DNA of 64,000 bases from assembly GCA_017540085.1 (NCBI GenBank), contig JAFYBQ010000039.1:1-64000 (forward strand), in the 5' to 3' direction. Below are positions 1 through 64,000 of this stretch, piece after piece. Origin of the DNA: Synergistaceae bacterium. GTDB lineage: Bacteria > Synergistota > Synergistia > Synergistales > Aminobacteriaceae. The notes under the pieces were generated by a model. It made no database searches. It saw only the letters and a list, made by a program, of their open reading frames with translations, and had not been told where the DNA came from. Position 1 is the first letter of the stretch. The number at the start of each line of letters is the position of its first letter. The translations under genes and the position numbers were made by a program.

Positions 1-151
1 GGCACAAAAAAAGGACTGACAGAGTCTGTAAAGTTTTCTGTGTATAGACACAATTTTTTCTAGAATTTGCAAGGTGTTCGTTTCATCAAAACACACTTTT
101 CTGCACAGACTCAGCTGACATTCAACGCCAGCCCCTTCAGAAATTTTTGCC

Positions 152-1189
152 TTAACGTTTTCCCGCTTTTGTCTCGATTGCCGACATCAGCGACTCGAAC
201 GCAGCGTTAAAGGATTTGAGTCCGTCAGCAAGCAACTTAGCGCACACTTCGCCGAGATCTATTCCGATTTCCGCAAGCCTCTTCATGTCCGACTCAGCCT
301 CAGCGAGTCCAGTCTCAAGAGTCAATGCAGCATGGCCGTGATTCACAAACGCTTCAAGCGTCGCAGGCGGTACGGTGTTCACTGTGTCAGGGCCGATTAA
401 TTCCTCGACATATTTCACATCGGAGTACGCCTTGTTCTTTGTACCCGTGCTTGCCCACAAAGGACGCTGAACCTGTCCCGCGCCCGCAAAAAGCCTCCTG
501 AACTCCTGATACATGAGCTTGATTCCGTCAACAGCAATCCGCCCGCATAATGACGTTTCGCCCTTCTCCGAAAGCAGTTTGTCAACAGCACCGTCAACCC
601 TGCTCACGAAAACTGACGCGACAGAAGCCGCCTTGCCTCCGCGTTTCACGCCCTCAAGATATGCTTTTGCGACATCGACATACTGAGCGTGTGAGAAAAT
701 CAGCGTTGAGTTCACGTTGACGTTTGACGCAATGCACTCCGTTAATGCCGAAATTCCTTCAGGTGTCGCCGGAATCTTTATCATGACATTGGGACGGTTG
801 AGAAGCGCGAACAATCTTTTTGCCTCGCTGATAGTCGTATCACGGTCAGAAGCAAGCAACGGATTCACTTCGAGAGAGACATAGCCGTCTTTGCCGTTCG
901 TCCTGTCGTAAACCTGGCGCATTATGTCCGCAGCTGCTCCGACTTCCTGAACCGTTAAAGCCTCGTAGATTTCCGCTGTTGTTTTGCCTGATGATGACAG
1001 TGATTTTATTGCGCCGTCATAGTCCGCTGTCTTTGCGATTGCGTTCTCGAATATTGACGGGTTTGTCGTAACGCCCGTAACGCCGAGATTAATCCATTCC
1101 TGAAGACCGCCCGATGCTACAAGCTCCCTGTTGATGTAGTCAAGCCATATTGACTGGCCGAGATTGAACGCCTGATGTATTGCTGTCAT
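152..1189 (-). CDS. tal: Transaldolase
   Basis: A 345-residue transaldolase, which moves a dihydroxyacetone unit between sugar phosphates in the non-oxidative pentose phosphate pathway in the cytoplasm. The N-terminal segment around QSIWLDYI, the TNPSIF motif near residue 42 and the Schiff-base lysine in VMIKIPATPEG identify the family. The long N-terminal region resembles the larger actinobacterial-type transaldolases rather than the short 215-residue type. The ATG is preceded by a strong AAGGAGGAAAT ribosome binding site. It is the last gene of a minus-strand group with transketolase and a xylulokinase-like kinase, separated from the latter by a repeat-rich 147 bp spacer. The 151 bp beyond its stop hold no gene; a T-rich run near positions 6-12 may belong to a weak terminator. 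Confidence 0.95.
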   Translation of the reverse strand: MTAIHQAFNLGQSIWLDYINRELVASGGLQEWINLGVTGVTTNPSIFENAIAKTADYDGAIKSLSSSGKTTAEIYEALTVQEVGAAADIMRQVYDRTNGKDGYVSLEVNPLLASDRDTTISEAKRLFALLNRPNVMIKIPATPEGISALTECIASNVNVNSTLIFSHAQYVDVAKAYLEGVKRGGKAASVASVFVSRVDGAVDKLLSEKGETSLCGRIAVDGIKLMYQEFRRLFAGAGQVQRPLWASTGTKNKAYSDVKYVEELIGPDTVNTVPPATLEAFVNHGHAALTLETGLAEAESDMKRLAEIGIDLGEVCAKLLADGLKSFNAAFESLMSAIETKAGKR

Positions 1190-1230
1190 TGATGATATTT
1201 CCTCCTTACTTAATGTTTTTACAGCTTACT

Positions 1231-1290
1231 CCCTTAACGGTGATATACCCCCTGTGTCCCCCCTAACGGTGATATCCCCCCCTGTGTCCC
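1231..1290. repeat. Two-copy 30 bp tandem direct repeat
   Basis: Positions 1231-1260 and 1261-1290 are near-identical copies of a 30 bp unit containing TAACGGTGATAT and CCTGTGTCCC. They lie between the kinase stop and the transaldolase start and run directly into a divergent copy of the palindromic repeat described next. The repeat is seen directly; its role is unknown. Confidence 0.85.
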
Positions 1291-1335
1291 CCCTAGTTTA
1301 GGGGGGATAGAGCAAAGCGGGAGAGGGGTAACCCT
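1287..1335. repeat. Divergent copy of dispersed palindromic repeat
   Basis: CCCCCCTAGTTTAGGGGGG forms a palindrome followed by AGCAAAGCGGGAGAGGGGTAAC. The layout (C-run, TAnnTTAG core, G-run, a small hairpin, GGGGTAAC end) matches the copies at 4932-4996 and 35688-35750, but the middle part has diverged. Confidence 0.6.
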
Positions 1336-1336
1336 T

Positions 1337-2932
1337 TTACCATTTCATTGCGCTGATTGCTGCCTTCTCGATTTCGAGTCCAGCAACGTAACGCCGTGTA
1401 AATTCCTCAAAGCCTTTCACTTCTTCCGGGTCAGGGTTGACAGCTTCCCCGGACAAGTCTTTGAACACTCTGCTGTTGAGATAGTCCTCAAGTTTTCCCG
1501 CGCTCTTTCCGTCAGCAAGATACGCCGCAAGAAGCGCGATACCCCATGCGCCTCCCTCGCTGGCTGTTGACATTACGTAGACGGGAGAATTTACCGCAGC
1601 CGCAAGAAATTTCTGCATGACTAACGGTGTCTTGAAGAGTCCGCCGTGCCCGGTGATTCTGTCGAGCCTGACTCCCTCGTCCTTCAACAAAATATCCATG
1701 CCCAATTTCACCGCGCCTAATGACGTGTAGAGATTCACGCGCATGAAGTTAGCGAGATTGAATTTGCTGTCGGGCATTCTCGCGAAAAGGGGTCTTCCCT
1801 CGTTGATGAACGTAACATTTTCGCCGGAGTAATAGCCGTATGCCAAGAGTCCCCCGCAGTCTTTATCGCCCGTCAATGAATGAGTGTACAGTTTCCCGTA
1901 CAATTCGCCCATGTCGGCGGTAATCCCCATGAGTCCGCAGAACTCGTGAAAGAGTGAGACCCACGCATTGAGGTCGCTCGTTCCGTTGTTGGCGTGGGAC
2001 ATAGCGCAGGGGAATCCTGAAGGTGTCGTTACCATGTCAATCTCGCGGTGTAACTTCTTGAGCTTTTTGTCGACAACTATCATCGCAAACGTGCTTGTTC
2101 CTGCTGAAAGGTTGCCTGTTCCGGGTGCTACTGCGTTCGTTGCGGTCATTCCCGTACCTGCGTCGCCTTCGGGGGGACACATCATCACCCCGGCTTTGAG
2201 AGTCCCGGTCTCATCGAGGAGTTTCGCGCCTTCCTCTGTGAGTTTTCCGGCGTTGTCTCCTGCGACTAAAACTTTCGGGAAAACGTCAGCGAGTTTCAGC
2301 GCATGGCCGTGTTTCTTCATGAGAGCGTCAAATTTTGCGGCCATGTCCGAGTCGTAATCGTGAGTCTCCGAGTCAATCGGGAACATTCCGGCAGCGTCTC
2401 CGATTCCGATGACCTTTGCGCCCGTCAGCCTGTAGTGAATGTAGGCGGCAAGTGTGAAAACGGAGGCGACATTCTTCACGTGGGACTCGCCGTCTAATAT
2501 TCTCTGGTACAGGTGAGCGCATGACCATCGTAACGGAATGTTGAAGTCAAATAATTCTGTGAGTTCGTCAGCGGCCTTTGTCGTGTTAGTGTTTCGCCAA
2601 GTCTGGAAGCGGGCTATCTGCTTGCCGTCCTTGTCGAGGGCTATATATCCGTGCATCATCGCGGAGACTCCCATTGCCCCGAATGTCGCGGGTGTTACGC
2701 CGTATTTAGACTCGACATCTTTACGCAGGGAGGCGTAGCACGAACGGAGTCCGGCTTCTGCGTCCTCAAGATCATACGTCCATACGCCGTCAACTAACTT
2801 GTTCTCCCAGTCGTGAACACCTGACGCTAACACATGGCCGTCATAATCGACTAACACGCCTTTGATTCTCGTTGAGCCGAACTCAATCCCTAATGCGGTT
2901 TTTCCCTCAAGGATTAATTTCTTTGCGTCCAT
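1337..2932 (-). CDS. xylB: FGGY-family carbohydrate kinase, probable xylulokinase
   Basis: A 531-residue FGGY sugar kinase that would phosphorylate a ketose, most likely D-xylulose, to feed the pentose phosphate pathway. The N-terminal actin-like phosphate loop reads ALGIEFGSTRIKGVLVD near residue 13. A second ATPase-type segment, GTGNLSAGTSTFAMIV, and the C-terminal GHGGLFKTP adenosine-site motif complete the fold. It starts 4 bp after the transketolase stop, so the two are almost certainly co-transcribed, and transaldolase follows downstream. Substrate is inferred from this neighbourhood; another pentulose or hexulose cannot be excluded. The protein is somewhat longer than the typical 480-500 residues of XylB. 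Confidence 0.8.
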   Translation of the reverse strand: MDAKKLILEGKTALGIEFGSTRIKGVLVDYDGHVLASGVHDWENKLVDGVWTYDLEDAEAGLRSCYASLRKDVESKYGVTPATFGAMGVSAMMHGYIALDKDGKQIARFQTWRNTNTTKAADELTELFDFNIPLRWSCAHLYQRILDGESHVKNVASVFTLAAYIHYRLTGAKVIGIGDAAGMFPIDSETHDYDSDMAAKFDALMKKHGHALKLADVFPKVLVAGDNAGKLTEEGAKLLDETGTLKAGVMMCPPEGDAGTGMTATNAVAPGTGNLSAGTSTFAMIVVDKKLKKLHREIDMVTTPSGFPCAMSHANNGTSDLNAWVSLFHEFCGLMGITADMGELYGKLYTHSLTGDKDCGGLLAYGYYSGENVTFINEGRPLFARMPDSKFNLANFMRVNLYTSLGAVKLGMDILLKDEGVRLDRITGHGGLFKTPLVMQKFLAAAVNSPVYVMSTASEGGAWGIALLAAYLADGKSAGKLEDYLNSRVFKDLSGEAVNPDPEEVKGFEEFTRRYVAGLEIEKAAISAMKW

Positions 2933-2936
2933 AAAT

Positions 2937-4856
2937 TTACCTGCCTTTCATGAACGACTCAGCTATCTTTTCCGCTGAGAGTCCCATTTCAGCGCGCACT
3001 GAGTCAGAATTTCCCGACTCGCCGTAATGATTCACTCCGAGTGTCTGAATTTTCGGGAGTGCGATTCCTTTTCGTACTGACTCAAGCACCATCACCGCAC
3101 CCATTCCTGTATTTGCGTTGTGATCTTCAACCGTCATGATGTGGCCGGTCTTCACTGCCTCATTGATTGCTGACATATCCGGCTCAAGCGGGCATGATAC
3201 GCCGTAAACAGAAACCTCGACTCCTTTTGACGCGAGAATGTCGGCGGCCTTCAGTGCGATTTGCGCCATGTAACCGAGCGCGAATATTGCGCCGTCTTTG
3301 CCGTCCCGGAGCTTGTCTGCCTTTCCGTATGTGAAGCCGTAACTGCCCGTGTAATATTTCAGCCCGTCAATCTTTGAGCGTCCAACGGCCATGCAAATAT
3401 CGCCCGGAGTTTTCAGCATCCATCGAGTTGCCCTGTCTGTCTGGTTCGGGTCAACAGGTACAACGAGCTTCCAGCCGAACATGTTACGCATTAATCCGAC
3501 GTAATCAATGCACTGATGAGTCTTTCCGTCCTCGCCAACGTCAAGCCCGACATGAGTCAGCACTGTCTTGTTGCCCGTGCGGTTAATGTCGTTGAGCCTC
3601 TGCTGGTTGTAGACTTCATCAACGCCGAAAACGCCAAATTCCGCCCATACGCTTACGACTCCCGCAAGGCTCGCAGTTCCCGAAGCTGTTGCTACTGAAT
3701 GTTCCTGTATACCGCTCTGAATGAAATTATCGGGGCATTCCTTCTTGAAGGCTCCTGTCATTACGGACGGGGATAAATCGCAGTCGAAAACGAGAATCGG
3801 AGTCCGGCCTTCCTTCTTGTAGTTGCGTTTGCCTACATCAGCGAGAGCTTTGCCAAATGCGCCGCGGTTGTCCGAAACTTTTTCGCCCTCGTAATCGAAC
3901 GGAGTCCCAGTGTCAATGTTCGGCGCGGGGGGAAAATCTATCTTCCTTCCTGCGAATGTGGGGGGATTCTTTCTGCGTTCGAGTGCCTTTGCGAGGGTGT
4001 CAGGTTCTCCGCCGAGATGAGCTACAATTTTCGCGTAATCGTCATTTGATACGGGCTTTCCGTGATAGTCGGGGATTCCTTCCATGATTAGGCCGTCTTT
4101 GCCCATGACCGTCTTGCACAAAAGCACGGTGGGTTTTCCGTTTTTGCCCGCGTTCCTGAGAGCCTCATAGAGTGCCGCGAATGAATGCCCGTCAACCTCT
4201 ACAGCCTCCCAGCCGTCAGCCTCCCACAATGCGCGAATATCACACGGCAAAATTTCCTGACGTGTTCCCGAAAGCTGTATGTCGTTCCAGTCGATGAGAG
4301 CCGTTAAGCCCGTGAGATTCTGACGCACTGCCATGCGCCGGGCTTCTGCGATTTGTCCCTTTGTCTGTCCTCCATCGCCCATGAGAACATACACGCGGCC
4401 ATGATGATTATTTGCCTTCTGTGCGAGCGCGAATCCGACTCCCGCTGAGAGTCCCTGTCCTAAATTCCCGGTGCCTAAATCGATTCCGGGAATTTCGCGC
4501 TCAACATGTCCCTGAAAAACTGAGCCGCACTGCCTGAAATGCGCCATTGCCTCTTCACGGTCAACGAATCCCCATTCCGCTAACGTTGCGTAGACTCCTG
4601 CTGACGTGTGGCCGTGAGAGATTACGACATAATCACGCGCTGTAGTGCTGCAATTTTCCGGCGTAAGGTCGGCGACTCCGTATACTGTCATGAACATCTC
4701 CATGCTTGAGAACGCTCCGCCGGGGTGTCCTGACTTTGCCGCGCTTACCATTGTGAGGGCTGTAATTCTCGCTCTCTTTGCTGATGTTTCGAGGGCTGTT
4801 ATCTGTTCGGGCGTTAATTTATCTGACGGGTATTTGTGGATATTGGGTAATGCCAT
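2937..4856 (-). CDS. tkt: Transketolase
   Basis: A full-length 639-residue transketolase, a thiamine-diphosphate enzyme exchanging two-carbon units between ketose and aldose phosphates. The N-terminal half has the ISHGHTSAGVYATL segment and the cofactor motif MGDGGQTKGQIAEA with the downstream Asn in LIDWND. The middle has the IQEHSVATASGTASLAG pyrimidine-domain segment with its catalytic Glu, and the C-terminal domain includes the MTVEDHN segment. A GGAGGAATCATT ribosome binding site precedes the ATG. It lies upstream of the xylulokinase-like and transaldolase genes and downstream of the aldolase gene, from which it is separated by a palindromic repeat. Confidence 0.95.
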   Translation of the reverse strand: MALPNIHKYPSDKLTPEQITALETSAKRARITALTMVSAAKSGHPGGAFSSMEMFMTVYGVADLTPENCSTTARDYVVISHGHTSAGVYATLAEWGFVDREEAMAHFRQCGSVFQGHVEREIPGIDLGTGNLGQGLSAGVGFALAQKANNHHGRVYVLMGDGGQTKGQIAEARRMAVRQNLTGLTALIDWNDIQLSGTRQEILPCDIRALWEADGWEAVEVDGHSFAALYEALRNAGKNGKPTVLLCKTVMGKDGLIMEGIPDYHGKPVSNDDYAKIVAHLGGEPDTLAKALERRKNPPTFAGRKIDFPPAPNIDTGTPFDYEGEKVSDNRGAFGKALADVGKRNYKKEGRTPILVFDCDLSPSVMTGAFKKECPDNFIQSGIQEHSVATASGTASLAGVVSVWAEFGVFGVDEVYNQQRLNDINRTGNKTVLTHVGLDVGEDGKTHQCIDYVGLMRNMFGWKLVVPVDPNQTDRATRWMLKTPGDICMAVGRSKIDGLKYYTGSYGFTYGKADKLRDGKDGAIFALGYMAQIALKAADILASKGVEVSVYGVSCPLEPDMSAINEAVKTGHIMTVEDHNANTGMGAVMVLESVRKGIALPKIQTLGVNHYGESGNSDSVRAEMGLSAEKIAESFMKGR

Positions 4857-4931
4857 AATGATTCCTCCTGTTAAATTGCTGTTCCTTCCCTATATTTCCC
4901 CTTGCAGTTACCCTCCTTCTGCTTGCGCTCC

Positions 4932-4996
4932 CTCCCCACTAAGTTAGGGGGGACACGGCTTGCCGAGGGGGGTAACACCTCACAAGGGGGGTGAAC
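4932..4996. repeat. Dispersed palindromic GC-rich repeat, copy 2
   Basis: A C-run, CTAAGTTAG and G-run palindrome is followed by the small hairpin CGGCTTGCCG, a G-run and TAACACCTCACA. About 46 bases match the copy at 35688-35750 with a single-base length difference. It lies between the aldolase stop and the transketolase start, in a 155 bp spacer with no gene. Confidence 0.85.
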
Positions 4997-5011
4997 AGCG
5001 GGGTATTCCTA

Positions 5012-5863
5012 TCACACTCTTCCGCAGCTGCCGATGACCTGCATTCTTTCTTTCACGTAGCGTTTTACCTCCTCCATTCCGTATGCGCCGTATTTTTTCG
5101 GGTCAAATACTCCGGGATTTTCCTTCATGTATTTCTTCACGCCGTATGTGTATGAGATTCGCAGGTCTGTCGCGTAATTCACCTTGCACATTCCCATACT
5201 CACACAGCGAATCACCTGATCGTCCGGGACTCCTGATGTGCCGTGCAAAACTAACGGGATATTAACGCGCTCATGAATCTTTGTGAGAACGTCAAAATTT
5301 ATGTGAGGCGTTCCCTTGTAGACTCCGTGAGCAGTCCCGACAGCAACAGCAAGAGAGTCGCACCCGGTTTCCTCAACGAATATTTTTGCCTCGTCCGGGT
5401 CAGTGTAGGGATTTTCCGACTGTGAATTGTCGAGGCCGTCTTCTTTTCCGCCTACCCTGCCTAATTCCGCCTCAACGGGAATATTAACGGCGTGGCAAAT
5501 TTCGGTTACTGTTTTTGTGAGGGCTATATTTTCCTCAAGCGGCAGCTTGCTTCCGTCAATCATGATTGATGTATACCCCGCGTGAAGTGCCTGCACCGCC
5601 ATAGCAAGCGAATTGCCGTGATCCAAATGACAGGCTACGGGGATTCGCGTTCGTCTTGCGGCGGCTCTTATGTTCGCGAAATAGAAATCAGCCCCGGCAT
5701 ATTTCACTGTCCCGGGAGTCGTCTGCATGATTACTGGGGAATTTGTTTCCTCTGCCGCTGAAAGTACAGCTAACACCATCTCCATATTCTCAACGTTGAA
5801 AGCTCCTACGGCGTATTTGTTTCTCTGTGCGTCAAGCAATAATTCTCGTGATTTCACAAGCAA
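5012..5863 (-). CDS. Class II ketose-bisphosphate aldolase (GatY/KbaY/Fba family)
   Basis: A 283-residue zinc-dependent class II aldolase that would split fructose- or tagatose-1,6-bisphosphate into dihydroxyacetone phosphate and glyceraldehyde 3-phosphate. The Zn-binding HLDHG is near residue 80, the second metal region reads EAELGRVGG, and HGTSG and VNYATDLR form the phosphate-binding part. The upstream GatZ/KbaZ-type gene favours a tagatose-bisphosphate or related role, since such proteins stabilise GatY/KbaY. The frame opens with TTG at 5863, only 13 bp after the gatZ stop, with a modest GAGAGA ribosome site; a GTG two codons later is an alternative start. The family is certain, the substrate is inferred. 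Confidence 0.88.
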   Translation of the reverse strand: MLVKSRELLLDAQRNKYAVGAFNVENMEMVLAVLSAAEETNSPVIMQTTPGTVKYAGADFYFANIRAAARRTRIPVACHLDHGNSLAMAVQALHAGYTSIMIDGSKLPLEENIALTKTVTEICHAVNIPVEAELGRVGGKEDGLDNSQSENPYTDPDEAKIFVEETGCDSLAVAVGTAHGVYKGTPHINFDVLTKIHERVNIPLVLHGTSGVPDDQVIRCVSMGMCKVNYATDLRISYTYGVKKYMKENPGVFDPKKYGAYGMEEVKRYVKERMQVIGSCGRV

Positions 5864-5876
5864 AATTTATCATCTC

Positions 5877-7181
5877 TCAATCGTAAATCTTAGTGCTTAC
5901 TGCGTAATTGTAATCCTCGCACAAAGCTACTACGCAATCTTTCACGAGCGCGGAAGCCTTCAGCGGTAATTTTCCGTCCCTGACTCTTTTGTGCTGGCGG
6001 GGCAAAAATTGACTCAGCATTCCCGCAGGTATTTCTACACTGTCAATGTTGGCGAATAATTTTGTGATTGCTGACTTGATTTCGGGTAGGCTGAAATAAT
6101 ATCTGCAACGGTCGGAATAACTGTACTTCCTCGCAATGTGCTTCTCCAATTCTGAGCCGTGATAATGTTTCTCCCAGTTGTGCGGATTTTCGAGCATTGC
6201 GGACTCTAACGTCTCAACAAAATTAGCGCGTTCATTTTCCGGGACTAGCTCACGCTCAATCATGCTGAGTGCGAAAAGTCCCTCACGTAATGCGAACGTC
6301 AGAGCCGGGCCGACTTTGAGAATCGCTATTCCGTCTTCTGCCATCTCGCGCAATTTTTCGGGGGGCTGATAGTCCGTTGAATGTCCCTCGAAAACAAAGC
6401 CGGGATATTTCCTCAATGTAGATGTGAGACTCGCCGCGTCATTCCTGCAATACTGGTGAATGTCCCTGTCGCCAAATTCGACTCCGGGCTGAACTACTAC
6501 GGCTATAACGTCCTGCCATCTGTCGGAGATTCCATGCTCCTCGAATTTCCGCTTGTAGGTCATTAGTGTAGTCTCAAAATCTTTCGGGCTTGTTACGGTG
6601 AGTCCCTCGTCATTCTGCGTCCCGCCGGGGATTGGCACTTCACTGCCTATGACGTATACCGGGCGCATTTCGCTGGGATTATTTTTCCTCATCTCCTGAT
6701 ATGCTTTCTCGCACTCCTCAAGCAATGCCGCTCCCCTTTCGGCGATAACGTCATCGGAGAGCCGCCCGGCAGGGTCATCAGCAACCTTCATGCTTGTGTC
6801 AAGATGAATCTTCTTGAACCCGGCCATGACGCAGAGACGCACTAATTCACGCGCACGGCTCATAGCTTCAGCCTCCGGCAAATTCGCCCACACAAGCGGC
6901 CCGATGTGATCTCCTCCGAGAATGATTTTTGCCCGGTCAAATCTCACCTTGTCCGCAATACCGTAAACGTAATCCCGGAAATCTTGCGGCTTCATTCCTG
7001 TGTACCCGCCGTACTGGTTAATCTGATTCGCTGTCCCCTCGATGAGAATCGGAGAGTCGAATCTTTTCCCCTGCTCCAAAATTGCCTCTATTGCGAGTTC
7101 GTTTGCGGTGCAATATGACGGTATGCCCGCGTGGATTCCTGATTTCCTTCGTTCTGAGATGTCAAGCAAAGGATTCCGCAA
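5877..7181 (-). CDS. gatZ: GatZ/KbaZ-type tagatose-bisphosphate aldolase subunit
   Basis: A 434-residue member of the GatZ/KbaZ family, known as the non-catalytic partner that stabilises class II tagatose-bisphosphate aldolase. Recognisable segments include GIPSYCTAN, GGDHIGPLVWAN, KKIHLDTSM, VIGSEVPIPGG and FEGHSTDYQ. The frame stays open upstream to 7229, but that extension runs through the intrinsic terminator at 7203-7236. I therefore place the start at TTG 7181, where an AAAGGAGT ribosome site lies 11 bases upstream and the protein begins LRNPLLDISERR. It is followed by the aldolase gene 13 bp later and preceded by a PfkB kinase, giving a kinase / partner / aldolase set for a ketohexose. 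Confidence 0.85.
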   Translation of the reverse strand: MRNPLLDISERRKSGIHAGIPSYCTANELAIEAILEQGKRFDSPILIEGTANQINQYGGYTGMKPQDFRDYVYGIADKVRFDRAKIILGGDHIGPLVWANLPEAEAMSRARELVRLCVMAGFKKIHLDTSMKVADDPAGRLSDDVIAERGAALLEECEKAYQEMRKNNPSEMRPVYVIGSEVPIPGGTQNDEGLTVTSPKDFETTLMTYKRKFEEHGISDRWQDVIAVVVQPGVEFGDRDIHQYCRNDAASLTSTLRKYPGFVFEGHSTDYQPPEKLREMAEDGIAILKVGPALTFALREGLFALSMIERELVPENERANFVETLESAMLENPHNWEKHYHGSELEKHIARKYSYSDRCRYYFSLPEIKSAITKLFANIDSVEIPAGMLSQFLPRQHKRVRDGKLPLKASALVKDCVVALCEDYNYAVSTKIYD

Positions 7182-7202
7182 CGTAAAAATTACTCCTTTC
7201 AC

Positions 7203-7236
7203 AAAAATAAAAGCCCCGCAAGTTTTCACAGGGCTT
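7203..7236 (-). terminator. Intrinsic terminator after the PfkB kinase gene
   Basis: On the minus strand AAGCCC and GGGCTT form a 6 bp stem around a 14 base loop, followed by TTATTTTTG. It lies directly after the PfkB kinase stop at 7254 and just upstream of the gatZ ribosome site, so it may end the kinase transcript or act as a partial read-through terminator. Confidence 0.7.
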
Positions 7237-7253
7237 CAATGTCTCATATATCG

Positions 7254-8195
7254 TTATGACTCCTCTATCATTTTGCGGACTGACTCAGGCGAGATTTTCC
7301 CCTCCATCGGCCCGAATGCGGCGGCGTTCAATGCTCCTGCTGCTGCTCCCATTTTCGCGCACTCTGCTAACGTCTTCCCCTCGGCGAGTCCGCAGATGAA
7401 TGCGGCATCGTATGAGTCTCCTGCCCCGGTTGCGTCCTCCTGAATGACTCTGTAGACTGGCTGAGAAACCTCAAGACCTTTGCGCGTGTAAATGCTTGAG
7501 CCTTTAGAGCCGTTTTTCAGCACAAGGACTTCAAGATTTTTATTGCTGAACACTGACTCTATTGCCTCGTCAAGATTTTCTTTTCCCGCAAACATTTTCA
7601 GCTCGGAGACTCCCGGCATTAATATTGATGAGCTTCTGAAGACTTCCTGCAACATCTCAAGCACCGCATTATCTTTCAGCATTTCGAGTCGTACATTCGG
7701 GTCAAAGGAAATTTTCACGCCGTGAGAGATCATCATGTTCATAGTTTTGACAATTTCCCGCGCGAAATTCACATCAGCCATTAACGAACAGCCCATTATG
7801 TGAAAATATTTCGTGTCCTCAAAGCCTGTGAAATTTCCGGGAGCTTTTGCCTTAACGCATGGGGAATTGTCCATGTAGAACAGAAATTTTCTTGAGCCGT
7901 CAGCAAAATACGTAACGAACGCTATACCCGTATGGCCGTCTTCAGGAATGATTACCCGGCTAACGTCAACGCCGTCATGTTTGAGCCTGCGCATAATGTT
8001 TTCGCCGAAATCGTCATGTCCGACTCCGCTGATTATCGCTGTGGAATGTCCGAGTCTCGCCGCCGTGCTGATAAATATACCGGGTGCGCCGCTTGGGAAT
8101 GGGCCGCGAAAATAATCGGACTCGTATAGCGGTATGTCTTCTTTCGGGCGCATTATCTCTACAAGAAGCTCGCCCATTGTTACAATTTCTGCCAT
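7254..8195 (-). CDS. PfkB-family sugar kinase
   Basis: A 313-residue ribokinase/PfkB-fold kinase that phosphorylates a sugar with ATP. It begins VTMGELLVEIMRP, has a substrate-binding GxG region (GAPGIFISTAARLG) near residue 35, and the diagnostic second PfkB signature DATGAGDSYDAAF with its catalytic Asp near residue 260. Members like this include fructokinases, 2-keto-3-deoxygluconate kinases and tagatose kinases; motifs alone do not fix the substrate. The GatZ-type and aldolase genes that follow suggest a ketohexose or ketohexose phosphate. It has its own promoter just downstream of the tRNA-Leu gene and an intrinsic terminator after its stop. Confidence 0.85.
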   Translation of the reverse strand: MAEIVTMGELLVEIMRPKEDIPLYESDYFRGPFPSGAPGIFISTAARLGHSTAIISGVGHDDFGENIMRRLKHDGVDVSRVIIPEDGHTGIAFVTYFADGSRKFLFYMDNSPCVKAKAPGNFTGFEDTKYFHIMGCSLMADVNFAREIVKTMNMMISHGVKISFDPNVRLEMLKDNAVLEMLQEVFRSSSILMPGVSELKMFAGKENLDEAIESVFSNKNLEVLVLKNGSKGSSIYTRKGLEVSQPVYRVIQEDATGAGDSYDAAFICGLAEGKTLAECAKMGAAAGALNAAAFGPMEGKISPESVRKMIEES

Positions 8196-8256
8196 GAAAA
8201 ATTTTTGCCCTCCCTTTGATGATGAGGATAAATAATTCTTGTGGGATTTGGGGAAA

Positions 8257-8285
8257 AGTTTACTATAATTGATGGGAAATGTAAA
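8257..8285 (-). promoter_or_regulatory. Sigma-70-type promoter for the PfkB kinase gene
   Basis: On the minus strand TTTACA (8285-8280) and TAAACT (8262-8257) are separated by exactly 17 bases, about 60 bases upstream of the kinase start. The pair is seen directly; promoter activity is inferred. Confidence 0.5.
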
Positions 8286-8293
8286 ATTTTCAG

Positions 8294-8375
8294 TGCGGAG
8301 GAGGGGACTTGAACCCCTACACCTTTAGGGTATCAGATCCTAAGTCTGACGCGTCTACCATTCCGCCACCCCCGC
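8294..8375 (-). tRNA. tRNA-Leu (anticodon TAG)
   Basis: The minus strand folds as a class II tRNA with a long variable arm. The acceptor stem is GCGGGGG with CCTCCGC and discriminator A. The anticodon stem TCAGA/TCTGA encloses the loop CTTAGGA, giving anticodon TAG (leucine). The T arm reads GGGGTTCAAGTCCCC. CCA is not encoded, so a CCA-adding activity is needed to mature it. Confidence 0.95.
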
Positions 8376-8392
8376 AAACTGTCTCTATTGTA

Positions 8393-9769
8393 TCACGACA
8401 CAGGGACTTCCATCGGGTAATTTCCGTCAAAACATGCCTTGCAGTATGAGTCCTCAGCGCAGACTTCCCGCAAACTTTCCTCGCTGAGATATGTTAATGA
8501 GTCCGCGCCGAGATATTCGCAGATTTCTTCCGGCGATTTCTGTGCGGCTATGAGCTTCTCACGGTGCGGAGTGTCAATCCCGAAATAGCACGAGAATTTC
8601 ACCTCAGGGGAAGCCGCGCAGACATGAATCTCTTTCGCACCCGCGTCCCGGAGATGTCCCACAATCCTCCGCAATGTCGTTCCGCGAACTATAGAGTCGT
8701 CAATGATGATTAGCCTTTTGCCCTCGATGTTCCGCCGAATCGTAGACAGCTTTATGCGTACAGCGTCATCCCTCATTGCCTGAGACGGTAATATGAACGT
8801 CCTGCCCATGTACTTGTTCTTGATGAGTCCCTCGCCGTAGGGAATGCCGGAAGCCTCCGCGTAACCTATCGCAGCAGGTATACCCGAATCAGGCACGGCC
8901 ATTACTACATCAGCCTCAATCTTTCGTTGCTGTGCTAACTTCATTCCGCACCTCCGCCGGAAATCGTACACGCTCACTCCGTCAACAATAGAGTCCGGCC
9001 TCGCGAAATATACCATCTCGAACACGCACAAATTTTTCCTGCACCAGTGAGACGGCTCAACCGATTTCAGCCCGTCCCTGTCGGCAATCACTATTTCCCC
9101 CGGCCTGACATCGCACAGAAATTCAGCGTCAAGAGCTTCAAGCGCGCACGTTTCAGACGCGAACACATAGCCGGAGTCATTCTTCAGCTTACCGATACAG
9201 AGCGGGTGAAGGCCGTATGAATCTCTCACGCCGATTAATTTATCGCCAATGGTAATCACAAGGACATACGCGCCCTTAATGAGGCTCATTGCGTTTTTGA
9301 TGCCCGCCTCGATTCCCCGCGAGCCGTGCTGGCATATTAGGTTGAGAATTGACTCGGAGTCGCTTGTTGTGTGGAAGATTACGCCCTCATCCGTGAGCAT
9401 TTCCCGGAGGCTGTCGGCGTTGACGAGATTGCCATTATGCGCGAGGGCTATTTCACCGAGACGGCACGAGGCCACTAGGGGCTGTGCGCTCCTCTGTGAA
9501 CCGTCGCCCGCTGTCGAATATCTCACATGGCCGATGGCGATATTCCCGGGGAGCTTCCCGAAATCATAGTCCCGGAAAACTTCCCCGGCGAGTCCCAAAT
9601 CTTTGCGGATTTCGATTTTCCCCGCCGAGTTCGCCGCAATCCCGGCACTTTCCTGCCCTCTGTGCTGAAGCGCGTACAGTCCGTAGTACACCAAGCGAGA
9701 CGCTTGCCCCGCCTCATCATTCAGGTATACACCGATCACTCCGCACTCCTCGTGAAGCTCATCAGACAT
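8393..9769 (-). CDS. purF: Amidophosphoribosyltransferase
   Basis: A 458-residue enzyme for the first committed step of purine synthesis, making phosphoribosylamine from PRPP and glutamine. The glutaminase nucleophile is Cys9 in EECGVIGV after a short propeptide, as in the Bacillus-type enzyme. [11 protein letters not shown] and the PRPP loop [14 protein letters not shown] are present. Cysteines that could hold the Bacillus-type [4Fe-4S] cluster are visible in NLCVFEM, KFSCYFG and the C-terminal [10 protein letters not shown]. The start overlaps the end of purC by 8 bases, indicating translational coupling. Confidence 0.96.
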
Positions 9770-10481
9770 TGCCGTTTATGCGCCTGAATATTTCCTCGTA
9801 GGCTTCCTCAACCCCGCCCATGTCCCTGCGGAATCTGTCCTTGTCGAGCTTCTCATTCGTCTTTGCGTCCCAGAAACGGCACGTATCCGGCGAAATCTCA
9901 TCAGCAAGAATGATACTGCCGTCAGGGAGTCTCCCGGCCTCTATCTTGAAGTCCACGAGCTTGACTCCGATACCCGCGAAAAATTCCCGCAGGACATCGT
10001 TGACCTTGTACGCCATTTCCCGAATCACTTTGAGTTCGTCCTCTGTCGCAACTCCCAAGGCTATTATGTGGCTGTCGTTGATTAACGGGTCATTGAGCGC
10101 GTCATTCTTGAGGGAAAATTCAAGCGTCGGACATTTCAGCGGGGTGCCTTCCTCGACTCCGTAACGTTTCGAGAATGATCCGGCGGCTGTGTTGCGGATT
10201 ATTATCTCAAGCGGGACTATCTCGACTGCTTTCACGAGGGTCTCGCGGTCGCTTAACTGTTCGGCAAAATGAGTCCTCACTCCGTTTTTCTCCAACAGTC
10301 TGAACATCATATTGCTCATCTTGTTGTTGATTACTCCCTTGCCTGTGATTGTTCCGTGCTTTAGGCCGTTGAAGGCTGTCGCGTCGTCTTTGTACTCGAC
10401 AATGTAATATGACGGGTCTGAAGTCGCAAAAACTTTCTTGGCTTTTCCCTCGTAACGCTGCTCTAATTTCGTGATGCCCAT
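9762..10481 (-). CDS. purC: Phosphoribosylaminoimidazole-succinocarboxamide synthase
   Basis: SAICAR synthase of purine biosynthesis, 239 residues, joining aspartate to CAIR with ATP. It begins [18 protein letters not shown] and contains the family segments [24 protein letters not shown] and [12 protein letters not shown]. The frame is open further upstream, but the standard N terminus and a GGAAGGAAC ribosome site mark ATG 10481 as the start. The 3' end overlaps purF by 8 bp. A small membrane protein gene lies 55 bp upstream in the same direction. Confidence 0.95.
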
Positions 10482-10536
10482 GTTAATTTTGTTCCTTCCG
10501 TTGTAGATTGCTGCGTGAATATTATACATGCCCGCG

Positions 10537-10752
10537 CTAGTTGCCGCTGTCAGAGTCAGAGTCAAAAAAGTCTTTCCGCTTCCAATACCATAGACCCATA
10601 GCAAGCCCCCCGAAAATGAATCCCCCGCTTAAACCGCCGATAACGTAATCCATTTTCACGCCGCCCCCGAACAATGAGCTTCCGTAGCCCGCAAGAGCAT
10701 AACCGAATGAGATAACGCAAAGAAGCGACAGTGTTGTGATAAATAGACGCAT
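10537..10752 (-). CDS. Small two-helix membrane protein
   Basis: A 71-residue protein I do not recognise. Residues 3-26 form one hydrophobic helix and residues 35-57 a second, glycine-rich one, followed by an acidic, serine-rich tail ([10 protein letters not shown]). The ATG is preceded by AGGCGGTG, a good ribosome site, which supports it being real. It lies 55 bp upstream of purC on the same strand and is divergent from the large protease gene, with 82 bp between start codons. No function is suggested beyond an inner-membrane location. Confidence 0.6.
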
Positions 10753-10834
10753 AAATTTTTCACCGCCTGTAATAAAATATCAGCAATTTCACTCCGAGAT
10801 TTATTATATTCCATCAATGAAGGGAGTTTTTATC

Positions 10835-13800
10835 ATGCGGAAATTTCTGAAGGCTATATGCTTTTCTGTGATGATAATTATTTCTGCCTCTTCAGTTTTT
10901 GCTGACGAGACTCCAAATCTCCAGGAAGAGCCTTTATCCCCCGCTTATCTCGAATGGCTCAATAATCCTGGCACCCACGCCCCGAACGGATATACCCCAA
11001 GCCCTGTAAATAGGTCTCACCTTTCAGGCAATCCCCCGGTAACCCGAACTGACTCTAGGAATGTCGGAGACGGCGCAATCCCCTCCGCTTATGACCTTCG
11101 GAACGTCAGCGGGAAAAGCTATGTCCCCTCAGTCAGAAATCAGGGGCAGTACGGAACATGCTGGGCGCACGCCGCGTTAGGGGCTATGGAGTCTAACTAC
11201 CTCAGGCAGGGTGCTTCATATCTCACGGGTAGCGAGCCGGATTTGTCCGAGCTTCATTTATCGTGGTTCGTCTACCAGGATCCAAGGACGAGATATTCGT
11301 TCAGCAAGCAGAGTGGCTCATTCACAGGGGGCGAAGTTTTCGGCCAAGGCGGGAACGCAGACAAGGCCATCGCGCTTATGTCCCGAATTGCCGGCCCAGT
11401 CAACGAGTCTGTACTGCCGTATACCAGCATTAACGCTACTGTGTCGGGAATGCAGAAAATTATTCCGTCCAGCAAACTCCCGGAAGATTACCCCGCTGTT
11501 ATGAGGCTTCATGACGCTTACACCCTCGGCGATATGACATCCTCACTAATGCCCACAGTAAAGCAGCTTGTCATGAACAACGGGGCTGTTGAGATAAGCT
11601 ACTATTCAAACCAGACTGTCGCGACAGGTTCAGGAGTGTCGGCATACTACAAGAACAGCGACAGCACATATACATACTACAATACTTCAGGCGCGACTCC
11701 GAATCACGCTGTCTTGATCGTGGGATGGGATGACAGTTTCAGCGCGTCAAAGTTCAGCCCTAATCCCGGCACAAACGGAGCGTGGCTCGTGCGTAACTCC
11801 TGGGGCGGCTCATGGGGGCAGGCCGGGTATTTCTGGATGTCGTACAAGCAGAATATCGCGGACGTTACAGCGTATATCACCGAGCCTTTGACGAGCGGAA
11901 TTAATGTATACTGCCATGATCCTTTAGGTATGTGCGGGACATTCGGATATACGTCAAACAGCGCGAAAATTCCGGGGTGGGCGGCTAATGTCTTCAGGGC
12001 TGAGGGTGCTAATGAAATCCTGACGCAGGTCTCACTAATCACTACAGAGAATAACGCGGGCTATGCTGTCTACGTCTACAAGCTGGGAAAAACTAAGCCG
12101 TCCTCACTTTCTGTTACGGCGGGAGGGTTCGCGGCAAAGAAGACTGGCACAATAACTTACGCCGGGTATCATGTGATTACGCTTGACGACCCTGTGAAAC
12201 TTGATGACGGTGAATATTTCGCGGTTGTCGTAAACACCCTCAACACCGGCGCGTACAATATGGCCATCGAGCGTGAAGCGTCTTACCCCGGCGGAGGATA
12301 TTATTCCCAGCCTTCAGTGAACGCGGGGGAGAGCTATTTTGCCGGGGGGAACAGTTTCCCAACATCATGGACGGACGGAAATTCAATGTCCCCGAAACGG
12401 AACGCCTGTATTAAAGCCTTCACCGTTACAGGCTCATCATCAGGCACAGCCCCTTCAATCACAACAACTTCCCTTCCTGACGGCAAAGTCTCTTCAGCAT
12501 ACAGCGCAACACTCGCAGCAACAGGAACATCCCCGATAACGTGGACATTTTCCGGGAACGTTCCCGCCGGACTCACGGGAAACACATCAACGGGCGAAAT
12601 TTCCGGGACACCGACTCAGGCCGGGACATACACATTCACCGCGAAAGCCTCAAACGCTTACGGCTCGGACACAAAAACATTCACCCTCACGATTACTGCC
12701 ATCACTCCCACAGGCTACGCCCCGAATATCGTTACAGCGACTCTCCCGGCTCCGTCCCTCAATACGGCGTACAGTCAGTATATTTACGCTGAAGGAACAG
12801 CCCCGATAACATTCTCCGCAACAGGGACTCTCCCCGCAGGACTCACGCTCGCAGGATCATCAAGCAGCATTTATCCCGGCGCGGCTCTGATTTCAGGGAC
12901 ACCGACAGCGGCAGGCACATATACTTTCACCGTAACAGCCTCAAACGCTTACGGGACAGCCTCGCAGTCATTCACACTGACCGTATCAGCCTCGTCGGGA
13001 ACACTGACAATCACGACAGACTCAATTGTTGACGGCTACACAGGGCAGTACTTCAGCCAGACAATGACAGCGACATCAACACAAAGCGCCCTCATAAGCT
13101 GGGCGGTTACGTCCGGGACTCTTCCGGCGGGACTCTCGATTTCGCGCTACGGCACAATCACAGGAACACCGACAGCGGCAGGGACGTATTCATTCACCCT
13201 GAAAGCCTCGAACACTTACGGCACAGCGGAGAAAGCATACACAATGACCGTGAGGACGCTCGGAAATTTGCCGCGTATAACGACTCGTGATTTGCCTTAC
13301 GGACTCAAGGGCGGAAGCGGCTACAGGGGAGTCCTCACAGCGTCAGGCACAGGGGCTATAACATGGGCTGTAACGTCCGGGAGTCTTCCGGCGGGCTTGT
13401 CTCTGAACGCCTCAACAGGAATAATCAGCGGGACTCCATCGGCGATAGGGACATATATTTTCACGGTGAGGGCATCGGACTCGAACGGCTCGACATTGCG
13501 GAGCTTCACGATTTATGTATATACGACAACATTACAGCCTGACATTGACACAGCGCAGACTCTTCCGGACGGCAAAACAGGCACGCCATATTACGAGACG
13601 TTAAACGCTTTCGCAACGTCATATGTTACATGGGCGGTTACATCGGGGACTCTTCCTGCGGGACTCACTCTCGATTCACAGTCCGGCGTAATCTCAGGGA
13701 CTCCCACAAGCGCGGGGACATTCACATTCACGGTGAGAGCCGCGAACGCTTACGGCTCTGCGTCAAAGTCATACACGATAAAGATTACGGCTTCAAGCTC

Positions 13801-16444
13801 CGGCACAAAGCCCGCAATAACTACAACGGCTCTTCCTTCAGGCGAGGCGGGCAAAAGTTACAGTGCCTCACTCACTGCTACAGGAACGACTCCAATAACG
13901 TGGACAGCGCAGAATCTCCCGGCAGGACTGGCGATAAACTCATCAACGGGAGCTGTTACAGGGACTCCGACAGCCGCGGGGACATACAGCACGGTTATTA
14001 CGGCCTCGAACAGTTACGGGACAGACTCGAAAACATACACCCTCACAATTTCCGCCGCAGGTGTCAAGCCGTCAATCACGACAGACTCATTACCTAATGG
14101 GCAGGCCGGGAAAAGTTACAGCGCGACTCTTTCTGCCGATGGAACAGCCCCGATAACGTGGACAGCTTCCGGTCTCCCTTCAGGAGTCAGCCTGAACACG
14201 TCAGCGGGAAGATTATCCGGGACTCCGTCAAGAGCAGGGACATACCGAATCACAATCACCGCGAGAAACTCATACGGCACAGCCTCCAAAACTTTCACCG
14301 TAACAATCGCCGCGGCGGGAGTGAGGCCGACAATATCAACATCAAGCCTTCCTGACGGCAAAATTGACGCGGAATATTCGCAGACTCTCACAGCGTCAGG
14401 CACAGCCCCGCTAACATGGGCGGTAACTTCCGGGACTCTTCCGGCAGGTCTGAGCATTAACGCTTCAACAGGCGTGATTTCCGGGACTCCGACAGAGTCA
14501 GGCACTTTCACTTTCACCGTAACAGCCTCGAACGAATACGGCACGGCCTCGAAATCGTACACGCTGAATATTATTGCGACACTTGACGGCGACAGCGTGA
14601 ACATTTCCGGGTATGTCGGGTACGCTGTGAGGCAGCAGCTTTCGGTGTCGGCTTCAGGCTCTGTAATATGGCGGGCATTGTCGTCTCTTCCTTCGGGACT
14701 TTCACTCAGCAGGGCGGGACTAATTTCCGGGACTCCGAGGACAGCCGGGAATTTCAGCGTAAAGGTTACAGCGACAGCCGGGACAAGCGTAACAGAGTTC
14801 ACTGTAAACTTCAGCATAAGCGCGAGGCCAGTAAGACCAACTATAACAACATCAATCCTTCCGAACGCCACTGTAAGCGAGGAATATTCACGAGCCGTAA
14901 CAATAACAGGAACAGCACCCATAACCGTAACAGCAACGGGACTCCCTGAAGGACTCACGTTCAACTCCGGCACATGGCTCATCAGCGGCATTCCGTCAAA
15001 AGCAGGGACGTACAATATCAGGTTCACTGCGGAAAATGTTGCAACGAGGCTCGAAAACAGGCCGATAACAAGAACAGTCCGGCTTGTAGTCAGGGCGCAG
15101 GCTCCAAAAATCAATGCCCCCGGGACTCTTTCTGACGGGATTATGGGCGAGGCGTATAACGGCGTTCAGTTTACATTGTCGCAGGGTACAGAGCCGGTAG
15201 TATGGAGGATTTCGGGACAGCCGTCGGGAATGAGAATGAGCAGTACGGGACTCCTTTCGGGGACTCCGAGTCGGGCCGGAAAATTCAACATGACCGTAAG
15301 AGCGTCAAATTCAGGCGGAAATGACTCGCTCCGTGTGCCTCTCACGATATTGCAGAAGCCGGAAATCTCATCGGCGAGAATGGCCAACGGAACAACGGAC
15401 ATCACATATACAGCCCGATTCACAGCAAGAGGAACAGCCCCTATAACGTGGAGCATTGAAGGACTCCCGGACGGGATGAGCTTTGAGCAGAATACAGCCG
15501 GGACAAGTGCGACAGTCCGGGGAATCCCTACAGTGCCGGGTACTTACTCGGTGAGCATGAGCCTGTCTAACGAGGCCGGGACGAGGGATTACACCGTGAA
15601 TTTCATTGTGAGGGGAGTGGCTCCGAGACTTACGGCGACACTTTCGCGGGCTTCTGTAGGACAGTCATACACGGGAAGCAGGATTTACGCGACAGGAACA
15701 AAGCCGATGGAAATCACGCACAGCATATCAGATTCAGACCTTGTGAAATTCGGAATAACGAGCCTTGAAGACTTGGGACTCAAATTCACCTGCAATTCAG
15801 CAGACGGCACAGCGAAAATCACCGGGACTCCTGAGTTTTCGCTGAAGAATCTCCCGATAACATTCACCGCAAGGAACATAGTATCATCCGTAACACGCCG
15901 TGTATACCTCACTATAGCCGGGTCAGCTCCGAGATTCACGGCTCCTTCAGCGTCAACAGTGAACATGACATGCGAGATTGGGAGCGATATTGATATTGAT
16001 TTCACGGTAACAGGCTCAAAGAAAATCACCTACAGCATGACGGGCGGAAGCGGCTTCACTCTGACACAGACGGGAGATTATGACGCTCATCTTTCCGGGA
16101 CAGCCCCCGCGAGGGACACAACGACAACGATAACGGTGAAGGCGACAAACGCGGACGGCAGTGCGACAAAAAGAGTCATCATAAGGACGCAGACCCCACC
16201 GAAAATCACAACAGCATCGCTTCCATCCGGGACAGTCAGCAGGAACTACAGCGCGAGAGTCACGGCGACAGGTACAAGCACAATCCGCTACACGATTTCA
16301 GGGACATTGCCTGCCGGACTCAGGTTCAGCAACGGGACATTCAGCGGACGGCCTACACAGTCAGGAAATTTCACCGTAACAATAACGGCGACAAACTCAA
16401 TCGGCACTGACAGTAAAGAGTTCACGATAACTATAAACAGCTAG
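10835..16444 (+). CDS. Secreted papain-family (C1) protease with about 15 Ig-like repeats
   Basis: A 1,869-residue exported protein. A signal peptide (residues 1-23, ending VFA) leads to a papain-type peptidase domain with all expected active-site residues: Gln103 and Cys109 in NQGQYGTCWAHA, His291 in TPNHAVLIVGWDD and Asn321 in RNSWGGSWG. A lectin-like region follows at roughly 370-530, as often seen behind C1 domains. Residues about 538-1868 are some 15 tandem repeats of the putative-Ig (He_PIG) type, each with a PxITTxxLPxG start, ITWxxxGxLPAGL middle and GTPTxAGTYxFTVxAxN end. No C-terminal membrane anchor or sorting motif is visible. The start has a GAAGGGAG ribosome site; upstream in-frame codons lack one. 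Likely an extracellular or surface protease; its target is unknown. Confidence 0.9.
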   Translation: MRKFLKAICFSVMIIISASSVFADETPNLQEEPLSPAYLEWLNNPGTHAPNGYTPSPVNRSHLSGNPPVTRTDSRNVGDGAIPSAYDLRNVSGKSYVPSVRNQGQYGTCWAHAALGAMESNYLRQGASYLTGSEPDLSELHLSWFVYQDPRTRYSFSKQSGSFTGGEVFGQGGNADKAIALMSRIAGPVNESVLPYTSINATVSGMQKIIPSSKLPEDYPAVMRLHDAYTLGDMTSSLMPTVKQLVMNNGAVEISYYSNQTVATGSGVSAYYKNSDSTYTYYNTSGATPNHAVLIVGWDDSFSASKFSPNPGTNGAWLVRNSWGGSWGQAGYFWMSYKQNIADVTAYITEPLTSGINVYCHDPLGMCGTFGYTSNSAKIPGWAANVFRAEGANEILTQVSLITTENNAGYAVYVYKLGKTKPSSLSVTAGGFAAKKTGTITYAGYHVITLDDPVKLDDGEYFAVVVNTLNTGAYNMAIEREASYPGGGYYSQPSVNAGESYFAGGNSFPTSWTDGNSMSPKRNACIKAFTVTGSSSGTAPSITTTSLPDGKVSSAYSATLAATGTSPITWTFSGNVPAGLTGNTSTGEISGTPTQAGTYTFTAKASNAYGSDTKTFTLTITAITPTGYAPNIVTATLPAPSLNTAYSQYIYAEGTAPITFSATGTLPAGLTLAGSSSSIYPGAALISGTPTAAGTYTFTVTASNAYGTASQSFTLTVSASSGTLTITTDSIVDGYTGQYFSQTMTATSTQSALISWAVTSGTLPAGLSISRYGTITGTPTAAGTYSFTLKASNTYGTAEKAYTMTVRTLGNLPRITTRDLPYGLKGGSGYRGVLTASGTGAITWAVTSGSLPAGLSLNASTGIISGTPSAIGTYIFTVRASDSNGSTLRSFTIYVYTTTLQPDIDTAQTLPDGKTGTPYYETLNAFATSYVTWAVTSGTLPAGLTLDSQSGVISGTPTSAGTFTFTVRAANAYGSASKSYTIKITASSSGTKPAITTTALPSGEAGKSYSASLTATGTTPITWTAQNLPAGLAINSSTGAVTGTPTAAGTYSTVITASNSYGTDSKTYTLTISAAGVKPSITTDSLPNGQAGKSYSATLSADGTAPITWTASGLPSGVSLNTSAGRLSGTPSRAGTYRITITARNSYGTASKTFTVTIAAAGVRPTISTSSLPDGKIDAEYSQTLTASGTAPLTWAVTSGTLPAGLSINASTGVISGTPTESGTFTFTVTASNEYGTASKSYTLNIIATLDGDSVNISGYVGYAVRQQLSVSASGSVIWRALSSLPSGLSLSRAGLISGTPRTAGNFSVKVTATAGTSVTEFTVNFSISARPVRPTITTSILPNATVSEEYSRAVTITGTAPITVTATGLPEGLTFNSGTWLISGIPSKAGTYNIRFTAENVATRLENRPITRTVRLVVRAQAPKINAPGTLSDGIMGEAYNGVQFTLSQGTEPVVWRISGQPSGMRMSSTGLLSGTPSRAGKFNMTVRASNSGGNDSLRVPLTILQKPEISSARMANGTTDITYTARFTARGTAPITWSIEGLPDGMSFEQNTAGTSATVRGIPTVPGTYSVSMSLSNEAGTRDYTVNFIVRGVAPRLTATLSRASVGQSYTGSRIYATGTKPMEITHSISDSDLVKFGITSLEDLGLKFTCNSADGTAKITGTPEFSLKNLPITFTARNIVSSVTRRVYLTIAGSAPRFTAPSASTVNMTCEIGSDIDIDFTVTGSKKITYSMTGGSGFTLTQTGDYDAHLSGTAPARDTTTTITVKATNADGSATKRVIIRTQTPPKITTASLPSGTVSRNYSARVTATGTSTIRYTISGTLPAGLRFSNGTFSGRPTQSGNFTVTITATNSIGTDSKEFTITINS
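12450..16441 (+). repeat. About 15 tandem Ig-like coding repeats
   Basis: Repeat units of roughly 80-95 codons lie head to tail inside the protease gene. Units 1-8 are close to each other with recurring GGGACTCCGACAGC-like and ACATGGGC-like stretches; units 9-15 have drifted and vary in length. Similar DNA in neighbouring units is a likely site of recombination and of assembly error. Confidence 0.85.
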
Positions 16445-16459
16445 AGGCGTTAAAATATT

Positions 16460-16494
16460 CCCCTCTGTGAGACATTTACAGGGGGGATTTTTCT
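16460..16494 (+). terminator. Intrinsic terminator after the protease gene
   Basis: CCCCTCTGT (16460-16468) and ACAGGGGGG (16478-16486) form a 9 bp stem with one G-T pair, followed by ATTTTT. It lies 15 bp after the protease stop and 18 bp before the first LicD gene start. Confidence 0.8.
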
Positions 16495-16511
16495 TAGGGA
16501 GGTACGCAGGC

Positions 16512-17318
16512 ATGAAGGAAATTACACCTTCAAGGCTGAAGGAATTGCAGCTTGGGATTCTTGATACTGTCGCGGAATTTTGCACGGCTCACGGGATAAA
16601 TTACTGGCTAAATGCTGGGACTCTTCTCGGCGCGGTCAGGCACAGGGGCTATATCCCATGGGATGATGATGTTGACCTTGCGATGCTGAGACGGGACTAC
16701 GACAAGTTCATGGCCGAGTTCAACGGGAGCAACAGCCGCTACAAGTTTGTTTGTTACGAGAATGACCCGGAGAGCTTTACGCATTTCGGGAAAGTCCTCG
16801 ATACGTCAACAGTATTGTATGAGCCTGATGAGAGGGGCGAAAAGTTGTCAGTGTACATAGATATATTTCCGATGGATAACGCACCCGATGATGTTTCAGC
16901 CCGTGAAAGAATGTTCCGGTGGCGTAATGTTCTTTACGTCTGCAACTTGGGAAGGAAGCTGCCTGTTTTCCTGAAGCCCACGAGGGGAGGAATATTGCGG
17001 CGGCTGTGCGTGTATGCTTTCCGGGCGGTGCTGAGAGTTTTCCCGCGTCATTATTTCGTGAAGGCTCTTGTGAGGAACGCAAAGAGATTCGCCGGGGCTG
17101 ACACGGAATATTTCGGGGATTTCACCGGGACTCACAATGCTGTGATGAGAAGAGACCTTGCGGAGAATATAACGCGGCTTGAATTTGAGGGGAAGAAGTA
17201 TAATGCCCCGGCCGGTTATGATGAGTGGCTGAGAAAACTTTTCGGGGATTACATGCGCCTTCCTGCGCCGGAAAAGAGAGCCTCGACTCATTTTTTCAGG
17301 GCTTACGAATTGGATTAG
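16512..17318 (+). CDS. LicD-family transferase, copy 1
   Basis: A 268-residue LicD/nucleotidyltransferase-fold protein. The defining block GTLLGAVRHRGYIPWDDDVDL near residue 45 carries the metal-binding Asp cluster, and VYIDIFPMDNAP provides the second acidic segment near residue 120. Characterised LicD proteins transfer phosphocholine or similar phospho-substituents onto cell-surface glycans. No signal peptide is present, so it acts on the cytoplasmic side. ATG 16512 is chosen because GGGAGG lies just upstream; the open frame extends to 16467 through the terminator. A homologous gene follows 188 bp downstream. Confidence 0.85.
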   Translation: MKEITPSRLKELQLGILDTVAEFCTAHGINYWLNAGTLLGAVRHRGYIPWDDDVDLAMLRRDYDKFMAEFNGSNSRYKFVCYENDPESFTHFGKVLDTSTVLYEPDERGEKLSVYIDIFPMDNAPDDVSARERMFRWRNVLYVCNLGRKLPVFLKPTRGGILRRLCVYAFRAVLRVFPRHYFVKALVRNAKRFAGADTEYFGDFTGTHNAVMRRDLAENITRLEFEGKKYNAPAGYDEWLRKLFGDYMRLPAPEKRASTHFFRAYELD

Positions 17319-17373
17319 CGCATAACGCCGGAGAATATGATAAAATCAGTCAAACAATCCACAAAGAAAGGAC

Positions 17374-17402
17374 TTGACAAAGATAATGATGGTCAGTAAA
17401 AT
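17374..17402 (+). promoter_or_regulatory. Near-consensus sigma-70 promoter before LicD copy 2
   Basis: TTGACA (17374-17379) and TAAAAT (17397-17402) are separated by 17 bases, about 105 bases upstream of the second LicD start. A small direct/inverted cluster of CTGTC units (17404-17427) follows in the leader. This suggests copy 2 is transcribed independently of copy 1. Confidence 0.65.
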
Positions 17403-17506
17403 CGGCTGTCGACTGTCAGCTGTCGGCTAATTCTTTGCGCGTCAAACTGTAATTTCCCGTCAAAAAATTTCCCACGTGTTTCTCTTTCTGATACGGAGGC
17501 TATGCA

Positions 17507-18319
17507 ATGAGACAGCTTACCGTAGAGGAGATCAAGAAAATAGCGGTCGGTATTCTTGAGGTTGTAGCGCGTTTTTGTGAGGAGCGCGGAATAAATTACT
17601 GGATCGACTACGGGACGTTGCTGGGTGCTGTGAGGCACAAAGGCTTTATCCCTTGGGATGATGATATTGACATCGGAATGCTGAGGCCGGATTACGACAG
17701 GTTTATGAAGGAGTTTAACGGCTACAATCCCCGCTATGAGGCTCACTGCATAGAGAATGACCCTAATTTTGTCCGCGGTTTCGGCAGAGTGTTTGATACC
17801 CGTACGCTTTCTTTATGGAAAAGTATGGAGAATATCAAATACGGTGTAAACATAGACATATTTGTCCACGATAACGCCCCAGATGATGATGATGTAGTCG
17901 CGGAAATGTACCGCCGCCGCGATTTCTATCACAGGATGAATTTCCGGCGGCTGAGGCGTATTAGCAGTAAGACTGGCGGGAATATTCTTAAACAGCTGTG
18001 CATCTACACTTTCAGGATAATGATGAGAATATTCCCAAGAGGTTATTTTCCCCGCAAACTGGTGGAAAACTCAAAACGTTATATGCATGAGGATACAAAG
18101 CGCGTAGGTGAGTTTGTAGAGTATGGTTATTCTGTGTACAGCAGGGAAGAGGTAAGCTCATTCGTTGACATGGAATTTGAAGGGAAAAAGTACAAAGTCC
18201 CCGCAGGATATGATAAAGTTCTAACTCAGTACTACGGCGACTACATGACCCCGCCTCCCCCTGAAAAGAGAGTCAGGCCGCATTCTTTCACGGCATACCT
18301 CAAAGACCCGGACGAATAG
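17507..18319 (+). CDS. LicD-family transferase, copy 2
   Basis: A 270-residue paralogue of the preceding gene, with the same motif block (GTLLGAVRHKGFIPWDDDID) and the second acidic segment VNIDIFVHDNAPDDDD. It aligns along its whole length with copy 1, including the C-terminal EFEGKKYxxPAGYD and PPEKR region. It is therefore a tandem duplication that has diverged, perhaps with a different acceptor or donor. GGAGG precedes the ATG, and a near-consensus promoter lies upstream. The target glycan cannot be told from this window because no glycan synthesis cluster is adjacent. Confidence 0.85.
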   Translation: MRQLTVEEIKKIAVGILEVVARFCEERGINYWIDYGTLLGAVRHKGFIPWDDDIDIGMLRPDYDRFMKEFNGYNPRYEAHCIENDPNFVRGFGRVFDTRTLSLWKSMENIKYGVNIDIFVHDNAPDDDDVVAEMYRRRDFYHRMNFRRLRRISSKTGGNILKQLCIYTFRIMMRIFPRGYFPRKLVENSKRYMHEDTKRVGEFVEYGYSVYSREEVSSFVDMEFEGKKYKVPAGYDKVLTQYYGDYMTPPPPEKRVRPHSFTAYLKDPDE

Positions 18320-18326
18320 CACACAC

Positions 18327-18365
18327 AAAAATTTCCCCCCCGGCCATGTTCTCCGGGGGAATTTT
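18327..18365. terminator. Bidirectional terminator between LicD copy 2 and ilvN
   Basis: AAAATTTCCCCCCCGG and CCGGGGGAATTTT flank a short loop, giving a strong stem with A/T runs on both sides. It lies between two convergent genes and can serve both. Confidence 0.85.
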
Positions 18366-18371
18366 CACTCT

Positions 18372-18890
18372 CTACATTTCGCCGCGTTCAATGGCTACAA
18401 TACCAGTCCGCGCAAGGTCAATTATCCCGAACTCCCTCAATAAGTCCTCAAATGCCCCCGTCTTCTGATCGTCGCCCGTAACTGAAACCGTAATGCTGTC
18501 CGGCGTAATGTCCACGACTGAACCCCGGAAGATGTTGCAGATCTGTATGATCTCATTCCTTGCGGCCCTGTCAGCAGCATGAACACGAACCATCATTAAC
18601 TCGCGCCGTATCGACTTGGCCGGGTCAAGAATTTCAACGTAATGTATCGGCACAAGTTTGCGGAGCTGACTGCATAACAGCTTTATTCTTTCCTCGTCCG
18701 AATATATTTCTATCGTGAAGCGCGTAACATTCTGATCTACCGTCCATCCCGCCGCTATCGTCTCAATGTTATATCCCTTCCGTGAGAACAAATGCGCCAA
18801 TTGCGAGAGGACTCCGGCTTCATTGTCCATCGCCGTAACTATCGTGTAACGCTTCAGGCTCTTGCTGTCTTCTTTTGCCTGCATTATCAC
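18372..18890 (-). CDS. ilvN: Acetolactate synthase small (regulatory) subunit
   Basis: A 172-residue regulatory subunit of acetohydroxyacid synthase, conferring valine feedback control on IlvB in branched-chain amino acid synthesis. The N-terminal ACT domain reads YTIVTAMDNEAGVLSQLAHLF and contains the GYNIETIAAG effector-site segment. The second half (RELMMVRVHA onward, with FRGSVVDITPDSITVSVTG) is the usual C-terminal domain. It starts 7 bp after ilvB and is ended by the bidirectional hairpin. Confidence 0.95.
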   Translation of the reverse strand: MIMQAKEDSKSLKRYTIVTAMDNEAGVLSQLAHLFSRKGYNIETIAAGWTVDQNVTRFTIEIYSDEERIKLLCSQLRKLVPIHYVEILDPAKSIRRELMMVRVHAADRAARNEIIQICNIFRGSVVDITPDSITVSVTGDDQKTGAFEDLLREFGIIDLARTGIVAIERGEM

Positions 18891-18897
18891 TCACCCC

Positions 18898-20637
18898 CTA
18901 GTAGAGCATGAAATTTGTGATGAAACTATTTCCGCCGACCATAGGCCGAACCATCTCGTCAATGTCAATCCGGCAGTCAATCACCCAGCCGAGACCGTCA
19001 GTGCGTGAGGCTACAGCCGTCTTCAGGACATCCCGCAATGTCTCTTCATCCCTCACTGTCGCGCCGTGAATGCCGTATGCCTCTGCCAGTTTCACGAAAT
19101 CCGGCCCGCGGTCTAACGTTGTCTGCGAGTAATGCTCATGATAAATCAAGTGTTGCCACTGTCTGACCATTCCGAGAGTCTGATTGTTGAACAGTAACGT
19201 GATAATCGGCATGTGATAATACTGCTCTGTAGCAAGCTCGTTGCAGTTCATGCGGAATGACCCGTCCCCGGTAACATGAAGCACCGTCTTGTCCGGGTTG
19301 CCCGCCTGGACTCCGATTGCCGCGCCGAGTCCGAATCCCATTGTCCCGAATCCCCCCGATGTTATGAGCTGGCCGGGGTAGTCAAACCTGAAGTGCTGAA
19401 TCGCCCACATCTGATGCTGTCCCACGTCTGTTGTTACCATAGTGTCCTGCGGGAGAATTTCTGCGGCTGATGATAATATCTGCTTGGGCGTGAGATTGCC
19501 GTTTTTCGGGTCGTCATATTCAGTCTCACGGCGGAACGAGAAAACATAATTTTTCCATCCGTCATTGTTCTTGTCGCGCTTGAGTTTCGACAGTAGGAGA
19601 GTCAGAATCTCTTTTGCGTCCCCGATAATATGAAGGTCTGATTTTATGTTCTTGTCGATTTCTGACGGGTCAATGTCAATGTGTACTATTTTTGCGTTTT
19701 TCGCGAACCCCGCCGGATTAAGCGTTACACGGTCAGAGAAACGACAGCCGACCGCAATCAGCAAATCGCAGGCATCGCACGCCATGTTAGAAGCCTGTGA
19801 GCCGTGCATACCGATCATGCCGGTTTTCAGAGGGTCATATCCGCCGAAAGCACCCCCGCCCATCACAGTAATTGCGACAGGAGAGTCCATTCTCCGCGCC
19901 AACGTCCTGAACTCCTCAGACGCTCCCGAACGTACGACTCCGCCTCCGCAAATCAGTAGCGGTTTCTCCGAACGGTCAATCATTTCCGCGAGAGTCTCAA
20001 CGGCCTTAACGTCAATTTCCGGGTAACCTATTGCGGGGTGATGTGAGTCCCTCATTCGGGCTATGCGCGGGCTACCTGATGACACGAAATCTTCCGGCGT
20101 TGTCGGCGTGTAGAGACACTCATCGGCGGTTGCGTTCTTCTGAATGTCAATCAATACCGGGCCGGGTCTGCCCATTTTGGCGACAGCGAAAGCCTCCCTC
20201 ACAGTGTCAGCTAGATTCTTGACACTGCTGACTATGTATGTACATTTTGTGATTGGGAGAGTTACGCCGGTTATGTCTACTTCCTGAAATGAGTCGCGGC
20301 CGATTAAGTCTGAATTAACGTTGCAGGTGATGAATACGACAGGTGAAGAATCCATGTATGCGGTTGCGACTCCTGTTGTGAGGTTTGTTGACCCCGGCCC
20401 GGACGTAGCAAAACAGACTCCGACTCTGCCTGTTGACCGGGCGTAACCGTCAGCGGCGTGTGAGGCTCCCTGCTCGTGTGCCGTAAGAATGTGGCGGATT
20501 TCGGGATGTTCATATAATTTGTCGTAAACGTTCAGGATTGCCCCGCCGGGATAACCGAATATCGTATCGACTCCCTGTTCTAAGAGGCACTGTATTAATA
20601 TCTCCGAGCCGTTTATTTTTCTGGCTGTCTTGTCCAT
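18898..20637 (-). CDS. ilvB: Acetolactate synthase large (catalytic) subunit
   Basis: A 579-residue thiamine-diphosphate enzyme that makes acetolactate or acetohydroxybutyrate. The catalytic Glu55 lies in LTAHEQGASH, the FAD-binding middle domain is present, and the cofactor motif is GDGSFRMNCNELATEQ with the closing NN. GYPGGAILNVYD near residue 28 is typical of the biosynthetic enzyme. A GAGGGG ribosome site precedes the ATG, and TGCTAAAAT upstream looks like an extended -10. It is divergent from the secreted flavoprotein gene, with 84 bp between the starts. Confidence 0.96.
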   Translation of the reverse strand: MDKTARKINGSEILIQCLLEQGVDTIFGYPGGAILNVYDKLYEHPEIRHILTAHEQGASHAADGYARSTGRVGVCFATSGPGSTNLTTGVATAYMDSSPVVFITCNVNSDLIGRDSFQEVDITGVTLPITKCTYIVSSVKNLADTVREAFAVAKMGRPGPVLIDIQKNATADECLYTPTTPEDFVSSGSPRIARMRDSHHPAIGYPEIDVKAVETLAEMIDRSEKPLLICGGGVVRSGASEEFRTLARRMDSPVAITVMGGGAFGGYDPLKTGMIGMHGSQASNMACDACDLLIAVGCRFSDRVTLNPAGFAKNAKIVHIDIDPSEIDKNIKSDLHIIGDAKEILTLLLSKLKRDKNNDGWKNYVFSFRRETEYDDPKNGNLTPKQILSSAAEILPQDTMVTTDVGQHQMWAIQHFRFDYPGQLITSGGFGTMGFGLGAAIGVQAGNPDKTVLHVTGDGSFRMNCNELATEQYYHMPIITLLFNNQTLGMVRQWQHLIYHEHYSQTTLDRGPDFVKLAEAYGIHGATVRDEETLRDVLKTAVASRTDGLGWVIDCRIDIDEMVRPMVGGNSFITNFMLY

Positions 20638-20721
20638 AAAATACCCCTCGTGAAAAAATTTTTTCCTGAAATTTTAGCACAGTCATGTAGAATATTGGCA
20701 TTTCACACGGAGGCACTAACT

Positions 20722-22689
20722 ATGCGGAAAAAGTTTTCAGCGTTAATTGCTTTTCTCATTCTCTCATCATCAACAGCATTTGCTTACGACATAATCATAG
20801 CAGGCGGTGGAATGTCGGGTGTGTCAGCTGCGATTCAGGCCACACGACTCGGCGCAAGCGTCCTCATCATTGAGCCTACATCAATGCTTGGAGGGCAGGC
20901 CACAGCGGCAGGAGTCTCAACAATGGACGACATGTCCCGCCTTCCTGAGAGCGGAATTTACCGCGACTTCATGGACAAGGTGAGGAGTCATTACGCGGAG
21001 AAGGGGAAATCTATCGCCACATCATACTGGAAGACGGACGGAAAAGCATTTGAGCCGAAAATCGGAAGCGACATCCTCAAAGTCATGGCCGCAAGCGCGG
21101 ATATACTGTACCATTCCGAGATCGTCAGCGTGAAACCGTCAGAAAACGGGAAAATCATCACCGCAAAAACCCCTGAAGGCACAAAATCTTTCACCTGCAA
21201 AATTCTCATTGACGCGACAGAATACGGCGACGTTATACCGCTGGCGGGACTCAAATACCGTTCGGGAAACTCAATTTCACCCGACATGAATCCCGACTCG
21301 ATGATTCAGGACATCACATGGACGGCCATAATCCGGAAATACCCGAAAGGAGTCCCGGACATTCTCAGGCCGAAATCACCCCTCCCAGGTTACGACAAAG
21401 CCCGCAAAAATTACCTCGCCTACGTATCACGCAACAATTTCGGAGCGGGTAACAGGTCGCCGTTCAAACTTCCCGCAGAGTTTTCCGCGCACAACGGCTA
21501 CAGGGCAGTGCCGGATTCATACTTGCCGGGAAATTACACGGGTTCGCGAAAAGACTGGAAGCGAATCACAAAGACGGGAGTCAACTGGGGCAACGATTAT
21601 CCCGGCACATACGGCTGGGAGGAGAAATTCGGAATCCCTATCGCATATCTTGAGGATAAATCTTTCCGGGACGAAATTAACCGCGAGGCACTCATCAAGA
21701 CACTGCACTTCATATACTACATGCAAAACGAATTAGGCGAGTCATGGTCAGTTGACCCGAACGAATATGACGATCTCCCGAAAGAAGCCGCCAATCTCCC
21801 GGAGGAATGGCAGAACATTGCCCGGCATTTTCCCCCGGTGCCATACGTCAGAGAGTCGCGCAGGATTGTGGGAAATTACACGTATAACTCTCAGGCAATT
21901 TTCACCAACTCCGAAAGCTACAGGAACGGGAAAAAGAATCAGGAAATCCCCGACTCAATCGCTATCGGGGGATATATTCTCGACCTTCACACGGGAGATG
22001 ATGATGATGATTTCGAGCATGAACTCGGCGAGCGTCAGTCAGCAATGAGGACTCACGAGCCTTGCGGGGCGTTTCAGGTGCCTATGAGGATATTTATCCC
22101 GCTGAGTGATGATAACTTTTTGGCGGCGGAAAAAAATCTCTCAATGTCCCGTCTTGCCACAAGCGCGCTAAGATTACAGCCCGTTTGCATGATGACGGGG
22201 CAGGCTGTCGGGACTTTGGCGGCTCTTGCGGTGAGTTATGACATCAGGCCGGGGGATATTCACGCAGTTGACGTGCAGAAAATTCTTGCTGACTATGGCG
22301 TGATGATGTCTCTTGCTGAATATGACGATGTTCCCGAACGGAGCGAATATTACGGGGCTGTGCAGATTGCGACGCTCTACAGGCTCATTTCGCCGGACAA
22401 ATATCCCGTTTACCCAAAGCAGAGAATAAGCACTCCGTCAAAAACGCGCAGAGTCCCCGGCAGATTCGGAGTCAACAGAAAAGTAACACGGAAAGAATTT
22501 GACGGCATCATTTCCCGCGCAGAGTCGGCCATGAACAAGCCAGTAACAGCACAATACCGCGAGGGAATGACACGGGGCGAGGCAGTCAGCATTATTGTTG
22601 GCGGAATGTCATCACTTCCCGACGCAAAAACGGCTGAACATGGAGTCGAGAAGCTCATCCCCCGCACCGACTCCCAAGACGCGCAATAG
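20722..22689 (+). CDS. Secreted FAD-dependent oxidoreductase
   Basis: A 655-residue exported flavoprotein. A signal peptide (residues 1-20, ending STAFA) is followed at once by the dinucleotide-binding motif DIIIAGGGMSGVSAAIQA. Further FAD-family segments are GGQATAAGVSTMDD, the ATEYGDVIPLAG region and the C-terminal LRLQPVCMMTGQAVGTLAAL. It resembles the FAD_oxidored group annotated as xanthan lyase-like or hypothetical flavoproteins; the substrate is unknown. The ATG has a GGAGG site 10 bases upstream. The last 26 codons lie antisense over the conserved end of mnmE, a 78 bp convergent overlap. A (GAT) run encodes five consecutive Asp residues near residue 430. Confidence 0.82.
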   Translation: MRKKFSALIAFLILSSSTAFAYDIIIAGGGMSGVSAAIQATRLGASVLIIEPTSMLGGQATAAGVSTMDDMSRLPESGIYRDFMDKVRSHYAEKGKSIATSYWKTDGKAFEPKIGSDILKVMAASADILYHSEIVSVKPSENGKIITAKTPEGTKSFTCKILIDATEYGDVIPLAGLKYRSGNSISPDMNPDSMIQDITWTAIIRKYPKGVPDILRPKSPLPGYDKARKNYLAYVSRNNFGAGNRSPFKLPAEFSAHNGYRAVPDSYLPGNYTGSRKDWKRITKTGVNWGNDYPGTYGWEEKFGIPIAYLEDKSFRDEINREALIKTLHFIYYMQNELGESWSVDPNEYDDLPKEAANLPEEWQNIARHFPPVPYVRESRRIVGNYTYNSQAIFTNSESYRNGKKNQEIPDSIAIGGYILDLHTGDDDDDFEHELGERQSAMRTHEPCGAFQVPMRIFIPLSDDNFLAAEKNLSMSRLATSALRLQPVCMMTGQAVGTLAALAVSYDIRPGDIHAVDVQKILADYGVMMSLAEYDDVPERSEYYGAVQIATLYRLISPDKYPVYPKQRISTPSKTRRVPGRFGVNRKVTRKEFDGIISRAESAMNKPVTAQYREGMTRGEAVSIIVGGMSSLPDAKTAEHGVEKLIPRTDSQDAQ

Positions 22690-23943
22690 TCTAACCCTCG
22701 CCGAACCGAGAAGCCCCGCCGTAACATCATCACCCGCGAAACTTACGGCGGACTTTTCCCCCTCCCGCAAGTCGCTCAATGCCCCGCGCAGTTCTCCGAG
22801 CTGATACGCCGAGACATTAAGCCCGGCATTAACCGCGCAATCCTTTACGGCAATGCGGTAAATTTCCCGCCTCAGTTCCTCAACGCCGGCTCCTGTTTTT
22901 GCCGACAGGTGAATCACCGCGCACCCCGTCTCAATATCCCCGGCCATGTCGGGAAGGTCTGACTTGTTCACGGTGATTATTGCGTTACGGCCTTCAAGTT
23001 TGCTGATATATTCTGCGTCTTCAGCCGTGAGATTTTGCGAGCCGTCAAGAACATAGATACATATATCCGAGTCCCTCACAGCCTCAAGCGCGAGCCTTAC
23101 CCCCTCGGATTCGATAACGTCATCAGATTCCCTCAGTCCGGCGGTGTCAGACAGCCTCACAGGAACGCCCCCGATGATGATATTCTCCTCTATTATGTCG
23201 CGTGTTGTGCCGGGAATGTCCGTAACGATTGCGCGATTTTTGCCGACAAGGGCATTCAGGAGGGACGATTTTCCCGCATTGGGACGGCCTGCGATTACAG
23301 CATTTACACCCTGACTCAGAATCATTCCGGCGGAACATCTCGGCAGGAGTGCTTCAAGTGATGAGACTATCGGCCCTATTTCGCCGGGAACATCAAGCCC
23401 GGTGAGAGTCTCGCCTTCCGGGAAGTCAAGCTGTATTTCTATTTTCCCCTGCAGCGACAAAATATCATCATGAATTTTCATGACAGCCCGCGACAATTCG
23501 CCCGTGAGAGTCCGCGCCGCCGCTTTGAGTGCCTCATTGCTGCGTGAAGTTATTGCCGACAAAACGCCCTCAGCCTGCGACAAATCAATATGTCCGCTGA
23601 CGAAAGCCCGCCGGGTAAATTCTCCGGGTTCTGCGACTCTTGCGCCGTTTGAGACAGCAAGCTCAAGACATTTTTCCGCCGCGAAAATTCCGCCGTGAGT
23701 GTGAATCTCTATAACGTCCTCGCCCGTGTAGCTCTTGGGACTCCTGAAGCAGACGCACAAAACACGGTCAACGATTTCGCCCCCGTCAACAAGACTCGAC
23801 AAATACATCCGGCCATGCTCCGGGAAATTCTGACGGGTGAGAATTTTTTGTGAGACAGAAACGGCATCAGGCCCGGAGATTCTCACGATTGCGATTGCTC
23901 CCTCGCCTAATGCCGTAGATATTGCCGCTATTGTGTCGTTCAT
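22612..23943 (-). CDS. mnmE: tRNA modification GTPase MnmE
   Basis: A 443-residue GTPase that works with MnmG to modify wobble uridines of tRNA. The N-terminal folate-binding domain starts MNDTIAAISTALGEGAIAIVRISG. The G domain has GRPNAGKSSLLNAL, the G2/G3 segments IPGTTRD and LSDTAGLR, and NKSD. The C terminus FCVGK, with its reactive Cys, matches the conserved family end. I choose ATG 23943, which overlaps the stop of the upstream gene as ATGA; an ATG 21 bases earlier sits too close to the GGAGG. The two genes are translationally coupled. Confidence 0.95.
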   Translation of the reverse strand: MNDTIAAISTALGEGAIAIVRISGPDAVSVSQKILTRQNFPEHGRMYLSSLVDGGEIVDRVLCVCFRSPKSYTGEDVIEIHTHGGIFAAEKCLELAVSNGARVAEPGEFTRRAFVSGHIDLSQAEGVLSAITSRSNEALKAAARTLTGELSRAVMKIHDDILSLQGKIEIQLDFPEGETLTGLDVPGEIGPIVSSLEALLPRCSAGMILSQGVNAVIAGRPNAGKSSLLNALVGKNRAIVTDIPGTTRDIIEENIIIGGVPVRLSDTAGLRESDDVIESEGVRLALEAVRDSDICIYVLDGSQNLTAEDAEYISKLEGRNAIITVNKSDLPDMAGDIETGCAVIHLSAKTGAGVEELRREIYRIAVKDCAVNAGLNVSAYQLGELRGALSDLREGEKSAVSFAGDDVTAGLLGSARVRLLRVLGVGAGDELLDSMFSRFCVGK

Positions 23944-25226
23944 GCGGTCTGTGATTTGAGCCATTCCTCCGCCGCGGCGCGTGATGACACTTTCCCGGTG
24001 CCTATGGCCATGTCGAGTCCCTCAAGAAGCTCGCCGACTCTCTTTCCCGGCTTCATGTGAAGGAGGGACATTACCTCGCGCCCTGTCATGTAGCGTGAAG
24101 CTCCCTGCGTCTGAAGCTCCACAGTCCTGAAACGCCTCAATACCTGCTTCAGGTTCCAGTTATTATTGTCGAGGACATCGCGGTGTTCCTCAATATGACC
24201 CTCAGCAATCGCGGCGCACTTGGCGAACTGCATAGCCACAAGGAGAGCCTCGCGGGAATAATTCAGTGTCTGGCGGCACAAAACTTCCTCGCTTATTGGC
24301 TCATAGAAACGCCTGTAGTTGTTCATGATAGCTGTTACGTAGTTGATGGTTTCTGACTGTATATTCCAGCGCGTCATGTATTCCGTGATTATGCGGTCGG
24401 CCTGCTTGCCCCTGTCGCTTAAATCTGGCTTCACCGAGCCGATATGACCCAGTAATCCAGCAAGAACAAAGGTATCATTCTGTATGATTTTGTTTGTCGC
24501 GAGCCTCTGCTCTATTATCTGGAGAATGTGAATAACATGGTCATAAATCGTGCGCCCTTTTCCGTCCGGGGCATTCTTGAGCGCGTCAAGATCAGGCACA
24601 AAGAACGGCAGTAAGTCATAATCATCGCAGTACTCTATGAATCTGCATGGCCTCTGCCTAATGCCCTTCATGATTTCGCGCCCCCATCTTTCCTGCGGGA
24701 TGTCCTTCATCCTGTCCGCGTGAAGCTCAAGAAATTTGCGTACGTCCGACTCAGTCTTCCAGAATATATCCATCTCGAACTCCGCCGCGAACCTCAGCAT
24801 ACGTAATATCCTCAGCGGGTCAGCCTCAATCAGGTCAACATTGTCCCCCGTAAGGCGTATGACCCTGTTGCGAATGTCGAGCCTTCCGCCGAACGGGTCA
24901 ACAAATCCGCCGTCAGAACGTATTGCGATTGCCTCAATGCTGAGATCCCGGCAGGCTAGGTCATCCTCGATCGTATCTCCCCTGAGACTGAACGCCCTGA
25001 AAGGCATACCAAGCAATTCACCCCTCAGCGCGGGGAACGGGCCTCTTGCGTCAACCGTTCCTGTGCCGATTGCCTGGGATACCGCGTACATGTCATCGGA
25101 GTCAACTGCCAGGGTTATAGTTTCGGGCTGTATACCCATCTGCATCATCCTGACAGTGTCGCCGACCAGCCAGGCCCTTGCTCCTGTCTCTTCTATCTTT
25201 TTGAGAACGTCAAGATAATTGCGCAT
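23940..25226 (-). CDS. CCA-adding / poly(A) polymerase-family protein with altered active site
   Basis: A 428-residue class II nucleotidyltransferase-family protein. Most family motifs are intact: CRDLSIEAIAI (motif B), DPFGG, ADPLRILRMLRFAAEF (motif D) and PQERWGREIMKGI (motif E). However, the catalytic region reads LVGDTVRMMQMGIQPETITLAVDSDD at residues 20-45. Where active enzymes have GG...RD and a metal-binding DxD, this protein has GD...RM and T36-I-T38. An Asp-Ser-Asp occurs six residues later. Either catalysis uses a shifted DxD or the protein has lost nucleotidyl transfer. AGGAGG precedes ATG 25226. It is coupled to mnmE, consistent with a tRNA-related role. Confidence 0.8.
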   Translation of the reverse strand: MRNYLDVLKKIEETGARAWLVGDTVRMMQMGIQPETITLAVDSDDMYAVSQAIGTGTVDARGPFPALRGELLGMPFRAFSLRGDTIEDDLACRDLSIEAIAIRSDGGFVDPFGGRLDIRNRVIRLTGDNVDLIEADPLRILRMLRFAAEFEMDIFWKTESDVRKFLELHADRMKDIPQERWGREIMKGIRQRPCRFIEYCDDYDLLPFFVPDLDALKNAPDGKGRTIYDHVIHILQIIEQRLATNKIIQNDTFVLAGLLGHIGSVKPDLSDRGKQADRIITEYMTRWNIQSETINYVTAIMNNYRRFYEPISEEVLCRQTLNYSREALLVAMQFAKCAAIAEGHIEEHRDVLDNNNWNLKQVLRRFRTVELQTQGASRYMTGREVMSLLHMKPGKRVGELLEGLDMAIGTGKVSSRAAAEEWLKSQTA

Positions 25227-25310
25227 GAATATTACCTCCTCAAAATTATGTGAATGAAAAAGGTGATTATTTAATTTTACCATGAAGAATAAAATAATAA
25301 CTCTGCAAAA

Positions 25311-25339
25311 TTGCCATGATTGATGAGTGATAATATAAT
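25311..25339 (+). promoter_or_regulatory. Near-consensus sigma-70 promoter
   Basis: TTGCCA (25311-25316), a 17-base spacer and a perfect TATAAT (25334-25339) lie about 38 bases upstream of the 80-residue hypothetical gene. This is one of the strongest promoters seen in the window. Confidence 0.7.
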
Positions 25340-25377
25340 ACAATTTACACTCAAAATAAACGCGGAGGCAAGGAGCC

Positions 25378-25620
25378 ATGAAGAACAAAATCACGGTCAC
25401 CAAAGCCAATGACATGATAACGTTCTATCTTCATGTCGGAAAGCGGCGATTCTTCCTCTTCGTGCAGAAATACAGCAAGGGAGTGTACGATTTCTTTGCG
25501 GGAGGAAGATCCGAGAGCGAGATACGGAACTTCAGAATGTGGAACCGTAATCCCCGACTCGATAAGACCATAGCAAAAATACCTCTCTACACAAAATACG
25601 TCATGCGCTACGAAATGTAG
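25378..25620 (+). CDS. Small basic hypothetical protein (80 residues)
   Basis: I do not recognise this protein. It is basic, rich in Lys, Arg, Phe and Tyr, with segments KRRFFLFVQKYSKGVYDFF and RNFRMWNRNPRLDKTIAK, and has no signal peptide or membrane helix. Good support that it is expressed comes from a near-consensus promoter, a double purine-rich site (GGAGG then AAGGAG) before the ATG, and an intrinsic terminator after the stop. It is monocistronic, divergent from the nucleotidyltransferase gene and convergent with the cytidylate-kinase-like gene. The composition would fit a small nucleic-acid-binding protein, but that is a guess. Confidence 0.7.
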   Translation: MKNKITVTKANDMITFYLHVGKRRFFLFVQKYSKGVYDFFAGGRSESEIRNFRMWNRNPRLDKTIAKIPLYTKYVMRYEM

Positions 25621-25640
25621 AAGGCAAAAGGCAAAAAAAG

Positions 25641-25676
25641 AACAGGATGACCCGATAATGAGCCGTCCTGTTTTTG
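25641..25676 (+). terminator. Intrinsic terminator
   Basis: AACAGGATG and the matching CGTCCTGTT form about a 9 bp stem with a G-T pair, followed by TTTTTG. An A-run on the left side lets it also work for the convergent gene on the minus strand. Confidence 0.8.
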
Positions 25677-25683
25677 TTAGGTG

Positions 25684-26289
25684 CTATATCAATGACGCTA
25701 GAGCCTCCGCAAGTTTCCTGAAGTCCGCGCATTTTGACGTGTTGACGCAGAAATCATAGTTTGCTTTGTCGCCCCATTCCTGACCCGTGTAGAACTCGTA
25801 GTATTCCGCCCTGGCCTTGTTGATCTGCTCTATTCTGCGGGCTAATTCCTTGTCGGACATTTCGACTCCTTTCGCGTAGTCGTTGGAGCTGTTTTCCCGG
25901 CACCGCTTCAGCTTTGACTCTGCGTCAGAATACACAAACACACGGAAGGGATTCGCGTCCCTCAGAATGTAATCCGCCCCCCTGCCTACAATGACACAAT
26001 CCGATTTCCCGGCCATCTCGCGTATTATTCCGTGCTGCTCCTTCTGTACGTCCTGCCCGTAGTCGGGAATGACCGCCCAGAATGTTCGCCCCGTGTGAAT
26101 CGGGAAGGGGATTACGGGCTTCTGCTCGGCAACGTTCTGAATGTATTTCTCTGACAGTGATGTGCGTTTTGCGATCTCGGCGATAATTTCGCGGTCATAG
26201 TACGCAAAGCCGGTGATGTCAGCGATGAGCCGGGCAAGCTCGCGGCCTCCTGACCCAAATTCGCGGCCTATAGTGATTATTCTGTTCAT
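25684..26289 (-). CDS. Cytidylate kinase-like family protein
   Basis: A 201-residue P-loop protein of the cytidylate_kin2 type. It begins MNRIITIGREFGSGGRELARLIAD, the family's modified nucleotide-binding loop in which the usual GK(S/T) is replaced by GGR. AYYDREIIAEIAKRTSLSE and CVIVGRGADYILRD are also typical. Members are assumed to phosphorylate nucleoside monophosphates, but few have been tested. The start is ATG 26289 behind GAGGTGA; the open frame extends further into the M13 peptidase gene without support. It starts 34 bp after that gene's stop. Confidence 0.85.
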   Translation of the reverse strand: MNRIITIGREFGSGGRELARLIADITGFAYYDREIIAEIAKRTSLSEKYIQNVAEQKPVIPFPIHTGRTFWAVIPDYGQDVQKEQHGIIREMAGKSDCVIVGRGADYILRDANPFRVFVYSDAESKLKRCRENSSNDYAKGVEMSDKELARRIEQINKARAEYYEFYTGQEWGDKANYDFCVNTSKCADFRKLAEALASLI

Positions 26290-26323
26290 GGAATTTTTCA
26301 CCTCACGGAAAATATTACCACTT

Positions 26324-28336
26324 CTACCAGACTGCGACTCTTTTCTCAGGAGCGAGATACATGTTATCCCCCTCGCCGATTCCGTATGTCCTGAAAAATT
26401 CCTCATACTGCTGTACGATTGCGTTCACGCGGATGTACGGCAGGGCGTGGACATCGGTCTTTATTCTCAGGTCTGACATTTCCCGCGTCTGAATCATCTT
26501 CCAGATTTTTGCGTACTGCCTGAAAAATTTATTGTAGCTGAAGCCCTCTATGCCCTCGGCGATTCCGAGCATGGCTTTCACCCCGGCCATGTCCGCAATT
26601 GTCTCACCCTGCACAAGCTCCCCGCTGTAATGTTCGCCGGAGTCGTCTACCCTGAATGTGTCAATGTACTTTATGAGCCTCTCAGCGCGTTTCTTGAAGT
26701 GTGCGCTGTCTTCCTCAGTCCACCATGACTCAACGTTGCCCGTTTTGCCGAACTGCGCCCCGTTCGTGTCGAATGCGTGGGAAATCTCATGCCCGATTAC
26801 CATACCGATGCCGCCGAGTTTCTGCTCGTAGGACATTTCCGGGCTGTAGAAATCCCCGCCCATTATCCCGGCGATTATGTTTATCGAGTTTTCTGACGGC
26901 TGATAGTAGGCGTTGACGACAACAACATCATTAATCCATAAATCATGGTCAACTTTCGTGTTTATTCGGTCATAAAAATATTTCTGTATCTTGTACTTTT
27001 TCAGGGCTTTTACTGCCTCATACAGTCCCATATCAGCGGAAATCTCATAGCCGGAGAAGTCTACCCATTTTTCCGGGTATGCTGAATTGAGCCTCATTGC
27101 GTCAAGTTTCTCGATGGCCTTTTTCCGTGTCGACTCTGAAAGCCAGTCTTCAGACTCAAGCATTGCGCGGTAATATTTCACTGTCCGGCGGATTATGTCT
27201 TCAACTTCTTTTTTTGCTGACTCAGGGACATATCGCCCGATGTATATCCGTGAGACTGACCCCGCTAAATTCCCGTGAACAAAGTCAACCGCCAAATCAA
27301 TATCCGGCTTGCTCTCAGAAATTCCGAGCCTCTCGCGTGATAATCTCTGATACTCCCTGTAAGCGGCCTCATCCGTGAGAGTGATATAGCCTGACACGAG
27401 ATTAGCCAGCAGGTACGCTTTCATGTCCTCAAGATTTGACTCCGTGTAAAGCTCATTGAGTGCCTTCAGCCATTCGGGTTCCTGAAGATTCATGAGGTCT
27501 GAGACTGCATTATGAGCCGCGAGAATGTCAGCAAACGGGAAAACTGGCGATTTCTGCCTAAGCTCGTCCATTGTGAGCGGGTTATACATTTTGTCGATTG
27601 CTGAAGGATCATATACTTCTTTCAGCGTCATTTCATGGGCGGCGATTTTCTCCTCGAACCTGTACGAACGCTCAAGAATATCCCGCGCAAATTCCTCCGT
27701 GTAGCCCAGTCTCCGCAGCATGTAGCGGACGATTCCGTCATGCATTTTCTTCACGCGGTCTCCGTTTGCGGTGCGCTTCCTGTATTCGGCTGAGTCTCCG
27801 AGTGAGAGTCCTGTTGCTGACAGTTCGAGGTTGTGAGACTCTGAGTCCTTGTTGTCGCGGCCGATCCCGAAATCGGCGAGCATTTCACCGCTGTACAACG
27901 TCTCTTCCTGCATGAAGTACGCGCTGAGTTCGTCAAGAGTCTTGATTGACGTTATCCGCCCGGCCTGCCTGTCTAGGTCTGCGAGTCCCTCGGCGTTCCG
28001 GGAGTCCCAGTCAAGCCAGAGGGCATAGAGCCTCCGCACTAAATCTGCGTCATGGCCGGAGATTGTTACGTCTGTCATCATGGCTTTTAGGCGTTCGTCT
28101 ATTGTGTCCTGAAGCTCGGTGAACGCTCCTGCGCGGGGGTAGCCGGGCTTGAGCGCGGTGTTCATGAGCCAGTCATGATTTATATTCGCGTAATAGTCAT
28201 CTTTGAGGGAAGGCGAATATTTAGCGTCCTTCATTGCGCCGATAACGTTGGAATTAAGCCAGGGCGTTTGTTTTGCGGCATGTGCTTGTGAGACAAGTCC
28301 TGCGGAAATGATGAGGGCAAGAAAAATTTTCAGCAT
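26324..28336 (-). CDS. pepO: Secreted M13 (neprilysin-type) metallopeptidase
   Basis: A 670-residue zinc peptidase of the M13 family with a signal peptide (residues 1-20, ending AHA). The catalytic motif GHEISHAFD gives zinc ligands His516 and His520. The third ligand Glu578 and Asp582 lie in GETIAD, and the substrate-binding NAYY is at 475-478. The length and motif spacing match complete family members, which cleave oligopeptides. Without an evident lipobox or membrane anchor it is probably periplasmic or secreted. AGGAGG precedes the ATG. It lies between a beta-propeller gene upstream and a kinase-like gene downstream, all on the minus strand. Confidence 0.93.
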   Translation of the reverse strand: MLKIFLALIISAGLVSQAHAAKQTPWLNSNVIGAMKDAKYSPSLKDDYYANINHDWLMNTALKPGYPRAGAFTELQDTIDERLKAMMTDVTISGHDADLVRRLYALWLDWDSRNAEGLADLDRQAGRITSIKTLDELSAYFMQEETLYSGEMLADFGIGRDNKDSESHNLELSATGLSLGDSAEYRKRTANGDRVKKMHDGIVRYMLRRLGYTEEFARDILERSYRFEEKIAAHEMTLKEVYDPSAIDKMYNPLTMDELRQKSPVFPFADILAAHNAVSDLMNLQEPEWLKALNELYTESNLEDMKAYLLANLVSGYITLTDEAAYREYQRLSRERLGISESKPDIDLAVDFVHGNLAGSVSRIYIGRYVPESAKKEVEDIIRRTVKYYRAMLESEDWLSESTRKKAIEKLDAMRLNSAYPEKWVDFSGYEISADMGLYEAVKALKKYKIQKYFYDRINTKVDHDLWINDVVVVNAYYQPSENSINIIAGIMGGDFYSPEMSYEQKLGGIGMVIGHEISHAFDTNGAQFGKTGNVESWWTEEDSAHFKKRAERLIKYIDTFRVDDSGEHYSGELVQGETIADMAGVKAMLGIAEGIEGFSYNKFFRQYAKIWKMIQTREMSDLRIKTDVHALPYIRVNAIVQQYEEFFRTYGIGEGDNMYLAPEKRVAVW

Positions 28337-28375
28337 GAATAAAACCTCCTTTGAGATTACAACATTGTAACAAAA

Positions 28376-28414
28376 AACAAAAAAAGACTCCCCCGCAGTG
28401 AAAACGGGAGAGCC
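28376..28414 (-). terminator. Intrinsic terminator after the beta-propeller gene
   Basis: On the minus strand CTCTCCCG and CGGGGGAG form a stem with one mismatch around a 9-base loop, followed by TCTTTTTTT. It separates the propeller operon from the M13 peptidase gene. Confidence 0.8.
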
Positions 28415-28429
28415 TCAGAAATTTACGGC

Positions 28430-29485
28430 CTACTGGAAAGCGTAAAGGGTACTTCCGCTGCCGAAATAAAACACTCCGTCCGAGAATGCCGGGGTTGCGC
28501 TGAGTCCTGTTGCGTCTGTGAGAGTCCCCGCCTGCCTTCCTGTGTTCAGGTCAAGAATGCATACTGACCCTGTTTCAGCTCCTGCGATGACTACGCCGTC
28601 TCCGATTACTGGCTTTGCCAAAATGCTGCCTGAGTTCGTGTTGAATCTCCACAAAGTGCGCCCAGTCTTTTCGTCAAGCGCGATTACAGCCCCGCTTCCT
28701 GTGCCTACAACAATTTTTCCCGCTGAAATTTCCGGCTGTGTCGTGATTGTGTCGTGAACGTTGACGTGCCAGAGGGGTTCAACGCCATTTATCTTGACGC
28801 AGTTCACAGAGCCGTCCCACGCGGAGAAGTAGACGTTCCCGCCGTTCACTGTGGGAGTGTTTACCGCACCGCCTGCGCCGCCTCCGTTGAGCCTCTTGCC
28901 TGTTTTCGCGTCAACCATGCTGAATGTGCCGTCATACTCTCCGACGAACACGATGCCGTCATGATACAGGGGAGCAGCCCTGACTCCCTGGTCGCTTGTG
29001 GCGTATGTCCATGCCGCTTTGCCGTCTTTTGTGCTGAATGCGTGAACCTTTCTGTCAGCCTTTGAGACGTAGACGAGTCCGCCGCCTGTTGAAGCTCCGT
29101 CAGAAAGTCCGTCATTCACATCACGGCCGTGAAGGTCTTTACCGCCCTCGCCGCCTGATGTCCATACAAGACCGCCTGCCGTAGCCTTGAACGCGAGAAG
29201 CTCACCGCTGCCCTGTGCGAATATAACCGTGTCGCCTGTTACAGCCGGAACACCGTAAATCGTGTTGTCGGCTTTGTACTCCCATGCGACTTGGCCGGAC
29301 TTTGCATTGACCGCAAAAATTTTCCCGGTCTCAGTCCCAAAGAAAACCGTCCCGCCTGATACGGTTATCCCGCTAGTTATTGGGCTGTCAAGCTGGAGCT
29401 TCCACATCTCGTGGCCGCTGAAGCCTAACGCTGACACGGCCATGACGAACACTAACGCTAATGACAATACAAAACTCTTACGCAA
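28430..29485 (-). CDS. Secreted PQQ-like beta-propeller protein
   Basis: A 351-residue exported protein with a signal peptide (residues 1-21, ending ALG) and about seven to eight repeats of the PQQ_2/BamB type. The repeats have the pattern VxxGxVxFGxxxGxxxAxDxxTGxxxWxY, for example FFGTETGKIFAVNAKSG. Such propellers act as protein-binding scaffolds, as BamB does in outer-membrane assembly; no lipobox Cys is visible, so it is not a BamB-type lipoprotein. There are no PQQ-dehydrogenase catalytic residues to suggest enzyme activity. The start is TTG at 29485 behind AGGAGG. It follows a 63-residue gene by 13 bp. Confidence 0.82.
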   Translation of the reverse strand: MRKSFVLSLALVFVMAVSALGFSGHEMWKLQLDSPITSGITVSGGTVFFGTETGKIFAVNAKSGQVAWEYKADNTIYGVPAVTGDTVIFAQGSGELLAFKATAGGLVWTSGGEGGKDLHGRDVNDGLSDGASTGGGLVYVSKADRKVHAFSTKDGKAAWTYATSDQGVRAAPLYHDGIVFVGEYDGTFSMVDAKTGKRLNGGGAGGAVNTPTVNGGNVYFSAWDGSVNCVKINGVEPLWHVNVHDTITTQPEISAGKIVVGTGSGAVIALDEKTGRTLWRFNTNSGSILAKPVIGDGVVIAGAETGSVCILDLNTGRQAGTLTDATGLSATPAFSDGVFYFGSGSTLYAFQ

Positions 29486-29498
29486 TTATTTATACCTC

Positions 29499-29690
29499 CT
29501 ATACATATTGCTCAACCTGATCATGAACCACAACTAAATTGTTGAAGTCCTCGATTCTTGGTTGCTGCACTAATACTGACTCCTGAACGTGTACATACTG
29601 CGTCTCAACTCTCCGCACAATCGGCCCGCGCTCGATTCTCGTGGGATTTCCGGCGGTGTTTGTGATTATGTTCGTCTGTACCACACGCAT
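29499..29690 (-). CDS. Small hypothetical protein upstream of the beta-propeller gene
   Basis: A 63-residue protein I do not recognise. It is rich in Val, Gln and Asn, has no signal peptide or membrane helix, and reads as alternating hydrophobic beta-like strands (YVHVQESVLVQQ, NLVVVHDQVEQYV). A strong GGAGGAATAAT ribosome site precedes the ATG, and the propeller gene starts 13 bp after the stop, so the two form an operon. Function is unknown; the linkage suggests a shared pathway. Confidence 0.6.
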   Translation of the reverse strand: MRVVQTNIITNTAGNPTRIERGPIVRRVETQYVHVQESVLVQQPRIEDFNNLVVVHDQVEQYV

Positions 29691-29715
29691 TATTATTCCT
29701 CCTTTGCCTGCTGAT

Positions 29716-29745
29716 ATTGTAATTGTACACTAAATCCCCGCGCAA
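29716..29745 (-). promoter_or_regulatory. Probable promoter for the 63-residue / propeller operon
   Basis: On the minus strand TTGCGC (29745-29740) and TACAAT (29721-29716) are 18 bases apart, about 25 bases before the ATG. A second TACAAT overlaps the spacer. The same TTGCGC hexamer is used in the infC promoter. Confidence 0.4.
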
Positions 29746-29776
29746 GTGATAATATTTTCCCGGAGGCGATTTATGA

Positions 29777-30856
29777 TTGGCGGTCTCACTGTATGTACAT
29801 GTTCCGTTCTGTGAGAGGAAGTGCGGCTACTGCTCATTCTACAGCATGGCCGGAGGAAGGGAGCTTATTCCCGCGTGGCTTGAGGCTCTGAAACGCGAGG
29901 CAGAGTCATATTCCCGGGACGGGAAAATTCCGCTGTCGACTCTCTACATCGGCGGAGGGACTCCAACGTTCCTGACTGTAACGGAATGGGATACTCTGAT
30001 GACGATAATCCGCGCTAATTTCAGCACGTCAGCAATCACAGAAGCCACTACAGAAGCGAACCCCGCAAGCCTGACTCCTGAGCATGTATCATTCTTCAGG
30101 GACAATAATTTTACCCGCATTAGCTTGGGAGTGCAGAGCATGAATGACTCTGAGCTTCTGACTTTGGGACGCTTGCACGATTCCCGGTCAGCAGAAAAAG
30201 CAATGTCCCTCGTGAAATCTTCCGGGCTGAATCTCAGCTGTGATTTGATTTTCGCCATACCAGGCCAGACTCTAAGGTCATGGGATTATTCGTTACGGCG
30301 CGTGATGGAATATGCGTGTCATATTTCGTGCTATCAGCTTACGTTAGAGCCTGGAGTCCCGATGTGGGAGAAATTCGGCGGGGATGACCTGAACGGGGCG
30401 GGCTACAAGTTTTACCGTTACGCGCAGTACATGCTTCCGCGTCATAATTTCGGGCAGTATGAGATCTCTAATTTCGCGCTTCCCGGCCATGAATGCCGGC
30501 ACAATTTAGCGTACTGGAATCATTCGGACGTTATAGCAATTGGGCCGTCTGCTGTGAGCTATGTTGACGGGGTAAGGTGCGCGAATCCGTCCGAGCTTGG
30601 GAAATATATTGCGGGCGTTAAGGGTGAACGGGAAAAATTATCGCCGAGGGATTCGGAGCTTGAGCTTGTGATTCTGTCTTTGCGGACGAAATTCGGAGTC
30701 CCGCGTAAAAATCTCCTGCCTGAAATCGAACGCGCAATATCTGAAATGCCCGCGGATCTTTTTGTGTTCACGCCTGAGAGAATCGCACTGTCTCCGCGGG
30801 GAATGAGGCTGGGAAATTATATATGGTCTGAAATTATGCTTTGTGCTGAAGTTTAG
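29777..30856 (+). CDS. hemW: HemW-type radical SAM protein
   Basis: A 359-residue radical SAM protein of the HemW group (formerly taken for oxygen-independent coproporphyrinogen oxidase), a heme chaperone. The cluster motif CERKCGYCSF gives Cys12, Cys16 and Cys19, preceded by LYVHVPF. TLYIGGGTPTFL, EANPASLT, RISLGVQS and CDLIFAIPGQT follow in the usual order, and QYEISNFALPGHECRHNLAYW is the HemW-typical C-terminal block. The start is TTG 29777, 10 bases after GGAGG; an ATG at 29773 is out of frame. Its 3' end overlaps the convergent coiled-coil gene by 23 bp. Confidence 0.92.
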   Translation: MAVSLYVHVPFCERKCGYCSFYSMAGGRELIPAWLEALKREAESYSRDGKIPLSTLYIGGGTPTFLTVTEWDTLMTIIRANFSTSAITEATTEANPASLTPEHVSFFRDNNFTRISLGVQSMNDSELLTLGRLHDSRSAEKAMSLVKSSGLNLSCDLIFAIPGQTLRSWDYSLRRVMEYACHISCYQLTLEPGVPMWEKFGGDDLNGAGYKFYRYAQYMLPRHNFGQYEISNFALPGHECRHNLAYWNHSDVIAIGPSAVSYVDGVRCANPSELGKYIAGVKGEREKLSPRDSELELVILSLRTKFGVPRKNLLPEIERAISEMPADLFVFTPERIALSPRGMRLGNYIWSEIMLCAEV

Positions 30857-31412
30857 CCTCGGATATGGCTTCAGCTATGAGGCTCTTTACGTCATCAAGA
30901 GTTACAGCGGGAGTCCGCGCTTCCTTGGCGAAATCCCAGAATTTGTTGATGAATGGCACAGCAATCATCGCCCCTAAAAGCACAAGTACCCAGTAAACAA
31001 AATTATTAGTGTCATCAATACGCTTATGCATCCCGCTAAAGCCGTCATCCATTCGCTTGTCCATCACGCCCATACGTTTCTCCACACCGTCAATACGAGC
31101 GTCAAGACGTTTTTCCACACTGTCAATTTTCTTGTCCACGCCGTCAATACGTTCTGACAATGTTTTTTCTACACCGTCAATTCGAGCTGACAATGATTTT
31201 TCCACGCCGTTAATACGTTCTGACAATGATTTTCCCACACCGTCAATACGCTCTGACAATGAGTCAATCTTGCCCTCAAGCCTCATGAAAAGCATCTCCA
31301 TTTTCGCGTCAAAAACATCCTGCCTCACATACGCTCCCATATCCTGAGACACCGCAAACGATTCCGAACATACAGCAATCACCATCAATGCCGCAAGAAA
31401 TATTTTCCTCAT
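30834..31412 (-). CDS. Exported hendecad coiled-coil membrane protein
   Basis: A 192-residue protein with a signal peptide (residues 1-20, ending SFA), a long coiled coil at about 45-125, and one membrane helix at about 135-158. The coil is built from near-perfect 11-residue repeats of the type SLSERIDGVEK, seen six to eight times. That periodicity suggests a right-handed (hendecad) coil. The tail is short, charged and probably cytoplasmic. GGAGGGAGG precedes the ATG. Similar repeat proteins occur as surface or trimeric coil proteins, but I do not recognise a named family. It overlaps the hemW 3' end by 23 bp in the convergent direction. Confidence 0.7.
   Translation of the reverse strand: MRKIFLAALMVIAVCSESFAVSQDMGAYVRQDVFDAKMEMLFMRLEGKIDSLSERIDGVGKSLSERINGVEKSLSARIDGVEKTLSERIDGVDKKIDSVEKRLDARIDGVEKRMGVMDKRMDDGFSGMHKRIDDTNNFVYWVLVLLGAMIAVPFINKFWDFAKEARTPAVTLDDVKSLIAEAISEAKLQHKA
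31081..31268 (-). repeat. 33 bp coding tandem repeats
   Basis: The hendecad coil is encoded by 33 bp units with recurring CGTCAATACG and TCTGACAATG segments on the plus strand. Units are close enough in sequence for copy-number change by slippage or recombination. Confidence 0.8.
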
Positions 31413-31474
31413 CGCAATAAACCTCCCTCCGTGATTTTATGTCTCTATTCTCCGATAATGTGATAGAATATTCA

Positions 31475-31570
31475 AGCCCGGCTCAATGCGGCGGAAACCT
31501 GCGAACCGTGTCAGGCCCGGAAGGGAGCAGCACTAAGCGGAATTTTCCGGGTGCCATTGAATACCGGGTA
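31475..31570 (+). ncRNA. ffs: Signal recognition particle RNA (4.5S type)
   Basis: The universally conserved SRP core appears on the plus strand as GTCAGGCCCGG and AAGGGAGCAGC (31510-31531), the binding site for Ffh. Outer helices are visible: CCCGG near 31477 with CCGGG near 31564, and TCAATG (31483-31488) with CATTGA (31555-31560). The size fits the short bacterial SRP RNA without an Alu domain. TGATAGAAT at 31461-31469 is a plausible extended -10. The ends are approximate. It converges with the permease gene on the minus strand. Confidence 0.92.
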
Positions 31571-31573
31571 TAA

Positions 31574-33034
31574 TTATTCCCCGGAATCTTCTTCATTCGG
31601 CAGGTAATTTTTGGCGGTTAAGCCCCCCCCCCCCCCCCATATACGCCGGATTACGTAAAACAAAGTCCCTATTACTCCCCATAAGAACAGCAGAGTATAT
31701 GACTCGTAGCTCAGTGAGTCGAGAAGTATAACAGCCATAGCCAGCGAGAATATTACGCCGAGTACCCCGAAAATCATAATGTCTCTGCGTTTTTCCCGCC
31801 ACGCATATTTTGCCGCCGCAAGTGAAGTGTACGCAAAGCCTATTGACGCTCCTATAGAGGCCATGTCGAACACCCAGCCCATTACCGCCCGCCCGAAAAG
31901 GCATGTTACCCCGGCGACTCCGGCGCAGAAGAGTCCCGCGTGGGAGGGGACTCCGTTCCTGTTGAGGTAGCCGAACCATTCGGGGATCATTCCGTCCCTG
32001 GCCATCGAGTAAAGCACTCGGCTTGTAGCTGTGTAGAATCCTATAATCCCCGTCAGCATCGCCGCAAGAACTGAGGCCGTAATCACCGCGAGTCCCGTCT
32101 TGCCCATCACTATATTAGCCGCGTTGAGGGTAGCGATTCCCGCCGTGCCTGACTGATTCGGGAGGTCTGCAATGTACGCAGGCCATGAATGATGATACAC
32201 ATACGGAACGACAGAACACGCCAGCAATGTCAGTGCCAAGTACACGAAAAGCCCGCATATTATGCTTGTGTCCATGACTACTTTCACTTTGTCCGGCGAG
32301 AATTTCGACTCCTCCATCAATTGCGGCACAGTGTCAAACCCTATGAACGACTGCGGGCCGGTTATGGCAACTGCTACAATCTGCGCGATTATCCCTTTCG
32401 TGAAGTCCTGCGTTACCGGGCGGAACATCGGGTGAATGTTGGCGGCTGAAACATTCGGACTCACGAACGCCGCCCCGATTATTACGAGTATCCCGCCGAG
32501 AAGAATCATGACAAGGTATGTCTGCAATTTCCCGGTGAATATTACGCCCATGAAGCTCACTAGCATTAACACGGCCATGACTCCGAGCGCAAGCAGCATT
32601 TCACCGAACCAGACATCATAGCCCGATACAGTGTAGTGAAATCCGAACTTGAACGCGTCGCCGAATACCGCCCGCATAATCATATTGAGGGCAGTAGCGT
32701 TTAGGGGGATGACGGACAAATACGACAGCGACAGAAACCACGCGCAAATAAATCCGTGTGTCTCGCCGAATGATGTCTTGGCGTAAATGAACTCGCCCCC
32801 GGTCAGCGGGAATTTCTTTATCATGTAGCTGTAGTTGTACGAGATTATGAGCATGACGAACGCGGCAATCTCCATCGCAATAAGAGTCCCAAGAGGGCCG
32901 GCGCTGGGAAGGAACACCGTACCCGGCATTACATACGCGCTCCAGCCTATGACGCAGCCGAACGCCAGCGACCATACATTGAGGGGAGTTAGCTCGCGCT
33001 TGAGATGCCTGTCCGTGTCAATCATGAATAGCAT
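31574..33034 (-). CDS. APC-family amino acid permease
   Basis: A 486-residue integral membrane transporter with about 12 hydrophobic helices. The N-terminal segment LTPLNVWSLAFGCVIGWSAYVMPGT is the helix 1 substrate-site region of APC-superfamily permeases, and FPLTGGEFIYAKTSFG follows helix 2. It probably takes up amino acids or polyamines by cation coupling; the substrate cannot be read from sequence. The C-terminal tail after the last helix contains five consecutive Gly encoded by 16 consecutive G residues, so slippage would change only the last 20 or so residues. It shares a divergent promoter region with the hybrid kinase gene. Confidence 0.88.
   Translation of the reverse strand: MLFMIDTDRHLKRELTPLNVWSLAFGCVIGWSAYVMPGTVFLPSAGPLGTLIAMEIAAFVMLIISYNYSYMIKKFPLTGGEFIYAKTSFGETHGFICAWFLSLSYLSVIPLNATALNMIMRAVFGDAFKFGFHYTVSGYDVWFGEMLLALGVMAVLMLVSFMGVIFTGKLQTYLVMILLGGILVIIGAAFVSPNVSAANIHPMFRPVTQDFTKGIIAQIVAVAITGPQSFIGFDTVPQLMEESKFSPDKVKVVMDTSIICGLFVYLALTLLACSVVPYVYHHSWPAYIADLPNQSGTAGIATLNAANIVMGKTGLAVITASVLAAMLTGIIGFYTATSRVLYSMARDGMIPEWFGYLNRNGVPSHAGLFCAGVAGVTCLFGRAVMGWVFDMASIGASIGFAYTSLAAAKYAWREKRRDIMIFGVLGVIFSLAMAVILLDSLSYESYTLLFLWGVIGTLFYVIRRIWGGGGGLTAKNYLPNEEDSGE
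31623..31638. repeat. 16-base homopolymer (poly-C on plus strand)
   Basis: Sixteen consecutive C bases lie inside the 3' end of the permease gene, where they encode Gly5 on the minus strand. Runs of this length are prone to slipped-strand mispairing and to sequencing error. Confidence 0.95.
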
Positions 33035-33070
33035 TGTCGTGTCTGTCCTTTATTGGGATATGGTGAGGGC

Positions 33071-33098
33071 ATTATATCACGCGCAAAGGTGCTATACT
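33071..33098. promoter_or_regulatory. Divergent promoter pair, permease and hybrid kinase
   Basis: On the plus strand TGCTATACT (TATACT at 33093-33098) is an extended -10 for the kinase. On the minus strand TGATATAAT (TATAAT at 33076-33071) is an extended -10 for the permease. Good -35 boxes are not evident for either, as is usual for extended -10 promoters. Confidence 0.5.
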
Positions 33099-33138
33099 CA
33101 GTCTATCATTCACACAAAAAGGGGCTTTGCTTTCTGTC

Positions 33139-34995
33139 ATGACGGCAATACATAATATCAGAGAGGCATTTCTTGAGATTACAATGCTTCCGTTCCTGTT
33201 CGTATTCTCTGCTTTCCTGGGCGGACGGCTTGCGACTAAATCAGAGATTAATCGGCGTTTTCTCTTCCTAGTTGCGTCAACATTAACGGCGGCGTGCTTT
33301 GAGGTTCTCACGGAGATTTTCACCGACATAAAAACCGTAACGGTATGGCGCAAATTATTCTACGCTACAATCAACGTCAACGGCTACTGCTTAATGTGCT
33401 ACGTTGCGGCATACACGCGCAAAATCAGCAGGAGATTCGCGGAGATACATTTCTTCTTCCTGGCTTTGAGCGTGATTATTCCGTTCATGTTCCGTTACAG
33501 CGGGGACATTTCTATGATATTCTCGCCGGGAGTCGGGGTTCTTTTCGTGCTTGAAGGATTCGTGTTACAGCTCGCGTATCAGGAGTATTACGGCAACGGA
33601 CAATTTATCGTAATGAATGTGCTGTTCGTGCTGCTGATTGACTCGTTCGTCATGCAGTACCTTTTCCGGCAGAATATGCCCCTCGTTTACACTGTCGCAA
33701 CTATCATGCTTGTGTTCACGTTCTTTTACCTTGAAGCACCCACGTACAGGCAGCTATTATCAGCTCAGAACGAAATAGAAGAAGCCCGCCTCATGGCTGA
33801 GGACTCAATGAGGAAAGCCGGAGCCGCCAACAAAGCAAAAAGCAACTTCCTCGCAAGCACGTCGCACGAAATCCGCACACCAATGAACGCAATACTCGGT
33901 ATCAATGAGATGATTCACGCGGAGGCAAAAGACTGGGAGACGCAGAAAGCCTCACAGGACATCAAGAACGCGGGCGAGCATTTATTGAACATCGTCAACA
34001 ATATTCTTGACATCTCAAAGATTGAGGCCGGGAAAATGGAGCTTTACGAGTCAGATTATCACCTTTGGGAGATTCTCAAAGACTGCGAGGGATATATCAC
34101 AGGTCTGATCGGAAAGAACCCCGCAATAAAATTCATACTCAGCGCAGATCCTTCAATGCCCGAACATCTGCACGGGGACGCATTGAGGCTAAAGCAGGTG
34201 CTGACAAACTTACTCAGCAATTCCGCGAAATATACCCTCAAAGGAAGCATAGCCCTTAACGTTTCGTGCGAATCAGTCAGCGATAATAATTCCGCCGTAA
34301 TCCTGAAATTTGTCGTTGAGGACACCGGAATAGGAATGCGGGAGAGTGAGAGCGCAAATATCTTTGAGCCTTTCGAGCGGGCGAATATCATCGAAACGAG
34401 GCACATACCCGGTGCGGGACTCGGCCTTGCGTTAGTCAAGAACATCATTAACATCATGAGCGGGCGTATAGACCTTGAGAGCGAATACGGCAAGGGAACC
34501 CGCGTAACGTTCGAGATACCGCAGAGAATAGTACGGGGGGACAACATCACGATTCAGGAGTATGAAGACTACATGCAGAACGCTGCCAATGTAGAGACAG
34601 CCGCGGAGGATGACGGGCCGTCAGTGTGGCCGGGGGCGAAAATTCTTGTGGTTGACGATACCCCGGTGAATCTTGTTGTCGCAAAAGGAATGCTGAAAGA
34701 GTCAATGGCTGACATTGATACGGCTGAGTCCGGCGAGGAGGCTTTACAGAAAATAAAGGCCGGGCATTATGATATTGTCTTCCTAGATCACAAAATGCCG
34801 GGGATGGACGGAGTAGAGACTCTCGGCCATGCGAAAAAATACGCCCCTGATACCGCGTTCATTGCCCTTACAGCGAACGCCGGGGGAAACGCCCGGGCGG
34901 AATATATCGGGATGGGCTTCGATGACTACCTGCCCAAACCGTTCAAGAGCCTCGAAATGATGAAGCTATTGCGTCAGTTCCTCAACAAAAAATAG
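33139..34995 (+). CDS. Membrane hybrid sensor histidine kinase
   Basis: A 618-residue hybrid kinase. About seven hydrophobic helices occupy residues 10-200 with no recognisable periplasmic sensor domain, resembling a 7TM-type input. A short coil (EIEEARLMAEDSMRKAG) leads to the HisKA domain with phospho-accepting His243 in STSHEIRTPMNAI. The ATPase domain follows, with QVLTNLLSNSAKYT, DTGIGM and GAGLGLALVKN. A C-terminal receiver domain has DD near KILVVDDTP, the phospho-acceptor Asp in FLDHKMPGMDG and the conserved Lys in LPKPF. No separate response regulator is adjacent. The start is uncertain: ATG 33139 is used here; a TTG at 33127 sits too close to the GGGG. Confidence 0.9.
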   Translation: MTAIHNIREAFLEITMLPFLFVFSAFLGGRLATKSEINRRFLFLVASTLTAACFEVLTEIFTDIKTVTVWRKLFYATINVNGYCLMCYVAAYTRKISRRFAEIHFFFLALSVIIPFMFRYSGDISMIFSPGVGVLFVLEGFVLQLAYQEYYGNGQFIVMNVLFVLLIDSFVMQYLFRQNMPLVYTVATIMLVFTFFYLEAPTYRQLLSAQNEIEEARLMAEDSMRKAGAANKAKSNFLASTSHEIRTPMNAILGINEMIHAEAKDWETQKASQDIKNAGEHLLNIVNNILDISKIEAGKMELYESDYHLWEILKDCEGYITGLIGKNPAIKFILSADPSMPEHLHGDALRLKQVLTNLLSNSAKYTLKGSIALNVSCESVSDNNSAVILKFVVEDTGIGMRESESANIFEPFERANIIETRHIPGAGLGLALVKNIINIMSGRIDLESEYGKGTRVTFEIPQRIVRGDNITIQEYEDYMQNAANVETAAEDDGPSVWPGAKILVVDDTPVNLVVAKGMLKESMADIDTAESGEEALQKIKAGHYDIVFLDHKMPGMDGVETLGHAKKYAPDTAFIALTANAGGNARAEYIGMGFDDYLPKPFKSLEMMKLLRQFLNKK

Positions 34996-35027
34996 CGGAC
35001 AGGCTACAGAAATCAGGACAAAGAAAA

Positions 35028-35072
35028 ACGGGGGCAAAGTCAATCCGGCTGACTCGCTCCCGTCAATTTTTC
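35028..35072 (+). terminator. Intrinsic terminator after the hybrid kinase
   Basis: ACGGGGGC pairs with GCTCCCGT, with an inner AGTCA/TGACT helix, followed by CAATTTTTC. It lies 33 bp after the kinase stop and can also serve the convergent PH-domain gene. Confidence 0.75.
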
Positions 35073-35100
35073 TGCGTGTAATGTGTGCGGTGAATGAGGG

Positions 35101-35601
35101 CTAAATTTTGGCCTTGTACCTGCTTGCGTGTTCCTGAATCTCATCGCGGACTTCAACGGGGTGAAGGATTCCCGGAGCGATTATTTCCTCGCGGCCTGTT
35201 CCTGACGAGGCTATTATGATGTCGCCGATGCCTAAAATTTTCTGCATGAGCGTCTGTTTTACCTCGATATGCTCAATGTTCATAAGGCCGATTTCAATCG
35301 ACTTGCTGAAATCCGAGCTGAACGGCTTCAGAGGGCTTAACTCTGAGAATGATACTTCCTGATCCGAGGGCTTTTCGGGGTTATCTTTGAGCGTGAGAGA
35401 TATTGTCATGCGCTTCACGAGAATGTAAAGCACAATGAGAACATCAACAGCGGCGGCGGCGTACCATATCCATTTACACCAGTCCGCGCCGGGGTTGTAA
35501 TGATTCACTACCCATGCCAGCACGAGAATCAGAATCACGAGAAGCCACAGCTTGTAGAACCCTCTTTTTGCGGGCTTGTATGTCCTGTAGAACGGTTCCA
35601 T
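35101..35601 (-). CDS. Membrane protein with bacterial PH-like domain
   Basis: A 166-residue protein with two adjacent membrane helices (about 18-34 and 43-62) and a C-terminal domain of the bPH_2/YdbT-like type. The core of that domain reads SIEIGLMNIEHIEVKQTLMQKILGIGDIIIASSG, the typical strand pattern after which a charged helix closes the domain. Such proteins are cytoplasmic-face membrane proteins of largely unknown function, some involved in envelope stress. The gene stands alone, convergent with the kinase gene and divergent from the ABC permease. A TATAAT on the minus strand (35659-35654) may be its -10. Confidence 0.7.
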   Translation of the reverse strand: MEPFYRTYKPAKRGFYKLWLLVILILVLAWVVNHYNPGADWCKWIWYAAAAVDVLIVLYILVKRMTISLTLKDNPEKPSDQEVSFSELSPLKPFSSDFSKSIEIGLMNIEHIEVKQTLMQKILGIGDIIIASSGTGREEIIAPGILHPVEVRDEIQEHASRYKAKI

Positions 35602-35687
35602 GATGATAATAATTCCTCCCTTTGTCGCGTGAAAATTTCAGTTAGCGTTTGACATTATAGCATTTATTTTTCTCACCCTCCATGAAG

Positions 35688-35750
35688 CCCCCCTGCCCCC
35701 CCTAAGTTAGGGGGGACACGGCTTGCCGAGGGGGGGTAACACCTCACACA
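35688..35750. repeat. Dispersed palindromic GC-rich repeat, copy 3
   Basis: It has the same layout and nearly the same sequence as the copy at 4932-4996: C-run, CTAAGTTAG, G-run, CGGCTTGCCG hairpin, G-run, TAACACCTCACA. It sits between two divergent genes; the remainder of the 215 bp spacer has TATAAT at 35776-35781, a possible -10 for the ABC permease. Confidence 0.85.
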
Positions 35751-35816
35751 CAAAATACAACATGGAAGAGTAATCTATAATGGCAGGAAAATTTTTCGCA
35801 CGGAGGATTTTTGCTG

Positions 35817-37037
35817 ATGGAAATAATAAAGACGGCACTGCGTTCCCTTCTCAGCAACCGTACGCGCTCACTTCTGACAATGCTGGGAATAATAATCGGA
35901 GTCGGCGCGGTAATCACAATGGTAGCAATAGGACGAGGCGCAGCACAACAGGTAGAAAGCGCGTTAGCCGGGTTCGGGTCAAATATGCTAATCGTAATGC
36001 CTGCTCCGCCTAATTCGACAGGCGCGAGAGGGGCGGCGGGTTCCGGGCAGTCATTGACGCTTGAAGATTCGTATGCGCTTGCGGAACAAACATTTTCCAT
36101 CGCAAGGACAGCCCCGGAGGTCAGCACGTCAGCGCAGGTGATTTACGGAAATTCTAACTGGAACACAAGCGTTACAGGCAGTACGCCGGATATATTGCAG
36201 GTGCGTAACTGGTCAATGGCAAGCGGGGCGATGTTCACGGAGCAGGATGTGAGGAGCGGCGCGAAAGTCTGCGTGATTGGCCAGACAGTAGCGAGGGAAT
36301 TATTCGGATATTCTGACCCTGTAGGCATAACGATACGAATCAAGAGCGTGCCTTTCCGAATCGCAGGGATGACGACAAAGAAGGGCGCAAACTCCTGGGG
36401 GCAGGATCAGGATGATTTCATTCTCGTCCCGGTAACGACAGCACAGCGGCGGCTTTCGAGGGCGGGAACGAGAGTCGACACAGTGAGGCGGATAAACGTT
36501 CAGGCAAAGGACAAAGACTCGGTGTCATCTGCGGAAAAAGAAATAATATCCCTTCTCCGGCAGAGACACAAACTTACGGACGGAGTCGAGAATGATTTTA
36601 ACGTCCGCAACATGACCGAGGTACAAGAGAGCATGGCCAGCACCGCAAATGTGATGAGCATGTTACTGGGCGCAGTCGCGTCAATCTCTCTTCTTGTCGG
36701 CGGAATAGGCATCATGAACATCATGCTTGTGTCGGTCAGCGAACGTACCCGCGAGATAGGCATACGCATGGCCGTGGGCGCGAGGCCGTCAAATGTGCGC
36801 GTCCAATTTCTGACGGAAGCAGTAGTGTTATCACTTCTCGGAGGGGCTATAGGGATTTCGCTGGGCGTGGGAGTGTCGAAAGCTGTAACGGCGTTTGTCG
36901 GCTGGGCTACGATAATTTCCGGGCAGTCGATAATAGTCGCGGCGGGGTTCTCTGCGTTTATCGGGATATTGTTCGGTTTCTGGCCTGCGTGGAAAGCGTC
37001 AAATCTTGATCCCATTGACGCACTGAGGACGGAATAG
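35817..37037 (+). CDS. ABC transporter permease, MacB/FtsX type
   Basis: A 406-residue permease of the MacB type. One membrane helix near residue 20 is followed by a large periplasmic MacB_PCD domain (about 40-270) and a C-terminal FtsX domain with three helices. The latter has GGIGIMNIMLVSVSERTREIGIRMAVGA, the segment that contacts the ATPase. Family members drive lipoprotein, peptide or drug export by mechanotransmission. No ATPase or MacA-like adaptor gene is next to it, so the partner must be encoded elsewhere. ATG 35817 lies 10 bases after GGAGG; a TTG two codons earlier is less well spaced. Confidence 0.88.
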   Translation: MEIIKTALRSLLSNRTRSLLTMLGIIIGVGAVITMVAIGRGAAQQVESALAGFGSNMLIVMPAPPNSTGARGAAGSGQSLTLEDSYALAEQTFSIARTAPEVSTSAQVIYGNSNWNTSVTGSTPDILQVRNWSMASGAMFTEQDVRSGAKVCVIGQTVARELFGYSDPVGITIRIKSVPFRIAGMTTKKGANSWGQDQDDFILVPVTTAQRRLSRAGTRVDTVRRINVQAKDKDSVSSAEKEIISLLRQRHKLTDGVENDFNVRNMTEVQESMASTANVMSMLLGAVASISLLVGGIGIMNIMLVSVSERTREIGIRMAVGARPSNVRVQFLTEAVVLSLLGGAIGISLGVGVSKAVTAFVGWATIISGQSIIVAAGFSAFIGILFGFWPAWKASNLDPIDALRTE

Positions 37038-37084
37038 CGGACAGGGGACAGGGGAAAGACTCTAATCCCTAGTCCCTAATCCCT
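37038..37084. repeat. Low-complexity direct and inverted repeats between convergent genes
   Basis: GACAGGGGACAGGGGA is followed by CTAATCCCTAGTCCCTAATC and CCTG. The CAGGG and CCCTG units can pair, so the stretch may act as a weak bidirectional terminator between the permease and dnaB. The first bases after the stop (TAGCGGACAGG) are the same as those following the hybrid kinase stop at 34993. Confidence 0.5.
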
Positions 37085-37085
37085 G

Positions 37086-38447
37086 CTACATTCCCGGCAT
37101 GTCATTGGCGTAATCCCTGAAGCGCGTATATTCACGCTCAAAGGTCAGGTGAAAGACTCCCGTGCTGCCGTTGCGGTTCTTTGCGACTCTTATATCGGCC
37201 TTGCTGTTTGCGGTGTCGTTGTTCTCGTTCTCGCTGTAATAATCCTCCCTGAACATCAGCAGCACTAAATCTGCGTCCTGCTCAATCGCGCCGGAGTCCC
37301 GGAGGTCTGAAAGCTGCGGCTTCTTCTCATTCCGAGACTCGACAGCCCGCGACAATTGCGACAAAGCTATGACGGGGCATTTCATTTCCCTTGCGGCGGC
37401 CTTAAGCATTCGCGAAATGTCTGATACTTCCTGCTGACGGCCATCGGTGAGTCTCTTTTCGCCCGAACTCATCAATTGAAGGTAGTCCACAATCACAAGC
37501 GACAAATCCGGGTAACGTGTCTTGAAACGTCTGCACCTTGTGCGGAAATCTACGGCTGTGAGGCTTGAGTCGTCATTGATGAAGATATTGCGCTGTGCGA
37601 GAATGCTACATGCTTCCCGGACGCGCTGAAAGTCATCAGTGTCAAAAGCTCCCTTGCTCAACAGTGAGAGGTTCACGCTTGCTTCTGCTGAAAGCATACG
37701 CATGACGAGCTGTTCTGCGGGCATTTCGAGACTGAATATCAGAACGGGGCGGTTTGCGCTTCCCCCTCCGAACTGTGCGATGTTCACGGCGAAAGCGGTC
37801 TTACCCATTGACGGACGAGCCGCGATAATGTTAAGGCTTCCGGGCTGTAGCCCCCCGGTGTAGCTGTCTAGGTCTGCGAATCCTGTAGGGTAGCCCGATG
37901 TCTTGTTGTCATTCTGCCTGTAACGCTCTTCAACGTCAACAAAAACAGGGCTGATTATGTCTTTCACGTGGCGGAAGTCTGTCGAGCTTTTGTTCTCGGC
38001 TGCCTCAAAGATTAATTTCTCTGCATGTTCTACGATTTCGGGGACTGACAGCGAATTGTTCACGGACATTCCCCGGATAGCGTCGCCCACAAGCAATAAT
38101 TTCCTTCTCACGGCGTTTTCGCGGACGATTCCGGCGTGATATATGACGTTGGCTGTAGTTGTAACGTTGTGAACGAGTCCGGCGAAATATGCCTGACCTC
38201 CGAGCGGCTCAAGCTCCCCGCGTGAGTCAAGCTCAATCTGAACCGTAACAATATCCGCAGGCTTGTCGGCCATGTACATAGCTGAGAGGACTTCATACAC
38301 TTTTCTGTTGTCTGGGCTGTAGAAGTCTTCTGGCTTCAGAATCTCGATTGCGCTTCCGAGAGCTTCTTTTGACAGGAGGCAGGAGCCTAACACAGCGCGC
38401 TCCGCGTCGGGGCTGTTCGGGGGCTGAAGGCTGTAATCAGGAGTCAT
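37086..38447 (-). CDS. dnaB: Replicative DNA helicase DnaB
   Basis: A 453-residue hexameric replication-fork helicase. The N-terminal DnaB_N domain starts PPNSPDAERAVLGSCLLS. The RecA-like C-terminal domain has Walker A ARPSMGKTAFAVNIA near residue 210, the SLEMP segment, Walker B LVIVDYLQLM, LSQLSRAVE and the arginine-finger region RDSGAIEQDADLV. No intein interrupts the Walker region, unlike in many bacteria. The start overlaps the end of rplI by 4 bases (ATGA), so the two are translationally coupled in the common rplI-dnaB order. Confidence 0.97.
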   Translation of the reverse strand: MTPDYSLQPPNSPDAERAVLGSCLLSKEALGSAIEILKPEDFYSPDNRKVYEVLSAMYMADKPADIVTVQIELDSRGELEPLGGQAYFAGLVHNVTTTANVIYHAGIVRENAVRRKLLLVGDAIRGMSVNNSLSVPEIVEHAEKLIFEAAENKSSTDFRHVKDIISPVFVDVEERYRQNDNKTSGYPTGFADLDSYTGGLQPGSLNIIAARPSMGKTAFAVNIAQFGGGSANRPVLIFSLEMPAEQLVMRMLSAEASVNLSLLSKGAFDTDDFQRVREACSILAQRNIFINDDSSLTAVDFRTRCRRFKTRYPDLSLVIVDYLQLMSSGEKRLTDGRQQEVSDISRMLKAAAREMKCPVIALSQLSRAVESRNEKKPQLSDLRDSGAIEQDADLVLLMFREDYYSENENNDTANSKADIRVAKNRNGSTGVFHLTFEREYTRFRDYANDMPGM

Positions 38448-38893
38448 GACACCTTCACGGAGAGGGTCATATCACACTGAATGCCGGGGTAAAGTTTGAG
38501 CGAGACGGGGAAATTTCCGGGCTGCTTAATTGTGTCGTCAAGTTTGATGTTGCGTTTGTCGAAATCTTTGAGGCCGTGCTGTGATTCGAGGGCTTCGGCG
38601 ACCTGCGCCGCTGTAATGCTGCCGAATAATTTTCCGTTCTCGCCTGCTTTGCCTTCAACTGTTACGGATTTCCCCTGAAGTTTTTTGCGGAGGGACTCTG
38701 CTTCTGCGCGGAGTTTTTCGTCTTTGGCTTTGAGTCTTGCCTGCTCGTTTTTCCATTCATTGAGCTTTCCGGGTGTCGCCTCGATTGCGAGTCCTTTGGG
38801 AATAAGGAAGTTTCTTGCGTGTCCGTCGCTTACGTCAACAAGTGATCCTGCCTTGCCTAATTTTGATACGTCTGATTTCAGTATTACCTTCAT
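38444..38893 (-). CDS. rplI: 50S ribosomal protein L9
   Basis: The complete 149-residue L9, a large-subunit protein bridging rRNA domains. It begins MKVILKSDVSKLGKAGSLVDVSDGHARNFLIPKGLA, the L9 signature, and has the long charged connecting helix followed by the C-terminal domain. The ribosome site is GAAGGGAG. It overlaps dnaB by 4 bp and follows the small Cys-rich membrane peptide gene by 41 bp. Confidence 0.97.
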   Translation of the reverse strand: MKVILKSDVSKLGKAGSLVDVSDGHARNFLIPKGLAIEATPGKLNEWKNEQARLKAKDEKLRAEAESLRKKLQGKSVTVEGKAGENGKLFGSITAAQVAEALESQHGLKDFDKRNIKLDDTIKQPGNFPVSLKLYPGIQCDMTLSVKVS

Positions 38894-38934
38894 GAAAATT
38901 TATCTCCCTTCTCAAAATTAACCCGCAAATAATA

Positions 38935-39063
38935 TCACGTCCGAGTCCTGCAGGGGTGTCGGCATTCGCGGCAGTTGTGGGCGCAGTGCCTTTCACGGTG
39001 AATATACTTCAGCGCAAAATATATCCCGGCAATAATCAGCAGGCCGAAAATTATCTGTGTCAT
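38935..39063 (-). CDS. 42-residue Cys-rich membrane micro-protein
   Basis: This gene is too short for most automatic calls. The product begins MTQIIFGLLIIAGIYFALKY, a single N-terminal membrane helix, and ends in a basic, His- and Cys-rich tail with Cys27, Cys31, Cys34 and Cys38 (CxxxCxxCxxxC). The layout resembles proteins annotated as FeoB-associated Cys-rich membrane proteins, although no feoB is present here. A strong AGGAGGAATAA ribosome site lies 10 bases before the ATG, and the site begins at the stop codon of the zapA-like gene, so the genes are an operon. A metal- or Fe-S-binding tail is plausible but untested. Confidence 0.7.
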   Translation of the reverse strand: MTQIIFGLLIIAGIYFALKYIHRERHCAHNCRECRHPCRTRT

Positions 39064-39078
39064 CAAAATTATTCCTCC

Positions 39079-39333
39079 TCAGTTTTCGCTGTCTATGCGT
39101 TCAACAACCTTCCTCAGCTTTTCGCTCACGCTGTCGAGACTGTAAGCAAGTTTCAGACACGTAAGCATTAACATATCTTCCTGAGTCGCACCCTTTATTA
39201 TTTCCCCGCAAGCCTCATCAATTAATGCCTTTATCCTGTCGATCTCTTCATTCTCAAGCGGGGTATGTATCGTGTAGCTTCCTTTTCCGATTGTGAGAAA
39301 TACATCGCGTGAAGTTCTCATGTCATCCATCAC
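39079..39333 (-). CDS. zapA: ZapA-like cell division protein
   Basis: An 84-residue protein resembling ZapA, which promotes FtsZ ring assembly. The N-terminal strand pair VFLTIGKGSYTIHTPLENEEI and the helix that follows match the family pattern, and MLMLTCLKLAYSLDSVSEKL takes the place of the usual AALNLADEL segment before the C-terminal coil. Position downstream of pheT, as in several Firmicutes, supports the call. It overlaps the upstream coiled-coil gene by 4 bases (ATGA) and is followed by the Cys-rich micro-protein gene. Confidence 0.65.
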   Translation of the reverse strand: MMDDMRTSRDVFLTIGKGSYTIHTPLENEEIDRIKALIDEACGEIIKGATQEDMLMLTCLKLAYSLDSVSEKLRKVVERIDSEN

Positions 39334-39557
39334 CTTATCAGCAGCATATGTTCAAGCCTTGCGATTTTCTCGGAGGCTGAAGCGTTGTCGGCCACGCTGT
39401 TTTGGAACGCCCGCACAAATGCTTTATCATGCTCCTGTGTCCCGTCTGACTTCCTCGCAAGCTCACGGCGCAGAATATCCCGCTCATTCAATAATTGTTC
39501 AACGCGATTCATAATCGTGTCAGCAAAATATTCCGCGTCATTAAGATTCACGGCCAT
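39330..39557 (-). CDS. Small coiled-coil protein upstream of zapA
   Basis: A 75-residue soluble protein with likely coiled-coil segments at about 14-40 (TIMNRVEQLLNERDILRREL) and 62-75. I do not recognise a family. Its size and helical character, and its coupling to a zapA-like gene by a 4-base overlap, make a ZapB-like division-site partner conceivable, but sequence similarity to ZapB is not evident. GAGAGGTGAT precedes the ATG; this site lies inside a hairpin that also looks like the pheT terminator. Confidence 0.6.
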   Translation of the reverse strand: MAVNLNDAEYFADTIMNRVEQLLNERDILRRELARKSDGTQEHDKAFVRAFQNSVADNASASEKIARLEHMLLIR

Positions 39558-39596
39558 AAAAAAATCACCTCTCCGCTAATTGTAACAGAGGGGTGA
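39557..39596 (-). terminator. Terminator-like hairpin after pheT, overlapping a ribosome site
   Basis: On the minus strand CCTCT and AGAGG form a stem around a 14-base loop, followed by TGATTTTTTT and then directly the ATG of the coiled-coil gene. The right arm is part of that gene's ribosome site. Besides ending pheT transcripts it could limit expression of the downstream genes. Confidence 0.5.
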
Positions 39597-39614
39597 TAAT
39601 CTGTATGCTCTATC

Positions 39615-42032
39615 CTAGCGCACTACGTAGCCTTTTGCCTTCAACGATTCGCGCACACCGTTGTGCAATGTCTCTACTTCCTCAACGGTTAATGTTTTTG
39701 TCTGTGAACGGTAGCTCAGACTGTAAGCAAGACTCCTGAATCCGTCCGGGATTCCTTTTCCCGCGTAAATGTCAAACAGCCTCAATGACTCCAGCGTAAT
39801 ATCACTTCCCGAATCTTTCACGCACTGCCGAATGTCGCGCATAACATCATCATTGCTCTTTGTGTCGGCGACAAGAAGCGAAATATCCCGGAATGACGCA
39901 GGGAATGAACTTGCAGGAGTGAACGCGGGCTTGCGGCTCTCAGTCAGCCCCGTAACATCAATCTCGAACACATACACGCCCGAAACATCAAGCTCCTGCT
40001 CTATCGCGGGCTTCAGTCTTCCTGCGTAACCGATTTTCACGCCGTCAGCAAAAATATCCGCCGTCTGTCCTGCGTGCATGAAATTCTCATGGCCGGAAAC
40101 AAATTCGACCCTGTATCCCCTTGCAGTAATCAGCGACTCAATATCTGCCTTTATGCTGTAGAAATCCTCACTGCGATTCCCAGAAGGCGAGCGCGTATCG
40201 ACTCCGCTGAAGATGAGTCCGGCGACATGTTCCGGCTCAGTGTGAGATGATTCGCCGTCCATGAGGAAGACTCGCCCCTGCTCAAAGATTCTCACGGGTT
40301 CGCGCCAACCTGAAGTAATGCTGACTTTGAGGCCCTCAATAAGTCCGGGCAATAGAGTCGTTCTCATTGACATTTGGTCGCGGCTGATAGGGTTTGAGAT
40401 TGTGAGGGGCTTTGCGCGAACATCATCGGGACTCAGCCTCAGCTTTTCGGGGAAATCTTCAGGCAGGAAGCTGTACGTTAATACTTCCGTGTAGCCTCTT
40501 GGGATTAGGGTATTGCGTACGAATCCCGCGAGCCTCATAGAGTCGCCGATGTCGGCGCGCTTGGGCATTTCGCCGGGGAGCCTCTCTTCTGTGTCGTTGT
40601 AGCCTCTGAACCGCCCGATTTCCTCTATGAGGTCTTCCTCTATCGTTATGTCGGGTCTTGATGACGGCGGCATGAAAACGCGGGAGTCTCCGTTGTCTTT
40701 CACCTGAGAGATTCCGAAACCGTCAAGAATTTTTGCGGCCTCGCTCATGTTGTCCCACGAAAGATATACAGATAACTTTTTGCGGGTGAGTGTTACGGGC
40801 TTGGGTTCGTGAATGTCATTCTCGGCGGATAACGGCTTGTAACCGACCTCAGCCCCGCACCAGTCGCGAATGAGAGTCGCCGCGGCCATGAGGGCGGATT
40901 TGCTCAAAGCGGGGTCAACAGTCCGCGAGAATCTGAACGCCGCCTCCGAGTTTATGCCGAGCCTGCGTGAAGTATGTCCGACTCTTACGGGTGAGAAGCT
41001 CGCGCTCTCAATGACGATTATTGTTGTGTCGGGATTAATGCCGGTCTGCTCTCCGCCCATTACACCCGCGAGGGCTATTGCTTCCCCTCCTGAAGTAATC
41101 AGCATGTCGCGTTCGGTCAATGCGCGGTCTTTTCCGTCAAGAGTCATCATATGCTCGCCTTCATGGGCTGCCCTCACGGTAATTTCTCTTGCGGGCAACG
41201 TGTTAAGGTCAAAAGCGTGAAGGGGCTGGCCTAACATGAGCATGACATAGTTCGTTACGTCGACAGCGTTATTTATCGGCCTCATTCCCAAGTGGGCAAG
41301 GTCAATTTTTGCGGTCAGCGGAGAGTCAGAAATTTTTGCGCCTGTCGCAAGTCCCAGCCTGTAAGCGTAACAGCCTTTATCGGGCAATGATATTTTCCCG
41401 AACTCTTCAGACCATTCTTTGTCCTGCTTGAGAGGCCGCAGCCATTCGGGAGTCTTGAGCGTTGATTTGGGATACAAGCCTTTGATTTCACGCGCCATTC
41501 CGAGAAGACTCAGCAAGTCCCCTCTGTTAGGAGTGATTGAGACATCGAGAATGACATCTCCGACATGATAGAGGCTCTCTGCTTTGTCGCCCGGCCTCGC
41601 GTCATTCGGAAGGATTAAGAGTCCCGATGGATCATCAACATCATGAAGCCCAAGCTCCTCCGCTGACAGCATCATTCCGTAGCTCATAACGCCGTGAAAA
41701 TCTCTTGTGCCTAACTCCGTCCCGTCAGGCAGGATTGCACCTTCTCCCGCGTAAAATACCATGTCGCCCTTCTTCATGTTCTTTGCGCTGGTAATGCAGA
41801 CGTGAATCCCCGTTCCTGTGTCAAGATGGGCGATGGAATATTTTGCGTCTTTGGGATGGGATTCGAGAGCGTCAATTTTCGCGGCAACGACTCCCTTCAT
41901 TTTTCCGGCGGTGTAAGTAATGCTTTCGACTTCTGAGCCTGAGAGTGTGAGTCTCTCTGCTAGTTCTTCCGGCGTGAGATTCAGCGGCTCAATGTCGATA
42001 AAGTTCCTCAGCAGTTCCCATGACACTAACAT
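39615..42032 (-). CDS. pheT: Phenylalanine--tRNA ligase beta subunit
   Basis: A complete 805-residue beta subunit of the (alpha-beta)2 phenylalanyl-tRNA synthetase. The N-terminal tRNA-binding (EMAP/OB) domain spans about 40-150 and contains DVSITPNRGDLLSLLGMAREI after it. The B3/B4 editing domain is in the middle (about 210-380), and B5 follows. The C-terminal anticodon-binding FDX-ACB domain starts PASFRDISLLV near residue 710. It overlaps pheS by 7 bp and ends a ribosomal / synthetase transcript. Confidence 0.97.
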   Translation of the reverse strand: MLVSWELLRNFIDIEPLNLTPEELAERLTLSGSEVESITYTAGKMKGVVAAKIDALESHPKDAKYSIAHLDTGTGIHVCITSAKNMKKGDMVFYAGEGAILPDGTELGTRDFHGVMSYGMMLSAEELGLHDVDDPSGLLILPNDARPGDKAESLYHVGDVILDVSITPNRGDLLSLLGMAREIKGLYPKSTLKTPEWLRPLKQDKEWSEEFGKISLPDKGCYAYRLGLATGAKISDSPLTAKIDLAHLGMRPINNAVDVTNYVMLMLGQPLHAFDLNTLPAREITVRAAHEGEHMMTLDGKDRALTERDMLITSGGEAIALAGVMGGEQTGINPDTTIIVIESASFSPVRVGHTSRRLGINSEAAFRFSRTVDPALSKSALMAAATLIRDWCGAEVGYKPLSAENDIHEPKPVTLTRKKLSVYLSWDNMSEAAKILDGFGISQVKDNGDSRVFMPPSSRPDITIEEDLIEEIGRFRGYNDTEERLPGEMPKRADIGDSMRLAGFVRNTLIPRGYTEVLTYSFLPEDFPEKLRLSPDDVRAKPLTISNPISRDQMSMRTTLLPGLIEGLKVSITSGWREPVRIFEQGRVFLMDGESSHTEPEHVAGLIFSGVDTRSPSGNRSEDFYSIKADIESLITARGYRVEFVSGHENFMHAGQTADIFADGVKIGYAGRLKPAIEQELDVSGVYVFEIDVTGLTESRKPAFTPASSFPASFRDISLLVADTKSNDDVMRDIRQCVKDSGSDITLESLRLFDIYAGKGIPDGFRSLAYSLSYRSQTKTLTVEEVETLHNGVRESLKAKGYVVR

Positions 42033-43078
42033 TTTTCCGCACCCCCGAATCCTGACATGAAGTATGAAACATTCCCGTCAAACAGCAAACGCAAATCACC
42101 AATCCCATATTTGAGCATGGCCATACGGTCGAGTCCTATACCGAAAGCGAAGCCGTTATACTCATCGGGGTCAATTTTCCCTGCGCGGATTACATTCGGA
42201 TGTACCATTCCCATGCCTACGACTTCAAGCCAGCCCGTTCCATGACAGACCCTGCAATGCTCATCATGGCCGGAGCATTCTACGCACTCTATATCAAGCT
42301 CCATTGAAGGCTCTGTGAATGGGAAATAGCTTGCCCGGAAACGGTATCGCAGACTCTTCCCGAAAAATGCGTTCAACATTTCCGACATAGTACCCTTCAT
42401 GACGCTGAAAGGTACATTTTTGTCGACTAAGAGTCCCTCCATCTGATTGAACATCGGCGAGTGAGTCGTATCATTGTCACGGCGGTAAACTTTTCCCGGG
42501 CAGACGATTCTCAGGGGCGCACCGTATTTCAGCATTGAGCGAATCTGCACGGGCGATGTGTGAGTCCGCAGTAATGTCCCGTCAGCAAAGTAGAAAGTAT
42601 CCTGCATATCACGCGCCGGGTGCCACGGCGGAACGTTGAGACACTCGAAATTGTAATAGTCCTCTTCAATCTCAGGCCCTGACGCTACGGAATATCCGAG
42701 TCCCTGCATTATGTCGGCAATCTCGTGCATTGTCTGCAAAACGGGATGGAACGCCCCGGAGATTCTGCCCTTTGCGGGGAGTGTTACGTCAATGCGCTGT
42801 GAGATTTCCTGCTTCTCGTTCTCAGCGTCGCGGATTCTTTTTCCGGCCTGCTCTAATTCGTGCTCTATTTCGTCGCGGAGGGTATTAACTTCCTGGCCTG
42901 CTGATTTCCTTTGTTCGGGTGGTAATTTTCCGAGTGAGCGCAGTAATTGCGTGAGTGATCCTTTTTTGCCTGTGAATTTTACGCGGATTTCGTCTAACTC
43001 TTGAAGTGTTGAAGCTCCTGCGAGGGACTCGCGGAATGAATCCCTCACAGTTTTTGCGGTGATATTATCTTCCGTCAT
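42026..43078 (-). CDS. pheS: Phenylalanine--tRNA ligase alpha subunit
   Basis: The 350-residue catalytic subunit. An N-terminal coiled-coil tRNA-binding arm (about 1-85) leads into the class II core with HPVLQTMHEI, motif 2 around VYRRDNDTTHSPMFNQMEGL and motif 3 GFAFGIGLDRMAML. A CxxC...CxxC insert (ECVECSGHDEHCRVCHGTGW) lies before motif 3; such four-Cys, probably zinc-binding, inserts are seen in some bacterial PheS. The start overlaps the rplT stop by one base, and the end overlaps pheT. Confidence 0.97.
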   Translation of the reverse strand: MTEDNITAKTVRDSFRESLAGASTLQELDEIRVKFTGKKGSLTQLLRSLGKLPPEQRKSAGQEVNTLRDEIEHELEQAGKRIRDAENEKQEISQRIDVTLPAKGRISGAFHPVLQTMHEIADIMQGLGYSVASGPEIEEDYYNFECLNVPPWHPARDMQDTFYFADGTLLRTHTSPVQIRSMLKYGAPLRIVCPGKVYRRDNDTTHSPMFNQMEGLLVDKNVPFSVMKGTMSEMLNAFFGKSLRYRFRASYFPFTEPSMELDIECVECSGHDEHCRVCHGTGWLEVVGMGMVHPNVIRAGKIDPDEYNGFAFGIGLDRMAMLKYGIGDLRLLFDGNVSYFMSGFGGAEKC

Positions 43079-43428
43079 TACTTGGCGGCCTTCACTTTTG
43101 CGACTAAATCGCTGAATGCTTTTGCGTCATGTATCGCCATTTCTGACAGCATTTTGCGGTTGAGGGTGATACCTGCTTTCTTCAGGCCGTTCATGAATAC
43201 GCTGTAGCTCATTCCTTCAGCCCTGACTGCCGCGCTGATTCTCGTAATCCATAATTTGCGGAAATCTCTCTTTTTGCGCTTCCTGTCGCCGTATGCCCGT
43301 GAGAGTGCCGCTAAATATGCCTCTCTTGCCCGGCGGTAAACGTTCTTTCGCTGACCCCAGTAGCCTTTTGTTATGCTGAATAACTTTCTGCGCTTGTTGT
43401 TGCTCTGCGACGCGCCTTTTACTCTCAT
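43078..43428 (-). CDS. rplT: 50S ribosomal protein L20
   Basis: A 116-residue L20, an early assembly protein of the large subunit. The basic N-terminal extension and [39 protein letters not shown] are diagnostic. In other bacteria L20 represses its own operon by binding the leader mRNA; the infC leader here has a terminator hairpin that could be part of such control. The stop shares a base with the pheS start. Confidence 0.97.
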
Positions 43429-43445
43429 TGTGTGTCAGTCCTTTC

Positions 43446-43649
43446 CTAGTCGTAGGGGAGCAAGTGCCTCATCTGCTCGGTGAGTGTTTCTGTTACGTAG
43501 CCTGTTTCCTTGAGGCGGCGCATTCTTGAGGGCTTCTTGTGGACGAGGATGTGAGACCTGCTGCACTTCCTGTATGCGAATTTCCCTGAAGCTGTCTTGA
43601 AGAAACGTTTTTTTGCGCCGGAATGTGATTTCAGTTTCTGCTTGGGCAT
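43446..43649 (-). CDS. rpmI: 50S ribosomal protein L35
   Basis: A 67-residue L35. It starts MPKQKLKSHSGAKKRFFKTASG and has HILVHKKPSRMRRLKETGYV, the family pattern. It lies between infC (6 bp upstream) and rplT (17 bp downstream), the conserved operon order. Confidence 0.97.
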   Translation of the reverse strand: MPKQKLKSHSGAKKRFFKTASGKFAYRKCSRSHILVHKKPSRMRRLKETGYVTETLTEQMRHLLPYD

Positions 43650-43655
43650 TCTGAT

Positions 43656-44219
43656 TTATTCTTCTCCTTTCGTTTTTGCTGACTGTTTTGCGCTGCTGCC
43701 TGTTACCGGTGTCAATAAGAGCCGCATATATCTTCCTTCCATGATGGGCTTTGACTCTGACTTTCCTACGTCTTCGCACTCGGCTAATACGCGGTTCAAA
43801 ACTTCCTCGCCCCTGTCAAGAAATGACATCTCTCGCCCCCTGAAGAACACCGATACTTTTACCCTGTGTCCTTTCTCAAGAAACTGCCTGACGGCCTTTG
43901 TCTTGAAGTCAAAATCATGATCATCAATTTTCGGCCTCATCTTTATTTCTTTGAGTTCCTGGACTTTCTGTTTCTTTCGAGCGTCTTTCTCTTTCTTCTG
44001 GAGCTGGTAGCGGTATTTCCCGTAGTCCATAATTCTGCAAACGGGCGGCTGTGCTAGCGGTGCTACCTCCACAAGGTCGAGCGACTGCTCATGCGCCATC
44101 CTTATGGCATCAATAGTGCTTGTGATTCCGACTTTCACCCCGTTTTCGTCAACAAGAAGCACCTGCGATGATGTTATCTCCTCATTAATGCGCGGGGTAT
44201 TCTCTTCGTTGCCGGGCAA
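43656..44219 (-). CDS. infC: Translation initiation factor IF-3
   Basis: A 187-residue IF-3, which binds the 30S subunit and proofreads start codons. The N-terminal domain begins PRINEEITSSQVLLVDENGVKVG, the linker is Lys-rich (QLQKKEKDARKKQK), and the C-terminal domain has KEIKMRPKIDDHDFDFKTKAVRQFLEKGHRVKVS. The start is TTG at 44219 behind an unusually long purine-rich site (AAAGGAGGAGGAA). Non-ATG starts are common in infC and allow IF-3 to limit its own translation. It leads the infC-rpmI-rplT-pheST operon. Confidence 0.96.
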   Translation of the reverse strand: MPGNEENTPRINEEITSSQVLLVDENGVKVGITSTIDAIRMAHEQSLDLVEVAPLAQPPVCRIMDYGKYRYQLQKKEKDARKKQKVQELKEIKMRPKIDDHDFDFKTKAVRQFLEKGHRVKVSVFFRGREMSFLDRGEEVLNRVLAECEDVGKSESKPIMEGRYMRLLLTPVTGSSAKQSAKTKGEE

Positions 44220-44267
44220 AAATTCCTCCTCCTTTCAAAATCTGCCGCAGCTGTAGTTGATTTGCAT

Positions 44268-44311
44268 AATAAAAATCAGGGCGGCTCATAAATTTCAAGC
44301 CTGACCCCTGA
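44268..44311 (-). terminator. Attenuator-type terminator in the infC leader
   Basis: On the minus strand TCAGGG and CCCTGA enclose an inner GGCT/AGCC helix and are followed by TTTTTATT. It lies about 50 bases before the infC start and downstream of the promoter at 44391-44419, so it must be bypassed for operon expression. Placement matches the leader regulation known for this operon in Bacillus. Confidence 0.75.
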
Positions 44312-44390
44312 CAGTTATATGCGTATAGATTCAGAGTGTCGGCTTCTTAGTTCCCCGCCAGCATGAAGGCCGGACAGGAGAGCCTGCGAG

Positions 44391-44419
44391 AATATATCAC
44401 ATATTCCGCCACAGCGCAA
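44391..44419 (-). promoter_or_regulatory. Promoter of the infC operon
   Basis: On the minus strand TTGCGC (44419-44414), a 17-base spacer and TATATT (44396-44391) precede a leader of about 165 nucleotides before the infC start codon. Confidence 0.6.
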
Positions 44420-44550
44420 AAAAAAAAATGAAGAGGAGATTTTACTCTCCCCCTATAGTTTTTACACTTGCCGTAAAATTCCGGGACTGCTGTATGCGCT
44501 CTGCCTTCCCGGAAATGAACGCCCCCGCGAGTCAGCCCCGGCAATGTCAT
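44420..44550 (-). ncRNA. Possible small RNA: hairpin plus strong terminator without a gene
   Basis: On the minus strand a perfect 8 bp inverted repeat, TTCCGGGA (44514-44507) and TCCCGGAA (44486-44479), is followed by a second stem, GGGGAGA with TCTCCTC, and a run of eleven T (44428-44418). No convincing protein gene lies in front of this terminator; a 67-codon open frame runs straight through it and lacks a ribosome site. A short transcript ending here is therefore possible. Its promoter is not evident, and the identity is unknown. Confidence 0.3.
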
Positions 44551-44649
44551 CGCTGAAGTCCATAGGGTATTATTTTTGTGAAATTCCTGCGTGTTATGGT
44601 AAACTTAACCGCACAAACAGCTTACAGACAGAAAGAGGAATTTTTTGTC

Positions 44650-47600
44650 ATGGATATTGCCCGCGCTAGTATAAAGCGTACTGTCGTTGTACTTTTCATT
44701 TGCCTTCTAATCTCTCTTGGCGGTGTATCTGCCTATTTCAGCATCGGTAAACTTGAAGATCCCGCCTTCACTATCAAAACCGCAGTTGTAACAATCTTAT
44801 ACCCCGGCTCAACTGTCTACGAGGCAGAACAGGAAGCCGCAAGCAGAATGGAAGACGCAATCCAGGCAATGGGAGAGATAAAGAGAATCCGCACACGCTC
44901 TTCTCCCGGCTCCGCAACAATTTATGTTGACATCAAAGACCAGTATACTACCGCAGATCTTCCGCAGGTCTGGAATATTCTCCGGCAGAAAGTTAATGAT
45001 GCTCTCGTCAATCTCCCGTCAGGCTGTACAGTCGTAATCAACAATGATTTCGGGGACGTTTTCGGACAGTATTACGCGCTCACGGGAGACGGCTACACTA
45101 TGAGGGAGCTTTACGATTACGCGGACTTTCTCAAGAAGGAGCTTGTGTTAGTCCCGGAAGTCGCAAAAGTCAGCATAGTAGGCGAGCAGACAGAAGCCGT
45201 TTACGTTGAGTTCTCATCAGCCCGCCTGCGTTCGCTGGGAATATCATCATCAACAATATTTGACATACTAAATCAGCAAAATTCACTCTCGTCTATGGGA
45301 AAAACTTTCTACGGGGAACAGTACGTAACAATAAACCCGACAGGAGGAGTCCTTAGCGTTGAGGATTTCGGCGAGACTGTTATCGGCGGGGGAGAAGGTC
45401 ATCTTATAAGGCTGAAGGAAGTTGCAGAGATTCGCAGGGACTACGCTGACCCGCAGACAATGATGATGTATTTCAACGGCCAGCCCGCTTTAGGGATCGG
45501 AATATCAACGGTTACGGGCGGGAATGTCGTTACTATGGGCGAGGCTGTAGAGAAAAGACTAGAAGAGCTTGAAGAAGACTGTCCCATAGGCATGGAGCTG
45601 AAACCGATTTATATGCAGTCAGACGGGGTTGTGAAGTCCGTCAACGATTTCGTGATTAACCTGATTGAGTCGCTTGTTATAGTTGTCGGAGTCCTGCTCG
45701 TGTTTATGGGAGTGAGATCGGGACTCATAATTGGTATTGTATTGCTTCTTACGGTTGCGGCGACTCTTGTTGTGATGAATCAGCAGGGGATTTTCCTTCA
45801 GCAGGTTTCACTTGCGGCCATGATTATCGCGCTAGGCTCATTAGTCGACAATGCTATAGTTGTTACTGAGGGAATGCTTGTAGGAGTCCAAAACGGGCAA
45901 TCCGCAGAAGATGCCGCCTCAAGCACTGTATCGGGGTCAATGTGGGCGATGTTCGGCGGGACTGTTATCGCTGTCCTTGCGTTTGCGCCAATCGGATTAT
46001 CACCTGACAGCACGGGCGAATTTTGCCGGAGTCTTCTTCAGGTTGTCGGAATATCGATGATGTTGAGCTGGCTTTTTGCGATTACAGCGACTCCTGTCAT
46101 CGGAAATCTTATGCTCAAGCCCGCAAAACAGTCAGGAGGAGACCCCTACGGCAGCTTTTTGTTCAGGGCTTACCGGGCATTTCTTGAGGGCTGCCTTCAC
46201 ATGAGACTCCTAACGATAGCCGTTGTTGTGATCATGTTCGCTTTCTCTGCTGTTGTTCTGATTACGTCTGTCGAAAAAGTTTTCTTCCCCTCGTCAACAG
46301 CGATGTATTTCGTTGCGGACTTGTGGCAGCGCGAGGGGACATCAATCAACGTTCAGCGAGACATGACGGAACAGCTTGCCGAACGCCTGAGAAAACGCCC
46401 CGACATAAAGAACGTTACGAGCACAATCGGAGCCGGAAATCTGCGCTTCATGCTGACATATTCCCCGCCTGACGGTGATAACGCATTCTCAGAGCTTCTC
46501 GTAGAAGTAAACCCCGGCGGAGACCCGAAAGCAATCCTTCAGGAAACACAGCGGATTATTGATGACGAAATGCCCGGCGTTATTGGTGTGTGTAAACTTT
46601 TCTCAAAGGGTGCGAGCATGGCTCCTGTAATTGAGGCAAGATTTTACGGCGATGACCCTCTTGTGTTACGCGGCCTAGCAGACAAGGCACGCAAAATCAT
46701 GGAGGAAGACCCTATACATAACTGCGTCCGGCTTGACTGGAACGACCGCGTTACAGTATTCCGCCCTCAGATTCGCAAGGACAGAATGCAGAGCCTAGGA
46801 CTTACCCGCCCGATGATAAACAATGCCATTCTCACAGGCACATCAGGATTAACTGTCGGGGCGTTCAGGGACAAGAACAAATCACTGCCTATTCTGTTCA
46901 GCCTCATTCCTGAAGAGCGCAACAGGATAGACAACTTGCAGTCATTGCCGGTGTGGTCGCCGTCCGCAAACAGGGCTGTAACATTAGGCTCGGTGATTTC
47001 TGACGTTGAAGTGTCATATGAAGACGAAGTAATCATGCGGAGAAACAGAAGGCGGGTTCTCAGTGTCGTAAGCGATGTAACTATCGGCAGCAACGTTTCA
47101 GAGATGCAGGAGAGAATACGCGCCAAAATTGAGGCCATACCGCTACCGTTCGGCTACAGGTTTGAATGGGGCGGCGAGGACGAAAGCCAGAAGGACGCAA
47201 TGGACGGAATGTCAGTATTATTCCTGCCGTGCCTGATTCTGATGTTTACGATAATGGTTTTCCTGTTCAACGGATTTCGCCAGCCGTTTATCATTTTCGG
47301 CTCGATACCGTTAATCGTCATCGGAGTTGTTCTTGGACTCGTTCTCGCACATAAGCCGCTTGATTTCCTCTCAATCGTGGGAATACTGAGCCTTGTGGGA
47401 ATGCTGGCGAAAAACTCAATCGTCCTTCTTGACCAAGTAGCCAGCGATTTCGCTTCAGGCAAAGACCGCTATCTCGCAATCGTTGAAACAGGCGTAAGCA
47501 GGCTGAGACCCGTAGCAATGTCAGCGGTTACTACAGTGCTTGGTATGATTCCGCTGATATGGGATAGCATGTTCGGCCCTATGGCTGTTACGATTATGGG

Positions 47601-47715
47601 CGGGCTTACAGTCAGCACGATTCTTACGATGGTATTCATACCTGTAATGACAGCGGTAGCCTATAACGTTCCCAATCCTGAAGACAACAGCGGAGACGAA
47701 TACGAAGAGGAATAA
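44650..47715 (+). CDS. RND-family efflux pump permease
   Basis: A 1,021-residue inner-membrane pump of the HAE-type RND (AcrB/MexB-like) family, with twelve membrane helices and two large periplasmic loops. The first helix follows the start (IKRTVVVLFICLLISLGGVSAYFSI), and the first periplasmic porter domain begins PAFTIKTAVVTILYPGSTVYEAEQE. The helix 4 proton-relay region reads ALGSLVDNAIVVTEGM, and the second half has LVGMLAKNSIVLLDQV. It is probably a proton-driven exporter. ATG 44650 has an AGAGGAA site. The adaptor gene follows 28 bp later; no outer-membrane channel gene is adjacent. Confidence 0.93.
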   Translation: MDIARASIKRTVVVLFICLLISLGGVSAYFSIGKLEDPAFTIKTAVVTILYPGSTVYEAEQEAASRMEDAIQAMGEIKRIRTRSSPGSATIYVDIKDQYTTADLPQVWNILRQKVNDALVNLPSGCTVVINNDFGDVFGQYYALTGDGYTMRELYDYADFLKKELVLVPEVAKVSIVGEQTEAVYVEFSSARLRSLGISSSTIFDILNQQNSLSSMGKTFYGEQYVTINPTGGVLSVEDFGETVIGGGEGHLIRLKEVAEIRRDYADPQTMMMYFNGQPALGIGISTVTGGNVVTMGEAVEKRLEELEEDCPIGMELKPIYMQSDGVVKSVNDFVINLIESLVIVVGVLLVFMGVRSGLIIGIVLLLTVAATLVVMNQQGIFLQQVSLAAMIIALGSLVDNAIVVTEGMLVGVQNGQSAEDAASSTVSGSMWAMFGGTVIAVLAFAPIGLSPDSTGEFCRSLLQVVGISMMLSWLFAITATPVIGNLMLKPAKQSGGDPYGSFLFRAYRAFLEGCLHMRLLTIAVVVIMFAFSAVVLITSVEKVFFPSSTAMYFVADLWQREGTSINVQRDMTEQLAERLRKRPDIKNVTSTIGAGNLRFMLTYSPPDGDNAFSELLVEVNPGGDPKAILQETQRIIDDEMPGVIGVCKLFSKGASMAPVIEARFYGDDPLVLRGLADKARKIMEEDPIHNCVRLDWNDRVTVFRPQIRKDRMQSLGLTRPMINNAILTGTSGLTVGAFRDKNKSLPILFSLIPEERNRIDNLQSLPVWSPSANRAVTLGSVISDVEVSYEDEVIMRRNRRRVLSVVSDVTIGSNVSEMQERIRAKIEAIPLPFGYRFEWGGEDESQKDAMDGMSVLFLPCLILMFTIMVFLFNGFRQPFIIFGSIPLIVIGVVLGLVLAHKPLDFLSIVGILSLVGMLAKNSIVLLDQVASDFASGKDRYLAIVETGVSRLRPVAMSAVTTVLGMIPLIWDSMFGPMAVTIMGGLTVSTILTMVFIPVMTAVAYNVPNPEDNSGDEYEEE

Positions 47716-47743
47716 AAATTTTTTGCAGGAAAGGTGATAAAAC

Positions 47744-48856
47744 ATGAAGAGACTCATTGAGATAATAATTCTTGTAGGGCTTGTATTCGGGGCATATAAA
47801 GGTCTTGAGTTAATGCGCGGACAAGAAGAGGAAATCCAGCTGAAAGAAGTAATCCGTCCAGTGAAAACAGTTACCCTCAGGAGCAACGGCAAGGGCGGCT
47901 TGTGGCAGTACTACGGAACGTTGCAGGGAGGAAGGCGCGTTGATTTGTCCTTCAGGGTGCCGGGGCCTATCAGAAGCATAAGGGTAGACAAGGGAGCCTC
48001 AGTGAAGAAAGGCCAGCTTCTTGCGACGTTAGACCCCCGCGACTATCAGACACAGTTAAAGCAGGCTCAGAGCAATCAGGCGCAGGCTCAGGCTCAGTAC
48101 GAAAACGCACAGGCAAACTTCAAGCGATATGAGAATCTCTACAAGCAGAAAGTCATAGCACGCTCGCAATATGACACATACAAGACTCAATTGAATGTCG
48201 CTGAGTCATCGCTGAATGTCGCGAAAGCCGCAACTACCGCCGTGCGCGACTCGCTGAAGGATACGGAACTCCGTGCGCCGTTTGACGGTGTAATTGTTGA
48301 CAGGATGGTAGAAAGTTTCCAGGACGTGAACGCAAAACAGACGATTTTCATTTTGCAGGACATATCCATGTTGGAGATAGTCTTCAACGTCCCGGACACC
48401 GATGTGATATGGGCAACAAAAGCGACATCATCAGCCCCCGATTCAATCCGTGCGAAATTTGACGCAATCCCTGAGAGGACTTTTCCCCTGACGCTCAAAG
48501 AATTTGTGTTGCAGGCTGACAGAAGCACAAACACTTTCCCCGTAACCGCCGTAATGCCTCAGCAGAGAGATGTAGCCTTATTGCCCGGGATGACCGCTGT
48601 TGTAGAGGTTGAAGTTTTAGACTCTGAGGGCGGCGAAAGAGTGTACACAGTTCCGCAGACGGCTGTTGTTACCAGCGGCGACAATGCATATGTATGGCAG
48701 TGTGAGGACAACGCGGTGAAACGTGTCAGCGTGAAGCAGAACAGCCCGCATAACAACGGCTTCATTGACATCACAAGCGAACAGCTCAGAGACGGGAATA
48801 AAATCGTTGTGGCCGGCGCACATCTTTTGCATGAAGGGCAGAAAGTGAGAATGTAA
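47744..48856 (+). CDS. RND efflux periplasmic adaptor (membrane fusion protein)
   Basis: A 370-residue HlyD/AcrA-type adaptor with an N-terminal membrane helix (residues 4-22) and no lipobox. The biotinyl-lipoyl halves are SFRVPGPIRSIRVDKGASVKKGQLLATLDPRDYQ and LRAPFDGVIVDRM. Between them lies a Gln/Ala-rich alpha-hairpin (about 105-175) that would meet the outer-membrane channel. The beta-barrel and membrane-proximal domains follow, ending VAGAHLLHEGQKVRM. It is encoded after the permease, the reverse of the more common order, and is closed by a strong terminator. Confidence 0.92.
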   Translation: MKRLIEIIILVGLVFGAYKGLELMRGQEEEIQLKEVIRPVKTVTLRSNGKGGLWQYYGTLQGGRRVDLSFRVPGPIRSIRVDKGASVKKGQLLATLDPRDYQTQLKQAQSNQAQAQAQYENAQANFKRYENLYKQKVIARSQYDTYKTQLNVAESSLNVAKAATTAVRDSLKDTELRAPFDGVIVDRMVESFQDVNAKQTIFILQDISMLEIVFNVPDTDVIWATKATSSAPDSIRAKFDAIPERTFPLTLKEFVLQADRSTNTFPVTAVMPQQRDVALLPGMTAVVEVEVLDSEGGERVYTVPQTAVVTSGDNAYVWQCEDNAVKRVSVKQNSPHNNGFIDITSEQLRDGNKIVVAGAHLLHEGQKVRM

Positions 48857-48876
48857 AATCCTGCTGGACGCATATA

Positions 48877-48918
48877 AAAAAATCCCCCTCCTGAAATTTT
48901 GGGAGAGGGATTTTTTTG
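48877..48918 (+). terminator. Intrinsic terminator after the RND operon
   Basis: AAAATCCCCCTCC and GGGAGAGGGATTTT form a long stem around a short loop, followed by a T-run. Confidence 0.9.
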
Positions 48919-48979
48919 CACTGAACACGGCCTGAAATATCGCGCTCAAATTTTATCGGCTCACTGATTTCATTCTGAA

Positions 48980-49198
48980 TCACAAGGGCATCTCAGGCGG
49001 CAAAATTTTTCGTGTCTCATCAGCAAGAAACTGCCCGTCATTTTCGCCGATTGCCCCCGCGTGAAAGACTTTCAGCCCTGCTTTTGCGAGAGATACAGGC
49101 TGCTTCAGACCTTTTCCGCGCCCGTCATACTTGGCTATTATCTGTTCATACGTGTCCCATATAGGAGTCTCCAGTTTACTTGACAGCCCCGATTCCAT
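48980..49198 (-). pseudogene. Orphan 72-codon open frame, possible gene remnant
   Basis: The frame encodes MESGLSSKLETPIWDTYEQ and ends ENDGQFLADETRKILPPEMPL. The composition is protein-like, and the segment KAGLKVFHAGAIGEN looks like part of a folded domain, but I do not recognise it. There is no ribosome site before the ATG, only 72 codons, and a gene-poor stretch upstream. It could be the 3' remnant of a lost gene or a small gene with an unusual start. It lies between the RND terminator and the end of the molybdenum cofactor operon. Confidence 0.25.
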
Positions 49199-49430
49199 TC
49201 AACCATATCAGCGAAAGAGTCAATGTTACTCAAAAGAAGTTATAGCCGGCTCCGCATTTGCCGTAATACCCTGCCGCAGGGAAATATTAACTAAGTATTT
49301 ATATTACGTTCTGTTAAAAAAAATCACGTGGAATAGTAGAGGACGCAAAAATCTCCATCTGCTTTTTCATGCGTAAAAGTTTCGCAGACGGCTAATTTAT
49401 CTCGGCTGTGCTTGTCTTTTCTCCGTAATA
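49199..49430. other. AT-rich intergenic region without a gene
   Basis: This stretch is markedly more AT-rich than its surroundings (for example near 49281-49330). It contains a small CCCTGCCGCAGGG hairpin at about 49270-49282 and the terminator at 49346-49391. I see no supported gene on either strand. Confidence 0.6.
49346..49391 (-). terminator. Probable terminator of the molybdenum island
   Basis: On the minus strand CCGTCTGC and GCAGATGG pair over 8 bp with one G-T, around a 21-base loop, followed by AGATTTTTG. It lies about 40 bp after the mogA stop. Confidence 0.55.
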
Positions 49431-50357
49431 TCAGTTAAAGGAGTATTTCAGGCTGTCTCCGCTCTTTGCTTCCCCGTCCTCAAGAACCCGCGCAAAGATT
49501 CCTTCACGGGGCATTACACAATCCCCGGCAGCTTTGCGAATCGCACAATCGTTATGGCACTCTTTGCCGATCTGCGTAACTTCACATAACGCCGTCCCGA
49601 TTCGGATTTTCGTCCCGACAGGCAAATCATGAAGCGTTATCCCCTGAGTCAAAATGTTCTCCGCGAATGCCCCGGCCGGAAATTTCATCCCCGTAACTTT
49701 TTCGAGCCTCGCTACACTTTCAACCGCAAGAAGACTCACCTGCCTATGCCACTTTCCTGCATGAGCGTCGCCGACAATCCCATAATCTTTTCTGAGCGTG
49801 ATACTTTTCACCGCGTGTTTCTGCTCCCCCTTTCGTTCACTTATGCAGACCGCTAAAATTTTTGGCACTACGACTCCGCAGTCCTGAGTTTTTCCCGCAA
49901 GCATATCAGTTCCGTGATGAATCGCGGCTTTCACGGCATTGAAACATTCACGCGCTGCCTTCTCGCTTCCGGGCAAATTGATGATGAGCGACTCACCCCG
50001 AATCCCAGCAACCGAACGCGACAAACATCCCATAGGCGTAATCTTCATGCTTTCGGCTCTCATCGCCTCCGGGATTCCGCGAGTCTCACGCTCAATCACG
50101 GATAACGTTGCTTCAGGCGTAACATCACGCGGAGAAAATCCCGTCCCGCCTGTCGTAAGTATCAGTGTGATTCTCATCCCGTCAGAACATTTCAGAAGCT
50201 CAGACTTTATCACGTCAAAATCATCGGGAATAATTTTTGTGTAAACTACTTCCCAGTTGTCAGACTCAAGAATCTTCACCAGTGCCGGCCCGCTTGTGTC
50301 GACTCTTTCACCTTTTGACCCTTTATCGCTTATCGTTATTACTGCTGCACGCTTCAT
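49431..50357 (-). CDS. mogA: MogA-MOSC fusion, molybdopterin adenylyltransferase
   Basis: A 308-residue two-domain protein. Residues 1-160 are a MogA-type domain that adenylylates molybdopterin before metal insertion: AAVITISDKGSKGERVDTSGP at the start and TLILTTGGTGFSPRDVTPEAT, the MPT-binding motif. Residues about 165-308 form a MOSC domain, with VGDAHAGKWHRQVSLLA, FAENILTQGI and the conserved Cys in IGKECHNDCAI. MOSC domains handle the sulfurated cofactor or sulfur transfer. Such fusions are known in several anaerobes. It overlaps moaC by 35 bp and is the last gene of the island. Confidence 0.93.
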   Translation of the reverse strand: MKRAAVITISDKGSKGERVDTSGPALVKILESDNWEVVYTKIIPDDFDVIKSELLKCSDGMRITLILTTGGTGFSPRDVTPEATLSVIERETRGIPEAMRAESMKITPMGCLSRSVAGIRGESLIINLPGSEKAARECFNAVKAAIHHGTDMLAGKTQDCGVVVPKILAVCISERKGEQKHAVKSITLRKDYGIVGDAHAGKWHRQVSLLAVESVARLEKVTGMKFPAGAFAENILTQGITLHDLPVGTKIRIGTALCEVTQIGKECHNDCAIRKAAGDCVMPREGIFARVLEDGEAKSGDSLKYSFN

Positions 50358-50817
50358 AATCTCCGTGAACGCCTCCGCTCTTTGTGAGTAATTTTATGTC
50401 CGTTATCGTCATATCCTTTTGCACAGCCTTGCACATGTCGTACACCGTCAACAATGCGACACTTACCGCCGTTAATGCTTCCATCTCGACTCCAGTCCGC
50501 CCTGAGCAGGAAATTTCAGCCGTAACATTCACCGTCAGACTCTCCTCGTCAAGTGTGAACGATATATCCGCGCCGTTAAGGTTTAACGTGTGGCACATCG
50601 GGATTAAGTCGGGAGTCCTTTTCGCGCCCATTATCCCCGCTATCTGCGCCACTGTCAGAACATCGCCCTTCTTCATTCCGCCCGTCTGAATCAGCCTGAA
50701 TGTCTCGGCATTTACGTGAATTTTTCCTGACGCTGTAGCCTTGCGCCGGGTTATGTCCTTGTCGCCTACGTTTACCATTTTCGCGCGCCCGCTGTCGTTG
50801 AAGTGCGTGAAGTCCAT
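50323..50817 (-). CDS. moaC: Cyclic pyranopterin monophosphate synthase MoaC
   Basis: A 164-residue MoaC, which closes the cyclic pyranopterin ring after MoaA. KMVNVGDKDITRRKATASG, LIPMCHTLNLNG and GVEMEALTAVSVALLTVYDMCKA are the family motifs, including the active-site Lys and His/Cys regions. It begins 8 bp after moaA and extends 35 bp into the mogA frame, so expression is likely coupled. Confidence 0.96.
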   Translation of the reverse strand: MDFTHFNDSGRAKMVNVGDKDITRRKATASGKIHVNAETFRLIQTGGMKKGDVLTVAQIAGIMGAKRTPDLIPMCHTLNLNGADISFTLDEESLTVNVTAEISCSGRTGVEMEALTAVSVALLTVYDMCKAVQKDMTITDIKLLTKSGGVHGDYEACSSNNDKR

Positions 50818-50824
50818 GAATTTA

Positions 50825-51760
50825 TCAGCCTCCGATTCTGTTCATTGCCCGTAATGATTCTGTGATGTGATTTTCGCAAAGGTGATGGCGTTTCGGTTTC
50901 GACATTATTGCGCGTGTGATGAGGGATTTGATTTCGTGCTTTGTCTTGTGCCGTATGAAAATCTCTGTGTCAGAATGCAGGCAGGGCTTCAAATACCCGT
51001 CAGCAGTCAGCCGAATCCTGTTGCACGAATCGCAGAACGACTCACTAATCGGACTTATGAATCCTATACGGCCCTTTGCGTTTTTGAGTCTGTAAATTTT
51101 CGCTACCCCGTCTGACTCTAAAGGCTCAATATCCGGGAGCATGTCAAAAATTTTCTGTGAGGAAATGAATCCGTCAGCAAAATTTTCAACCATCGGCATC
51201 AGCTCAATGAAGCGAATATCTATATCACGCTCAAGAGTCATCCCGGCCATGTCGGAAATTTCATCATCATTGAAGCCCCTAATCAGAACCGTGTTAATTT
51301 TCACCCGAAATCCCGCGCTCATTGCCGACTCTATTCCCTGCAGAACGTCAGCGATATTCCCTCCGCGTGTGATGTACGAATATTTTTCCGGCCTCAATGT
51401 GTCGAGGCTGATATTGATTCGTTCAACGCCTGACGATCTGAGACTCTCAGCTAATTTCGGCAGTAATATTCCGTTTGTCGTAATGCAAATCTCGTTAATG
51501 CCGGGGATTTCGTGAGTACGTCTGCAAATTGAGATAATATTTTTCTTCACTAACGGTTCTCCGCCAGTGAAACGAATCTTTCTTATGCCAAGCTCAGACG
51601 CAACTTCAATCACCGTAATAATTTCTTCCTCGCTCATAATGTCGTCATGATTTTTCTTTATGACACCTTCAGCTGGCATACAGTAACGGCACCGCAAATT
51701 ACACAGGTCAGTAACAGACACCCGCATATACGTTATCTCGCGCCCGTAAGAATCCTTCAT
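50825..51760 (-). CDS. moaA: GTP 3',8-cyclase MoaA
   Basis: A 311-residue radical SAM enzyme catalysing the first step of molybdenum cofactor synthesis. The N-terminal cluster motif CNLRCRYC gives Cys20, Cys24 and Cys27. The substrate-side cluster Cys residues lie in CDSCNRIRLTADGYLKPC, and the protein ends in the required Gly-Gly (MNRIGG). The start is ATG 51760, one base past the stop of the preceding gene; a longer open frame lies inside that gene. The ribosome site is weak, so translational coupling is likely. Confidence 0.96.
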   Translation of the reverse strand: MKDSYGREITYMRVSVTDLCNLRCRYCMPAEGVIKKNHDDIMSEEEIITVIEVASELGIRKIRFTGGEPLVKKNIISICRRTHEIPGINEICITTNGILLPKLAESLRSSGVERINISLDTLRPEKYSYITRGGNIADVLQGIESAMSAGFRVKINTVLIRGFNDDEISDMAGMTLERDIDIRFIELMPMVENFADGFISSQKIFDMLPDIEPLESDGVAKIYRLKNAKGRIGFISPISESFCDSCNRIRLTADGYLKPCLHSDTEIFIRHKTKHEIKSLITRAIMSKPKRHHLCENHITESLRAMNRIGG

Positions 51761-51761
51761 G

Positions 51762-52778
51762 CTAATACCGTCCGAATGTGCAATTAGGGTAACGGCATTC
51801 CGCGCATAGCTGGCACAATCCGCCGTCAGCAAGACGAATCAAATCATCCCGCGTGAATTTCAGCCCCGTGAAAATCTGAGGCAGTAAGACATCAAAGACT
51901 GTTACGGGCATCATTATTGCCGCGCCGGGGACTCCGATTATCGCCGTGTCATTCAGGTATGCTAACATCGTCATGTTTCCGGGCTGTGAGGGGACTCCGT
52001 ATGAGACGATTTCCGCGCCTGTGTGAGCGATTGCGGAGGGCGTGAGGTCGTCAGGGTCTACGGACATTCCGCCGGACATGATGACAATATCCGCGTTCTG
52101 AGTCATGTATGACGTTATCGCGGAGTCCAGCATTCCGGGGTCATCATCGCAGAGAGTAACGCCCAAAATTTCGCACGGATAATTTTCGAGTTTCCTGCGC
52201 GCTACGGCCTCGAACTTGTCGCAAATGAGTCCGTGATAAATTTCTGAGCCAGTGATAATAATTCCGGCCTTCATTGGCTTGTATGGTAAAAGGGAAATTA
52301 ATTTTTTCTCACGGCAAATATTTTCGGCCATGATGATATTCGACTCGTGAGTAACAAGCGGAATGATTCGCATTGACGCAAGACGGGAATTTTTGCTGAC
52401 GGGGTAATGATTCGGCAGTGTCGAGATTGTAACGTCATCAACAGAATTAACCGCCCTCAATAATTCCGTGTCAACCGTGAACAATCCGCAAATGTCAGCC
52501 GTCATTACTATTTTCCCCTCAGAAGGCCCGGTGAAGTGAGTCCCTTCCGTCCTGCAAATTTCCGCGAGTCTCAATGCTGCGTCATCCTCGTGAATTTCTC
52601 CTGACTCTGACTCCCATATGAACACGTGCTTTTTTCCCAGTCTCAGCAATTCGGGAATATCGTCCTGCGTTATGACATGGCCGCGCTTGAATGCAGCACC
52701 CTTGAATCCGTCCCGCATGGCCGTAACATCGTGGCACAATTCGAGTCCTAATGCGTTTTCCGTCTTAACTTTCCTCAT
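51762..52778 (-). CDS. MoeA-like molybdopterin-binding protein with Cys-rich tail
   Basis: A 338-residue protein with a MoCF/MogA-fold domain in its second half (KAGIIITGSEIYHG, then IVIMSGGMSVDPDDLTPSAI, IIGVPGAAIM). It differs from canonical MoeA in its N-terminal half (ENALGLELCHDVTAM...). The C terminus has a compact cysteine motif, CQLCAECRYPNCTFG (CxxCxxCxxxxC), that may hold zinc or an Fe-S cluster. Related proteins occur in molybdenum loci of anaerobes and may deliver metal or cofactor to specific enzymes. It overlaps moeA by 4 bp. Confidence 0.82.
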   Translation of the reverse strand: MRKVKTENALGLELCHDVTAMRDGFKGAAFKRGHVITQDDIPELLRLGKKHVFIWESESGEIHEDDAALRLAEICRTEGTHFTGPSEGKIVMTADICGLFTVDTELLRAVNSVDDVTISTLPNHYPVSKNSRLASMRIIPLVTHESNIIMAENICREKKLISLLPYKPMKAGIIITGSEIYHGLICDKFEAVARRKLENYPCEILGVTLCDDDPGMLDSAITSYMTQNADIVIMSGGMSVDPDDLTPSAIAHTGAEIVSYGVPSQPGNMTMLAYLNDTAIIGVPGAAIMMPVTVFDVLLPQIFTGLKFTRDDLIRLADGGLCQLCAECRYPNCTFGRY

Positions 52779-53959
52779 ATCAGAAATCCTTTCAGCTTTT
52801 CGCCCGCCTGAATTTGTCCGCTCCCGGCCGGAATCACTGCCATTACGTTACAGCCCGACATAGTACGCAAAATTCCGTTGCCCTGCTCTGAAGGGACGCG
52901 CATAAATATTTTTCCGTCAGCAAATTTCAGAGTCCCGCGAATGATTCGTGTGATTGGACTCTTTTTGCCGAATGAATCCGCGAGGGCTATATCAATTTCG
53001 ACTGGCATAAAATCTTTCAGGCCGGATAATTTTTTCAGGGCAGGAAGCGCGACGGCGTAATAATTTGTGAGTGCTGAAGCAGGATTGCCCGACAAACAGC
53101 AGATTAGCCTGCCATTTTTCACGGCGTATATACATTTCCCGCCGGGCTTGAGTTCGACATCACGCACGAGAATTTCAGCGCGCAAAATTTTCAACGCTTC
53201 CGGCATTCTGTCATAATCCCCCGCTGAGACTCCCCCCGTAACAATAATCACATCACACGATGATAATGCCTCCGACATTATTCGGGCGATTTCGTTCTCA
53301 TCATCACATGCAACGCCGATAAAATCCGGGATAAATCCTGCGAGCGTTAATGCGGTCTCAAATGTATAACGGCTTGTGTTGTAGATTTTTCCGTCTGTTA
53401 ATGGCGAATGTATGTCGGCGATTTCATTTCCTGTTGAGATTATGCCGATTACGGGCTTACGGTAGGCGATGATTTCTGCGATGCCCTGCGACGCTATGAG
53501 TCCTGCCCGGCCCGCGTCAATAATTTCTCCGTTCCTCACGATGACATTTCCGGCTTTAACGTCCTCGCCTGCCCTGATGATATTTTCACCGCCCGCAAAT
53601 TTCCGGCTGATTGTAACCTCGCTGTCAGTAAATTCTGTGTCCTCGTATTTCGTTACAGCGTCTGCACCTTCAGGAATCATTGCGCCCGTCAAAATCTTTG
53701 CGGACTCGCCATGCTTCAGCGGCATTTGCGGCGGATCTCCTGCGCGGATCTCCTGCGTGATTCGTAATTTTCCGGGAACGTCCCCGGCCATGAATGCGAA
53801 TCCGTCATAGGGTGAACGGTCGAATGAAGGCACGTTGATTTTTGCGGTTATATCTTGCGCTGAGACTCTCCCGGCTGATTCGGACAATGATATTTTTTCC
53901 GATGATACGGGGATAACATTTTCAGCGACAATATTTCTTGCTTCTTCGTAAGTCAACAA
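52775..53959 (-). CDS. moeA: Molybdopterin molybdenumtransferase MoeA
   Basis: A 394-residue MoeA, which inserts molybdate into adenylylated molybdopterin. The order of motifs is typical: NVPSFDRSPYDGFAF, GESAKILTGAMIPEGADAV, GIISTGNEI, VIIVTGGVSAGDYD, VELKPGGKC and LSGNPASALTNYY. The start is TTG at 53959 with AAGGAG about 10 bases upstream. It lies 3 bp after modC and overlaps the MoeA-like gene by 4 bp. Confidence 0.95.
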   Translation of the reverse strand: MLTYEEARNIVAENVIPVSSEKISLSESAGRVSAQDITAKINVPSFDRSPYDGFAFMAGDVPGKLRITQEIRAGDPPQMPLKHGESAKILTGAMIPEGADAVTKYEDTEFTDSEVTISRKFAGGENIIRAGEDVKAGNVIVRNGEIIDAGRAGLIASQGIAEIIAYRKPVIGIISTGNEIADIHSPLTDGKIYNTSRYTFETALTLAGFIPDFIGVACDDENEIARIMSEALSSCDVIIVTGGVSAGDYDRMPEALKILRAEILVRDVELKPGGKCIYAVKNGRLICCLSGNPASALTNYYAVALPALKKLSGLKDFMPVEIDIALADSFGKKSPITRIIRGTLKFADGKIFMRVPSEQGNGILRTMSGCNVMAVIPAGSGQIQAGEKLKGFLI

Positions 53960-53962
53960 CTC

Positions 53963-54985
53963 TCACTCCTTCAGCATCAATAAATTTTCGGGCGGAAATG
54001 AAATTCTCACGGTCTCAGACTCAATTTCACGCCACAAAGTTTTATCCGCTTCCCAAAATATCGGGTCTGCGTTTACTTTTGCGAGCAACATTACAGTAAA
54101 TGAGAACGGATTTTCGACAGCCTGAATGACTCTGCACGTGAAAGAATTGACTCCGCCTCCGTGAATGATATTGTTCGATCTTATTCCGACATATTTCGGG
54201 TCGCCGTGATTGTCCGGGCATTGAAGCTCTATGTCCCAGTCGTAAGCGTAAATTTTTCCGTCTGTGAATTTTGCGCGTGATATATTCTTGCAGCCTGTGA
54301 GGATTGCGGCGTGTTTCGTTTTTGGACTGCTGAAAACGTCATCCGTTGCACCGGAAATTTCGACATGCCCCCCGTGAATGACCGCTATTTTTCCGCAGAG
54401 CCTGTACGACTCCTCCATGCTGTGAGACACAAGAATCACAGTCCCGCAAAACTCACGGAAAACTTCTGAGAGTTCGCGCTCAGTCTGAAAACGTAAATGG
54501 CTGTCCAACGCTGAGAAAGGCTCATCAAGCATTAAGATTTTGGGACGGGACAACAGAGTCCGGGCTAATGCTGTGCGCTGCTTCTGGCCTCCTGAAATTT
54601 GAGACGGCAATAGATTTCTCACGCTCTCAAGACCGAAACGCCGTATTAATTCTTCAGACTCAATTTTTGACTCGCGGTTTCTTCCTGCGACTCTGATATT
54701 CTCCTCGACTGTCATATTCGGGAACAATGCGTAATCCTGAAACATCAAGCCCGTGTGCCTTCTCTGCGGAGGAAGATTTACCCCCTTTGCGCTGTCGAAA
54801 ACCGTAACGCCGTCAATGATGATTTTTCCCTCATCAGGCTTAACGATTCCGGCAATACATGAGAGAGTCAGACTCTTCCCTGAACCTGACGCACCGAGAA
54901 CCGCGAGACTCTCATCACCGACATCAAGCGAGACATTGAGACTGAAGCCCGGAAATTTCTTGCGTATGTCAGCATAAAGGCTCAT
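53963..54985 (-). CDS. modC: Molybdate ABC transporter ATP-binding protein
   Basis: A 340-residue ATPase with Walker A GASGSGKSLTLS, the Q-loop MFQDYALFPNMTV, signature ISGGQKQRTALAR and Walker B ILMLDEPFSALD. After residue 240 there is a C-terminal extension of about 100 residues resembling a divergent molybdate/TOBE-type regulatory domain. It overlaps modB by 4 bp (ATGA). Molybdate specificity is inferred from its neighbours. Confidence 0.93.
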   Translation of the reverse strand: MSLYADIRKKFPGFSLNVSLDVGDESLAVLGASGSGKSLTLSCIAGIVKPDEGKIIIDGVTVFDSAKGVNLPPQRRHTGLMFQDYALFPNMTVEENIRVAGRNRESKIESEELIRRFGLESVRNLLPSQISGGQKQRTALARTLLSRPKILMLDEPFSALDSHLRFQTERELSEVFREFCGTVILVSHSMEESYRLCGKIAVIHGGHVEISGATDDVFSSPKTKHAAILTGCKNISRAKFTDGKIYAYDWDIELQCPDNHGDPKYVGIRSNNIIHGGGVNSFTCRVIQAVENPFSFTVMLLAKVNADPIFWEADKTLWREIESETVRISFPPENLLMLKE

Positions 54986-55638
54986 GATTTCCCCCGCTCA
55001 ATAACATTCAGCGCAAGCAAGACAGCGAATGATATTGCGATGTTGACGAGTACCCATTTCACAGCAAGCTCATCATTTCCCGTCCGCCAGAGATGATATA
55101 CAGTCGTTGAAATTGTCGCGGTCTTCCCGGGAATATACCCCGCAATCATGCTCGTAGCTCCGTATTCGCCCAATGCACGAGCGAACGACAGAACAGCACC
55201 TGCCGTAATGCCTTTCCTGCTACACGGTACGACAATCCGCCAGAACGTGAACGACTCAGACAGTCCGAGAATCTTTGCGGAGTGTATGATGTTTTTGCTG
55301 ACGGCCTCGAATGCCCCGCGCGATGTTCTGTACATTAACGGGAACGAAACGACAACTGACGCGAATATAGCCGAGTGCCACGACATAGACAGCCTCACGC
55401 CGAAATGAGCCATAACCCACGCTCCAATAACACGCCTCGGCCCTAAGAGTCTCAGCAGGAAATATCCCGTAACAGTCGGAGGAAGCACAAGAGGCAGAGT
55501 CAGAATCACATCAACGACTCCGCGAAACATGGCCGGAAGTTTTGACACATACCAAGCCGCAATTATCCCCGTGAAGAACACAATCACGCACGAGACAACA
55601 GCGACTCTCAGAGAGTTATACAGCGGGTAGAAGTCCAT
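54982..55638 (-). CDS. modB: Molybdate ABC transporter permease
   Basis: A 218-residue membrane permease with five to six helices. The EAA-type coupling loop is SKNIIHSAKILGLSESFTFWRIVVP, followed by ARALGEYGATSMIAGYIPGKTATIST, a segment typical of ModB/CysT permeases. It sits between modA (3 bp) and modC (4 bp overlap). Confidence 0.95.
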   Translation of the reverse strand: MDFYPLYNSLRVAVVSCVIVFFTGIIAAWYVSKLPAMFRGVVDVILTLPLVLPPTVTGYFLLRLLGPRRVIGAWVMAHFGVRLSMSWHSAIFASVVVSFPLMYRTSRGAFEAVSKNIIHSAKILGLSESFTFWRIVVPCSRKGITAGAVLSFARALGEYGATSMIAGYIPGKTATISTTVYHLWRTGNDELAVKWVLVNIAISFAVLLALNVIERGKS

Positions 55639-55641
55639 GAT

Positions 55642-56403
55642 TTATTTTGCTGACGTGAAGCCGAATGACTCAAAAATTTTCTGCGACTCTGATTCTTGAA
55701 GGTACTTGAGGAACTTTACGGCCTCGTCTTTGTGTGATGACCGGGAAATTACAGCAGCCGGATAAATTACGGGAGTCTTGAGAGTCCCTGCAGGAGGAAA
55801 GGCAATAACTTTCAGGCCGTGAGTCATTGCGTCTGTCGCGTAGACTATTCCGCAGTCAGCAGCACCCTCGCGAACCTGCATTGCGACTTCAGTAACATTC
55901 CCCGCAAAAGAGATTTTCCCCGCATGATTCAGAGCGTCCCACAGTCCCATAGCCGTCAAAATTTCCTGCGCGTACATTCCTGCGGGAACGTCAGAATTTC
56001 CCAGCGCGATTAGGGTCAGTTTGTCCGTCCCTAAATCAGCGAACGATTCTATTTTTGCCGGATTAATTTCCGTTGTGGCCAATACGATTTTGTTCTCAAG
56101 AAGATTTACTCTTGCTGACGAATCTATGAGGCTCTCACTTTCTAGCGTGTCCATTTGCTTTTGTGCCGCTGATATGAATATGTCGCACTCTGCGCCCTCC
56201 ATAATTTGAGTCTTGAGAGTGCCGGATGAGTCAAAGTTGCATGTGATTTGTGTACCGGGATTGTTCGCTGTGTATAGTGCTGTGATTTTTTCTGTTGCTG
56301 ACTGCAGAGAGGCCGCCGCAAATATTGTGAGTGTTTCCGAGAATGCCGCCCGCGAAAATGTGAACAGCAATAAAGCCGTGATTAATGACGCAAATTTTCT
56401 CAT
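55642..56403 (-). CDS. modA: Molybdate-binding periplasmic protein
   Basis: A 253-residue solute-binding protein with a signal peptide (residues 1-22). It starts the mature part with LTIFAAASLQSATEKITALY and has the oxyanion-binding segments CNFDSSGTLKTQIMEGAECDIFISA and EGAADCGIVYATDA. The family binds molybdate or tungstate. An AGAAGGAGAA ribosome site precedes the ATG. A 95 bp spacer separates it from mobA, the largest gap inside the island. Confidence 0.94.
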   Translation of the reverse strand: MRKFASLITALLLFTFSRAAFSETLTIFAAASLQSATEKITALYTANNPGTQITCNFDSSGTLKTQIMEGAECDIFISAAQKQMDTLESESLIDSSARVNLLENKIVLATTEINPAKIESFADLGTDKLTLIALGNSDVPAGMYAQEILTAMGLWDALNHAGKISFAGNVTEVAMQVREGAADCGIVYATDAMTHGLKVIAFPPAGTLKTPVIYPAAVISRSSHKDEAVKFLKYLQESESQKIFESFGFTSAK

Positions 56404-56432
56404 GATATTTTCTCCTTCTCTTGATGGAAAGC

Positions 56433-56450
56433 ATAACCGTTTCCCGTTAT
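56433..56450. promoter_or_regulatory. Candidate operator upstream of modA
   Basis: ATAAC and GTTAT form an inverted repeat separated by 8 bases (ATAACCGTTTCCCGTTAT), about 30 bp before the modA start. ModE-type operators also carry ATAAC/GTTAT half-sites, so a molybdate-responsive site is possible. No regulator gene is in the window. Confidence 0.3.
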
Positions 56451-56498
56451 ACTCTGAGGCCGTTAATGACCGTCGGCCAAGCTGCCATAGAATTATCT

Positions 56499-57071
56499 TT
56501 AGGCTGAATGGCTCGGATTATCGTTAAGCCAGATTCTATAATCTTCCGGCGTGTTAATGTTCCGTAAAAACTCCCGCCCCCTTTCGTTAATGTCAACATA
56601 ATGAACGTCAATACGACTCAGAAATTTTTTCACGCTGAAATCTCCCGACCTCAAAGACTCCCGAATCATTCCCGCGCATGACACGCTATATATTCCCGTG
56701 AGAGGCTGAATATTCCCGTCAATCACAGGCACAGCGCACAAATCATTTTCACGGAGCTGTGAGAAAAGCTCATCGATAAATCCCGCGTCAATATCAGGAA
56801 CATCACAGGGAGTCGTGAAAACGTATTGAGTCTCAGACATCATCAGAGCCGTATAGATTCCTCCGAGAGGCCCGCAATCTTTCAGCAAATCCGGCCATGT
56901 GGGAAAATCGTACCCGTAAATTTGAGTCTCATCTCTCACGGACAATGAAATAATCCTGAAGCCCTCAAGCTGTGAGATTATGCGGTCAAGAAATAATTTG
57001 TGCTTAGGAGTTCCCATTCTTGACGAGAGTCCCCCGCATAAAATTACGGCTGTTGATTCGCGCTTAGTCAT
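56499..57071 (-). CDS. mobA: Molybdenum cofactor guanylyltransferase MobA
   Basis: A 190-residue nucleotidyltransferase that would attach GMP to molybdenum cofactor to give the bis-MGD form used by DMSO-reductase-family enzymes. The GTP-binding motif is VILCGGLSSRMGTPKHKLFLD, and GPLGGIYTAL and TTPCDVPDID follow. The start ATG 57071 overlaps the tatC end by 8 bp. Confidence 0.92.
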   Translation of the reverse strand: MTKRESTAVILCGGLSSRMGTPKHKLFLDRIISQLEGFRIISLSVRDETQIYGYDFPTWPDLLKDCGPLGGIYTALMMSETQYVFTTPCDVPDIDAGFIDELFSQLRENDLCAVPVIDGNIQPLTGIYSVSCAGMIRESLRSGDFSVKKFLSRIDVHYVDINERGREFLRNINTPEDYRIWLNDNPSHSA

Positions 57072-57789
57072 TTTTCCGCCTGTAACGCAATGCAATCTCC
57101 GCGCCGATTATGCCAATCTCATAAAGCGCAAGAAGAGGAACGGCCATTAATATTTGTGAGACGACATCAGGAGGAGTCAGAATTGCCGACAGTATGAATA
57201 TCAGCAGGACGCAGAATTTCCGCTTTGACCGTAACGACTGAGGCCGAACGAGTCCGATTAACGACAATAACGAGAGCAGCACAGGAACTTGAAACGCAAG
57301 CCCGAACAATACAATGAACGTCCAAACGAATGACATATAATTATTCAGCGTGAACATAGGCTTTACTCCGCTGATGTTCAATCCCGTCAAGAATCTCAAC
57401 GCTCCCGGAATCACCGCGAAATACGCGAAAAGAGTCCCAAGCAGGAACAATCCCGCGCCGATTATGAGTCCAATGAATAAATATCTCCGCTCACTGTCCT
57501 TCAGTCCCGGCCACAAAAACGCGCAGAGCTGGTACAGTATCACAGGCGACGAGACGAATAACCCCGCGAAAAATGCCGTCTTTAATCCTTCCATGAACAA
57601 CTCAGCCGGACTCACCGTGATTAACTGCAATCCCTCAGCGTGAACAAGCAACAGCGAGAATATATCCTCCTGAAAGAAGTAGCAGACCCCGAATCCGAGA
57701 CACAGCGCAAGAACGCTCCGTATGATTCTCGTTCGGAGTTCGGACAAATGACCCGTGATTGTCATCATGCCTCCTTCAGGTTTGCTCAT
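57064..57789 (-). CDS. tatC: Twin-arginine translocase subunit TatC
   Basis: A 241-residue TatC with six membrane helices, the receptor for twin-arginine signal peptides. HLSELRTRIIRSVLAL at the N terminus and SPAELFMEGLKTAFFAGLFVSSPVILYQLCAFLWPGL are diagnostic. It lies 3 bp after tatA and within the molybdoenzyme island whose DmsA-like product carries a Tat signal. Confidence 0.96.
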   Translation of the reverse strand: MSKPEGGMMTITGHLSELRTRIIRSVLALCLGFGVCYFFQEDIFSLLLVHAEGLQLITVSPAELFMEGLKTAFFAGLFVSSPVILYQLCAFLWPGLKDSERRYLFIGLIIGAGLFLLGTLFAYFAVIPGALRFLTGLNISGVKPMFTLNNYMSFVWTFIVLFGLAFQVPVLLSLLSLIGLVRPQSLRSKRKFCVLLIFILSAILTPPDVVSQILMAVPLLALYEIGIIGAEIALRYRRKND

Positions 57790-57792
57790 GAT

Positions 57793-57987
57793 TTACGCCT
57801 GCGGTTTGTCGGATTTTTCCTGCGAGTCGGTTTTCTCGGTGTTGCTTGACGGATCCCGGGCATATCCGCGAAATTCGGCGATAGCTTTTCCGAATGCCTT
57901 TCCGATTTCCGGCAGCTTGTTAGGCCCGAAAATTATCAGCGCGATTATCATTATTACGATTAATTCAGACATTCCAAGCCCGAACAT
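57793..57987 (-). CDS. tatA: Twin-arginine translocase subunit TatA
   Basis: A 64-residue TatA/TatE-type protein: one N-terminal membrane helix ([29 protein letters not shown], with the FGPxKLPE hinge), an amphipathic helix and an acidic tail. With TatC it forms a two-component TatAC system; no TatB is present here. Confidence 0.95.
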
Positions 57988-57999
57988 TTCACATCACCC

Positions 58000-58986
58000 C
58001 TATAATTTTTTCCCTGAACATGAAGCACACAATTCCTGCTCAGGCTCATTCACTGTAAAATATTTCCCGCAATGACGACAGCGGACTCTCTGAAATTCTG
58101 CTTTGACTTTCGACTCTATTGGCCATGAAAATTTTTCCCGTAACGTTATCGCTTTCACGGGGCATTTCTTCACGCACAGCATACACCCCGAACATGATAC
58201 GGCGTTGAACGTTAATTCCGCTTTTGCTTCTGACTTCTTGAGACTCCACGCTCCCGACGGGCATAACGCCTCACACATTCCGCAGGCATTACAGGACTCA
58301 GACACGGCGAAATCATAGAACACTCCCGGCGAAATTTCAGCATGTGAGTCTTTGAGTCTGTCAGCAAGAAATTCACACGAAAGAAAGATATTATTCTTGT
58401 CATGAAAAATTACGTCCTCAAGAATATTACTGCCCTTTCTTTTTCCGCGAGCAAACATCATCGCAAGCATATCACGCCGCGAATATTCTCCCTCAAAATT
58501 TCCGTCCCGAATGATTTTCACATCATGGCCGAGTCTCAATGCGTCAAGAAACTTGAAGGCCGTCCCGAAATTATCGCCTGAAACTTTTTCTGACAGCTCG
58601 CAATCCTCACAGGGCATAACGAGAATAATATCAGGATTCACCGAAAGCACCGCCGAAATCAAAGCGGGACTCAGAGATTTAACGCAGAAATTTCCGCCAG
58701 CCTTCAGACATTTCACAGTGTCATTAACCGCAAAATCCCGGAAAATTTTGTAGTCCCTAAGCCGCAAAGCCTCAGACGGACAGACAGACGCGCATAACCC
58801 GCAGGCCGTGCATTTTTTCCCGTCAACAAGAGGAAGCCCCACAGAAATTTTGAGAGCGTCAAAATTGCAAGCACTCTCGCAAAGTCCGCAAGGCTCAAAA
58901 CGATTCCGGCGGTTAAGGCACATTGACTCATTCAGGAGCGGTATATTGTCCGAGAAAAGCAGCTGCGATAATCCGCCGAGTAACAT
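58000..58986 (-). CDS. Polyferredoxin-like 4Fe-4S protein with zinc-ribbon tail
   Basis: A 328-residue cytoplasmic protein. Two ferredoxin-like modules are near the N terminus (CGLCESACNFDAL and CTACGLCASVCPSEAL), and two more near residues 235-280 (CNACGMCEALCPSG and CSGCMLCVKKCPVKAI). Between them is a domain of about 140 residues with a CEDC motif. The C terminus has CRHCGKYF and CASC, a rubredoxin- or zinc-ribbon-like pair. It abuts dmsB with no gap. Related proteins accompany DMSO-reductase-family operons in anaerobes and may deliver electrons or assist maturation; the exact role is not known. Confidence 0.8.
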   Translation of the reverse strand: MLLGGLSQLLFSDNIPLLNESMCLNRRNRFEPCGLCESACNFDALKISVGLPLVDGKKCTACGLCASVCPSEALRLRDYKIFRDFAVNDTVKCLKAGGNFCVKSLSPALISAVLSVNPDIILVMPCEDCELSEKVSGDNFGTAFKFLDALRLGHDVKIIRDGNFEGEYSRRDMLAMMFARGKRKGSNILEDVIFHDKNNIFLSCEFLADRLKDSHAEISPGVFYDFAVSESCNACGMCEALCPSGAWSLKKSEAKAELTFNAVSCSGCMLCVKKCPVKAITLREKFSWPIESKVKAEFQRVRCRHCGKYFTVNEPEQELCASCSGKKL

Positions 58987-59538
58987 TTATGCTCTCATTC
59001 CCTTTTTGGGCTTGTAGTAGAGATTCGGCTCTGTCTTTTCGGGTGAAACGTCATCATTGACCGCCCGGACGAGTCCCGATTCTTTGCGTAATTCGTCAAC
59101 ATCAGCAAGGGTTAAGCACCTGCTTGTGCATGACGCAACACACACAGGAAGCTCGCCGCGTTTCAGCATGTCAATACAGCCGTTGCATTTCGCGGCCTTC
59201 TTTGTGTCCTCGCGAACCTGGACAGCTCCGTAAGGACACGCCTTAGCGCAAGCCCCGCACCCTATGCAGACATCTTCCTTCACGTATACCATCCCGGTGT
59301 CGTCGTCTTTCGTCATCGCACCTGTAGGACATGCCGCGACACACGCAGGATTCGAGCAGTGCCGACACATTTTCAGCGTGAACCAGACGAAAACGTCCGG
59401 GAATTTCCCGCGCTCCCTCTCCTCAATCGCATTGAAGTTCACACCAACGGGCAAATCGTTTTTGTCCTTGCATGAGACTACACACGCACGGCATTCGAGG
59501 CACTTGTTCATATCGTGGCGAAAACCTTTCTGGCTCAT
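58987..59538 (-). CDS. dmsB: DmsB-type four-cluster Fe-S subunit
   Basis: A 183-residue electron-transfer subunit with four [4Fe-4S] sites: CLECRACVVSC, CRHCSNPACVAAC, CIGCGACAKAC and the split pair CNGC / CVASCTSRC. This is the usual partner of DMSO-reductase-family catalytic subunits. It has no Tat signal of its own, so it would be exported together with DmsA as in the E. coli complex. It follows the catalytic gene by 20 bp and abuts the polyferredoxin gene. Confidence 0.93.
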   Translation of the reverse strand: MSQKGFRHDMNKCLECRACVVSCKDKNDLPVGVNFNAIEERERGKFPDVFVWFTLKMCRHCSNPACVAACPTGAMTKDDDTGMVYVKEDVCIGCGACAKACPYGAVQVREDTKKAAKCNGCIDMLKRGELPVCVASCTSRCLTLADVDELRKESGLVRAVNDDVSPEKTEPNLYYKPKKGMRA

Positions 59539-59558
59539 AGTTTATTCCCCCTCTCACA

Positions 59559-62138
59559 CTAGAATATTATTCTCTGAGGCCACAAAGCATCGGGCAGTGA
59601 AGGCTTGTCATATTTCGCTACTTCCGCAATGCTCACGAACGACTCAATGTCCGGCCCTGAAGGGAATGTGCCTGTCAAAACGTTCGGGCAGCCTCCGATG
59701 TCATAGCCGTCTTCATTGAGCTGTACCCATGAACCCTCGCCGAGCATTACGACTCCGGGCATGACTCGCTCTGTGATGTGAAGCCTGCGTACTACAGTCC
59801 CGTGATCGTTGAAGATTTTGACGGTATCATCCTCTTTGAGTCCGCGTGATTCTGCGTCAACAGGATTCATCAACAACGGAATCGGGAACGCTTCACGGAG
59901 CCACAATGAATTGCTGACATTTCCGTGCGCTCCTCTTGGGACGTGGACACTGCAAACCTGAAGCGGGTATTTCCCCTTTATGCCCTTCTCGAAATCCGAG
60001 AATGTAGCCTCGTAGCCTTCTGTTGACGGCTCATAGATTGCTATCGGGTGTCCCTCGTTCCATCCTGCTTTTGTTACCATTTCGGCCAATTCACCGCAGT
60101 AAATCTGAATTTTCCCGTCGCGAGTCTTGAGGGGATTTTTCTCCGGGTCATCGCGGAATTTCTTGTTGTTGATGTAGTAGAAAGCGTCATCCATTTTTCG
60201 CGGCACCTGGTAGCTTCCTGCCTCGCGTAATTCGCTGAGTGTTATTCGTCCCTGCTGAGGCTGTCCCTCAACGCCCATCGCTTTAATGTCATCGGCGGTA
60301 ATCGTCAAAAGAGTCTCCATCCCGGAATTGTCCGGCTTTGCGACTTTCGCCCCGGCCAACATGTTGAAGTTCTGCTGCTTCAGTGAAACGGGTTCAACTT
60401 CTTTCGGGTCAAGTCCGAGCCTCTTGCCTAACTCCAACGCTATCCATCCGTCATCTTTTGCCTCAAATAACGGGTCAATAACTTTCTGCGTCCATATGAT
60501 GACCTCACGCGCTCCGCCTAATACCATTCCGTCCCGCTCCCAAGGGGTTGTGATTGGGAGTACGACATCTGAGAACATAGCGTTGCTGTTGAGCAAAAAT
60601 TGATGAGTAACAATGAAGTCAACCTTTTTGTGAGCCTCGATGCTTTCCATCGTGTTGGCTGTCTGCGAGACTATGTTGCTATGGGCATGATATATCACGT
60701 GAACGTCCAAATCTTTCTTGTCGCCCTGTCCCGCAGTGTATTTCCCTGTGAGGATTGCCCGCCAGTGTTCATTAGCGCACATTCTCTCGCTGTTGGGAAT
60801 GGGATTCTTGATTGCCTTAACGCCTGTTGAGCCGGGAGCTACAAGAGCAGGGCCGCCTTCCGTTGAACGTTCCTGACAGCTGCACGAGAACGCACCGCCC
60901 GCGATCCCCACATTGCCCGTCATGGCCGCTAACGTTGTCTGAGCGAGGCAGACATGAGTCGCTTTGTCAGCACGCGCAGAGTTCCACGCAAAGAGAGCTG
61001 TTACGGGTTTCGTGAGTCCGACTTCACGCGCAAGACGGTAAATCGTATCAACAGGAGTCCCGCAGATTTTTGATGCCCATTCGGGAGTCTTGGGAAGTCC
61101 GTCAAGATTCCCCAAAACGTAATCCTTGAAGTTGAGCTTGGGATCTGCTCCTTTCGGCATATGCTCAGAGTCGAATCCTACTGTGCAGCGGTTCAGGAAG
61201 TCCCAGTCAATCATAGGCTTTTCGGGGCTGTCTTCCTTCAGCATAACGTAAGCCATTGCGAGAATTAGCGGTGTGTCGGTCGCGGGTCTTATCGGGATAT
61301 ACTCATCGGCGATAACGGAGGCTGTTGTTGTGTACATGGGATCTATCGCGATGATTTTCGCTCCGGCTTCCTTTGCGCGAATCAAGTTGTTCATTGCTGA
61401 AGGGTAACTGTTCCACGCAGGATTACTTCCCCAGAGGAGAATCAGTTTTGCTTTCACGAGGTCGAGTCGGTCATTCTGATTGTGAAATTTCCTGTCGTAA
61501 CCGAAAATCGGCCTCATTGCCTGCCTCCATGCACCGCGAGACCTGCTGCCGTATTTCGACATGTAACCGCCGTAAAGCCCAAGTACCCGGAAAATTTCCC
61601 CGCCCTGATTGTTGAAGTTCTCATCCATGAGGAATATTGACTTAGGGCCGTACTTCTCCTTTGACTCGCGAATCTCTGACGCAACAATGTCTAGTGCCTC
61701 GTCCCATGAGATTCTCTCCCACGTGTCGCGCCCCCGTAATGATTTGTCCCCGCCTCCGTGTGTCCAGTGAGTCCGCTTCATCGGGTACTTCAGCCTGTCC
61801 GGCCCGGCAACTTGCTGACGCTGTGCGTGTCCCCTCGCGCAGGCTCTCAGCTGCGGGTAATCGATTGAGTCGGGGTGAGTGTCATCGGTCTTGAGACGGA
61901 CAATTTTCCCCCCGCTAACGAGTGCTTTGATGTGGCAGCGTCCTCCGCAGTTATGCCAGCACGGAGCGTTTTTCCATTCGCCTTTTTCCTGTGAAATTTC
62001 CTGAGCCTCAGCGGGCGTTATCTTCTTGAGTTCGTTCTCATAGCCCGTTAAAGCCGTCAATGCCGAAACAGCCGCGCTCCATTTGAGGAAAGCACGCCGT
62101 CCCAGCTTGAATTTTGAGATCGTGTCAATTAATCCCAT
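59559..62138 (-). CDS. dmsA: Tat-exported DMSO-reductase-family molybdoenzyme
   Basis: An 859-residue catalytic subunit of the DMSO reductase family. A twin-arginine signal is present (GRRAFLKWSA, Arg14-Arg15, then a hydrophobic stretch). The [4Fe-4S] ligands are Cys60, Cys64, Cys68 (CWHNCGGRC) and Cys100 (RACARGHAQR). PDRLKYPMKR, ISWDEALDIV, the segment YGGYMSKYGSRSRG with a Ser where DmsA has its Mo ligand, and a C-terminal cofactor-binding domain follow. The substrate is not determined: DMSO, another S- or N-oxide, or a different electron acceptor. The start ATG 62138 has an AAGGAG site; an earlier frame extension overlaps torD. Confidence 0.9.
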   Translation of the reverse strand: MGLIDTISKFKLGRRAFLKWSAAVSALTALTGYENELKKITPAEAQEISQEKGEWKNAPCWHNCGGRCHIKALVSGGKIVRLKTDDTHPDSIDYPQLRACARGHAQRQQVAGPDRLKYPMKRTHWTHGGGDKSLRGRDTWERISWDEALDIVASEIRESKEKYGPKSIFLMDENFNNQGGEIFRVLGLYGGYMSKYGSRSRGAWRQAMRPIFGYDRKFHNQNDRLDLVKAKLILLWGSNPAWNSYPSAMNNLIRAKEAGAKIIAIDPMYTTTASVIADEYIPIRPATDTPLILAMAYVMLKEDSPEKPMIDWDFLNRCTVGFDSEHMPKGADPKLNFKDYVLGNLDGLPKTPEWASKICGTPVDTIYRLAREVGLTKPVTALFAWNSARADKATHVCLAQTTLAAMTGNVGIAGGAFSCSCQERSTEGGPALVAPGSTGVKAIKNPIPNSERMCANEHWRAILTGKYTAGQGDKKDLDVHVIYHAHSNIVSQTANTMESIEAHKKVDFIVTHQFLLNSNAMFSDVVLPITTPWERDGMVLGGAREVIIWTQKVIDPLFEAKDDGWIALELGKRLGLDPKEVEPVSLKQQNFNMLAGAKVAKPDNSGMETLLTITADDIKAMGVEGQPQQGRITLSELREAGSYQVPRKMDDAFYYINNKKFRDDPEKNPLKTRDGKIQIYCGELAEMVTKAGWNEGHPIAIYEPSTEGYEATFSDFEKGIKGKYPLQVCSVHVPRGAHGNVSNSLWLREAFPIPLLMNPVDAESRGLKEDDTVKIFNDHGTVVRRLHITERVMPGVVMLGEGSWVQLNEDGYDIGGCPNVLTGTFPSGPDIESFVSIAEVAKYDKPSLPDALWPQRIIF

Positions 62139-62175
62139 TGTGCAAAATGACTCCTTTCGTGAAAATTTTTGTATG

Positions 62176-62820
62176 TCAGCCAAGAATTTCACCGAGAAGA
62201 TTCATATCCTCAAGCACAAAGCCTTTGAGAATAATTCCTGCTCCCCTGTAAAATTCTGTGAGCGCGTATTTCTGAATGTCCCGCGAAAATTCCGAGACCC
62301 ATTGCGACAAATGATCGTCAAGAAATTTCCTGCTGTCTTTCAGTGCGTCTTCATTCCCCGCAAGCCGTAACATGAAATCAAGCTCGAACCCTATATGATC
62401 GTCTGCCTCATGAGGATAATTTTTCGGGATAAAGTTATATTTGAGATACTCCCGCCGAACCTCGAACGCCGTATCCTGATACAGTAAATGCTCGTTGCTG
62501 CGGTAAACAGACTCCCACGGCGGAGCAGGAAGCGCATACGGCCCTACGAATAACTGCGTGAAATCCCAGCGGACTTCTGATGTCATTTCGTCGTCTTTGT
62601 CTTTCTTGTCTGCGAAAAATTTTGTGATGAAATTTATTCCCGTGTCGATGAGATTGCCTTCCTCGCGGAACGGGAAACTGTCAAAAATTTCATTGTCCCT
62701 CATTGCCTGAAGAAGTGATTTTGACGGCTCAACGTAAAATATTTTCTTCAGAACGTCATAGCCGTATTGCCTCATCTCCATAATGATTTTGAGATCGTCC
62801 CTGTTAAGTTTTTCACCCAT
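62176..62820 (-). CDS. TorD/DmsD-family molybdoenzyme chaperone
   Basis: A 214-residue all-helical chaperone that binds the Tat signal of its partner molybdoenzyme and holds it for cofactor loading. The family motif is in the segment DFTQLFVGPYALPAPPWESVYR, followed by the EADDHIGFELDFMLRLA helix. It is placed 37 bp upstream of the DmsA-like gene, its probable client. ATG 62820 is preferred (protein begins MGEKLNRDDLKII, GAGGGC upstream). Confidence 0.9.
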   Translation of the reverse strand: MGEKLNRDDLKIIMEMRQYGYDVLKKIFYVEPSKSLLQAMRDNEIFDSFPFREEGNLIDTGINFITKFFADKKDKDDEMTSEVRWDFTQLFVGPYALPAPPWESVYRSNEHLLYQDTAFEVRREYLKYNFIPKNYPHEADDHIGFELDFMLRLAGNEDALKDSRKFLDDHLSQWVSEFSRDIQKYALTEFYRGAGIILKGFVLEDMNLLGEILG

Positions 62821-62922
62821 GATTAATTTTGCCCTCAGAATATGAATATCAATTGCCCCGATTAACCGCCGGGACTCTGAACGCAAAATTTCAGGGAAAA
62901 AGTGTAAAGAGGCTACAATTTC

Positions 62923-62973
62923 TCACGCCGGCGATAACATAATGCAGCACGTGCAAACTTGCAGGCCGTTCAT
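62923..62973 (-). CDS. Candidate 16-codon Cys-rich leader peptide (upstream of torD)
   Basis: ATG at 62973 opens a frame encoding MNGLQVCTCCIMLSPA and then TGA. GAGGAGGGG lies 22 bases before the ATG, better placed for a TTG that opens a six-codon frame ending TGA across the ATG (ATGA overlap), or for an in-frame ATT. The VCTCC segment resembles VCSTC in the small frame upstream of mobB, and the DNA is similar too. It may be a leader peptide; existence is unproven. Confidence 0.3.
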   Translation of the reverse strand: MNGLQVCTCCIMLSPA

Positions 62974-62976
62974 GTT
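62947..62976. promoter_or_regulatory. Shared upstream motif, copy A
   Basis: The palindrome GCACGTGC is followed by AAACTTGC and, after a short insert, CATGTT. The same elements in the same order occur at 63651-63676 upstream of mobB. It could be an operator or part of a leader RNA. Confidence 0.4.
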
Positions 62977-63043
62977 AATGTCAGACGCAATGAAATTCCC
63001 CTCCTCAATTTGTGATTGTGATTTGTGAGATTCTAAGCGTGTA

Positions 63044-63616
63044 TCAGTTCAGGCGCAATAATCCAATGTCAGTAATCAGCCATTCCGCAAACGCCCGGTA
63101 ATCATTAATCCCGAAAACAGGAACATCACACTCAAAAGGGACATCACTAATCACCGCAATATATTCACCGTCAGGAAGGCCATAATCCCCGCGCCGGAGT
63201 CCGATTCGCTTTAAGCCTTTCACACTCTTGAAGCCCTCCGCGATAATCACATCGACATCATGAATACGGGTCAATATATCCTCAAGCGGCGTAAATCTGT
63301 TCTCCATTATTGCCGAGTGAGTCCCGGAAGTTATTGCGACAACCTCCGCGCCTGCCTGCGTGAAACGGTATGTGTCTTTGCCTTCACGGTCAACCGAAAA
63401 ATTATGCGCGTCATGTTTCACGACTGCGACTCTGATTCCGCGCTTCCTGAGTTCGGGTATTAGCCCCTCAATGAATGTTGTCTTGCCTGAGCCTGACCAC
63501 CCGCAGACCGCGTAAACTGGTATATTCCGAATAATGAAAACCTCCAATTGTTTTTCGCGCTGAACATGAATTAGAATATCACAATCACAAAACATTTCAG
63601 GAGGAAAAATTTTCAT
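63044..63616 (-). CDS. mobB: Molybdopterin-guanine dinucleotide biosynthesis protein MobB
   Basis: A GTP-binding protein that assists MobA in forming the guanine dinucleotide cofactor. The P-loop is CGWSGSGKTTFIEGLIPEL, and VAVVKHDAHNFSVDREGKDTYRFTQAGA and IIAEGFKS are MobB motifs. The open frame starts at ATG 63616, but no ribosome site precedes it. The only good site, TTGGAGG, is followed by ATT at 63535, where the recognisable protein begins, so initiation at ATT (or at a TTG at 63547) is possible. It stands 224 bp upstream of torD. Confidence 0.88.
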   Translation of the reverse strand: MKIFPPEMFCDCDILIHVQREKQLEVFIIRNIPVYAVCGWSGSGKTTFIEGLIPELRKRGIRVAVVKHDAHNFSVDREGKDTYRFTQAGAEVVAITSGTHSAIMENRFTPLEDILTRIHDVDVIIAEGFKSVKGLKRIGLRRGDYGLPDGEYIAVISDVPFECDVPVFGINDYRAFAEWLITDIGLLRLN

Positions 63617-63626
63617 GCCGTCAAAA

Positions 63627-63671
63627 TTAACGTGAGCAGTAAAAATTTATGCACGTGCTGCAAACTGCCAT
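63627..63671 (-). CDS. Candidate 14-codon Cys-rich leader peptide (upstream of mobB)
   Basis: ATG at 63671 opens a frame encoding MAVCSTCINFYCSR and then TAA, 10 bp before the mobB open frame. AGAGG lies about 10 bases upstream of the ATG. It resembles the frame at 62923-62973 in sequence and placement. Expression is unproven. Confidence 0.3.
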   Translation of the reverse strand: MAVCSTCINFYCSR

Positions 63672-63676
63672 GTTGA
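63651..63676. promoter_or_regulatory. Shared upstream motif, copy B
   Basis: GCACGTGC, then TGCAAACTGC, then CATGTT; see copy A at 62947-62976. It lies in the 191 bp spacer between mobB and the divergent transglutaminase-like gene, which otherwise shows nothing I can name. Confidence 0.4.
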
Positions 63677-63807
63677 TACGGCCTCTGCGATTCCTTCTTC
63701 ACTTTCCGATTAACTTTCAGGCAGTCAAAATCATAAAACGTTCGGTGAAAATTCAGGGGGTAATTTCACGCCCTCAGAATTAATTTATACAAGGAGTGAT
63801 TTTTTCC

Positions 63808-64000
63808 ATGCGTAAAATTTTAGGCGTACTCCTCGTTTTTGCGGTAGTGTTCTCGTTCGCTTCCGTATCATTCGCAGAGTACAAAGGCACAGTAACATTT
63901 GACGTAAACCTCAAAGACGCGGCAAAAGCTGAGAAAGCTGAATTGTGGCTCCCCTATCCTATGTCAGACGCGAATCAGACAATAACGCTTGTTGACGTGA
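63808..64000 (+). CDS. Secreted transglutaminase-like protein, N-terminal part (runs off the window)
   Basis: Only the first 64 codons are present. A signal peptide (residues 1-22, ending SFA) is followed by EYKGTVTFDVNLKDAAKAEKA and then LWLPYPMSDANQTI. The last segment matches the N-terminal part of secreted proteins with a transglutaminase-like (papain-fold) domain found in anaerobes, so that domain is expected beyond the window. AAGGAGTGAT is well placed before the ATG. It is divergent from mobB. Confidence 0.6.
   Translation, partial: MRKILGVLLVFAVVFSFASVSFAEYKGTVTFDVNLKDAAKAEKAELWLPYPMSDANQTITLVDV

Follow-up and report, generated by a model that had tools for sequence, protein, structure and literature searches.

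Introduction

Bacterial SECIS elements (bSECIS), for example that of E. coli fdhF, consist of a UGA and, a short distance behind it, a small hairpin whose tip has G and G/U. In E. coli, UGA recoding depends on the selenium in the medium (PMC4513850). According to the citation in PMC8124441 of Thanbichler and Boeck (2002, EMBO J 21:6925), a SECIS-like element also occurs in the E. coli selAB leader, that is, a SECIS-type RNA in the 5′ UTR that regulates a selenium gene. In the trp, his and cys attenuators, the progress of the ribosome on a short frame senses aminoacyl-tRNA and selects between alternative RNA pairings, while the Moco riboswitch (RF01055) is a cis-regulatory RNA of Mo-enzyme operons. 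Bacterial selenium sensing is little understood, the published candidates being the selAB leader element and a regulator of the LysR type, and no bacterial leader that senses selenium by UGA recoding was found in the open-access literature.

Here, two elements, A and B, are described in a 64,000-nt stretch (the window) of a Synergistaceae genome, along with the family to which they belong; 37 such leaders, from two genera of Synergistaceae, were analysed. Like bSECIS, they carry a UGA with such a hairpin close behind it and are present only alongside SelB and tRNA-Sec; unlike bSECIS, they are very short 5′ UTR frames before other genes, and the peptide encoded after the UGA is not conserved. 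The selAB element reportedly has no Sec UGA or leader frame, whereas here a leader frame with a UGA is found before many different operons. As in the amino-acid attenuators, the leader frame belongs to the 5′ UTR of an operon of related metabolism, here one of selenium-linked genes, but the sensed codon would be UGA, contested by Sec and a release factor, instead of a run of sense codons, and most leaders are without a clear terminator. One copy of the Moco riboswitch is located nearby, from which the leaders differ in structure, in possessing a reading frame and in giving no covariance model match. Judging from sequence, this UGA leader family of rumen and gut Synergistaceae is probably a selenium-sensing switch for selenium-linked genes.

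Results

Two inverted copies of one element flank mobB

A repeat search of the window identified an inverted pair of 37 nt with 70% complementarity (62943-62979 and 63626-63662) and a perfect inverted pair of 14 nt (TTTGTGATTGTGAT, 100% complementary; 63009-63022 and 63578-63591), a likeness between the two loci above chance. A preliminary description had reported two similar Cys-rich micro-frames of the same strand and placement, upstream of torD and of mobB, and indeed the minus strand has the strings AACATG and GTTTGCA(GCA)CGTGC near 62975-62950 and near 63674-63651, where both peptides can be read. The shared DNA is real, but the frames of both peptides and the strand of one were mistaken: the true copies are inverted, A on the minus and B on the plus strand, with mobB (minus strand) between them, and therefore the second peptide (MAVCSTCINFYCSR), upstream of mobB, runs antisense to element B, which forms the 5′ UTR of an operon on the plus strand. 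The palindrome GCACGTGC within the shared string had led to the alignment of the wrong strand of the second copy. The ATG of the first peptide (MNGLQVCTCCIMLSPA) overlaps the UGA of element A in the -1 frame. In G010, a near relative, this frame is closed (MNSL*); relatives do not keep the Cys-rich frames, and most of the 37 leaders have no Cys-rich version. The earlier guess of a nutrient-sensing leader peptide survives as to a conserved leader frame in the 5′ UTRs, but neither as to those peptides nor as to the strand of the second copy, and its cysteine or metal version is unsupported because the Cys-rich frames are not conserved; what is conserved is a different frame, its UGA and, 11-14 nt further on, a hairpin, and their confinement to Sec-decoding genomes points to selenium instead of cysteine.

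Both elements show the same order of parts, namely a -10-like box, SD, a six-codon frame, UGA, 14 nt and the hairpin (Table 1), and TAGAAT, TAAAAT or TATAAT stands at the -10-like position in most A-type and B-type leaders. Element A precedes torD-dmsA, for which the torD start is placed at the ATG at 62820 in preference to the less likely nominal TTG (62886); the dmsA and dmsB matches are both under the curated cut-offs. In the relative G030, the counterpart of the element A arm pair is ACCGTCGG/CCGGCGGT. Element B precedes the transglutaminase/ArsS operon (positions 3797-10286 of locus L033; 63808 onward in the window), which encodes a transglutaminase-like protein, two DedA/TVP38 proteins, YdjY, a dicluster protein, ArsS (TIGR04167, rSAM_SeCys, in a Cys form with an SSCGG end) and the glycosyltransferases TIGR04283 and TIGR04282.

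Table 1. Positions of the parts of elements A and B and of the genes behind them in the window.
Feature	Position	Strand	Basis or remark
A: -10-like box TAGAAT	63030-63035	-	pattern only
A: Shine-Dalgarno GGAGGGG	62998-63004	-	sequence; kept in G010, G031, G030, G006
A: leader frame TTG CGT CTG ACA TTA ACA UGA...TAG	62913-62990	-	putative read-through; predicted product MRLTLT-U-TACKFARAALCYRRREKL*, start 62990, TAG 62915-62913
A: UGA, proposed Sec codon / conditional stop	62970-62972	-	UGA in 37/37 leaders
A: SECIS-like apical hairpin TGCA-CGTGC-TGCA	62943-62955	-	sequence pattern
A: alternative-pairing 5′ arm ATCGCCGG	62928-62935	-	pairs with 62865-62872
A: alternative-pairing 3′ arm CCGGCGGT	62865-62872	-	overlaps terminator-like hairpin 62855-62875
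A: torD/dmsD-type chaperone gene	62176-62820	-	Pfam PF02613; homologue starts
A: dmsA/dmsB, downstream of torD	58987-62192	-	TIGR02166, TIGR02951 (DMSO/selenate reductase family)
B: -10-like box TAGAAT	63572-63577	+	kept in most B-type leaders
B: Shine-Dalgarno GGAGG	63600-63604	+	sequence
B: leader frame ATG CCG TCA AAA TTA ACG UGA...TAA	63615-63713	+	sequence; predicted read-through product MPSKLT-U-AVKIYARAANCHVDTASAIPSSLSD*, TAA 63711-63713
B: UGA, proposed Sec codon / conditional stop	63633-63635	+	sequence
B: SECIS-like apical hairpin TGCA-CGTGC-TGCA	63650-63662	+	identical to element A hairpin
B: switch segment ACTGCC	63664-63669	+	pairs with upstream GCAG(T) beside UGA, or downstream GGCAGT
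B: GGCAGT	63720-63725	+	kept in 8/8 B-type leaders
B: first operon gene, transglutaminase-like	63808-64000	+	ATG at 63808; operon runs past window

An Rfam scan of the region gave no match over elements A or B, and its sole match was the Moco/tungsten riboswitch RF01055 6 kb away (56396-56530, minus strand, 59.8 bits), which shares the strand of the torD-dms genes and lies downstream of them. As to mobB itself (63530-63547, minus strand), the conserved N-terminus that follows its SD GGAGG offers neither ATG nor GTG, and an in-frame TAG lies just upstream in G010; its start codon is therefore probably AUU (63535), as in infC.

The leaders form a family of discrete cassettes

The first pattern search used the hairpin alone and did not require the UGA. 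Further copies of the motif were indeed present in the genus, TGCACGTGNTGCA occurring 46 times in 43 congeneric genomes versus 2 times for the reversed control; about two thirds of these copies lie in short SD-led frames right after the UGA, and the others in coding sequence, unrelated places or a different repeat. A pattern search of 188 genomes across the phylum, together with a covariance model search of 83 genomes of the family, added a second genus and variants, one of which (L176, TGCA-GGTGC-TGCA) has the loop GGTGC and retains the GU tip. The hosts are Synergistaceae or Fretibacterium-like MAGs, mostly from the rumen, and beyond Synergistaceae a genome scan of 32 stretches, like a single viral hit, yielded only chance matches, with no convincing SD-start-UGA frame. 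Matches such as L079, L081, L085 and L102-L105 were discarded, lying in coding sequence or having no leader frame, as were L090-L092 in G004 and G022, which belong to the different repeat; this repeat reads TTCCCCCGTAAGGGAATC...TGCACGTGGTGCACCCCCCT and is found in G004, G022 and G061 (L090, L091, L092 and L077). Several orthologues without a leader (L243, L251, L254, L258 and L259) still have their own SD and a similar upstream region, and therefore the leader is a discrete, separate cassette.

The UGA is invariant and in frame with the hairpin

Nearly all 37 leaders consist of SD, a start codon, 3-11 codons and UGA, an arrangement that suggests translation. The stop-like codon is UGA in every one of them, and in the window and the other loci analysed TGA accounts for 26% of the stops that end long open frames. 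The hairpin follows the UGA after 14 nt in 26 leaders, 11 nt in six, 13 nt in two, and 16, 17 and 20 nt in one each, so that in 34 of the 37 the spacing (11, 14, 17 or 20 nt) keeps one frame across the UGA and GCA-CGT-GNT-GCA, and the frame is broken in three (13 nt twice, 16 nt once); because many leaders are mutually related, these UGA and frame statistics are suggestive and not a strict test. The peptides before the UGA vary greatly (MHFM, MRVL, MPSKLT, MHRVFT, MRRTASTYGLT). Substitutions after the UGA fall evenly on the three codon positions (29/28/27), and 53 of the changed codons are non-synonymous as against 13 synonymous; the post-UGA peptide is therefore not conserved, as expected of a leader rather than a conserved protein. 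The base 5′ of the UGA is A, G or T and never C in the 37 leaders (in the window, 62973 on the minus and 63632 on the plus strand), so that an NTG start (ATG, GTG or TTG) always overlaps the UGA; the missing C could reflect reinitiation, structure or chance.

The hairpin takes the form TGCA-CGTGN-TGCA in all leaders except the GGTGC variant. The distance from the UGA to the apical loop is 18 nt in 26 leaders, 15 nt in six and 17-24 nt in five, the bSECIS criterion being 16-37 nt. Of the 37 leaders, 34 pass the generic bSECIS rule (PMC13188914), but so do 29 of 44 ordinary TGA stops, and with an energy limit the figures are 26/37 versus 22/44; since ordinary stops also pass, the published rule is too lax to help. 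The leader hairpin differs in sequence from the selD SECIS, and from the fdhF element in its apical loop, CGUGN. A search for FdhA as a reference SECIS source returned no UGA-containing FdhA, and its only strong matches, from four genomes, were to the DmsA that belongs to this locus. In alignment A2 the apical helix does not vary and therefore offers no covariation, and helix 1 pairs in just 72% of the cells of that alignment. A common lower stem was considered and rejected: its register differs by type, B pairing 5 nt further out than A, and therefore no single long helix fits all types.

The leaders accompany Sec decoding and selenium-linked genes

SelB was over the cut-off in 23 of 43 genomes of the genus, which include all 16 leader-bearing ones, and none of the 20 SelB-lacking genomes has a leader (Fisher p=9.4e-7, the related genomes not being independent); the genes behind the leaders are themselves confined to SelB-positive genomes, the ABC permease and TDT genes occurring almost only there (one fragment in G018), which speaks for a selenium regulon and at the same time confounds this correlation. 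More than one SelB is over the cut-off in some species of the genus (G020, G019). The host encodes SelB, SelD and tRNA-Sec, the last of which (anticodon TCA) adjoins the YedE selenium transporter in the genome of the window. Sec decoding appears active, since SelD carries an in-frame UGA: the best SelD match contains an in-frame TGA in 17 of the 18 SelD-bearing genomes, the window's own included, and a second fragment does so in the 18th, the context being LSHxxG-UGA-AAKIGP in most.

The genes behind the leaders comprise YedF (TIGR03527), an SaoP-like ABC permease, an SsuA-like binding protein, a TDT transporter, the DMSO/selenate-family reductase (torD-dmsA), the ArsS rSAM_SeCys operon and, as named by eye, a 2-hydroxyacyl-CoA dehydratase-like protein and a rhodanese. 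Several of them match published selenium neighbourhoods, in which YedF occurs with a transglutaminase-like enzyme and 2-hydroxyglutaryl-CoA dehydratase (PMC5322559). The TDT genes without a leader (L252, L255, L256 and L266) follow a small CCGVCV gene that is DUF3343-like by eye; DUF3343 is selenium-linked in the same study (PMC5322559).

The segment after the hairpin can pair downstream in several leader types

Behind the hairpin, several leader types have a segment that matches, by complementarity, another some 30-90 nt further downstream, the partners being ACTGCC/GGCAGT in B, ATCGCCGG/CCGGCGGT in A, CTGCTGC/GCAGCAG in C and other sequences elsewhere, and it pairs there far more strongly than shuffled sequence does. 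Over 10 leader types, the mean z of this pairing was -1.58 +/- 0.56, versus -0.50, -0.55 and +0.20 in three controls. It is strongest in B, C and C2, also strong in one rhodanese leader and the DCCP leader, and absent in TDT and most second-genus leaders. When a ribosome footprint at the UGA was masked in folding, the B and C leaders (L033, plus strand; L106, minus strand) shifted to the downstream pairing. In the A leader of the window, a terminator-like hairpin (62875-62855) overlaps the downstream arm, its frequency being no higher than in shuffles, and across leader types no consistent intrinsic terminator and no consistent U-run after the pairing were found.

Discussion

Based on these findings, we propose, with a probability of roughly 0.7, that each element is a selenium-responsive translated leader. 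First, ribosomes would start at the strong SD, translate the 3-11 codons and reach the UGA. With ample selenium, the hairpin 11-20 nt behind the UGA would hold SelB-GTP-Sec-tRNA, Sec would be inserted, and the ribosome would continue for about 12-37 codons through the hairpin and the switch segment; when selenium is scarce, RF2 would terminate at the UGA. The final position of the ribosome could then decide between two pairings of the switch segment (ACTGCC in B, ATCGCCGG in A), one directed back to the UGA and the other to a segment some 30-90 nt further on, and the chosen pairing would set the expression of the downstream selenium-linked operon. As to direction, expression at low selenium is our guess, because the forward pairing in the window's A leader competes with the terminator-like hairpin. 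With somewhat less assurance, we also favour a new class of regulatory RNA in Fretibacterium-like Synergistaceae, in which Sec-tRNA/SelB and release factor 2 would contend at a UGA with a miniature SECIS and the recoding itself would be the sensor for the whole selenium regulon.

The most probable rival is an ordinary leader peptide ending at the UGA, an arrest peptide or attenuator without recoding, whose hairpin binds a protein or metabolite. TnaC is an arrest peptide with a UGA stop, the conserved hairpin could bind another factor, the post-UGA peptide is not conserved, and the restriction of the downstream genes to SelB-positive genomes suits this reading as well, under which the leaders would co-occur with SelB because their target genes belong to selenium metabolism. 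However, it does not lead one to expect the invariance of the UGA, the frame retained in 34 of 37 leaders or a GU-tipped hairpin at SECIS distance, and the peptides before the UGA differ greatly, unlike arrest peptides, so that we regard it as unlikely. Small genuine selenoproteins of about 15-45 residues with a functional Sec product are considerably less probable: although a UGA and a SECIS-like hairpin with a good SD would serve them, and a Cys often lies near the end, the C-terminal sequence and length vary freely, there is no codon-position bias, and one and the same cassette is found before unrelated operons and is missing at the orthologous loci of relatives.

That GCACGTGC is a DNA operator, bound by a regulator and read as peptides by chance, would agree with a palindrome that is near-identical downstream of many promoters, but it is located downstream of both promoter and SD at a fixed spacing from an in-frame UGA, the fifth loop base is free and breaks the 8-bp palindrome in many copies, and the orientation of the element follows the downstream gene, which makes this account very improbable. 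Cys-rich micropeptides that sense cysteine or bind metal can practically be dismissed, since the frames, while existing in the window, are closed or absent in relatives, G010 included, and the second is antisense to element B.

If the proposed selenium-responsive translated leader is true, it would provide a direct and testable selenium sensor in which UGA recoding is the sensor. It would also mark the TDT transporter, the SaoP-like ABC transporter, YedF, the DMSO/selenate-family reductase and the ArsS operon as selenium-regulated in these bacteria. Stop-codon recoding would then act as a regulatory input, and not for the making of a selenoenzyme.
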